Below, in pieces: positions 1 through 43,820 of a stretch of 43,820 nucleotides of DNA. Below the pieces are notes generated by a model. That model saw only the letters and a list, made by a program, of their open reading frames with translations. It was not told the origin of the DNA and did not search any database. A program made the position numbers and the translations under genes. The number at the start of each line of letters is the position of its first letter. The first letter of the stretch is position 1. Origin of the DNA: Enterobacterales bacterium (GTDB lineage Bacteria; Pseudomonadota; Gammaproteobacteria; Enterobacterales; Enterobacteriaceae); assembly GCA_947478475.1 (NCBI GenBank), contig CANJWD010000006.1:1-43820 (forward strand), read 5' to 3'.

Positions 1-30
1 GTGTTTCAGACGAGTCGGCATAGCGTGACA

Positions 31-110
31 GTGCCGCATGGCGGCCAAAAGGGTGAAAAAGAGCGAATAATTCTTCTTTAACACTACGCACTACTGCCAG
101 CCGGGCACCA
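31..110 (+). pseudogene. Possible decayed tRNA-Tyr (tyrU-like) relic
   Basis: In E. coli the order is thrU-tyrU-glyT-thrT, so a tRNA-Tyr is expected just before the tRNA-Gly that follows here. This stretch contains a tRNA-Tyr-like D-arm string (GCGGCCAAAAGGG, 41-53) and ends in a 3' CCA (108-110) preceded by bases that partly complement its 5' end. No proper anticodon arm with GTA and no T-arm GGTTCGAATCC can be found, so it would not be a working tRNA. The call rests mostly on gene order and the D-arm string and is weak. Confidence 0.22.
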
Positions 111-162
111 GGCATAGCTGAGAACTGTTAAGCACTTTTTTCTTTGGCCCTATAGCACAAAT

Positions 163-237
163 GCGGGCATCGTATAATGGTCATTACCTCAGCCTTCCAA
201 GCTGATGATGTGGGTTCGATTCCCACTGCCCGCTCCA
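163..237 (+). tRNA. glyT: tRNA-Gly (anticodon TCC)
   Basis: This is a full cloverleaf with acceptor GCGGGCA pairing to TGCCCGC, the T-loop GGTTCGATTCC and an encoded CCA. The anticodon loop CTTCCAA gives TCC, so it reads GGA/GGG codons. It is nearly identical to E. coli glyT, and thrT follows 6 bp later as in the E. coli thrU-tyrU-glyT-thrT-tufB unit. Here tufB is not the next gene; the S10 operon is. Confidence 0.97.
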
Positions 238-243
238 GTATCT

Positions 244-319
244 GCTGATATAGCTCAGTCGGTAGAGCACACCCTTGGTAAGGGTGAGGCCGGCAGTTCA
301 AATCTGCCTATCAGCACCA
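244..319 (+). tRNA. thrT: tRNA-Thr (anticodon GGT)
   Basis: This is a 76-nt cloverleaf with acceptor GCTGATA pairing to TATCAGC, a TAGCTCAGTCGGTAGAGC D-arm, anticodon loop CTTGGTAA (GGT, reads ACC/ACU) and an encoded CCA. It matches E. coli thrT in sequence and position directly after glyT. The two are very likely processed from one precursor. Confidence 0.97.
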
Positions 320-489
320 TCTTTTATTTTTTTCCCCGGCATCCGCTTTAAACTGCTCGCTTTAAAATGCTGTTAAAAATGTCTAGCTGGATAGCCCGCT
401 TCATCTCAAAATGAACGGTAAGATTCTGGCTTATCGGGCATTGGCATTTGTTTAGTGTTTATCTGTACACAAATAACCTCAATACACGC

Positions 490-517
490 TTGCAACTTAT
501 CGGAATTGACGTACAAT
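490..517 (+). promoter_or_regulatory. S10 operon promoter (sigma70)
   Basis: A -35 TTGCAA (490-495) and a -10 TACAAT (512-517) are separated by 16 bp. The GCGCGGGCC that follows is GC-rich, typical of promoters subject to stringent control. The arrangement resembles the E. coli S10 promoter. Transcription should start near 524, giving a leader of about 120 nt before rpsJ, shorter than the roughly 172-nt E. coli leader. Confidence 0.75.
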
Positions 518-523
518 GCGCGG

Positions 524-955
<432 letters not shown>

Positions 956-988
956 TCAGGGGCATTGAACGATTGAGAGGTTGCAGCA

Positions 989-1618
989 ATGATTGGTTTA
1001 GTCGGTAAAAAAGTGGGAATGACGCGTATTTTTACTCAGGATGGCATCTCAATCCCGGTAACAGTTATCGAAGTTACGGCAAACCGCGTGACTCAGGTGA
1101 AAGAATTGGCGCACGATGGATATCGTGCCATTCAGGTAACTACCGGCCTTAAAAAGGCAAGCCGTGTCAACAAGCCAGAGGCGGGACATTTTGCCAAAGC
1201 AGGTGTTGAAGCTGGCCGTGGTCTGTGGGAGTTCCGCCTTCCGGAAGATAAAGAATTCATTGTTGGTCAGGCGATTAACGTTGATATTTTCGCGGATGTT
1301 AAAAAAGTGGACGTTACAGGAACATCTAAAGGTAAAGGATTTGCTGGCACTGTAAAGCGCTGGAATTTCCGTACCCAGGATGCAACTCACGGTAACTCTT
1401 TATCTCACCGCGTACCGGGTTCTATCGGTCAGAACCAGACACCGGGAAAAGTGTTTAAGGGCAAAAAAATGGCAGGCCACTTAGGCTGTGAACGTGTCAC
1501 TGTTCAAAATCTGGACATAATACGTGTTGATGCTGAGCGTAATTTGCTGCTGGTCAAAGGCGCTGTGCCGGGGGCAACCGGCGGCAATTTGATCGTTAAA
1601 CCAGCTGTCAAGGCGTAA
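989..1618 (+). CDS. rplC: 50S ribosomal protein L3
   Basis: This 209-residue protein has the same length as E. coli L3. It starts [13 protein letters not shown] and keeps the loop [17 protein letters not shown] that reaches toward the peptidyl-transferase centre; the Gln in this loop is methylated by PrmB in E. coli. L3 is one of the first proteins bound during 50S assembly. The gene lies 33 bp after rpsJ with a GAGAGG ribosome site. Its C-terminal half has small substitutions ([10 protein letters not shown]) against the E. coli form, but nothing looks broken. Confidence 0.98.
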
Positions 1619-1634
1619 CGTCGAGGAGACAGTA

Positions 1635-2236
1635 ATGGAATTGGTAATAAAAGACGCACCAGGTGCGCTGACTGTTTCCGAAACTACCTTCGGGCGTGAT
1701 TTCAATGAAGCGCTGATACATCAGGTTGTTGTTGCTTACGCCGCAGGTGCCCGTCAGGGGACTCGTGCTCAGAAAACACGCGCAGAGGTAACAGGTTCAG
1801 GTAAAAAGCCATGGCGTCAGAAGGGCACAGGCCGCGCTCGTTCAGGTTCGGTCAAAAGCCCAATTTGGCGTTCTGGCGGTGTTACTTTCGCGGCAAAGCC
1901 ACAGGATCACAGTCAGAAAGTTAACAGAAAGATGTACCGTGGTGCTCTGAGAAGCATTTTATCCGAATTAGTACGCCAAGATCGTTTAATCGTTGTCGAG
2001 CAGTTCTCGGTTGCCGCACCTAAGACTAAGTTGCTGGTGCAAAAATTAAAAGAGATGGCTTTGGAAGACGTACTGATCGTGACCGGTGAAATTGACGAAA
2101 ATTTATTCCTGGCAGCACGTAATCTGTACAAAGTTGATGTCCGCGATGCAGCAGATATCAATCCCGTTAGCTTAATAGCCTTCGACAAGGTGGTCATGAC
2201 CGTTGATGCCATCAGGCAGGTTGAGGAGATGCTGGT

Positions 2237-2240
<4 letters not shown>
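1635..2240 (+). CDS. rplD: 50S ribosomal protein L4 (S10 operon autoregulator)
   Basis: This 201-residue protein matches E. coli L4 in length. It includes the extended loop (about residues 40-100, with [20 protein letters not shown]) that lines the peptide exit tunnel. In E. coli L4 also binds the S10 leader to repress its own operon and binds RNase E. GAGGAGA precedes the start. The last four bases overlap the rplW start (ATGA at 2237-2240), so the two are probably translationally coupled. Confidence 0.98.
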
Positions 2241-3383
<1,143 letters not shown>

Positions 3384-3396
3384 AATTAGAGGATAA

Positions 3397-5167
<1,771 letters not shown>

Positions 5168-5168
<1 letters not shown>

Positions 5169-5359
5169 TGAAAGCAAAAGAGCTGCGTGAAAAAAGCGTT
5201 GCAGAGCTGAACAGTGAGCTGCTTAACCTGCTGCGTGAGCAATTTAATTTGCGCTTGCAGGCGGCAGGTGGCCGGCTACAGCAGACGCACCTGTTAAAAC
5301 AAGTGCGTCGTAATGTTGCATTAGTTAAAACTTTACTGACTGAAAAAGTGGGGGCGTGA
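5168..5359 (+). CDS. rpmC: 50S ribosomal protein L29
   Basis: This 63-residue, two-helix protein equals E. coli L29 in length ([15 protein letters not shown]). L29 sits beside L23 at the tunnel exit and contributes to trigger-factor docking. It overlaps rplP by one base and rpsQ by one base, so the three are probably translationally coupled. Confidence 0.97.
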
Positions 5360-5616
5360 TGACTGATAAAATTCGTACTCTTCAGGGTCGTGTCACCAGT
5401 GACAAAATGCAAAAATCCATTGTAGTTGCCATTGAACGTAAAATTAAACATCCGGTTTATGGAAAATACGTTACACGTACAACTAAATTGAATGTTCATG
5501 ATGAGAACAACGCATGCGCTACCGGTGACCTCGTTGAGGTGCGCGAGTGCCGTCCAATATCCAAAACCAAAGCATGGACGCTGGTACGTATTGTAGAGCA
5601 AGCGATTCAGGCATAG
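5359..5616 (+). CDS. rpsQ: 30S ribosomal protein S17
   Basis: This 85-residue protein starts [17 protein letters not shown], as in E. coli (84 residues). It is an OB-fold, early-binding 30S protein contacting 16S helices 7 and 11. A GTG three bases upstream is in frame, but the ATG overlapping the rpmC stop is the conserved start. It is the last gene of the S10 operon; a 185-bp gap with the spc promoter follows. Confidence 0.97.
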
Positions 5617-5660
5617 TTCAGGTATAGAGCGGCTTCCTCAAAATCAGCCATTTTATTTTC

Positions 5661-5691
5661 TCTACCTATATTCCAGAGCTGGTGCTACAAT
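5661..5691 (+). promoter_or_regulatory. spc operon promoter
   Basis: TCTACC (5661-5666) and the -10 TACAAT (5686-5691), followed by GCCGCGCC, match the layout I recall for the E. coli spc promoter (TCTACC ... TATAATGCCGCGCC). The hexamers are about 19 bp apart, so this is a weak -35. Transcription should start near 5698, about 100 nt before rplN. Two short tandem duplications (5704-5735 and 5738-5757) lie in the leader just behind the promoter. Confidence 0.65.
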
Positions 5692-5703
5692 GCCGCGCCT
5701 TGG

Positions 5704-5757
5704 TTTACAGGGATTTTCATTTACAGGGGTTTTCAATGGCCTATTTCGGCCTATTTT
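5704..5757 (+). repeat. Two adjacent short tandem duplications in the spc leader
   Basis: A 16-bp unit TTTACAGGGATTTTCA (5704-5719) is repeated at 5720-5735 with one change. Right after it a 10-bp unit GGCCTATTTC (5738-5747) is repeated at 5748-5757 with one change. Both lie in the untranslated leader of the spc operon and lengthen it. Confidence 0.85.
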
Positions 5758-5789
5758 GGGTCCTGTAATTTAGCTGTAGTTGACATTAG

Positions 5790-6173
<384 letters not shown>

Positions 6174-6183
6174 GGAGTGTAGC

Positions 6184-6498
6184 ATGGCAGCAAAGATCCG
6201 TCGTGATGACGAAGTTATCGTCTTGACCGGTAAAGACAAAGGTAAACGCGGTAAAGTAAAAAGTGTCCTGTCTTCAGGAAAAATTATTGTTGAAGGTATC
6301 AATCTGGTTAAAAAACATCAGAAGCCTGTCCCGGCGATGAATGAACTAGGTGGCATTGTTGAAAAAGAAGCGGCAATCGCAGTTTCCAACCTTGCGCTGT
6401 TCAACGGATCAACCGGTAAGGCTGATCGTGTGGGCTTTAGATTTGAAGAGGGAAAAAAAGTACGTTTTTTCAAATCAACTAGCGAAACTGTCAAGTAA
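6184..6498 (+). CDS. rplX: 50S ribosomal protein L24
   Basis: This 104-residue protein equals E. coli L24 in length. It has the KOW motif near the N-terminus ([17 protein letters not shown]). L24 starts 50S assembly by binding the 5' end of 23S rRNA and sits at the tunnel exit. TAAGGAG precedes the start. The last 16 bases including the stop codon are duplicated immediately downstream (6499-6514). Confidence 0.98.
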
Positions 6499-6514
6499 CG
6501 AAACTATCAAGTAA
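6483..6514 (+). repeat. 16-bp tandem duplication across the rplX stop codon
   Basis: CGAAACTGTCAAGTAA (6483-6498) is the last part of rplX with its stop codon. It is repeated with one change at 6499-6514, so a second copy of the gene tail and stop follows the true one. The protein is unaffected; the rplX-rplE spacer is lengthened by 16 bp. Confidence 0.9.
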
Positions 6515-6528
6515 CCTGGAGTAATATT

Positions 6529-7068
6529 ATGGCGAAACTGCATGATTACTACAAAGACAGCGTAACCAAACAACTGATGTCTCAGTTTGGCTACGGTTCT
6601 GTCATGCAAGTCCCAAGAATAAAAAAGATAACGCTTAATATGGGAGTGGGTGAAGCGGTTGCCGACAAAAAATTGTTGGACCACGCCACAGCAGACCTGG
6701 CAGCAATTTCCGGTCAAAAACCATTTATCACTAAAGCACGCAAATCTGTTGCAGGATTTAAGATCCGTCAGGGTTATCCTATCGGCTGTAAAGTCACTCT
6801 GCGCGGTGTCCGCATGTGGGAATTTTTTGAACGCCTGATTACTATTGCTGTGCCGCGCATCCGTGATTTCCGCGGATTACACGCTAAATCATTTGATGGC
6901 TGGGGTAACTACAGCATGGGAGTGCGCGAGCAGATCATTTTTCCGGAAATCGACTACGACAAAGTTGATCGCATACGTGGTTTGGATATTACCATTACCA
7001 CTTCTGCGCAATCCGACGATGAGGGCCGTGCACTGTTGACTGCCTTTCGCTTCCCATTCCGTAAATAA
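6529..7068 (+). CDS. rplE: 50S ribosomal protein L5
   Basis: This 179-residue protein equals E. coli L5 in length ([17 protein letters not shown]). L5 forms the 5S RNP with L18 and 5S rRNA in the central protuberance and contacts P-site tRNA. The segment [13 protein letters not shown] and the [20 protein letters not shown] signature are intact. CCTGGAG lies upstream of the start. Confidence 0.98.
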
Positions 7069-7082
7069 GGCAGAGTTGACTT

Positions 7083-7388
7083 ATGGCCAAGCAATCATTG
7101 AAGGCGCGTGAGGTAGTGCGCAAAAAACTGGCTGAAAAATTTCGCGCAAAACGTGAAGAACTGAAGATCGTTATCTCAAGTCTCAAATCATCCGATGAAG
7201 ATCGTTGGAATGCAGTGCTCAAGTTACAAACTTTGCCACGTGATTCCAGCCCGTCCCGTCAGCGTAATCGCTGCCGCCAAACTGGCCGGCCGCATGCTTT
7301 CCTACGGAAATTTGGCTTAAGCCGTATTAAGGTTCGCGAAGCCGCGATGCGCGGTGAAATCCCGGGCCTTAAAAAAGCAAGCTGGTAA
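7083..7388 (+). CDS. rpsN: 30S ribosomal protein S14 (zinc-free form)
   Basis: This 101-residue protein equals E. coli S14 in length ([20 protein letters not shown]). It is the form without the CxxC zinc site, as usual in Enterobacterales. The signature [20 protein letters not shown] is present at its C-terminal third. S14 is a late-assembling head protein that contacts S10 and S19. It lies 14 bp after rplE. Confidence 0.98.
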
Positions 7389-7415
7389 TTATCACCAATT
7401 GAATCACGGGAGTAA

Positions 7416-7814
<399 letters not shown>

Positions 7815-7831
7815 TAATCCGGGAGGAAAAA

Positions 7832-8365
7832 ATGTCTCGTGTTGCAAAAGCACCCGTCGTTATTCCTGACGGCGTTGAGGTAAAACTCAGCGGCCAGGTG
7901 ATTTCGGTTAAGGGTAAAAACGGCGAGTTGACACGTACTATACATAGTGGTGTCAACGTGCAGCAAAAAGAAAATGAACTGGTATTCACCCCGCGAGCGG
8001 ACGTTGCAGATGGCTGGACTCAGGCGGGAACCACCCGGGCACTGCTTAACGCAATGGTTATCGGTGTCACTGAAGGTTTTACCAGAAAGTTACAGCTGGT
8101 CGGTGTCGGTTATCGTGCTGCAGTGAAAGACAATGTGGTCAGTCTGGCTTTAGGGTTCTCTCATCCGATCAACCATAAACTGCCAGCAGGTATTACTGTC
8201 GAATGTCCGACCCAAACTGAAATCATACTGAAAGGTGCTGATAAACAGTTAATTGGTCAGGTTGCAGCAGATTTGCGTGCCTACCGTCGTCCTGAACCCT
8301 ATAAAGGTAAAGGTGTCCGTTACGCCGATGAGGTCGTGCGTATCAAAGAGACTAAGAAGAAGTAA
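7832..8365 (+). CDS. rplF: 50S ribosomal protein L6
   Basis: This 177-residue protein equals E. coli L6 in length ([19 protein letters not shown]). It has two similar alpha-beta domains and the C-terminal [18 protein letters not shown] signature. L6 lies near the sarcin-ricin loop and factor-binding site. GGGAGGAAA gives a strong ribosome site. Confidence 0.98.
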
Positions 8366-8374
8366 GGTAATCGC

Positions 8375-8728
8375 ATGGATAAAAAAACAGCTCGTATCCG
8401 TCGTGCAACCCGCACAAGGTGCAAAATCAAAGAACTGGGCGCAACCCGTTTGGTTGTCCACCGTACACCAAGACATATGTATGCTCAGGTTATCGCACCG
8501 AGTGGTTCCGAAGTGCTGGCAGCTGCTTCCACTGTAGAGAAAGTTATTAGTGAAACACTAAAGTATTCGGGGAATAAAGATGCGGCAGCCGCTGTAGGCA
8601 AGGCTATTGCTGAACGCTCGTTGGAAAAGGGCATTAAAGGAGTTTCCTTTGACCGTTCCGGTTTTCAATATCATGGTAGAGTCCAGGCACTGGCGGATGC
8701 TGCCCGTGAAGCTGGCCTTCAGTTCTAA
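8375..8728 (+). CDS. rplR: 50S ribosomal protein L18
   Basis: This 117-residue protein equals E. coli L18 in length ([20 protein letters not shown]). L18 binds 5S rRNA with L5 and brings it to the central protuberance. The [25 protein letters not shown]-terminal signature is recognisable. The gene begins 9 bp after the rplF stop; TAAGGTAA is the ribosome site. Confidence 0.98.
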
Positions 8729-8733
8729 GGTAG

Positions 8734-9243
<510 letters not shown>

Positions 9244-9248
9244 ATAAC

Positions 9249-9428
9249 ATGGTAAAAACTATTAAAGTCACCCAGACACGTAGTGCAATTGGTCGGTTGC
9301 CTAAGCATAAGGCAACGCTGACTGGTTTAGGCCTGCGTCGTATTGGACATACAGTAGAACGGGAAGATACTCCATCGGTACGCGGTATGGTTAATTTGGT
9401 TTCCTATATGGTTAAGGTTGAGGAGTAA
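9249..9428 (+). CDS. rpmD: 50S ribosomal protein L30
   Basis: This is a short gene of 59 codons plus stop, read as [20 protein letters not shown]..., the same length as E. coli L30. The protein is a single small alpha-beta domain that binds 23S rRNA. It sits 5 bp after rpsE and 3 bp before rplO, in the invariant spc order. AAATAAC upstream is a poor ribosome site, so translation is probably coupled to rpsE. Confidence 0.97.
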
Positions 9429-9431
9429 CAG

Positions 9432-9875
9432 ATGCGTTTAAATACTCTCTCTCCGGCAGAAGGATCCAAACGCGCGCCGCAACGCGCCGGCCGTGGGATT
9501 GGATCGGGTTTGGGTAAAACGGGAGGTCGTGGCCATAAAGGTCAGAAATCTCGTTCTGGTGGCGGTGTCCGTCGTGGATTTGAAGGTGGTCAAATGCCTT
9601 TATATCGCCGTTTGCCGAAATTTGGTTTTATCTCTCGTAAAGCGATGGTTACTGCCGAGGTTCGTTTGTCAGAGTTGTCCCGAATGGATGACGATGTCAT
9701 CGATCTCAATGCGCTAAAAGCTGCCAATATCGTCGGGATCCAGATTGAGTTTGTAAAAGTGATGCTTTCTGGTGAAATTGTACGGCCGGTAACAATTCGT
9801 GGCCTGCGAGTCACTAAGGGAGCTCGCAGCGCTATCGAGGCAGCTGGCGGTAAAATTGAGGAAGCAGTAATTTGA
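9432..9875 (+). CDS. rplO: 50S ribosomal protein L15
   Basis: This 147-residue protein is three residues longer than E. coli L15 at the C-terminus (IEEAVI). The glycine- and arginine-rich N-terminal extension ([19 protein letters not shown]) that penetrates the 50S core is present. L15 is a late assembly protein. GAGGAGTAACAG precedes the start. Its stop TGA (9873-9875) overlaps the secY ATG by one base. Confidence 0.98.
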
Positions 9876-11206
9876 TGGCCAGGCAACCAGGGTTAGATTT
9901 TCAAAGTGCTAAAGGCGGGCTCGGTGAACTGAAGCGCAGGCTATTGTTTGTAATCGGTGCGCTGATTGTTTTTCGTGTTGGCTCTTTTATTCCAATCCCT
10001 GGTATTGATGCTGATGTACTGGCTAAATTGCTTGAACAGCAGAAGGGAACCATCATTGATATGTTTAACATGTTCTCTGGTGGTGCGCTCAGTCGCGCGT
10101 CGATCTTTGCTTTGGGTATTATGCCTTACATATCGGCATCAATTATTATCCAGCTGTTAACGGTTGTTCACCCAACGCTGGCAGAAATAAAGAAAGAAGG
10201 GGAAGCGGGTCGCCGTAAAATAAGCCAGTATACCCGTTATGGTACCTTGATCCTGGCGATATTTCAGTCCGTCGGTATCGCTACGGGTTTGCCGAATATG
10301 CCAGGTATGCAGGGGCTGGTAGTAAGTCCTGGGTTTCCCTTCTATTTTACTGCTGTTGTGAGTCTCGTGACCGGGACAATGTTTCTGATGTGGTTAGGTG
10401 AACAGATTACTGAGCGTGGTATCGGTAACGGCATTTCGATCATAATATTTGCGGGTATTGTTGCTGGCCTTCCGCCGGCAGTTGCTCAGACTATCGAGCA
10501 AGCCCGGCAAGGTGAATTGCATTTTTTTCTGCTGTTGCTGGTTGGAGTACTGGTGTTTGCCGTGACTTTCTTTGTCGTGTTCGTTGAACGTGGTCAGCGT
10601 CGTATTGTTGTTAACTATGCCAAACGTCAACAGGGCCGTCGGATTTACGCGGCACAAAGCACACATTTACCATTAAAAGTCAATATGGCGGGTGTTATTC
10701 CAGCGATTTTTGCTTCAAGTATTATTTTATTTCCGGCAACCATTGCATCATGGTTTGGAGGCGGGACCGGCTGGAACTGGCTTACGACAATTTCGATGTA
10801 TCTGCAACCAGGACAACCGCTCTATGTGTTGCTTTATGCCTCTGCAATCATCTTCTTCTGTTTTTTCTATACCGCATTGGTATTTAACCCGCGTGAAACA
10901 GCGGATAACCTGAAAAAATCTGGAGCGTTTGTGCCCGGTATTCGCCCAGGAGAGCAAACAGCGAAATACATTGATAAAGTGATGAGTCGCCTTACATTAG
11001 TGGGTGCGATCTACATTACCTTTATTTGCCTGATTCCGGAATTTATGCGGGATGCGATGAAAGTTCCCTTCTATTTTGGTGGTACTTCGTTGCTGATCGT
11101 AGTGGTTGTTATCATGGACTTTATGGCTCAAGTGCAAACTCAGATGATGTCCAGTCAGTATGAGTCTGTACTGAAAAAAGCAAACCTGAAAGGTTATAAA
11201 CGCTAG
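9875..11206 (+). CDS. secY: Protein translocase subunit SecY
   Basis: This 443-residue inner-membrane protein equals E. coli SecY in length and is nearly identical to it. With SecE and SecG it forms the channel that exports unfolded proteins with SecA and inserts membrane proteins from the ribosome. Ten membrane helices are expected; the plug region follows [11 protein letters not shown], and cytoplasmic loops for SecA and ribosome contact ([12 protein letters not shown], and the [16 protein letters not shown] region) are intact. A TTG three bases upstream is in frame, but the ATG overlapping the rplO stop gives the E. coli start. Confidence 0.98.
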
Positions 11207-11238
11207 TCAGGAATGAGTAACATATACGGAGAGTAAAA

Positions 11239-11355
11239 ATGAAAGTCCGTGCTTCCGTCAGGAAATTGTGTCGTAACTGCAAAGTTATTAAACGCAACGG
11301 AGTTGTTCGCATAATTTGTGACAGTGAACCAAAACATAAGCAGCGGCAAGGCTGA
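11239..11355 (+). CDS. rpmJ: 50S ribosomal protein L36 (zinc-binding form)
   Basis: This short gene encodes 38 residues ([20 protein letters not shown]...), the E. coli length. Cys11, Cys14, Cys27 and His33 form the C3H zinc site, so this is the zinc-binding rather than zinc-free paralog. L36 is the smallest 50S protein. It is the last gene of the spc operon, 32 bp after secY, with CGGAGAG as ribosome site. Confidence 0.97.
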
Positions 11356-11374
11356 CTTATCGTGCAGTATTTTC

Positions 11375-11403
11375 TTGCAAAGTTGGATTAAGCTGGCTAG
11401 ATT
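11375..11403 (+). promoter_or_regulatory. alpha operon promoter
   Basis: The -35 TTGCAA (11375-11380) and the -10 TAGATT (11398-11403) are 17 bp apart. The sequence around them (TTTCTTGCAAAGTTGG and GAGCTGGCTAGATTA in E. coli) is almost unchanged here. It drives rpsM-rpsK-rpsD-rpoA-rplQ. Confidence 0.8.
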
Positions 11404-11437
11404 AACCGGCCAATCTTTTATGTATGACTGCATCACT

Positions 11438-11515
11438 ATTTGAGTATCCTGAAAACGGGCTTTTCAGAATAGTGTTGCTGCGAAATTTATAGGAGTGCAT
11501 AGTGGCCCGTATAGC
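11438..11515 (+). promoter_or_regulatory. S4-binding pseudoknot of the alpha operon leader
   Basis: A hairpin CTGAAAA/TTTTCAG (11449-11455 with 11461-11467) encloses ACGGGC (11455-11460), which is complementary to GCCCGT (11505-11510) in the first codons of rpsM. This gives the nested pseudoknot known from E. coli, where protein S4 binds and traps the 30S subunit to repress the alpha operon. The key pairing bases are all present, so autoregulation by the S4 encoded downstream is likely kept. Confidence 0.75.
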
Positions 11516-11858
11516 AGGCATTAACATTCCTGATCAAAAACATACCGTGATCGCCTTAAGATCGATTTACGGCATTGGTGCTACTCGTTCACAGGCTATA
11601 TGTGCTGCTGCGGGTGTTGCTGAACATGTTAAGATCAGTGAGCTATCTGAAGAACAAATCGAGAAGCTGCGTGACGAAGTTGCCAGATACGTTGTAGAAG
11701 GTGATCTGCGTCGTGAGGTAACCCTAAGCATCAAACGTCTCATGGACCTTGGCACTTACCGTGGTTTACGTCATCGTCGTGGTTTGCCAGTTCGCGGTCA
11801 GCGCACTAAAACCAACGCACGTACCCGAAAGGGTCCGCGTAAACCGATCAAGAAATAA
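11502..11858 (+). CDS. rpsM: 30S ribosomal protein S13
   Basis: This 118-residue protein equals E. coli S13 in length ([21 protein letters not shown]). S13 forms intersubunit bridges B1a and B1b and contacts P-site tRNA with its basic tail ([18 protein letters not shown]). The start is GTG, also used in E. coli, and lies inside the S4-binding pseudoknot. TAGGAGTGC is the ribosome site. It is the first gene of the alpha operon. Confidence 0.98.
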
Positions 11859-11871
11859 TCGGGATGATTGA

Positions 11872-12915
<1,044 letters not shown>

Positions 12916-12940
12916 CGATCAGAACTGAAGAGAGGACACA

Positions 12941-14361
<1,421 letters not shown>

Positions 14362-14426
14362 AATAAATCTGTAGCTGTGTGCAAAAAAAGCGGAATATTT
14401 CCCGACTATTAGGGAATGCTCACCTC

Positions 14427-14463
14427 CACCCCGTTAGTAATCCGCTAACGGGGTGTTTTTTTT
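14427..14463 (+). terminator. Intrinsic terminator of the alpha operon
   Basis: An 11-bp perfect stem CACCCCGTTAG/CTAACGGGGTG (14427-14437 with 14445-14455) with a 7-base loop is followed by eight T residues. It ends the rpsM-rplQ transcript. Confidence 0.92.
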
Positions 14464-14647
14464 ACTTAAAAGAAAAGTAATTAAAATGCCAATATATTAT
14501 TGTTAATATAAATAAAATTAAATAACATTATATTCACATTACGCAAAACAGCGCAGGGGATCATGGTTAGGGAATTTATAACCAAACAGGTAAATCCCAG
14601 ACATGATCGAAGGATAAATCTAAGCAAAGCGATAGTAAAATCGCGCA

Positions 14648-16549
14648 ATGAAAATAGAATGTAACCCTTTTCGCGACTATTCAATCGAGTCAACTTTGTT
14701 TATACACCGTGTCCTTGTATCAGTCATTGGTATATTGCTGCTCAGTGGGGTACTGCTGACTAATTTATGTCATTTACAGATTAACCGCGTTGAAGATTAC
14801 CGTACGCGGTCCAACGAAAATCGCATCAAATTAGTGCCAATTGCACCCAGCCGCGGTATCATTTATGACCGCAACGGTGTGCCACTGGCGCTGAATCGTA
14901 GCATTTATCAGCTGGAGTTAATGCCAGAAAAAGTGAAAGATTTAAAATCCACTTTGGACGCATTAAAACCCATTGTTGATCTTACCGATGATGATATTGT
15001 TAATTTCAATAAAGAACGCCTGCGTTCACGGCGGTTCACTTCAATCGTGGTAAAAGCAGCATTGACCGAAGTTCAGGTCGCTCGCTTTGCCGTCAATCAA
15101 TTTCGTTTTCCTGGTATTGAGATCAAAATCCATCAGCGTCGCTATTATCCCTACCGCTCTGCGCTGACTCATGTTGTCGGCTATGTCTCTAAAATTAACG
15201 AAAAAGACGCTGAACGCATGGAAAAAGAAGATATTCTTGCTAATTATGCAGCCACTCAGGATATCGGTAAATCAGGCATAGAGCGTTTTTATGAATCAGT
15301 ATTACACGGTAAAGTTGGTTATGCAGAAGTTGAAGTAAACAATCGTGGTCGCTTAATTCGTCAGTTACGCGAACAGCCGCCCCAGGCAGGTAAAGATATC
15401 TGGCTGACTGTGGATCTGCGTTTACAAACCTATATTGAACAGTTACTGGCCGGTAGCAGGGCTGCTGTAGTGGTAAGTGACCCGCGAACTGGCGGTATTT
15501 TAGCTTTAGTTTCAACCCCAGGTTATGATCCTAATCTGTTCGTCCAGGGCATCTCCAGTAAAGACTATCAAGGGTTATTAAAGGATCCAAATCGCCCGCT
15601 TGTTAACCGTGCAACTCAGGGAATTTATCCCCCCGCATCAACAGTAAAACCCTACATTGCCGTATCAGCACTCAGTACAGGTGTTATAGATAAGGACACC
15701 AGCCTGTTTGATCCGGGTTGGTGGCAATTGCCCGGCTCTGAAAAACGTTACCGTGACTGGAAAAAATGGGGGCATGGCAGATTAAATGTGACCAAAGCAT
15801 TAGAAGAGTCATCAGACACCTTTTTTTACCAGTTAGCCTATAAAATGGGTATCGACAGGCTGTCTGAATGGATGAGTAAATTTGGCTACGGAGCCTATAC
15901 AGGCATAGATCTTGCTGAGGAGCGTGCCGGTACCATGCCCACCAGAGAATGGAAACAAAAACGCCATAAAAAAAACTGGTATCAGGGCGATACCATTCCT
16001 GTTGGTATTGGCCAGGGCTACTGGACTGCTACACCGGTTCAGATGGCAAAAGCGCTAACTACACTGATCAACGATGGTGACGTTAAAATACCGCATTTGC
16101 TGCTACACACGAAAATAAATGGTGCATCTGTCCTCTGGCAACAGAAGAATCAGCAGAAAATTGACGATATTCCTTCCGGCTATTGGGAAATCGCCAAAAA
16201 TGGCATGTTTGGTGTGGCCAATCGTCCGAACGGTACGGGGCGTAAATACTTTGAAGGAACACCGTATAAAGCGGCTGCTAAATCAGGAACGGCACAGGTG
16301 TACAGCTATGAAACCTATAATGCCAGCAAAGTTGTTGAACATCTGCGTGATCATAAACTGATGATGGCATTTGCCCCCTTTGATAATCCAATGGTGTCCG
16401 TCGCTATTATCCTTGAAAATGGCGGTGCAGGTACCGCCGTTGGGGTTCTTGCCCGCCAGATTCTTGATCACAGCCTATTGAGTGATATCCATACAGATTT
16501 AGTGGATATGGCTCAAGCTCCGGCTGCTGCTGAAATTGATTTAAGGTAG
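14648..16549 (+). CDS. mrdA: Penicillin-binding protein 2 (elongasome transpeptidase)
   Basis: This 633-residue class B PBP has the E. coli PBP2 length. It cross-links new peptidoglycan during rod-shaped elongation together with RodA, encoded next. The order is a short cytoplasmic tail, one membrane helix (about residues 22-45), a dimerisation/pedestal domain beginning near NRIKLVPIAPSRGIIYDRNG, and the transpeptidase domain. Active-site motifs are visible: STVK (in PPASTVKPY), SSD (in LEESSDTFFYQ) and KSGTAQ. The ATG has only a poor ribosome site. The neighbours rlmH/rsfS (upstream) and rlpA/dacA (downstream) of the E. coli cluster are not here. Confidence 0.96.
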   Translation: MKIECNPFRDYSIESTLFIHRVLVSVIGILLLSGVLLTNLCHLQINRVEDYRTRSNENRIKLVPIAPSRGIIYDRNGVPLALNRSIYQLELMPEKVKDLKSTLDALKPIVDLTDDDIVNFNKERLRSRRFTSIVVKAALTEVQVARFAVNQFRFPGIEIKIHQRRYYPYRSALTHVVGYVSKINEKDAERMEKEDILANYAATQDIGKSGIERFYESVLHGKVGYAEVEVNNRGRLIRQLREQPPQAGKDIWLTVDLRLQTYIEQLLAGSRAAVVVSDPRTGGILALVSTPGYDPNLFVQGISSKDYQGLLKDPNRPLVNRATQGIYPPASTVKPYIAVSALSTGVIDKDTSLFDPGWWQLPGSEKRYRDWKKWGHGRLNVTKALEESSDTFFYQLAYKMGIDRLSEWMSKFGYGAYTGIDLAEERAGTMPTREWKQKRHKKNWYQGDTIPVGIGQGYWTATPVQMAKALTTLINDGDVKIPHLLLHTKINGASVLWQQKNQQKIDDIPSGYWEIAKNGMFGVANRPNGTGRKYFEGTPYKAAAKSGTAQVYSYETYNASKVVEHLRDHKLMMAFAPFDNPMVSVAIILENGGAGTAVGVLARQILDHSLLSDIHTDLVDMAQAPAAAEIDLR

Positions 16550-16552
16550 ACC

Positions 16553-17665
16553 ATGACTGACAATCAACACAAAGGCCACTGGTGGTCTGGAATGCATCTC
16601 GATCTCTCGCTCTTCATCGGTATCTCAGTATTGCTGGCCTATGGCACACTAGTAATATGGAGCGCCAGTGGTCAGAGTATCGACATGATGCAACGCAAAG
16701 TTATTCAGGTTGCTCTTGGGTTAATCGTTATGCTGGTAATGGCACAAATTCCTCCTCGTGCTTATGAAAACTGGGCCCCTTATCTCTATTTTGTTTGCAT
16801 AATTTTATTACTTTTGGTTGCTGTTCACGGTGATACCAGCAAAGGGGCACAACGCTGGCTTGATTTGGGGTTGATTCGGTTTCAGCCTTCTGAAATCGCA
16901 AAAATTGCTGTACCGTTGATGATAGCGCGTTTTATGAATCGAAACCCCTGTCCGCCATCGTTAAAAAATATTGTGGTTGCATGGATTCTAATTTTGCTGC
17001 CTGTGTTACTGATTGCCAGTCAACCGGATTTAGGTACCTCAATCCTGGTCGCTGCGGGTGGTCTGTTCGTGTTGTTCTTATCCGGTATGGGCTGGAAACT
17101 GATTGCTGTTGCAATCATTCTGGTGGCGGGGTTTCTGCCAGTGCTGTGGTTTTTTCTCATGCATGACTATCAGCGTGATCGGGTCATCATGTTGCTTGAT
17201 CCGGAATCTGATCCACTTGGCGCCGGGTACCATATCATTCAGTCAAAAATTGCTATTGGTTCTGGTGGATTAACAGGAAAGGGCTGGCTACAAGGGACTC
17301 AGTCACAGCTGGAATTTCTGCCAGAACGCCATACTGACTTTGTCTTTGCCGTGCTGGCTGAAGAACTGGGCCTGATTGGCGTGTTATTTCTTTTTGCACT
17401 CTATCTTTGTATCATCATGCGGGGCCTGACGATAGCAGCCGCTGCTGAGACAACATTTGGCAGAGTAACCGCGGGCGGGATAATGCTGATTTTCTTTGTA
17501 TATTTATTTGTTAACATAGGAATGGTCAGTGGCATTTTACCCGTAGTCGGCGTGCCCCTGCCCTTAATCAGCTACGGCGGCTCCGCGCTGATAGTCCTGA
17601 TGGCGAGCTTTGGTATTGTAATGTCAATACACACACACCGCAAAACACCGGTTCAACGCTTATAG
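16553..17665 (+). CDS. mrdB: SEDS peptidoglycan glycosyltransferase RodA
   Basis: This 370-residue polytopic inner-membrane protein equals E. coli RodA in length. It polymerises lipid II into glycan strands with PBP2. About ten membrane helices are expected. SEDS landmarks include [22 protein letters not shown], the extracellular loop [30 protein letters not shown] in part with its conserved acidic residues, and [13 protein letters not shown] near the end. It begins 3 bp after mrdA, so the pair is one operon. Confidence 0.96.
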
Positions 17666-17718
17666 CGCTTCATTTCCAGCGCAAAAATTCATCGCAAAAA
17701 ATTCCCGTCTTATTTTTT

Positions 17719-17794
<76 letters not shown>

Positions 17795-17921
17795 ATACAA
17801 ACAAATCTACCCAACGGGAGTGCAGGATATGAGACCAGTGAAATAGTGTCAACGGATAAATCGATTTTTTTGAACGGCATTTTTTAAAAAAAATTGAATG
17901 TGCTGTGGTAAACAGCGTTTA

Positions 17922-19334
17922 TTATTGTGCTTCACATCTGGTAATAAATTCCAGCGCGCGGCTGATTCTGGCCAAAGAACGCTGCTGACCAATTGCATGT
18001 ACCGTAACATCGACACCTGGAGACTGGCTGCTACCCGTAACAGAAACGCGCAATGGCATTCCTACTCTTCCCATGCCAGTACCCAGTGTTTCCGCAGTAT
18101 GCTGAATAGCATGATGCACATTTGCTACTGTCCAGTCGCTGATTGCAACAAATTGACTATACAGCATTTCCAGTGGCTGACGGGCGAGTGGGGACAGATG
18201 TTTTTTTGCAGCTTCGGCATCAAATTGATCGAATTCTTGATAGAAATAACGGCAGGAAGCAGCCATCTCTTTTAAAGTGTTACAGCGATTGCCTAGCAGT
18301 CTGACTATATCGACTAACTGCGGGCCATGATCGGTACCAAAGCCTTGCTGTTCTATATGCCAGGAGAGATGACCGGCAACATATTCCGCTGGCAGATGGT
18401 TTATATAATGATGGTTAAGCCAGAGCAGTTTTTCTGTATTGAATGCGCTAGCGGATTTGCTCAGCGTATCAAGGGTAAATAACATTTTCATTTCATCAAT
18501 TGAGAAAATTTCCCTGTCGCCATGAGACCAGCCCAGGCGCACCAAATAGTTGAGTAGCGCTTCTGGCAGATAGCCATCATCACGGTATTGCATAACACCC
18601 ACTGCACCGTGACGTTTTGATAATTTATGGCCATCATCACCCAGTATCATTGATACATGCGCATATTCAGGGATTGTAGCGCCCAGTGCCTGGAATATGT
18701 TGATTTGGCGCGGCGTATTATTAATATGATCTTCACCACGGATAACGTGAGTAATTTTCATATCCCAGTCATCGACGACTACGCAAAAATTATAAGTTGG
18801 TGAGCCGTCTGTTCTGCGAATAATCAAATCATCCAGTTCCTGGTTGCTGACCCTGATTAGCCCACGGATTTTATCTTTAAAAATAACGGAACCGTGCTGC
18901 GGATTACAAAAACGGACAACACAGGGTTCATCAGCATGATGCTGGTACTGATTATGACGACAATGGCCGTCATAACGTGGTTTAGCGCCACTGATCCTCT
19001 GTGTTTCACGTAAATTTTCCAGACGTTCTTTAGAACAGTAGCATTTGTAAGCACTGCCATTTTCAAGCAGCTGGTTAATCACTGCGTTATAACGCTCAAA
19101 ACGTTTGCTTTGAAAATAGGGACCTTCATCCCAGTCAAGATTTAACCAGTTCATTGCATCAATAATCGCGTCAGTAGCCTGCGGAGTTGAACGTTCCAAA
19201 TCAGTATCTTCAATGCGTAACACGAATTCACCCCCCAAACTCCTGCTGAACAGCCAGCAATATAGCGCGGTGCGGGCGCCACCAACGTGCAGATAGCCAG
19301 TTGGACTCGGTGCAAAACGGGTTTTGATTTTCAT
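17922..19334 (-). CDS. gltX: Glutamyl-tRNA synthetase
   Basis: This 470-residue class I synthetase is one residue shorter than E. coli GltX. It charges tRNA-Glu with glutamate. The HIGH-type motif is [14 protein letters not shown] (about residues 11-24) and the KMSKS-type motif is HKLSKRHGA (about 235-243). The Zn-binding cysteine cluster region ([11 protein letters not shown]) is present; the His/Cys ligand set was not checked further. The gene starts with [14 protein letters not shown] and has an AAAGGGTG ribosome site. It lies between tRNA-Ala and the divergent tRNA-Val/Lys, as in E. coli. Confidence 0.97.
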
Positions 19335-19404
19335 TGAGATACACCCTTTAATTAATGGTCAGCACATGCTGATGATGGACTGAAGTTTTAAAAAATCAGG
19401 CAAT

Positions 19405-19432
19405 ATCCTACCACTTTGTTGTAATTCCTCAA
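19405..19432 (-). promoter_or_regulatory. Candidate gltX promoter
   Basis: On the minus strand a -35 TTGAGG and a -10 TAGGAT are 16 bp apart, about 70 bp before the gltX start. The fit to sigma70 is moderate and no other candidate between gltX and the tRNAs is clearly better. Confidence 0.35.
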
Positions 19433-19538
19433 CGCGGCGACTCATTTGCATGTAAAGTGACTGCTGTCGCTGTTTGGCTGTATAAATACCGACATAACAT
19501 CGCTAGTGTAGCCTGTTTAAATTTACAGCAAACACACC

Positions 19539-19580
19539 CTTTTCATTTTAAAAACTGTTCTTTTCATTTCAAAAACCGTT
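19539..19580 (+). repeat. 21-bp tandem duplication upstream of the tRNA-Val/Lys promoter
   Basis: CTTTTCATTTTAAAAACTGTT (one base over a 20-mer) at 19539-19559 is repeated at 19560-19580 with two changes. The second copy ends inside the -35 hexamer of the tRNA promoter. The AT-rich units sit where an UP element would bind the polymerase alpha subunit. Confidence 0.85.
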
Positions 19581-19606
19581 GACTCATCGCCAGCTACGCC
19601 TATAAT
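19579..19606 (+). promoter_or_regulatory. Promoter of the tRNA-Val/tRNA-Lys unit
   Basis: A strong sigma70 promoter: -35 TTGACT (19579-19584), a 16-bp spacer and a perfect -10 TATAAT (19601-19606), followed by the GC-rich discriminator GCGACTGC typical of stable-RNA promoters under stringent control. Transcription should begin near 19613, about 14 nt before tRNA-Val. Confidence 0.8.
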
Positions 19607-19626
19607 GCGACTGCAATGTGAGAAGT

Positions 19627-19702
19627 GGGCGATTAGCTCAGTTGGTAGAGCATCTCCTTTACACGGAGGGGGTCATCAGTTCGAGTCTGGTATCGCCCAC
19701 CA
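19627..19702 (+). tRNA. tRNA-Val (anticodon TAC)
   Basis: A 76-nt cloverleaf with acceptor GGGCGAT pairing to ATCGCCC, the anticodon loop TTTACAC (TAC) and an encoded CCA. It corresponds to the valU-valX-valY family; E. coli has three tandem copies before lysV, here only one is present. Confidence 0.97.
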
Positions 19703-19711
19703 CATCTCTTT

Positions 19712-19787
19712 GGGTCGTTAGCTCAGTCGGTAGAGCAGTTGACTTTTAATCAATTGGTCGCAGGTTCGAATCCCGCACGACCCACCA
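19712..19787 (+). tRNA. lysV: tRNA-Lys (anticodon TTT)
   Basis: A 76-nt cloverleaf with acceptor GGGTCGT pairing to ACGACCC, anticodon loop CTTTTAA (TTT) and an encoded CCA. It lies 9 bp after tRNA-Val as in the E. coli valUXY-lysV operon. The phage lysis block begins about 290 bp downstream, so this tRNA could have been an integration target, but no duplicated tRNA 3' end was found. Confidence 0.97.
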
Positions 19788-20078
19788 AGCCATACTGCAA
19801 TCAACTCTAAAACATCATCCCACCCTATTTTAAACAGCACTGCCTGCCATCAAAAATTATTGATAATACTGTTTAGTCGCTGCCAGCTGAGCGATTGACT
19901 TCTGTTGCTTTAATTAACCGTATACATCCCCATCGCCCATCGCCCATCGATATTTATCATATATACCCTGATAAAAAACAGTCTTTCATCTGTCCGATAA
20001 ATCTGTTAATTCCTGATATCCAGCTCGATATCCATTGCGCTGGCTGATACTCCGTTAAAAGTACCGTGAGAAATTATT
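19788..20078. other. Spacer between tRNA-Lys and the phage block
   Basis: About 290 bp with no gene, RNA or clear terminator. It contains a 7-bp tandem repeat CATCGCC (19931-19944, with a partial third copy). The phage antiterminator starts at its end. Confidence 0.6.
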
Positions 20079-20519
20079 ATGCGTAACATTCAATTAGTGC
20101 TGTCCCGGTGGGGTGCCTGGGCACGAGATGATCCTGGAATTGATTACTCACACATTGCGGCTGGTTTTAAGGGGCTGCTACCGGGTAAGAGATGTTGCAT
20201 TGAACCTTGCTGTGATGACGATGGTCTGTGTATTGATAGCGCTGTGAGGCGACTGAAAACAGCTCGTAAGCCACATGAGCTGGAACTCATTCTGCGTCAC
20301 TATGTATACGGCCAGTCGAAATCTTCCATCGCCCTTACGTGGAAGTGCAGTGAACGGGAAATTCGCCGCCAGCTGCAAATTGTGGAAGGGTTTATTGATG
20401 GATGCCTGGCTGTAGCGGGAGTAACGCTGGAAATGGATGAAATACCGCAAATGCACATTGATAAAAAAATCATTGATAAAAAAATACTACCCCGGCCCGA
20501 AAAAAATGTTGTACCTTGA
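20079..20519 (+). CDS. Phage late-gene antitermination protein Q (82/21 type)
   Basis: This 146-residue protein resembles the Q antiterminators of the phage 82/21 family: it starts MRNIQLVLSRWGAWARDD, has IAAGFKGLLPG, a CCDDDGLCID segment, LRHYVYGQSKSSIALTWKCSEREIRRQLQ (helix-turn-helix-like) in pieces, and ends near LEMDEIP. Such proteins load RNA polymerase at the late promoter so it reads through the terminator ahead of the lysis and structural genes. A perfect terminator follows 38 bp later and the lysis genes after that. The C-terminal tail carries an exact in-frame 15-bp tandem duplication (IDKKI twice). It looks intact. Confidence 0.8.
   Translation: MRNIQLVLSRWGAWARDDPGIDYSHIAAGFKGLLPGKRCCIEPCCDDDGLCIDSAVRRLKTARKPHELELILRHYVYGQSKSSIALTWKCSEREIRRQLQIVEGFIDGCLAVAGVTLEMDEIPQMHIDKKIIDKKILPRPEKNVVP
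20456..20485 (+). repeat. Exact 15-bp in-frame tandem duplication in the Q tail
   Basis: CATTGATAAAAAAAT occurs at 20456-20470 and again at 20471-20485. It adds five residues (IDKKI repeated) to the C-terminus of the antiterminator without breaking the frame. Confidence 0.9.
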
Positions 20520-20557
20520 TAGAAGTGGTTGCCGTGTGTAACTGCTTCCCCATTTTT

Positions 20558-20584
20558 AAAGCCCCGCAATTGCGGGGCTTTTTT
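20558..20584 (+). terminator. tR'-like terminator before the lysis genes
   Basis: A 24-bp perfect palindrome AAAGCCCCGCAA/TTGCGGGGCTTT ending in a T run lies just after the Q gene and ahead of the holin. In lambdoid phages this is the terminator that Q allows polymerase to pass. An 11-bp direct repeat CCCCGGCCCGA flanks it at 20490-20500 and 20630-20640. I could not place a convincing late promoter. Confidence 0.85.
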
Positions 20585-20695
20585 ATGTCAATAGTCTGGT
20601 CCGGATAAACTTTACCAACACATTACCCGCCCCGGCCCGACCATTGGAGCTTTTCATTTTTGATCTTCACGAAGCGAGTAAAGGAGCATTACAAC

Positions 20696-21073
20696 ATGTC
20701 AGAACCGATTTCAGACAATGGTACTGCAATGCTTATGGCTACCGGCGTAACTATTGCTGGTGTGTTATCGGGGGTAGATGCCGGTGTATTGATCGGGGCA
20801 TTCGCTGGGGCTGTCATTTTTGTGCTGTCAGCAACAGAGCTTGTCTTATTCAAAAAAATCATGCTGTTTGGAGTGTCCTTTCTGGCAGGTATTGTTGCCG
20901 CCAGTTTTGCTGCTGACATTATCACAGCTATGACACCAAACAATGTAGAGGCTAAAGATCCGGTTGGTGCTCTGGTTTCTTCAGCAATTGCTGTACGTTT
21001 TTTGATATCGATCAGCAGCAATCCCGCGTCGTTTATTGACCGTTTCAGGCGAGGAGGCAACGATGTTAAATGA
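20696..21073 (+). CDS. Phage holin-like membrane protein
   Basis: This 125-residue protein (MSEPISDNGTAMLMATGVTI) has two to three hydrophobic segments (about residues 12-45, 50-75 and possibly 90-105) separated by short polar turns and a basic tail (DRFRRGGNDVK). It resembles putative holins that precede endolysins in enterobacterial prophages. Holins form inner-membrane lesions that release or activate endolysin. The ATG with AAGGAGC 8 bases upstream was chosen over an in-frame start 36 bases earlier. The end overlaps the next gene by 11 bases. Confidence 0.7.
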   Translation: MSEPISDNGTAMLMATGVTIAGVLSGVDAGVLIGAFAGAVIFVLSATELVLFKKIMLFGVSFLAGIVAASFAADIITAMTPNNVEAKDPVGALVSSAIAVRFLISISSNPASFIDRFRRGGNDVK

Positions 21074-21347
21074 AGTTAATGCAATCGCATGCCTGGTGAT
21101 TGCAGTGCGCTTGTTGGCATATAAACGTCGTGGTGCAGCGCACAATCTGTTGGGGGCATTATTTGCATACGCCCTGATTGTTGCCTGTGGTTCGGTGACG
21201 ATACGTATCATGACCGGTGATTATGCTCACTCTGACTGGTCTGAAATTTTCATCAATATAACAGTAGGCATTGCTGTTATTGCGGCACGCGGAAATATTA
21301 TGCGCCTGATAAGATTTTCACGTATCACCCGACGCCGAAAACTTTAA
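21063..21347 (+). CDS. Second phage holin/antiholin-like membrane protein (3-TM type)
   Basis: This 94-residue protein (MLNEVNAIACLVIAVRLLAY) has three hydrophobic stretches and a strongly basic end (RLIRFSRITRRRKL). It resembles the 3-TM phage holin family found beside a first holin in enterobacterial prophages. GAGGAGGCAACG gives a good ribosome site inside the preceding gene. The overlapping pair could act as holin and antiholin; which does which cannot be told from sequence. Confidence 0.65.
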   Translation: MLNEVNAIACLVIAVRLLAYKRRGAAHNLLGALFAYALIVACGSVTIRIMTGDYAHSDWSEIFINITVGIAVIAARGNIMRLIRFSRITRRRKL

Positions 21348-21424
21348 TCAATATCATTATGGGCACTGCCCGTTGTCACTAAATGCAAAAAATCTTCTGA
21401 TAAAACAGCTAAATGGGTAAAAAC

Positions 21425-22036
21425 ATGACACTGAATCAGTTTCAGCAAGCGGCTGGTATCAATGCTAAGCTGGCCACACGCTGGTATCCACATATCACCA
21501 CAGCCATGCAATTGTTTAATATTGTTACGCCAGCAGCACAGGCGATGTTTATTGCGCAAGCAGGACATGAATCAGCCGGTTTCACCAGAGTGGCGGAGTC
21601 GTTCAATTACACAACGACGGCTCTGTGTAATACCTTTGGCAAATGGATTAGCGAGGATCAGGCTGCAAAATTGGGGCGTACCCAGGACAATCCTGCGCAG
21701 CAGGAAGCTATCGCCAACCTGGTTTACGCAAAGCGTGGTGGTAACAGTGCGGCAGAAGATGGCTGGAAATATCGCGGGCGTGGCCTAATCCAGATAACCA
21801 TGCAAAATAATTATCGGGATTGCGGGCGAGGCTTAAACATCGATCTGGTGGCCAATCCTGATTTGTTGCTGGCAGATGTTAATGCTGCACATTCCGCCGC
21901 GTGGTTCTGGCAGGCGAAGGGCTGCAACGATATGGCTTCCAGCCTGGAGTGGATCACAAAAAAAATTAACGGGGGCTATAACGGCCTTGAAGACAGGCGG
22001 CAGCGCTACCACAAAGCATGTCAGGTGCTGGTATGA
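21425..22036 (+). CDS. Phage endolysin, glycoside hydrolase family 19
   Basis: This 203-residue protein (MTLNQFQQAAGINAKLATRWY) belongs to the chitinase-like GH19 lysozymes used by phages to cleave peptidoglycan. The first catalytic Glu lies in AQAGHESAGF (about residue 49); the core signature GWKYRGRGLIQITMQNNY and the closing NGGYNGLEDRRQRY are intact. An alternative start 12 bases upstream would add MGKN; neither has a good ribosome site, though GGGTA lies before the chosen one. No signal peptide is seen, so release should need the holin. The stop overlaps the Rz start. Confidence 0.85.
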   Translation: MTLNQFQQAAGINAKLATRWYPHITTAMQLFNIVTPAAQAMFIAQAGHESAGFTRVAESFNYTTTALCNTFGKWISEDQAAKLGRTQDNPAQQEAIANLVYAKRGGNSAAEDGWKYRGRGLIQITMQNNYRDCGRGLNIDLVANPDLLLADVNAAHSAAWFWQAKGCNDMASSLEWITKKINGGYNGLEDRRQRYHKACQVLV

Positions 22037-22437
22037 CGTACACAGCCAAATTTTGTGGTGTGCTACTGGTACTGCTGGCGCTGCTGGCATTCACCGCCAG
22101 CCGCTACCAGTCTAAATACCAGGAGACATTACAAACACTTGAACGGGAACAGGCCATTACCCGAAGCCAGGAGAAGGCGCTGGTTGAAATCAGGCGGGCA
22201 GAGATCATTAATCGTGAATTAACAGCAAAGCAGCTGAACCAGGAGCAAATACTGCGACAAAAGGGTTATGATGAAAACAAAAAATTACGCCAGACTCTGG
22301 CGACTGATAACTGTAACGACCGCCAGCTTCCTGATTCCGTTATTGATATCCTGCACCGGCGGGAAAAACCCGATGCAAACCCTGTACCTGCTGCCACCGG
22401 AGCCACTGTTAATAAAGTGCGAAAACTCACATTTTGA
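22033..22437 (+). CDS. Rz-like i-spanin (inner-membrane spanin subunit)
   Basis: This 134-residue protein has an N-terminal membrane anchor (CGVLLVLLALLAFTA) and a long charged coiled-coil region (about residues 28-85), followed by a Rz/LysB-type end with DRQLPDSVIDILHRRE. With an outer-membrane lipoprotein partner, Rz fuses the two membranes in the last lysis step. The ATG overlaps the endolysin stop (ATGA). An out-of-frame Rz1-type lipoprotein is embedded in its second half. Confidence 0.78.
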   Translation: MTYTAKFCGVLLVLLALLAFTASRYQSKYQETLQTLEREQAITRSQEKALVEIRRAEIINRELTAKQLNQEQILRQKGYDENKKLRQTLATDNCNDRQLPDSVIDILHRREKPDANPVPAATGATVNKVRKLTF

Positions 22438-22555
22438 CGGGCTCACCTTCGGTGATGCAGTGGAATTTTTGCACCAGAAACAGCTTGAAAATGATATATG
22501 TGCCTTGCGTATGGAAGCATTGCTTAACTGGAGAGAGTCAGTCGATAAACTCTGA
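22268..22555 (+). CDS. Rz1-like o-spanin lipoprotein, nested in Rz
   Basis: This 95-residue frame overlaps the end of Rz in another frame, the usual Rz/Rz1 (P2 lysB/lysC) design. It starts MMKTKNYARLW, has a hydrophobic signal and a lipobox LISC with Cys29 as the lipidation site, then PPEPLLIKCENSHFDGLTFGDAVEFL, recalling P2 LysC. The mature lipoprotein should sit on the outer membrane and pair with Rz. A second ATG three bases later is equally possible as start. Confidence 0.75.
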   Translation: MMKTKNYARLWRLITVTTASFLIPLLISCTGGKNPMQTLYLLPPEPLLIKCENSHFDGLTFGDAVEFLHQKQLENDICALRMEALLNWRESVDKL

Positions 22556-22631
22556 CATGGTCGGAATTTCTTAAAAACAGCTCATACTGCACCAAAAGTG
22601 GGCTCAAAGCGCTCGTTTTACCCTCGTTTTA

Positions 22632-23636
22632 TTAGGCTCCTTTCGTTAAACCAAAATGCTGGTAAGCATGGGCGGTGGCAATACGGCCGCGCGGAGTACG
22701 TTGAATAAAACCCTGCTGGATCAGGTAGGGTTCCAGCACATCTTCAATAGTCTCTCGTTCCTCACCAATGGCCGCCGCCAGATTATCCAGCCCGACCGGA
22801 CCGCCCATAAATTTATCGATCACTGCCAGTAATAGTTTACGGTCCATATAATCAAAACCTTCACTATCCACATTCAGCATATCCAGCGCTTGTATGGCGA
22901 CTGCACTGTTAATGGCACCCTGTGCCCTTACTTCAGCAAAATCTCGTACCCGCCGCAGCAGGCGGTTAATGATTCTGGGCGTCCCCCGTGAGCGGCAGGC
23001 AAGCTGGCGTGCACCATCTGCCGTAAGCTCCAGACCCAGACAGCGTGCACTGCGGGCAACAATTTTTTCGAGATCCGCCACCTGATAAAACTCAAGGCGC
23101 TGCACAATACCGAAACGATCACGCAGTGGTGAAGTCAGAGAACCGGCGCGAGTGGTTGCTCCAATTAAGGTAAACGGGGGTAAATCCAGCTTAATGGAAC
23201 GCGCTGCTGGCCCTTCACCAATCATAATATCCAGCTGGTAATCTTCCATGGCCGGATAGAGGATCTCTTCAACGACAGGCGATAAACGGTGGATCTCATC
23301 AATAAACAGCACATCATGCGCTTCCAGGTTTGTGAGCATGGCAGCGAGATCCCCGGCTTTTTCCAGCACCGGGCCGGAGGTCGTGCGTAAATTGACTTGC
23401 ATTTCATTGGCGACAATGTGTGCCAGCGTTGTTTTTCCTAATCCTGGCGGGCCAAAAATCAGCACGTGATCCAGTGCGTCACCACGCTGCCTGGCTGCCT
23501 GAATGAAAATCGCCATTTGTTCACACACATGGGACTGACCCACGTACTCTCGTAGTAATTTAGGGCGAATCGCGCGGTCAATGACGTCTTCTTCCTGAAT
23601 GAGCTCCGTCGAAATCAGGCGATCGGCTTCTATCAT
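22632..23636 (-). CDS. ruvB: Holliday junction branch migration ATPase RuvB
   Basis: This 334-residue AAA+ motor is two residues shorter than E. coli RuvB. It drives Holliday-junction branch migration with RuvA. Walker A is [11 protein letters not shown] (about residues 62-72), Walker B is FIDEIH (near 113), sensor and arginine-finger regions [18 protein letters not shown] are present, and a winged-helix domain closes the protein. Transcription is ruvC-ruvA-ruvB. Its 3' end lies only 76 bp from the end of the phage Rz1 gene. Confidence 0.97.
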
Positions 23637-23656
23637 TTTTTAGCCTCTGTTGATTT

Positions 23657-24274
23657 TCAAAGCACCCGGCGTAATGCATCACGGATTAGCGTTTCACAAT
23701 CTGCCCCTGGCGTGGCAATTTTACTGACTAATCGGCTCGCTTCCTGAGGTTTGTAGCCTAATGCCACCAGTGCGGATGCTGCCTGTGCCTCGATATCAGC
23801 ATCTGATATGTGATGCCCTGAAACCACAGATGACGCAATGTCACCACGATCATTAAATATATCGCCATGCAACCTCTTAAACCGGTCTTTCATTTCAACA
23901 ACCAGGCGTTCGGCTGTTTTTTTACCCACTCCGGGTAGTGTAATCAGAGTGCTAATCTCTTCATGCCCGACGGCGCGCACAAACTGCTGCGCAGACATGC
24001 CCGATAAAATTGCTAACGCCAGTTTAGGCCCAACGCCATTCACTTTAATCAGTTCACGAAACAGCGTACGCGTCTGTTTATCATTGAAGCCGTAAAGTAA
24101 CTGCACATCTTCGCGGACCACAAAGTGGGTGAAAACGATGGCTTGCTGCTCCAGTGCTGGTAACTGATAGAAACAGGTCATTGGCATATAGATTTCGTAG
24201 CCGACGCCGCCGGCTTCCAGCAGCACCAGTGGTGGCTGTTTTTCAAGAATAATCCCTCGCAGACGCCCTATCAT
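23657..24274 (-). CDS. ruvA: Holliday junction DNA-binding protein RuvA
   Basis: This 205-residue protein is two residues longer than E. coli RuvA. It has an OB-fold ([20 protein letters not shown]), two helix-hairpin-helix motifs ([29 protein letters not shown]) and a C-terminal domain that contacts RuvB. RuvA tetramers hold the four-way junction open. The start chosen has AAGGATATT upstream; a longer frame adds 13 residues without similarity. ruvB starts 20 bp later. Confidence 0.97.
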
Positions 24275-24319
24275 GTTGGTGAATATCCTTTCTGGCCACC
24301 GGCATACAGCCACTCTTCT

Positions 24320-24355
24320 AAGAAGAATTTATAACACAAGAAGAATTTATAACAC
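24320..24355. repeat. Exact 18-bp tandem duplication upstream of ruvA
   Basis: AAGAAGAATTTATAACAC occurs at 24320-24337 and again at 24338-24355 without change. It lies in the short ruvC-ruvA spacer where E. coli carries yebB, which is missing here. Confidence 0.93.
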
Positions 24356-24382
24356 AAAAAGCTGGATAAATATACAGTTAAT

Positions 24383-24913
24383 TCAGCGCCGCGGGCTTAA
24401 ACGCCCACGTAACAGGCTCAACTGGCTGTTCCCCAGTCTGTGCGTATTCTGGCTAAGATGGCAATGAGTGATAGCGATGGCCAGTGCATCTGCCGCATCA
24501 GACTGCGGGGTAGCAGACAGTGCAAGCAGGGAACGGACCATATGCTGTATCTGGCTTTTTTCGGCCGCTCCCGTCCCAACTACGGTCTGTTTTACCTGAC
24601 GGCTCGCATATTCAAAAACGGGTAAATTCAGATTGACCGCGGCAACAATCGCGGCGCCGCGCGCCTGACCCAGCTTTAAGGCGGAATCGGCATTTTTGGC
24701 CATAAACACCTGTTCAACCGAAAAAAAATCTGGCTGAAATTGCGTGATAATTTCAGTCACTCCGGCATAAATAAGTTTTAATCTGGCTGGTAAATCATCC
24801 ACAAGCGTCCGAATACAGCCACTGCCAAGATAGATAAGCTCTCGCCCTTGCTGACGGATAACACCGTAACCAGTGACACGCGACCCGGGATCAATACCTA
24901 AAATAATCGCCAT
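24383..24913 (-). CDS. ruvC: Holliday junction resolvase RuvC
   Basis: This 176-residue RNase-H-fold nuclease is three residues longer than E. coli RuvC. It cuts Holliday junctions symmetrically as a dimer with RuvAB. Catalytic acidic residues are in place: Asp7 (ILGIDPGSR), Glu66 (FFSVEQVF), and two Asp in [13 protein letters not shown] near 138-141. It is followed by ruvA and preceded by yebC. Confidence 0.97.
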
Positions 24914-24952
24914 AGCGGCACCGGCACCTTTTTCACAGTCGTCGATCGGCAG

Positions 24953-24979
24953 CCCGTAGTACCCGTAGTACCCGTAGTA
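24953..24979. repeat. 9-bp triplicate between yebC and ruvC
   Basis: CCCGTAGTA occurs three times in a row (24953-24961, 24962-24970, 24971-24979) with no change. Confidence 0.92.
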
Positions 24980-25025
24980 ACAACAGAGCTGCTCAGCTCC
25001 GGTAACTTAATCACTTTTTGCACCG

Positions 25026-25769
25026 TTACAGCAGCGCGGCAATTTCATCCGAAATTTCCCCATTATGGTAGACTTCCTGAACGTCATCAGAGTCTTCCAG
25101 CAAATCTATCAGTCGCAACAGTTTTGGCGCAGTTTCTGCATCCAAATCCGCTTTGGTTGAGGGTATCAGTGAAACGTGCGCGGCCTGTGACAGCAACCCG
25201 CTCGCATCAAGCATATCTTTAACGCTACCCAATGATTCCGGTACAGTGTAAACATCGATGGCACCGTCATCATAGACCAGCACATCATCAGCCCCGGCTT
25301 CCAGAGCAGCGCTCATCACTCTTTCTTCATCCAGACCTGGCGCATACGAAATCACGCCTTTCTTACTGAAAAGATAAGACACTGATCCGTCGGTGCCCAG
25401 ATTACCACCCGTTTTACTAAATGCATGACGTACTTCAGATACGGTGCGATTGCGATTATCACTCAGGCACTCCACCATAACAGCCGTACCACCCGGGCCG
25501 TACCCTTCATAAATAATGGTTTCCATATCAGTATCTTCGTCACCGCCGATACCCCGGGCAATCGCGCGGTTTAGTGTATCACGCGTCATATTATTAGAGA
25601 GCGCCTTATCAACAGCCGCTCTTAAACGTGGGTTAGCCGCTATATCACCGCCCCCTAATTTAGCGGCTGTCACCAGTTCGCGAATAATTTTGGTGAACAC
25701 CTTGCCACGTCTGGCATCCTGTGCCGTTTTACGATGCTTTGTATTAGCCCATTTACTATGACCTGCCAT
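25026..25769 (-). CDS. yebC: YebC/TACO1-family protein (translation factor or transcriptional regulator)
   Basis: This 247-residue protein is one residue longer than E. coli YebC. It starts [22 protein letters not shown] and keeps [46 protein letters not shown] and [26 protein letters not shown] in pieces. YebC proteins relieve ribosome stalling at polyproline stretches and have also been described as DNA-binding regulators. The chosen ATG has GGAG upstream; a longer frame adds 18 residues not found in relatives. The gene lies upstream of ruvC, as in E. coli. Confidence 0.95.
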
Positions 25770-25788
25770 AAAAATCTCCGAAAATAGT

Positions 25789-26250
25789 TCAGTCACGCTG
25801 GCTGCAAATAATAAATTCTTCAATCGCTAATCGGTTACTCCAGGATTTCGTAAGCCTCACGGCTGATGCAGCATTAACCCACTGGTAAGCATTGTGTTCT
25901 GTGATAGTCAGACAGCGCTCTTGTGCGAGGCCAAGGCAGAACCAGTGTTCTTTATTGTGCGTTATCCCTGGCGCATAACGAGACAAAAACTGCGTAAAAA
26001 GTTTAAATTCGATGCAGCGATGACAGTCCAGTAAGTTGAGCTTTTCCCCCAGAATATCAATACCCGTTTCTTCCCTGACTTCACGCAGCGCAGTATGCAA
26101 CGGCAACTCACCCTCTTCCATACTGCCAGTAACCGACTGCCAGAACTGAACATCATCACGGCGCTGCAACATCAGCACCCTGCCGCTCGCGCGGGCATAA
26201 ATAACCACTAGTACTGATTCGGGACGTTTATAACGCATTGGACTTTTCAT
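25789..26250 (-). CDS. nudB: Dihydroneopterin triphosphate pyrophosphatase (Nudix)
   Basis: This 153-residue Nudix hydrolase (E. coli NudB is 150) removes pyrophosphate from dihydroneopterin triphosphate in folate synthesis. A perfect Nudix box is present: [20 protein letters not shown] then TGI. The N-terminus [14 protein letters not shown] and the C-terminal [14 protein letters not shown] match the family. A TTG one codon earlier is possible; the ATG is preferred. It lies between aspS and yebC in the conserved order. Confidence 0.94.
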
Positions 26251-26255
26251 CAATC

Positions 26256-26297
26256 CAATTCCATTAACTCAATTCCATTAACCCAATTCCATTAACC
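26256..26297. repeat. 14-bp triplicate between aspS and nudB
   Basis: CAATTCCATTAACT (26256-26269) is followed by two copies of CAATTCCATTAACC (26270-26283 and 26284-26297) and the start of a fourth (CAAT). It fills nearly the whole 50-bp aspS-nudB spacer. Confidence 0.93.
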
Positions 26298-26300
26298 CAA

Positions 26301-28076
26301 TCAGTTTGTAAGAGCCTGTTTTCCCGTCACGGCGATCGATAATTCCTGCAAAGCGGCAGGATTAGCTACGCTGGGTGCATCGGTTACCAGACAGGCGGCC
26401 GTCGTGGTTTTCGGGAAAGCGATAACATCGCGAATATTATCCGTCCCGGTTAGCAACATCACTAATCTATCCAGACCAAAAGCCATACCAGCATGTGGCG
26501 GCGCGCCAAATTTTAGGGCATCTAACAGAAAGCCGAACTTTTCCCGCTGTTCCTGTTGCGTGATGCCAAGCAGCGTAAATACCTGTTGTTGCATTTCAGC
26601 CTGATGAATACGCACCGAACCACCACCGACTTCATAACCATTGATAACCATGTCAAAGGAGTCAGCAATAGCGGAAACGGGATCTGCCGCCAGTTCAGCG
26701 GGGCATCGATGCTGTGGCGCAGTGAAAGGATGATGCATCGCTGCCAGCCGGCCCTGAGCGTTTTCTTCAAACATCGGAAAGTCGACCACCCACAGGGCTT
26801 CCCAGTTTGCAAGCCTGGTGAGCGCCAGGTCGCGCCCCAATTTCAGTCGCAATGCGCCCATGGCCTCTGTGACGACTTTCATGCTACCCGCAGCGAAAAA
26901 CAGTATGTCACCACTCTCTGCCTGGGTGCGTAGCAGAATAGCCTCCAGTGTTGATGCAGATAAAAACCTGGCAATCGGGCTCTGTACACCGCTCAAACCT
27001 GCTGCACGATCAGTGATTTTCATCCATGCCAGCCCGCTGGCACCATAACTGGCGACAAACTCAGCGTAATCGTCTATGAGCCTGCGGCTAATGTGTGCTC
27101 CGGCCGGGACGCGGATGGCTACTACACGGCTCTGAGCCTCGTTGGCCGGGCCGGAAAATAGGGCAAATTCTGTGTCCCTGACCAGGTCTGCAATATCCAC
27201 CAGTTCCAGAGGATTGCGCAGATCAGGTTTATCGGAGCCAAAGCGGCGCAGGGCTTCGCTAAAGGTCATCACCGGAAAGCGGCCAGGGTCTGTGCCTTTC
27301 ATCTCTTTCCATAGTTCACGTATCAGTTTCTCCATCACGTCTCGTAGCTGGCTGGCGCTCATAAAGGAAGTTTCAACGTCAATTTGGGTAAATTCTGGCT
27401 GGCGGTCGGCGCGCAGATCTTCATCACGAAAACATTTAACAATCTGATAATAGCGATCAAAACCGGATATCATCAATAGCTGCTTGAATAACTGTGGTGA
27501 CTGCGGCAGGGCGTAGAATTTGCCTTTATTAACCCGGCTTGGTACCAGATAGTCACGGGCACCCTCCGGTGTTGCTTTCGTCAGCATCGGGGTTTCGATA
27601 TCGAGAAAACCATGGCTATCCATAAAATGCCGCACGAAACCGGTAATTTTGGCGCGCGTTTTCATGCGCTGTGCCATTTCCGGGCGGCGCAAATCCAGAT
27701 AACGGTATTTTAGCCGCTGTTCTTCACTGTTAATTTGATTTGAGTCCAGCGGAAGGGGTTCAGAACGGTTAATAATATTTATTTCATCGGCAAAGATTTC
27801 TATCGCGCCGCTGGGCATTGCCTGATTAGCCTGGCCCTCGGGGCGGGGACGTACCGTTCCGGCTACCTGAATACAAAATTCATTACGTAACTGGGATGCC
27901 TGCTCAAAGACGTGCTGGCACTGCGGATCGCAAAATACCTGCACAGTACCTTCCCTGTCACACATATCAATAAAAATTATACCCCCTAAATCACGGCGGC
28001 GACTCACCCAGCCACAAAGCCGGACACTTTGACCAGCGTGCGACAAATTCAACTGCCCGCAATAATCAGTACGCAT
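26301..28076 (-). CDS. aspS: Aspartyl-tRNA synthetase
   Basis: This 591-residue class II synthetase is one residue longer than E. coli AspS. An N-terminal OB anticodon-binding domain ([20 protein letters not shown]) is followed by the catalytic core, with motif 2 region [20 protein letters not shown], the bacterial GAD insertion domain (about residues 290-420), and motif 3 [17 protein letters not shown]. It charges tRNA-Asp. All motifs appear intact. It heads the aspS-nudB-yebC-ruvC-ruvA-ruvB series. Confidence 0.97.
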
Positions 28077-28140
28077 CTATCCTCCTTATTTTTTCAATCG
28101 AGGTAATACCCTCAATGCGACATACGCTGTACACACAATG

Positions 28141-28181
28141 TGCGCGTGCTTTACACGTGCTCTGCGCGTGCTCTACACGTG
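28141..28181. repeat. 11/22-bp tandem repeat across the recG 3' end
   Basis: TGCGCGTGCTTTACACGTGCTC (22 bp in two 11-bp halves) at 28141-28162 is followed by a nearly complete second copy at 28163-28181. The second copy runs over the recG stop codon (28173-28175), so the last codons of recG form part of the repeat. Confidence 0.88.
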
Positions 28182-30254
28182 AATATAGCGTTCACTCTCT
28201 GGTAACCAGCGTTCGATAAGGGCTTTTGCATTATGCGGATAATAGTGATGGATATGGCGGGCAGCCCGCTGTATTTCCGGAATCATGGCCTGATCGCGCA
28301 ATAAATCAGCGACCTTAAGCTCACTGTTACCCGCCTGGCGGGTACCCAGTAATTCACCAGAGCCCCGTATTTCCAGATCCCGCTCAGCAATCACAAAACC
28401 ATCGTTACTCTCGCGCAAGACCTGCAGCCGCACCTGTGCTGTTCTGCTTAATGGACTCTTATAAAGCAAAATACAGTGTGACGCTACCGCTCCCCGCCCG
28501 ACACGACCACGTAACTGGTGGAGTTGCGCCAGCCCCAAACGTTCAGGGTTATCGATAATCATTAAACTTGCATTGGGCACATCCACACCCACTTCAATCA
28601 CCGTAGTGGCGACCAGTAATTGCAAAGCACCCTGTTTGAAGGCCTGCATTATGGCTTGTTTTTCATCCAGTTTCATCCGGCCATGTACCAGACCTACACT
28701 CATTTCCGGTAACAACATTTTTAGCTCTTCACAGGTTGCCTGGACTGTCCGGGCCTGAGTTAAATCAGATTCTTCAATTAAGGTACATACCCAATAAGCC
28801 TGTCGTCCTTCCTGTTGGCAGGCATTTTTAACTCTTTGAATAATTTCATAGCGCCTGGAATCCGCTACGGCAACGGTGGTAACCGGTGTTCTTCCTGGTG
28901 GTAATTCGTCGATAACAGAGACATCCAGGGAAGCATAAGCAGTCATTGCCAGAGTACGGGGAATCGGTGTTGCGGTCATTATCAACTGATGTGCGTAGAA
29001 ACCCTGGTCTGTGCCTTTTTCCCATAACGCCAGACGCTGATGTACACCAAAACGGTGTTGTTCATCAATGATGATCAGCGCCAGGCCAGAAAATGTGATC
29101 TGTTGCTGAAAAATCGCGTGAGTACCGATAATCATGGAAACAGTGCCGTTTGCTATCGCCTGTTGCTGGCTGATACGCGCCTTCCCCTTTTGTTGTCCGG
29201 CCAGCCAGCCAACTTCTATGTTCAGGGCGGAAAACCATTGCCGGAAGGTCTGAGCATGCTGTTCTGCCAGTAATTCAGTGGGCGCCATTAACACCGCCTG
29301 CTTACCCTGCGCTATCACGCACAGTGCGGCCAGAGCCGCCACCAGGGTTTTACCCGAGCCGACATCCCCCTGTATAAGACGCATCATTGGAACGCCTTTA
29401 GCTAAGTCTTCCTCTATCTCCGTGACGACCCGATTTTGCGCGTTAGTAGGTGTAAAAGAGAGCCGGGACAAAAATTTTTGCTTTAATTTTTTAGCGGGTT
29501 TAAATGCCAGAGCCTGATGGCGGTGCGCACTGGCACGCAGGGCCAGCATACTTAAGTTGTGTGCCAGCAGCTCTTCTATAATCAAACGGCGTTGTGCCGG
29601 ATGCCTGCCCTGTGCCAAATCGGCAGGCGCAATATCGGGTGGCGGGTGATGCAGAGTGTGTATGGCCTGTGTCAGGTCAATCAACGAACAGTGCAATTCG
29701 ACAGGTAGTAGCTCGGCGGGCAGGCAACTATCCAGCATTGCTAATGCCTGATCGATAAATTTACGCAGCGTGATCTGATGAAGTCCCTCAGTAGTGGGGT
29801 AAACCGGTGTCAGTGATTTTGGTAATTTGACGTCGCTATTGGCGTCATGAACAGAATACTCAGGGTGAACTATCTCATTCCCCTGTTTCCCTGATGTTAT
29901 TTTTCCCCAAACGATAAGTTGTCTGCCCGCTGTCAGGCTATTTTTCATCACAGCAGTAAAGTTAAAAAAACGTAAAGTCAGTACGCCACTGCCGTCGCTT
30001 ACCTGGCAGGTGAAGATGCGACGCCGGCCGATACTGATATCAGAGTGTAATATCTCTCCCTTTACGGTAGCAGACAGACCCGGTAACAGATTTTTGATAG
30101 GGTAAAGACGGGTATGGTCTTCATAGCGCAGAGGCAGATGCAACAGCAGATCATGAACAGTCACCAGACCTATTTTGGCTAATTTTTTCTCCTGTTTTAC
30201 GCCAAGGCCAGAGAGTGTCGTTAACGGTACTGCGTCCAGCAGGCTATTTTTCAT
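28173..30254 (-). CDS. recG: ATP-dependent DNA helicase RecG
   Basis: This 693-residue protein equals E. coli RecG in length. It remodels stalled forks and branched DNA. An N-terminal wedge (OB) domain is followed by two helicase domains: Walker A GDVGSGKTLVAALAAL (about residue 295), DEQHRFG box, TATPIPRTLAMTAY, and the C-terminal QLRGRVGRG motif VI. It comes just after spoT on the same strand; the trmH gene found between them in E. coli is gone. Confidence 0.97.
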   Translation of the reverse strand: MKNSLLDAVPLTTLSGLGVKQEKKLAKIGLVTVHDLLLHLPLRYEDHTRLYPIKNLLPGLSATVKGEILHSDISIGRRRIFTCQVSDGSGVLTLRFFNFTAVMKNSLTAGRQLIVWGKITSGKQGNEIVHPEYSVHDANSDVKLPKSLTPVYPTTEGLHQITLRKFIDQALAMLDSCLPAELLPVELHCSLIDLTQAIHTLHHPPPDIAPADLAQGRHPAQRRLIIEELLAHNLSMLALRASAHRHQALAFKPAKKLKQKFLSRLSFTPTNAQNRVVTEIEEDLAKGVPMMRLIQGDVGSGKTLVAALAALCVIAQGKQAVLMAPTELLAEQHAQTFRQWFSALNIEVGWLAGQQKGKARISQQQAIANGTVSMIIGTHAIFQQQITFSGLALIIIDEQHRFGVHQRLALWEKGTDQGFYAHQLIMTATPIPRTLAMTAYASLDVSVIDELPPGRTPVTTVAVADSRRYEIIQRVKNACQQEGRQAYWVCTLIEESDLTQARTVQATCEELKMLLPEMSVGLVHGRMKLDEKQAIMQAFKQGALQLLVATTVIEVGVDVPNASLMIIDNPERLGLAQLHQLRGRVGRGAVASHCILLYKSPLSRTAQVRLQVLRESNDGFVIAERDLEIRGSGELLGTRQAGNSELKVADLLRDQAMIPEIQRAARHIHHYYPHNAKALIERWLPESERYIHV

Positions 30255-30294
30255 TCGGACCTCTGCGAGACGATGGTAAACAAACGTCCGGCTA

Positions 30295-32397
30295 TTAATT
30301 TCGGTTACGGCTAACCTTAATCACATCTGGAATAATACGAATTTTACGCATTATATTAGCCAAATGAATACGATCTTTCGTCGTCAGGCGAATACAGGCG
30401 CTGTATATCCGGCCATCTTTTTCTTCCGTATTCATACCATGAATATTGGATTCCGCTAAATTAATGGCGGCCGTCAGGTTAGCTAATGCGCCTTGTTGAT
30501 TGAACATTTCAACTTTTATTTCTGCAATAAATTCCTGTTCAATATTTTTATCCCACTCAACCGCCATAAATTTTTCTGGTTCTTTCTGATAGCAACGGAT
30601 ATTGCGACAGGATTCATGGTGTATAACTAATCCTTTTCCCGGGCTAATGTGCGCAATAATGGGATCTTCTGGAATAGGATGACAACATTTAGCAAACGTG
30701 AGCAGGACGCCATCGGCCCCCTTGACTGGCAGTTTACGCGCGCCAAACAGGGGGGTACTTGCCGGGCTACCCAGCAGATTTCTTGCAACGACGAGGCTCA
30801 TGGTATTACCCAAGCCAATTTCTGCTAATAGATCATCCATGGATGCCAGTTTCATACGCGTCAACTGATGCTGGATATTTTCAGAAGAAATATCCGTTAT
30901 TTTGCGGCCCAGCCCGAGAGCATGATTGAGCAAGCGGCGGCCAAGGATAACCGATTCATCACGCTTAAGATTTTTCAAAAGTTGACGGATTTTGGCACGC
31001 GCTTTTGAGCTAACGACAAAATTCAGCCATGCGGCGTTGGGACGGGCACCCGGTGCCGTAATAATTTCTACGGTCTGGCCACTGGACAACGGCTGGGAAA
31101 GTGGATGTGGCTGGCGATCAACACGGGCACCAACACAGGCATGACCAATATCAGTATGCACGGCATAAGCTAAATCAATCGCGGTGGCACCCATTGGGAG
31201 TTCGACGATTCGGCCTTCTGGAGTGAATACGTAGATTTCATCAGGAAATAAATCAGATTTAACACTTTCAATAAACTCAAATGAATTGCCAGCACTTTGC
31301 TGTAACTCCAGCAAACTTTGCATCCAGCGCCGGGCACGAACCTGAGCGGTAGTACCGGACTCTCCCTGTACCTTATAAGTCCAGTGCGCCGCTACCCCCA
31401 TTTCGGCCATTTGGTCCATATCTTCAGTGCGAATTTGCACTTCTACGGGCACACCATGCGGACCGATGAGTGAAGTGTGTAATGACTGGTACCCATTAGC
31501 TTTGGGGATGGCAATATAATCTTTGATCCTGCCGGGACGCGGTTTATACAGGCTGTGTACCTGACCAAGCACCCGATAACAGATATCGACTTCTTTCACA
31601 ATAACGCGAAAAGCGTAGATATCCATGATTGAATGGAAACGCTGTTCTTTCAGATTCATTTTGCGGTAGATGGAATACAGGTGTTTTTCTCGTCCACTGA
31701 CGCTGCAATCAATATTCGCTTCTATTAACCGCCCTTTAATTTCAGCGAGGATCTTTTGAATCATTTCCTTACGGTTACCGCGCGCTGCCTTGACAACCTT
31801 TTTAATAACACGATAACGGTTGGGGTACAGCGCTTCAAAACCCAGTTCTTCCAGCTCAGTTTTTAAGTGATGAATACCTAAACGATGCGCTAAAGGGCTG
31901 TATATCTCAAGCGTTTCACGGGCAATACGGCGGCGTTTACCCGGCCGTAACGAAACTAACGTGCGCATATTGTGGGTGCGATCAGCCAGCTTGATCAAGA
32001 TAACGCGAATATCCTGTACCATGGCCATGATCATTTTGCGAAAATTTTCCGCCTGAGCTTCTTTTTTATCCTGAAACGTCAGTCTGTCGAGTTTGGAAAC
32101 ACCTTCAACCAGTTCCGCAACATTTTTCCCGAACAGCTGCTCCACATCCTGGTAGGTGGCGGCGGTATCTTCGATAACATCATGTAAAAGCGCAGCCATT
32201 AAGGTTTCATAGTCAAGCCGCATCTCAGCCAGAATACAGGCCACAGCAACGGGATGAGTAATATAAGGTTCACCACTAGAACGCGTCTGCCCCTCGTGAG
32301 CATCACGTGCAACCAAATAAGCCTGCCCGAGTCGCTTTATCTGCTCGTCTGGCAGGTAACATTGAATGTGTAGCTTCAGACTCTCAAACAGATACAA
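30295..32397 (-). CDS. spoT: Bifunctional (p)ppGpp hydrolase/synthetase SpoT
   Basis: This 700-residue protein (E. coli 702) controls the stringent alarmone. The HD hydrolase has HDVIEDT (His72-Asp73 region); the synthetase domain (about 200-340) has DIYAFRVIV and the GYQSLHTSLIGPHG signature; a TGS domain follows (DEIYVFTPEGRIVELP, near 390) and a C-terminal ACT domain (VEMFNQQGALANLTAAIN). The start is TTG, as in E. coli. It is 40 bp upstream of recG and follows rpoZ. Both activities appear intact by motif. Confidence 0.96.
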   Translation of the reverse strand: MYLFESLKLHIQCYLPDEQIKRLGQAYLVARDAHEGQTRSSGEPYITHPVAVACILAEMRLDYETLMAALLHDVIEDTAATYQDVEQLFGKNVAELVEGVSKLDRLTFQDKKEAQAENFRKMIMAMVQDIRVILIKLADRTHNMRTLVSLRPGKRRRIARETLEIYSPLAHRLGIHHLKTELEELGFEALYPNRYRVIKKVVKAARGNRKEMIQKILAEIKGRLIEANIDCSVSGREKHLYSIYRKMNLKEQRFHSIMDIYAFRVIVKEVDICYRVLGQVHSLYKPRPGRIKDYIAIPKANGYQSLHTSLIGPHGVPVEVQIRTEDMDQMAEMGVAAHWTYKVQGESGTTAQVRARRWMQSLLELQQSAGNSFEFIESVKSDLFPDEIYVFTPEGRIVELPMGATAIDLAYAVHTDIGHACVGARVDRQPHPLSQPLSSGQTVEIITAPGARPNAAWLNFVVSSKARAKIRQLLKNLKRDESVILGRRLLNHALGLGRKITDISSENIQHQLTRMKLASMDDLLAEIGLGNTMSLVVARNLLGSPASTPLFGARKLPVKGADGVLLTFAKCCHPIPEDPIIAHISPGKGLVIHHESCRNIRCYQKEPEKFMAVEWDKNIEQEFIAEIKVEMFNQQGALANLTAAINLAESNIHGMNTEEKDGRIYSACIRLTTKDRIHLANIMRKIRIIPDVIKVSRNRN

Positions 32398-32417
32398 AAC
32401 AGATCCCGCGTCTAAAT

Positions 32418-32693
32418 TTAACTAAGATTCTCAACAGCCACCGTTACCGCCTGAATTTTGGCAGATTCCTGTTCTTGCTGTGCCTGATGTTCACGGACAT
32501 CAAGAATTCGGTTAGTAATAAGACCTTCTTCAACCTCGCGCAAGGCTATTACAGTAACTTTATCATTTTCTTCAGGCACTAACGCATCTTTACCGCCAGC
32601 CTGAATTTGGCGGGCCCGGCGAGCAGCAACCAGGACTAAATCAAACCGGTTACCAATTTTTTCTACCGCATCCTGAACAGTTACACGTGCCAT
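32418..32693 (-). CDS. rpoZ: RNA polymerase omega subunit
   Basis: This 91-residue protein equals E. coli omega in length ([20 protein letters not shown]). Omega helps fold beta' and forms part of the ppGpp binding site on RNA polymerase, fitting its place between gmk and spoT. A longer frame would add eight residues; the ATG giving MARVTV is conserved. Confidence 0.97.
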
Positions 32694-32761
32694 GATTGTG
32701 CTCTCCATAGGTAACAAAATGATCGATAACGAAATGACCGCGAATGATACTGAAACAGAGG

Positions 32762-33385
32762 TCAGTCTGCCAATAATTTGCTGATTAAAGCCTCATGCCG
32801 TCGTTGCTGACGTGATAAATGCAGCCGTTCGGCGCGAATAATGGTTTTTAGATCAGATAACGCCAAATTAAAATCATCGTTTACAATCAAATAATCGTAC
32901 TCCGCATAGTGATTCATCTCAGAAATTGCCTGCTGCATTCGTCTGTCGATGACCTCTTCGCTGTCCTGGCCACGGCCACGCAACCTGCGATCCAGTTCTT
33001 CTTTAGACGGGGGTAACATAAATATACTACGTACCTGCGGCATTCTGGCGCGAATTTGCTGCGCGCCCTGCCAGTCAATATCAAGAAAAACATCAACACC
33101 CGTTAACAAAACTTGCTGAACAGTCTCATGAGAAGTACCGTAGTAGTTTTCGAATACTTTGGCATATTCGAGGAAACTATCATTTTTTATCATCTGAAGA
33201 AATTTCTCTTCAGAAACAAAAAAATAGTGCTCGCCATCAATTTCATCAGGACGTTTTACACGTGTGGTATGAGAAATGGAAACCTGTGTATCGTACAAAG
33301 GTTGGGTTTTTAATAACGCCTGAATCAGGCTTGACTTTCCGGCTCCACTCGGTGCAGAGACAATATACAGTGTACCTGGAATCAT
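32762..33385 (-). CDS. gmk: Guanylate kinase
   Basis: This 207-residue enzyme equals E. coli Gmk in length. It phosphorylates GMP/dGMP to GDP/dGDP with ATP. The P-loop [11 protein letters not shown] (residues 9-19) and GMP-binding SHTTR, GEHYFF and YGTS segments are present. It is the first gene of gmk-rpoZ-spoT-recG, linking guanine nucleotide supply with the ppGpp system. Confidence 0.97.
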
Positions 33386-34408
33386 GATGATATTTCATCG
33401 CGTCAATTTAGGAACAATCCTACGCAGTATACACCTCAGCAGCACATCATACAGCGTTATCATGTGATTCCATTGAGTAATTGACTTATAAACAAATCAA
33501 TCCATTTTTTTACGTAACTATTGCTAATGATTGACATAATTTTCTATTAAAAACGATCTGTTTTTTAGTGCTATACACGCTATTTTTTATTGCTAATTAT
33601 CGGGGGAGATGATGCTCTCGGAACTTTGTTCTGAACGGAATATTGCACGGATAAACACAGAAACACAGGTACAAAAAAATAAAACAGTGGAGAAATTTAC
33701 AGTATTTACGATTGCACCCTAAAATAGGTGCAGGGATGTTATGGCGTAAATAGAAATGCGTAATTGGCAAATTTATCATTAAAATAAGGTATCGTTAATA
33801 AAATTAATTTTTATCACAACAGTAAAAGCGCCTAATTATCATTGTAAAAAAACTCACACTCGCTAATTTAACCATCAGTGAAGATCGCTGTTACCCTATA
33901 AATTTAATGTTTATTTAATATTGAAATATAGTTATAAGTTTGTATCGTAACGATATCAATCATATTGTATTAAATAGCTCTCCGGGCGCAAGCGAATACC
34001 GCAACCTGATAGAACAAGACATTACCAGCCACCCAGCCACAGATAAGCCGATTGGATCGCAGCTCTGATTCGTTAATTGGATCATTCAATGGTTTTTTTA
34101 AGAAATGATCCACGCCTGTCACCTTAATATGAGCGGATTATTGCAGCGAAACACATGTAAGAGCCTATACTTTGTTCGAGCGTTATGACAGCAGATATTT
34201 TTGTACAATTGGGTTTACGTACAACTTGGGTTTACAGATGTACTGACAACGGCAGGGTTTTACGTGAATGATTTTTATGTGAATGACAGTGATCAGCGGA
34301 TGTTGGTAATGGTTACTGCTGGCTGTTTACTGTAAAATTTGGTTTCTTACTTATACATTTTCCTGATGGCAGCCACTGGAGTTTCCCGTGGATTTTTTCC
34401 CGAAAAAA

Positions 34409-34513
34409 TTTCGTCCATTAAAGATGGTGCAGGTCAGAACGATAGCAACCAGATACGATCAGTTAAAACGAAATTATGAAAATATTGTGGCCTCAGCATG
34501 TAATTATTTATAG
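34409..34513 (+). pseudogene. C-terminal remnant of an IS5-family transposase
   Basis: This frame reads FRPLKMVQVRTIATRYDQ then LKRNYENIVASACNYL and a stop. The end of IS5/IS427-type transposases typically reads like LKxxRxIATRYDKLxRNY...VxLAC. Only about 34 codons remain; the DDE catalytic part is not found upstream and no terminal inverted repeats were recognised. It marks an old, mostly erased insertion. Confidence 0.6.
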
Positions 34514-34632
34514 CTGATCATGTAACACATCAATAGATATTATTATATTTTAAAAAAATTAATGAATAAAAATTAGTTAAATCCTAAAAAAAAGTGATTT
34601 AACCTTAGTCTGTGTGACATCATTAAGAGCAG

Positions 34633-34660
34633 TTGACAAAAACTCTCCCTTCTCTATCCT
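34633..34660 (+). promoter_or_regulatory. Candidate yejG promoter
   Basis: A perfect -35 TTGACA (34633-34638) and a -10-like TATCCT (34655-34660) are 16 bp apart, about 90 bp before yejG. The -10 is only a partial match. Confidence 0.4.
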
Positions 34661-34749
34661 GGAATAGGTATTTTTAGCATTCATGGGTTAGTTATATTAC
34701 TTTTTTTTAATAATTAGTTATCTTTTTATTATTAATTCATGGAGACCAT

Positions 34750-35094
34750 GTGAATAAATTTCAATGTTCAGTAGTACATCGTTTGCCACAAAGTTATCGC
34801 TGGCTGCCTGGTTCTGCTGGAATACAAGTAGAGCCGCTGCCCGCAGCCCTTACAGACAAAAATAATAAATTGCTGGGGTTAAAATTGCTGGGCCATCCCA
34901 GTGCAGATGCCAGAAAGGCCATGCAAGAACTCCACCATTCATTGCAAAAATTTGGGATTAGTAGCGCGGTTGTTGAATGGGAGGAGGAGCCATGCCTGTT
35001 TGTACCCTGTAGTGATGAAAGCACAGTGATGGGGCATCTGAAGGGACTTGGTGTCGTTATTGCAGAGACTGAGGGCGCTCGTGACCCTTGCTGA
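34750..35094 (+). CDS. yejG: YejG-family protein of unknown function
   Basis: This 114-residue protein has the E. coli YejG length and shares VHRLPQSYRW near the N-terminus, LKLLG in the middle, and EPCLFV with a C-terminal GVVIAE. YejG is a small conserved enterobacterial protein without an established activity. The start is GTG with GGAGA five bases upstream; an ATG two bases earlier is out of frame and stops at once. Its E. coli neighbours (yejABEF, bcr) are absent here. Confidence 0.85.
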   Translation: MNKFQCSVVHRLPQSYRWLPGSAGIQVEPLPAALTDKNNKLLGLKLLGHPSADARKAMQELHHSLQKFGISSAVVEWEEEPCLFVPCSDESTVMGHLKGLGVVIAETEGARDPC

Positions 35095-35228
35095 TATTCG
35101 GGTAGCTAACCCGGTCATGTCAGACACAAGGGAAAGGCTGTAATCGAACGATGAAAGAATGAATAATACCTTGTTATATCAATATACTGTTAATTTGCAC
35201 AACACCATTAACAGTCTGGCCCTGACGC

Positions 35229-35255
35229 AAAAAAGCCTGACCATCAAATCAGGCT
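35229..35255 (-). terminator. Intrinsic terminator of the histidine-rich gene
   Basis: On the minus strand AGCCTGA/TCAGGCT (7 bp, 8-base loop) is followed by TTTTTTG. It lies 25 bp after the stop of the small secreted protein gene and would end its transcript. Confidence 0.8.
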
Positions 35256-35279
35256 CTGTCACGCGGATACAGCAGTGTT

Positions 35280-35540
35280 TTAGTGGGTTGCTACTTCTTC
35301 TTTATTCATTTCTTTAGCCATCATAGCTTCTTTTTCCGCTTCCACAGCTCTTCCTTCTGCGTGATGTTTGGCTGCCTTCTCGTGATGCTTCGCCACTTTT
35401 CTGTGTCGCTCAGCCGCTTCTTTGTGTTTTTCAGCAGCCTCTTTAGCCTCTTTATCTATCGATGTTGCATCAACAGCAATGCCTGAGAAGGAAATCAGAC
35501 CCAGGGCGAACAGAGACGACACCAATATTTTTTTCATCAT
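35280..35540 (-). CDS. Small secreted histidine-rich heptad-repeat protein, unknown function
   Basis: This 86-residue protein has a clear signal peptide (MMKKILVSSLFALGLISFSG, cut probably near AVDA-TS at about residue 25). The mature part (about 60 residues) is almost all Ala, Glu, Lys and His in A-x-x-H-H heptads (KEAAEKHKEAAERHRK, HHEKAAKHHAEG), predicting a helical, perhaps metal-binding, periplasmic coiled coil. Similar low-complexity secreted proteins occur in several bacteria but I cannot assign a function. AAGG lies upstream; either of two adjacent ATGs may be used. It has its own terminator and looks like a one-gene unit. Confidence 0.7.
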   Translation of the reverse strand: MMKKILVSSLFALGLISFSGIAVDATSIDKEAKEAAEKHKEAAERHRKVAKHHEKAAKHHAEGRAVEAEKEAMMAKEMNKEEVATH

Positions 35541-35758
35541 AAGAGTACCTTACTTTTATAAAATAAACCCACTGGGGAAAATAAGACAAATCAGATGTAA
35601 TATCAATTAATTTTAATTACAATTAATATTAATTAATAATTAATAATTAATTTGTAGTTAACTGATGTGCCGACCCCGCGATAATCTGTTTATAATCGTC
35701 CACAAAACCAGACAGGCATTTTGGGCCATTTTTGACGAATCACCACAGCTGGAGTAGC

Positions 35759-36418
35759 TCAGAAATCAACAGATGACGCGCTGTGTGCGGAATACCGGGT
35801 TGCATTAAAACGCTTTTGAGCTTCATCCCAATTTACTACGCTCCAGAACGCCTGAATGTAGTCGGGACGCCGGTTTTGGTATTTTAAATAGTAGGCGTGT
35901 TCCCACACATCGAGACCAATAATCGGATAACCGGAAGCACCAGAAACGACATCGCCCATCAGCGGATGATCCTGATTAGCAGTAGAAACAACAGCCAATT
36001 TTTTTTCATCCTGAACTACCAGCCAGGCCCAGCCAGAACCAAATCGCGTTTGTGCCGCCTGCTCAAATTTTTCTTTAAAGCCGTCAAAACTACCAAAATC
36101 ATGCTCAATGGCAGCTTTCAGCGTACCTTGCAGCACAGTACTAAGTTTTAATCCCTGCCAGAACAGACTATGATTTATATGACCACCGACATTATTGCGC
36201 AAAGCAGTGCGCTTTTCAGCGGGCACGTCATTCAAATTTTTTATCAAATCTTCTGCAGTTAGCTTAGCCAGTTCAGGAGAGATTCCTAGCGCACTGTTTG
36301 CATTGTTGATGTAAGTCTGATGGTGTCTGGTGTGATGAATTTCCATTGTCTGTTTGTCAAAATAGGGCTCCAGCGCGTCATAAGCGTATGGCAAAGCGGG
36401 GAGCGAAAAATAGCTCAT
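35759..36418 (-). CDS. sodA: Superoxide dismutase [Mn]
   Basis: This 219-residue protein matches E. coli SodA (206) with about 13 extra residues at the C-terminus ([12 protein letters not shown]). It converts superoxide to hydrogen peroxide and oxygen in the cytoplasm. Metal ligands are visible: His in [10 protein letters not shown] (about residue 28), His in NHSLFW, and Asp and His in [20 protein letters not shown]. The Gly-Gly-His and ANQD residues favour Mn rather than Fe. AGGAGA precedes the start. Confidence 0.95.
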
Positions 36419-36562
36419 AACCGTTATTCTCCTGTAGTCAAACCGTACAAAGAAGCGACGACTGCTAAAAAACTCGCTGGTTTACACACCGATGCGTACA
36501 GCAACACTTAGAACCAAAACTTCGGTAGCATCACGTTATCCGATGCAAGCTGCACTTAACTC

Positions 36563-36596
36563 ATTATTGAAACCATTTGATTATCGAAACCATTTG
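36563..36596. repeat. 17-bp tandem duplication abutting the tmRNA 3' end
   Basis: ATTATTGAAACCATTTG (36563-36579) is repeated with one change at 36580-36596. The last two bases of the second copy fall within the 3' CCA end of tmRNA (minus strand). Confidence 0.85.
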
Positions 36597-36979
36597 GTGG
36601 AGCTGGCGGGATTTGAACCCGCGTCCGAAATCACTACACCGTCGGCACTACATGCTTAGTCCTGTCTTTACATTCGCCGATCAGCTGCGGACGGACACGC
36701 GACTAACAAACTAGCCTGATTGAGTTTAACGCTTCCACCCCAGGCGAGATTTCCACGCGATCTCTTTTAAGTTTGACCTCTCTTGAATCCCCGTCCTAAG
36801 AGCGGAGGCTAGGGAGAGAGGATACTATCAGTTTTTTAGGCTGATTAAGCTGCTAACGCAGCTTTAGTATAGTTTTCGTCGTTAATTGCGACTATTTTTT
36901 GCGGCTTTTTTACGAGGCCTGCCGCACCTCGGCATGCACCTTGGGTTTCGCAGATTCCGTCGAATCCAGAATCAGCCCC
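36595..36979 (-). ncRNA. ssrA: tmRNA (SsrA) with a lengthened tag
   Basis: A 385-nt tmRNA (E. coli 363) with 5' GGGGCTGATTCTGGATTCGACGG and 3' ...GCCAGCTCCACCA forming the alanyl-tRNA-like half, and the conserved pseudoknot regions. With SmpB it rescues stalled ribosomes and tags the unfinished protein. The open frame from the resume codon GCA (36889) to the stop TAA (36845) reads A-I-N-D-E-N-Y-T-K-A-A-L-A-A. The E. coli tag frame is A-N-D-E-N-Y-A-L-A-A, so one codon (Ile) was inserted and three added before ALAA. The C-terminal LAA needed by ClpXP and Tsp is kept. It follows smpB, as in E. coli. Confidence 0.95.
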
Positions 36980-37026
36980 AGAGAGGCGACCAGTGTAACA
37001 GAATCAGACCAGATTATACCAGTACC

Positions 37027-37509
37027 TTAACGATTAGCGCTTTTCATTATGCGTGCTCTGTCCAGTCGCCACTCACGATTTTTAAGATCTTCCCTTTTAT
37101 CATGATCTTTTTTACCCTTAGCGACACCAATTTTAATTTTACTCCAGGCATTTTTCCAGTACATGGAAAGAGCCACTACGGTATAACCTTCACGGTTAAC
37201 TCTGCCAAAGAGTGAATCCAGCTCACGCTGATTTAGCAATAATTTACGGGTACGCATCGGCTCACAAACAGTGTGAGAAGATGCCACATTAAGCGGCGTA
37301 ATGGTGGCACCGAATAAATACGCGGCGCCATTTCTCAGTACAACGTAGCTATCGCTAATATTGGCTTTACCCGCACGCAAGGATTTTACCTCCCAGCCTT
37401 GCAAAGCGAGACCAGCCTCAAACTCTTCTTCAACAATGTATTCGTAACGGGCACGCCTGTTTTGCGCGATTGTCATGGAGCCTGATTTATCTATATTTTT
37501 CTTTTTCAT
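37027..37509 (-). CDS. smpB: SsrA-binding protein SmpB
   Basis: This 160-residue protein equals E. coli SmpB in length. It binds the tRNA-like part of tmRNA and puts its C-terminal tail in the empty mRNA channel. The core [37 protein letters not shown], and the tail [18 protein letters not shown] are intact. The start gives [20 protein letters not shown]; a longer frame adds four residues. tmRNA lies just downstream and ratA is divergent. Confidence 0.96.
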
Positions 37510-37630
37510 AACGCGGAGCATTATACTGTGTGTACCAGTTAATAAAATCCTATTCCCAATAGAACAGGGGGTATAATTTACCGCGTATGCTGTGCCAGCC
37601 TACCCGGTTTGACATTTTACAGGAAGCACT

Positions 37631-38065
37631 ATGCCACAAATTAGTCGCTCCGCATTAGTCCCATTTAGCGCAGCACAAATGTACCAGCTGGTTAATGATA
37701 TACACTCTTATCCAAAATTTTTACCGGGTTGCGCCAGTAGCAGGGTGATTAATGTCAGCAAAAATGAGATGACAGCAGCTGTAGAAATAGCCAGAGCGGG
37801 CATAAATAAATCGTTTACCACTCGGAACATATTGATAAATAATCAAAGTATAAAAATTCAGTTAGTCGATGGACCTTTTCGTCGATTGCTGGGAGCATGG
37901 AGTTTTACACCGCTTAGCCCACAAGCCTGTAAAGTTGAATTGCATCTGGATTTTGAGTTCACTCACAGGCTAAGCGAGCTAACGTTTGGGCGTGTATTTA
38001 AAGAGCTTGCAGGCAGTATGCTACAGGCATTTACACAGCGAGCTCAGGAAATTTACCGTGTCTAA
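37631..38065 (+). CDS. ratA: RatA-type START/polyketide-cyclase-like protein
   Basis: This 144-residue protein ([21 protein letters not shown]) belongs to the RatA/YfjG branch of the START/CoQ10-binding fold ([53 protein letters not shown]). E. coli RatA was described as an anti-association factor of 70S ribosomes, while Coq10-type homologs assist ubiquinone use; the true role here is open. AGGAAG is a good ribosome site. It is divergent from smpB, as in E. coli, and overlaps rnfH by 8 bases. Confidence 0.9.
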
Positions 38066-38354
38066 AATCAGCGTTCAGGTGGTGTATGCGCTGCCTGAAC
38101 GTCAATATCTTATAACCATGGATGTTGCCCCGGGGAGTACCATTGAAAAAGTCATAGTGCTTTCTGGCCTGTTGGAGGTATGCCGCGATATTGATTTGAA
38201 AAATAATAGAGTTGGCATTTACAGTCGCCTTGCCAGATTAATGGATCCGGTGAATGACGGTGATCGAATAGAGATATATCGGCCACTGACTACAGATCCG
38301 AAAGAATTGCGTCGGCAACGTGCAGAACAAGCAAAAAATAGAGACAAACAATGA
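38058..38354 (+). CDS. rnfH: RnfH/RatB family ubiquitin-fold protein
   Basis: This 98-residue protein has the family motifs [37 protein letters not shown] and the end [13 protein letters not shown]. It has a beta-grasp fold; its function is not established. The start is a GTG inside the end of ratA. Its stop overlaps the srmB start in ATGA (38351-38354), a junction not present in E. coli, where bamE is the neighbour. Confidence 0.9.
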
Positions 38355-39727
38355 CCGCAACTCACTTTTCCGAGCTCGATCTCGATGAGAGGCTAGTTCG
38401 TGCTTTATCCGATAAAGGTTTTGAACGTCCTACCGCCATTCAGGCTGCTGCAATTCCGGCGGCCATGGAGGGACGTGATATCCTGGGTTCAGCGCCTACC
38501 GGTACTGGAAAAACCGCCGCCTTTCTGCTGCCTGTATTGCAACATTTGCTGGATTTTCCACGCAAAAAAGCGGGCCCGCCACGCATTCTTATTTTAACAC
38601 CCACGCGCGAGCTGGCAATGCAGGTGACCCAGCATGCGCGTGAACTGGCCGTCTATACCTCGCTGAACATTGCAACCATTACTGGCGGTGTCGCTTACAT
38701 GAATCACGCGCATATTTTCAGCGAAAACCAGGACATTGTTGTTGCCACCACCGGCCGTTTACTGCAATACATCAAAGAAGAAAATTTTGACTGTCAGGCT
38801 GTTGAAACGCTGATCCTCGACGAAGCAGATCGTATGTTAGAGATGGGCTTTGCACAAGATATCGAAATCATTGCGGCGGAAACTCGCTGGCGTAAGCAGA
38901 CGTTGCTGTTTTCTGCCACGCTGGAGGAGAGTACCATCCATGATTTTGCCGAACGTATCCTCAAAACACCGGTAAAATTAGAAATCTGCCCTTCACACTG
39001 CGAACGCGGGGAAATCCTCCAGTGGTATTATCGCGTCGATGATTTCAGTCACAAAACAGCCTTACTGTGCCATCTGTTGAAACAACCAGAAGTACAAAAA
39101 ACCATTATTTTTGTGCGCAAGCGGGAGCGGGTCCGTGAATTATCCGGACTGTTGCAAGCAGCAGGCATCAATACCTGTTATCTGGAAGGTGAAATGGTGC
39201 AAACTAAACGCACCGAAGCAATAAAACGTTTCAGTGAAGGGCAGTCTGGCGTACTGATTGCTACCGATATTGCTGCACGCGGTTTGGATATTGATAGTAT
39301 AAGCCATGTGGTTAATTTTGACTTACCACGCACTGCTGACACCTATCTGCACCGCATTGGGCGTACCGGGCGCGCGGGCCATAGTGGCATTGCCATATCC
39401 CTGGTTGAGGCACATGACCATTCGTTACTTGGGAAAATAAGCCGCTATTTGAATACAATTATCAGGCCGCGGATCATTAATGAATTACGGCCAACAAATA
39501 AAGCGTTTGGTGCAAAGATCAGCGGAAAACCTTCGAAAAAAATTCTGGCTAAACGCAAAGAGGCCAGAGAAAAAAATAAAGAAAAACCAAAAGTAAAAGT
39601 GCGCCATCGCGACAGCAAAAACATCGGTAAACGGCGCCAGCCAAAAAAGCATACGGAAAAAGACCATACACTGACTGACACCGAAAAACAGAAACCGGAT
39701 GCAACCCGGGCCAGCTTACCACGGTGA
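38351..39727 (+). CDS. srmB: ATP-dependent RNA helicase SrmB (DEAD-box)
   Basis: This 458-residue protein (E. coli 444) assists early 50S assembly with L4 and L24. DEAD-box motifs in order: Q motif [18 protein letters not shown] (about 47-56), PTRELAM, TGGVAY, TTGRLLQ, DEAD ([15 protein letters not shown], about 157), SAT, then the second RecA domain with [20 protein letters not shown] and [11 protein letters not shown] Lys/Arg-rich tail follows, longer than in E. coli. Its start overlaps the rnfH stop, so it probably depends on the ratA-rnfH transcript. Confidence 0.96.
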
Positions 39728-39798
39728 CATTCTGTGACCATTTCCATATCAATTTGTCATCAATTATTCGTAATCAATTCATAATCAACGCGTAAAAA

Positions 39799-39831
39799 AG
39801 GGCGCTGCTAACGCAGCACCCTCTGTTTTTT
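39799..39831 (+). terminator. Intrinsic terminator after srmB
   Basis: A 10-bp stem AGGGCGCTGC/GCAGCACCCT with one C-A mismatch and a TAAC loop (39799-39822) is followed by CTG and six T residues. It ends the ratA-rnfH-srmB unit. Confidence 0.85.
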
Positions 39832-40299
39832 ATAGCGATCCAGCTAAAAAATAATACTTCCTGTTTCAATCCCTGAATATATCTCCTTTACGGTTATTCC
39901 TAACCAGCGTTCCCTCGCGCCACCGCACCGTACAGATGCCAGTCCATTAGTATTCTGCTTCTACGCTGCGCTGGCCCGCAATCTCCATCCTGGAGGTGTT
40001 CCTGGTTTCATTCTGAAACATCCCCTTACTCACACTGAATACTCAACGCTGAGCATGTCCCTCTGTTTTTACGGAAGCTGCGTCACGCCAGACAGACCCC
40101 CACTTTTCATTACTCCATGGCCGACAGGCGCATGATCACCTAATTGAAGTAGAGAGGCAAGATAGGGTATCAATGTTTATCGGTCATCCTGCAAAAACAA
40201 AAAACAGTAACAACATGTTTATATTATAAATACATTAATTTTTACCCATTTGGACATGGAAAATATGAGCGATTTATGACAGAAAATGTAAGATATTTT
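39832..40299. other. Gene-free stretch with a GC-richer unidentified block
   Basis: No intact gene. The part at about 39890-40150 is clearly richer in G and C than other spacers and, on the minus strand, contains strings (GGAGATTGCGGGCCAGCGC, CTGTACGGTGCGGTGGCGCG) that look like structured RNA or a mobile-element end rather than coding DNA. It vaguely recalls the flanks of group II intron maturase genes, but I cannot confirm this. The part next to kdpD (40200-40299) is AT-rich. Confidence 0.4.
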
Positions 40300-42303
40300 T
40301 CACACCGGGATGGATTTTTGAGTGACTTCCGTGCGGGCCGAATGCCGCATTGCAAGTGCATCGGTCATCAGGCGCATGCAACCCTGTAATAAATGCTGCT
40401 GCTCAGGCAGCATCAGCTGGTGCAAATTAGCAGGCTCAATAGCCAGTACGCCCCATGTTTGCCTGGATGCCCGCAGCGGGTGCAGTTGATAAGGCAAGCC
40501 TGCCAGGGTGTCCGTACCCGCTCCTGCTGCGATACCCGTATCAAAACTCCAGCGGGCGATAGCGCTGTCAACCGATAAGACTTTGCTATGCTCCACCTGA
40601 ATAATGTGTAATTGTCCATCCTCCTGTGGCAGCAATAACGCGCTTTTCGCGTGAAAATTATGGGAAAAAAACTGGAGACTCATTTTGGCAATGTCGTGGA
40701 CCGTCAGTGCACGGTTCAACCCGCTGGACATCTCATACAGGTGCCTGGCACACTGTTCATGATAGCGGGCAGTGCGGGCCTGGTATTGTAATCTGGTAAT
40801 GATGCAAGCCACCACCAGGTTTACTGTCAGCATCACTCCCATGGTTATCCAGTAGTTCACATTTTCCACGGCTGCCAGACTATGGGGCGGGCCAATAAAC
40901 AGAGTAAAACTGATGGTGTTAATCACACTGGCCAGCACTGACGGCAACAGGCCGTAAAATAGCGCTACACCCGCACCGCTAAGTAGGGCGATCATCAATA
41001 GCGTGACTGCTTCAACAGCAGAGAAAGCCTGCAAGAGGAGTAGCGTGAGCGGTATACACTGGCCAATGGCAACAGCACAGCCGCAGAGTGATACAGTGCC
41101 AGTCCGTGAGTGCTTTTCTTTACTGGCGGGAGAATCAGGGCTGTTTTCTGAGGCGACGATAATCAGATCGATATCGGGGCTGAGTTTCCCAAGCCGCGCG
41201 GTAAAATCACTGCGCCAGCGAAAGCCGTGCTCAATACGGCGGCCAGTAACAATTGTTGCCAAATTTTTTTCGCGGGCATAGCGCAGCACCGCGCGTTCTT
41301 CTGAAACGTCTGCAAGCACTGCTGTTTCTGCTCCTAATTCCTGAGCCAGTCGTAACGCCTGTAAAATGGCCTGGCGTTTTGCGGGCGGCAACCGCTGGAG
41401 GCGAGGCGTTTCTACACAGACGGCATACCATATACTGCCCAGTTTTGCTGCGATCCGCGCGGCGGCACGCACTATTTTGTCGTTATTATTCTGGTGGCCA
41501 ATACACAACACCATAGCATCCCGGGTGTGCCAAATTCGATCCAGTTTTTTTTCCTTGCGAAAGGTGCACATTTGCTCGTCTACTCTGTCAGCAGTACGGC
41601 GTAATGCCAGCTCACGCAGAGCAATCAGATTACCTTTACGGAAAAAATGCTCAATGGCACGTTCAGCCTGGCCGGCAATATAAATTTTTCCTTCGCTGAG
41701 CCGTTGCCGTAAATCATCAGGGGGTAAATCTACCAGGACCACCTCTGTTGCTTCATCAAACATAAAATCGGGCACAGTTTCATATATTCTGACTCCAGTG
41801 ATACCGCCTACCACATCATTCAGGCTTTCCAGGTGCTGAACGTTAATAGTCGTGAACACATCAATACCGTGCTCAAGCAGTGCTTCAACATCCTGCCAGC
41901 GTTTAGGATGACGCGAACCTCTGATATTACTGTGGGCCAGTTCATCGATTAAAATCAGTGCCGGGCGGCGCGCCAGCGCTGCGTCCACATCGAATTCCTT
42001 GTACTGACGATGATCCACTGGCAAGCGTTTTAGCGGCAGTAAGGTTAAGCCATCAAGCAGTGCCGCGGTTTCATTACGGCCATGTGTTTCTGCCACTCCG
42101 ACGATAACGTCAACACCCTGAGCACGCAGTCGCCGGGCCTCCTGTAACATGGCACATGTTTTACCGACACCCGCGCAAGCCCCAAAAAAAATTTTCAGTT
42201 TGCCACGAGATTGCGCCGTGGTAATAGCCAGCAGGGCATCGGGATCTGGCCTGTCCGGTTCTCTATCCAGCGGTTTTTTATCCAGCGGTTTTTTATCCAG
42301 CAT
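40300..42303 (-). CDS. kdpD: KdpD-like potassium sensor lacking its kinase domain
   Basis: This 667-residue protein matches the first three-quarters of E. coli KdpD (894). Domains: the cytoplasmic KdpD N-domain with Walker A GACAGVGKT (41-49) and LILIDELAHSN, a Usp domain (about 245-370), four membrane helices (about 400-510), and a GAF domain (about 520-655, ending in LAIEPANLHQLMLPEQQHLL). It stops soon after, at QKSIPV, before the HisKA and ATPase domains, so the phospho-accepting His is missing. No kinase remnant or kdpE follows. The N-terminus has a 15-bp triplicate (LDKKP). It cannot act as a normal histidine kinase; a signalling role through the N-domain remains possible. Confidence 0.93.
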   Translation of the reverse strand: MLDKKPLDKKPLDREPDRPDPDALLAITTAQSRGKLKIFFGACAGVGKTCAMLQEARRLRAQGVDVIVGVAETHGRNETAALLDGLTLLPLKRLPVDHRQYKEFDVDAALARRPALILIDELAHSNIRGSRHPKRWQDVEALLEHGIDVFTTINVQHLESLNDVVGGITGVRIYETVPDFMFDEATEVVLVDLPPDDLRQRLSEGKIYIAGQAERAIEHFFRKGNLIALRELALRRTADRVDEQMCTFRKEKKLDRIWHTRDAMVLCIGHQNNNDKIVRAAARIAAKLGSIWYAVCVETPRLQRLPPAKRQAILQALRLAQELGAETAVLADVSEERAVLRYAREKNLATIVTGRRIEHGFRWRSDFTARLGKLSPDIDLIIVASENSPDSPASKEKHSRTGTVSLCGCAVAIGQCIPLTLLLLQAFSAVEAVTLLMIALLSGAGVALFYGLLPSVLASVINTISFTLFIGPPHSLAAVENVNYWITMGVMLTVNLVVACIITRLQYQARTARYHEQCARHLYEMSSGLNRALTVHDIAKMSLQFFSHNFHAKSALLLPQEDGQLHIIQVEHSKVLSVDSAIARWSFDTGIAAGAGTDTLAGLPYQLHPLRASRQTWGVLAIEPANLHQLMLPEQQHLLQGCMRLMTDALAMRHSARTEVTQKSIPV
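42256..42300. repeat. In-frame 15-bp triplicate at the kdpD start
   Basis: Units at 42256-42270, 42271-42285 and 42286-42300; the last two (CGGTTTTTTATCCAG on the plus strand) are identical and the first differs at two positions. On the coding strand this gives LDKKPLDKKPLDREP right after the initiator Met, absent from E. coli KdpD. Confidence 0.93.
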
Positions 42304-42311
42304 AAACGGCC

Positions 42312-42902
42312 TTACGGTTGCAGTGTGGTGTGTTTGTCCAGTGCCATATTCAAGGCCAGCACATTCACGACAGGCTCTGCTAAAAATGTTATGCCCGCTT
42401 GTTGCGTGTGATACCCGATGAGCTGTTCTACTGTGGAAAGCGGGATTTGGCGTGCTGCCGCCACCCTTGCTGCCTGGTAGTGCGCGGCGGCAGGTGAAAT
42501 ATGTGGATCGAGCCCACTGGCGGAGGCGGTCACTAAATCAACCGGTATTGCTGCCACAGCAGAATGGGCCTGCTGTAATTTTTGTACCCGCTGGCTTAGG
42601 GTATGAGCCAGTATCGGGTTCGAGAGTGCCAGGTTGCTTCCTCCGGATGCCAGGGCGTCGTAAGGCAGCGGCTGTGTTGCTGACGGGCGGCTCCAAAAAT
42701 AGTGAAGCTGGCTAAACTGCTGGCCGATCAGGGCAGAACCTACCCGCTTATTATCCCGTACCACCAGCGAACCCTCAGCCTGCGGACGAAAAATAATCCG
42801 GGCCAGACCCGTTGTCAGCAGGGGATAAGCGATTCCGGTGATAAGTGTCAGTATTATCAATAAACGCAGCGCAGGCATGAAAGTGCTCATGGATGTGGTC
42901 AT
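42312..42902 (-). CDS. kdpC: Potassium-transporting ATPase subunit KdpC
   Basis: This 196-residue protein (E. coli 190) has one N-terminal membrane helix (LRLLIILTLITGIAYPLLT) and the periplasmic/cofactor part with GSALIGQQFSQLHYFWSRPSA, SGGSNLALSNP and VELVTASASGLDPHISP-like text. KdpC stabilises KdpB and helps nucleotide binding in the high-affinity K+ pump KdpFABC. kdpD starts 8 bp later. Upstream, instead of kdpB, is an IS200/IS605-type remnant whose frame ends over the kdpC start (ATGA). A start 12 bases later (MSTFMPAL) fits E. coli better; neither has a strong ribosome site. Confidence 0.93.
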   Translation of the reverse strand: MTTSMSTFMPALRLLIILTLITGIAYPLLTTGLARIIFRPQAEGSLVVRDNKRVGSALIGQQFSQLHYFWSRPSATQPLPYDALASGGSNLALSNPILAHTLSQRVQKLQQAHSAVAAIPVDLVTASASGLDPHISPAAAHYQAARVAAARQIPLSTVEQLIGYHTQQAGITFLAEPVVNVLALNMALDKHTTLQP

Positions 42903-43588
42903 AGATGTGATATTTCCTGTTTTAAGGCGGGCGGCAGGAACAGGCGTGAACCACTCCACCCAAACGGCCAGGCCGCTATGGATGGAGCTTCTGCAACCCG
43001 TAGGCCGCATTCTAAAGCGAGCACATTGACTCGCCTGGGCTGGTACACACAGCCCTTATCAGCTAAATCTTTTACAAAATCATCGCCGATTTCTTTTCGA
43101 AGAATATTGATGGCACCATTCACATCAGCATTGATAATGTGTCCGCTAGATGTTACATATAATCCGCGTTTTTTACGTCTGCCTGAGAATGTTTTTTCTC
43201 CAAGTTCACCATAATTGGGTATAGGGTCGCAATCCAGTGCGCTGGCTTTACTCGTGTAACTTTCTTCTCTCACAATGACAGCAATTCCAATTGCAGCCGC
43301 TTTATATTGAATCATCTCAATCAGTCTGGCATGAGGAATACTGACAAATTTCTGGTTATTTACTTTTCCGATATTAATGGATTTTTTCCACTCCGGGTTA
43401 TGACCAATAACTACTGTTCCTGAATTTGCCATCAAGGCGTGATCAATAACGAAACGACTTACTTTATGGAGATAATCATTTATCCAGCATAATCGTCTGA
43501 CCGATTTACTCTTAAGGTGGCGATTTTTACCATTAGACCTCAAAACTGCACAATCTTTGTTGTACTTTGCATTGACTGACTTAATCAT
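42899..43588 (-). pseudogene. TnpB (IS200/IS605 OrfB) C-terminal remnant, cut by an IS30 element
   Basis: This frame of 229 codons holds the C-terminal part of a TnpB RNA-guided nuclease/transposon protein: NNQKFVSIPHARLIEMIQYKA, the RuvC-II Glu region VREESYTSKASALD, RGLYVTSSGHIINADVNGAI with the RuvC-III Asp, and QPRRVNVL. The N-terminal half with the RuvC-I Asp is missing because IS30-type DNA begins at about 43590. The second zinc-finger Cys pair is not seen. The true C-terminus is probably near NVLALECG; the rest reads through the element end. It cannot be an active nuclease. Confidence 0.8.
42954..42987 (-). other. Right-end hairpin of the IS200/IS605-type element, possible omegaRNA end
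   Basis: CTCCATCC/GGGTGGAG (8 bp with one G-T pair) encloses a second palindrome CGGCCTGGCCG. It lies just beyond the conserved end of TnpB, where these elements carry the imperfect palindrome recognised by TnpA and where the omegaRNA 3' part is encoded. Confidence 0.5.
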
Positions 43589-43589
43589 C

Positions 43590-43820
43590 TGGCAGATTCA
43601 ACTCCGAAGTGCAACGCTAAGCCGCCATTCTTAACTCTGCAAATACCACCGAGGGTTGTCTGAAACCGAGACATTTACGTGGCCTGCTTTTCAGCGCTCC
43701 CTGGTAGCGTTGCAAGTCTTCTTCTGACACGGTCCTCAGGTCAGTTCCTTTGGGGATAAACTGCCGCAGAAGCCCGTTTGTGTTCTCATTCAGCCCACGC
43801 TCATAGGATGCATACGGATG
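43590..43820 (-). mobile_element. IS30-family element, right end, running off the window
   Basis: On the minus strand a transposase tail is followed by GTTGCACTTCGGAGTTGAATCT then GCCAG at the junction with TnpB; this resembles the terminal inverted repeats of IS30-family elements (GTTGCACTT...TTGAAT). The element interrupts TnpB. The rest lies outside the window. Confidence 0.7.
43617..43820 (-). CDS. IS30-family transposase, C-terminal part (partial)
   Basis: The 67 codons before the stop read HPYASYERGLNENTNGLLRQ, FIPKGTDLRTVSEEDLQRYQ, GALKSRPRKCLGFRQPSVVF and so on. The C-terminal signature of IS30 transposases (YASWERGxNENxNGLLRQYxPKGTD and LNxRPRKxLGF) is plain, including the catalytic Glu region. 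The start is beyond the window edge, so intactness is unknown. Confidence 0.88.
   Translation of the reverse strand, partial: HPYASYERGLNENTNGLLRQFIPKGTDLRTVSEEDLQRYQGALKSRPRKCLGFRQPSVVFAELRMAA

Follow-up and report, generated by a model that had tools for sequence, protein, structure and literature searches.

A lysis cassette between tRNA-Lys and ruvB

The stretch of DNA analysed here (the window, 43,820 bp) is one entire contig (C6) of a genome, G000, of 1,629,196 bases in 100 contigs, which is rated 97% complete with zero contamination and is the single genome of its genus in the genome set compared. At positions 20079–22555 it carries, on one strand and with all frames open, a Q antiterminator, a terminator, two holin-family proteins, an endolysin and the spanins Rz and nested Rz1. 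Q (20079–20519, + strand, 146 aa) matched PF06530 (E 3.9e-41) and phrog_79, and is followed by holin-family protein 1 (about 20696–21073, + strand, 125 aa from the ATG; PF16931, phrog_198) and holin-family protein 2 (21063–21347, + strand, 94 aa; PF05449, phrog_217), each of which has several hydrophobic segments. The GH19-type endolysin (21413–22036, + strand, 207 aa; PF00182; phrog_181, E 1.7e-81) comes next, and then the inner-membrane spanin Rz (about 22033–22437, + strand; phrog_214), which has one N-terminal hydrophobic segment and scored 25.1 bits against PF10828, slightly below the cut-off of 26.6. The outer-membrane spanin Rz1 (22268–22555, + strand; PF23793, LysC; phrog_456) is nested within Rz in a different frame and begins with a hydrophobic stretch ending in LISC, which on reading of the sequence would be its lipobox. 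Each of the six genes matches a lysis or antitermination family, six families in all, and they stand in phage order, so the cassette is not a product of chance. These data bear out an earlier note on this DNA, which had described a complete lysis cassette with its antiterminator at this place: every part that it named is present, open and in phage order.

The flanks are likewise those that the note had named; tRNA-Lys(ttt) (19712–19787, + strand) lies 291 bp from Q and the stop of ruvB (22632) 76 bp past the end of Rz1 (22555). On the left, a tRNA-Val gene ends at 19702 and tRNA-Lys is the last ancestral gene on the gltX side; on the right, ruvB (22632–23636, − strand) faces Rz1 with its 3′ end, and its ancestral neighbour znuB is absent. 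The G+C content of the cassette is 47.7%, compared with 47.1% for the host. A blastn search of the 291-bp and 76-bp spacers against 195 loci gave a single 26-base match (E 0.042), found in two loci covering one place; it was considered as a possible phage remnant and taken as chance. No attachment-site repeat of the tRNA-Lys end was found in 19600–22700.

The gaps of the cassette, including that of 176 bp between Q and the first holin gene, are without a cargo gene. This bears on type 10 secretion, in which lysis of a subset of cells by the cassette would free a cargo, for instance a toxin or a chitinase. The holin, endolysin and both spanins correspond to the parts described for such systems (PMC10847048), but the Q–holin slot, which holds annotated toxin cassettes in the APSE-7 record, is empty here, the flanks read in translation as housekeeping genes and the control element is a phage Q, and we regard this reading as extremely unlikely.

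The control region

A strong sigma-70-like promoter, with 11 of 12 consensus positions, lies ahead of tRNA-Val and tRNA-Lys (19579–19606, + strand) and is a possible source of read-through into Q; a terminator scan of the interval between tRNA-Lys and Q returned only one weak terminator-like site (19873–19898). Promoter-like sites as such are not in excess in the region, with four found compared with 5.7 expected from shuffling. Behind Q lies a diverged copy (20512–20551, + strand) of a late promoter/leader block that is common to prophages with a PF06530-type Q, related blocks being placed behind Q or before the holin genes in other prophages. An 11-pair hairpin (20522–20548) falls inside this block, which is followed by a tR′-like intrinsic terminator (20558–20586, + strand) with a stem of ten pairs, seven of them G-C, at 20558–20581 and then a T tail.

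To place this block among its relatives, we compared 20 Q-bearing loci chosen independently of block sequence. In the stretch examined of one of these, APSE-7 (L129), there was no credible late block, the best copy having three mismatches. The other 19 loci gave 12 distinct blocks, in which the 12-base core showed no mismatch in nine cases and one in three; the core in the window has two, which makes it the most diverged among 13 distinct copies. As a best match with at most two mismatches was obtained from shuffled 5-kb sequence in 39 of 200 trials, the block in the window owes its credibility to its position, one base past the Q stop as in several other loci, and not to its score alone. Further loci, fetched by the exact block and hence a biased sample, were kept outside the 20-locus comparison. 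Exact matches to the block were seen in 61 distinct contexts, and 44 of the 61 had a Q-like ORF within 900 bases upstream.

We also asked whether the leader belongs to a described RNA family. At the gathering score, Rfam contains no family for the leader between Q and the terminator in the window, nor any leader family at the equivalent place in six related loci. The Rfam matches in those six loci were four, namely three tRNAs and STnc100, the last in L130 about 0.6 kb past the end of its Q gene, and the leader itself gave sub-threshold matches only. A conserved RNA hairpin in the late block was considered but is not proposed, as the folds of 20 distinct blocks agree on no single structure. 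A full-text literature search with the 11-letter block core returned one unrelated paper only.

Related prophages, missing phage genes and the site

Of the 392 genomes of the family that were sampled, 76, including G000, encode a relative of the endolysin at E ≤1e-20. We examined the 19-kb surroundings of 18 of these places, and the closest layout among them was that of L047, a prophage of genome G269, in which the gene order from Q to Rz1 is the same as in the window. Identity to the window proteins is 60% for Q, 38% for holin 1, 61% for the endolysin, 28% for Rz and 37% for Rz1, and holin 2 was identified via phrog_217. Unlike the cassette in the window, however, the G269 prophage continues on both sides. 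Its early region, with a repressor, an anti-repressor, an O-like replication gene and an HNH gene, lies upstream of its Q; downstream of its Rz1 come theta-like and phrog_513 genes and then those for terminase, portal and head. In addition, endolysin relatives were present in 45 IMG/VR loci at 43–62% identity, and GenBank phages gave distant matches only: 40 records at the DNA level (60–80% identity, covering no more than 22% of the stretch) and, at the protein level, 112 records for Q and 119 for holin 1, all below 60% identity. A search of viral contigs with degenerate Q patterns gave eight stretches and zero relatives. Given the GenBank and IMG/VR matches and the layout of L047, we therefore take the cassette to be a standard lambdoid-type late region, of which the G269 prophage is the best type specimen. 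As a direct parent that prophage was rejected, since its endolysin lies approximately 41 kb from ruvB with both genes on the minus strand, unlike the cassette and ruvB of the window, which face each other; on reading of the translations, the interval between endolysin and ruvB in G269 holds other phage genes and then host genes.

The window itself appears to hold no other phage gene, as had been claimed. We compared the ORF sets of L047 and L127, the best-matching prophage plus surroundings with some host genes (31 and 28 products kept respectively), with the window at E 0.01 and obtained four matches, to Q, holin 1, the endolysin and Rz, all within the cassette, and reading of the translations gave the same picture. 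For structural phage genes elsewhere in the genome, to which the earlier note had also pointed, the genome-wide searches of G000 covered three terminase types and one portal family, together with a second endolysin, and neither terminase nor portal of the families searched was found. Profile searches with PF03237, PF03354 and PF04860 were empty in G000 and positive in six, three and four of 14 control genomes respectively; the L047 terminase protein gave zero matches in a search that had no positive control, and the endolysin is present in a single copy. The one match to PF00589 in G000 is an open tyrosine recombinase on contig C51, the other ORFs of which read mostly as housekeeping genes.

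The arrangement of the host genes was then compared in eight chosen genomes. A RuvB search of the 392 genomes gave as closest five genomes of one other genus (89–90% identity), and to these we added two of the next genus and G269. The five are 3.8–5.0 Mb in size compared with 1.63 Mb for G000, which on this basis is reduced, as the earlier note had supposed. In all eight relatives ruvB adjoins znuB and znuC, with one transporter gene between in four of them, and neither ruvB nor a cassette gene was seen at their gltX loci, although in one of these, L124, the contig edge precedes tRNA-Lys. The znuB of G000 was found on contig C15, next to a different gene block, where its 3′ end faces a gene that reads as fliR, of flagellar type. 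In the window, the block of gltX, tRNA-Val and tRNA-Lys stands before Q and the aspS-to-ruvB block after Rz1. Because ruvB lies by znuB in all eight relatives while the znuB of G000 is on C15, the comparison of gene orders shows a chromosome rearrangement breakpoint exactly at the cassette, with the gltX–tRNA block on one side and the aspS-to-ruvB block on the other. The junction may alternatively be an assembly error. Simple excision between tRNA-Lys and ruvB was rejected, since none of the eight relatives has these flanks side by side, and the earlier picture, in which tRNA-Lys and ruvB border a single emptied site, gives way to that of a breakpoint.

A rearrangement at this place, or the assembly, might also have parted the lysis module from a prophage that survives on another contig. 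The division of a 97% complete genome into 100 contigs, the rearrangement at the cassette and the tyrosine recombinase domain on C51 would all allow this, but three terminase searches and that for one portal family were empty, and 20 kb of C15 around znuB gave zero matches to L047 proteins, so that we consider it very unlikely.

Conservation, origin and known systems

To judge the state of the genes, we compared each with its family. Altogether 85 of 87 family-conserved residues are kept (Rz not included), with 22 of 23 conserved columns for Q (eight distinct homologues), 10 of 10 for holin 1 (22 homologues), five of five for holin 2 (21 homologues), 34 of 34 for the endolysin (38 homologues, row L008 having been removed from the alignment for an internal stop) and 14 of 15 for Rz1 (seven homologues); for Rz, 32 of 107 columns are kept in a comparison with two distinct homologues only. 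Ranked from the worst conserved, the window copies are sixth of nine for Q, ninth of 23 for holin 1, seventh of 22 for holin 2 and 12th of 39 for the endolysin, and these four are not outliers, whereas Rz1 is second worst of eight. Across 77 endolysin homologues, 25 polar columns are conserved at 95% or more, and the window keeps 24 of them, including two invariant Glu residues; position 78 is Trp in the window and Arg in 74 of the 77. Such kept columns are normal for a working protein and equally so for one recently freed from selection.

The openness of the frames can be turned into a bound on age. In the 2,236 coding bases, approximately 5% of substitutions would disrupt a start or stop, and with assumed shares of 0 to 0.2 indels per substitution we expect 1.1–4.7 disruptions per 1% of neutral divergence. 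All frames would then still be open with a probability of only 5% once divergence reaches 2.7% without indels, or about 0.6% (0.64%) with the highest share. The module has therefore either been freed within approximately 0.6–2.7% divergence or been under selection. The same contig holds a kdpD frame that is open for 667 codons and then ends, with KdpD, DUF4118 and GAF domains in Pfam and no kinase domain; kdpC is whole and adjoins a TnpB-type fragment. As this kdpD is open although probably useless, open frames alone are no proof of use in G000.

We consider it likely that a lambdoid prophage has lost everything but its late lysis module, and that the cassette is this young and ordinary remnant; its genes and their order are those observed above, and the loss would have been recent enough on the scale of point mutations and small indels to leave the frames open. 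In the parent phage, judged from the families concerned, Q would be made through upstream transcription and load at the late promoter, where it would bind just behind its own gene, and would let RNA polymerase pass the terminator at 20558–20586 into the holin, endolysin and spanin genes in one transcript; the holins would then permeabilize the inner membrane, the endolysin cut peptidoglycan and the spanins fuse the membranes. In G000 the late switch is presumably weak or dead, because freely made Q together with a working late promoter would risk lysis. The cassette is probably without a kept use today, since its late block has diverged, its Q lacks upstream phage genes and no cargo gene accompanies it. 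The number of conserved residues kept counts against a young remnant in so far as selection would also give it, and six open genes, both spanin frames included, are slightly more than an idle remnant should show if it is not young.

The earlier note had weighed two readings, namely that the rest of the prophage was lost very recently or that the genes are retained for a use, for example controlled lysis. Recent loss fits the matching G269 prophage, the five empty genome searches and the bound of 0.6–2.7%, and to that extent stands, whereas a kept use finds no cargo between Q and the holins, no counterpart in eight relatives and a late block that has diverged. A host that retains Q and the cassette to maintain its cell wall, to control vesicles or to lyse a few of its own cells would explain why all frames are open and why conserved columns are kept in the endolysin, Q, the holins and Rz1, and DLP12 (PMC7918800) and Alp (PMC7969949) are described in ways that make them precedents. 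We nevertheless judge such domestication to be unlikely, as the site has no counterpart in the relatives, the late block is the most diverged, Rz1 ranks near the bottom, the endolysin has exchanged Arg-78 for Trp, and youth explains the openness as well; domestication of the kind in DLP12 or T10SS (the type 10 secretion system) is possible, but unsupported. More specifically, a minimal Q-gated self-lysis switch, freed of other phage functions and standing behind the tRNA operon promoter, might lyse a fraction of cells in what would then probably be a host-restricted bacterium, which seems to us decidedly improbable; an insect symbiont as the host is a guess only. If kept, the locus would amount to a very small natural lysis switch under antiterminator control, and it would offer a direct test of whether reduced bacteria release products to their host through lysis. 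If idle, it gives a clean snapshot of prophage whittling in a shrinking genome and an example of phage pieces marking rearrangement breakpoints. On present evidence the locus is an ordinary one, and none of the titles and abstract openings listed in the literature search concerned it.

The lysis module of the defective prophage DLP12 in E. coli K-12 is reportedly controlled by a Q-like factor, and by family likeness the present cassette would work in a similar way to that module. DLP12 is described as likewise having an intact lambdoid holin, endolysin and two spanins, but also as retaining much of its prophage genome and as having tested effects on vesicles and the cell wall (PMC7918800), whereas our searches of G000 recovered nothing beyond Q and the lysis genes. 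The Alp system of Pseudomonas aeruginosa likewise has an antiterminator acting at a promoter and a terminator before the lysis genes, which include a putative holin and anti-holin, and its authors consider a prophage origin of the system likely; however, AlpA is stated to have no sequence homology with lambda Q or other antiterminators, and Alp has a DNA-damage repressor, AlpR, whereas no repressor-like ORF adjoins the Q of the window, upstream of which are gltX and tRNA genes (PMC7969949). Type 10 secretion systems, too, are described as non-phage loci with a holin, an endolysin, an i-spanin and an o-spanin, but as transcriptionally coupled to their cargo (PMC10847048), which has no equivalent within the cassette.

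The Q of phage 21 (PDB 6p18 and 6jnx) matched residues 8–90 of the Q of the window weakly (E 3e-4), and in broad outline phage 21 arranges its Q gene, late promoter and terminator as the window does. Q is reported to bind the late promoter between its −35 and −10 elements and to make use of a pause element that resembles a −10 sequence and lies within the first bases transcribed (PMC6606751); neither these elements nor the direct-repeat binding element described for phage 21 could be assigned in the window. In the insect symbiont Sodalis glossinidius, a functional lysis cassette and capsid and packaging genes are described for a prophage reported to be uninducible (PMC3091646). By its gene order on one strand, and by the continuation of that order into packaging and head genes in the G269 prophage, the cassette in the window is a member of an already known kind, the lysis module of a defective lambdoid prophage.

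A conserved block between Q and the late terminator

Prophages that carry a PF06530-type Q antiterminator gene share a strongly conserved block, which is located either in the gap separating Q from the late terminator or ahead of the holins. The window's own copy lies within positions 20490–20551, and further copies are found at the loci L018, L051, L057, L082, L130 and L131, among others. The core of the block reads GATAAGAGTGGT or GTTAAGAGTGGT and is often preceded by a GCG-N3-CGC-AAAA stretch; the block gave no Rfam family match at the gathering score.

Repeats in the Q tail and around the terminator

The 3′ end of Q contains a perfect 15-base tandem duplication (20456–20485), the product of which is a repeated IDKK motif in the tail of the protein. 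In addition, visual inspection placed CCCCGGCCCGA on either side of the late terminator, at approximate positions 20490–20500 and 20630–20640.

Host genes and the tyrosine recombinase

At 40300–43588 on the cassette's contig lies the kdpD/kdpC region, in which kdpD is open over 667 codons and yet shows no kinase domain, and an intact kdpC overlaps with a TnpB-type fragment that lies upstream of it. Elsewhere in the genome, a PF00589 search found a single tyrosine recombinase, on contig C51 (L065, 10664–11230), and no second match of the kind that an XerC/XerD pair would give. On contig C15, znuB, the ancestral neighbour of ruvB, is adjoined by an open operon of flagellar export and motor genes (L204, 400–13806; identity read from the translations), and flagellar genes in a genome as reduced as 1.63 Mb may be of interest.
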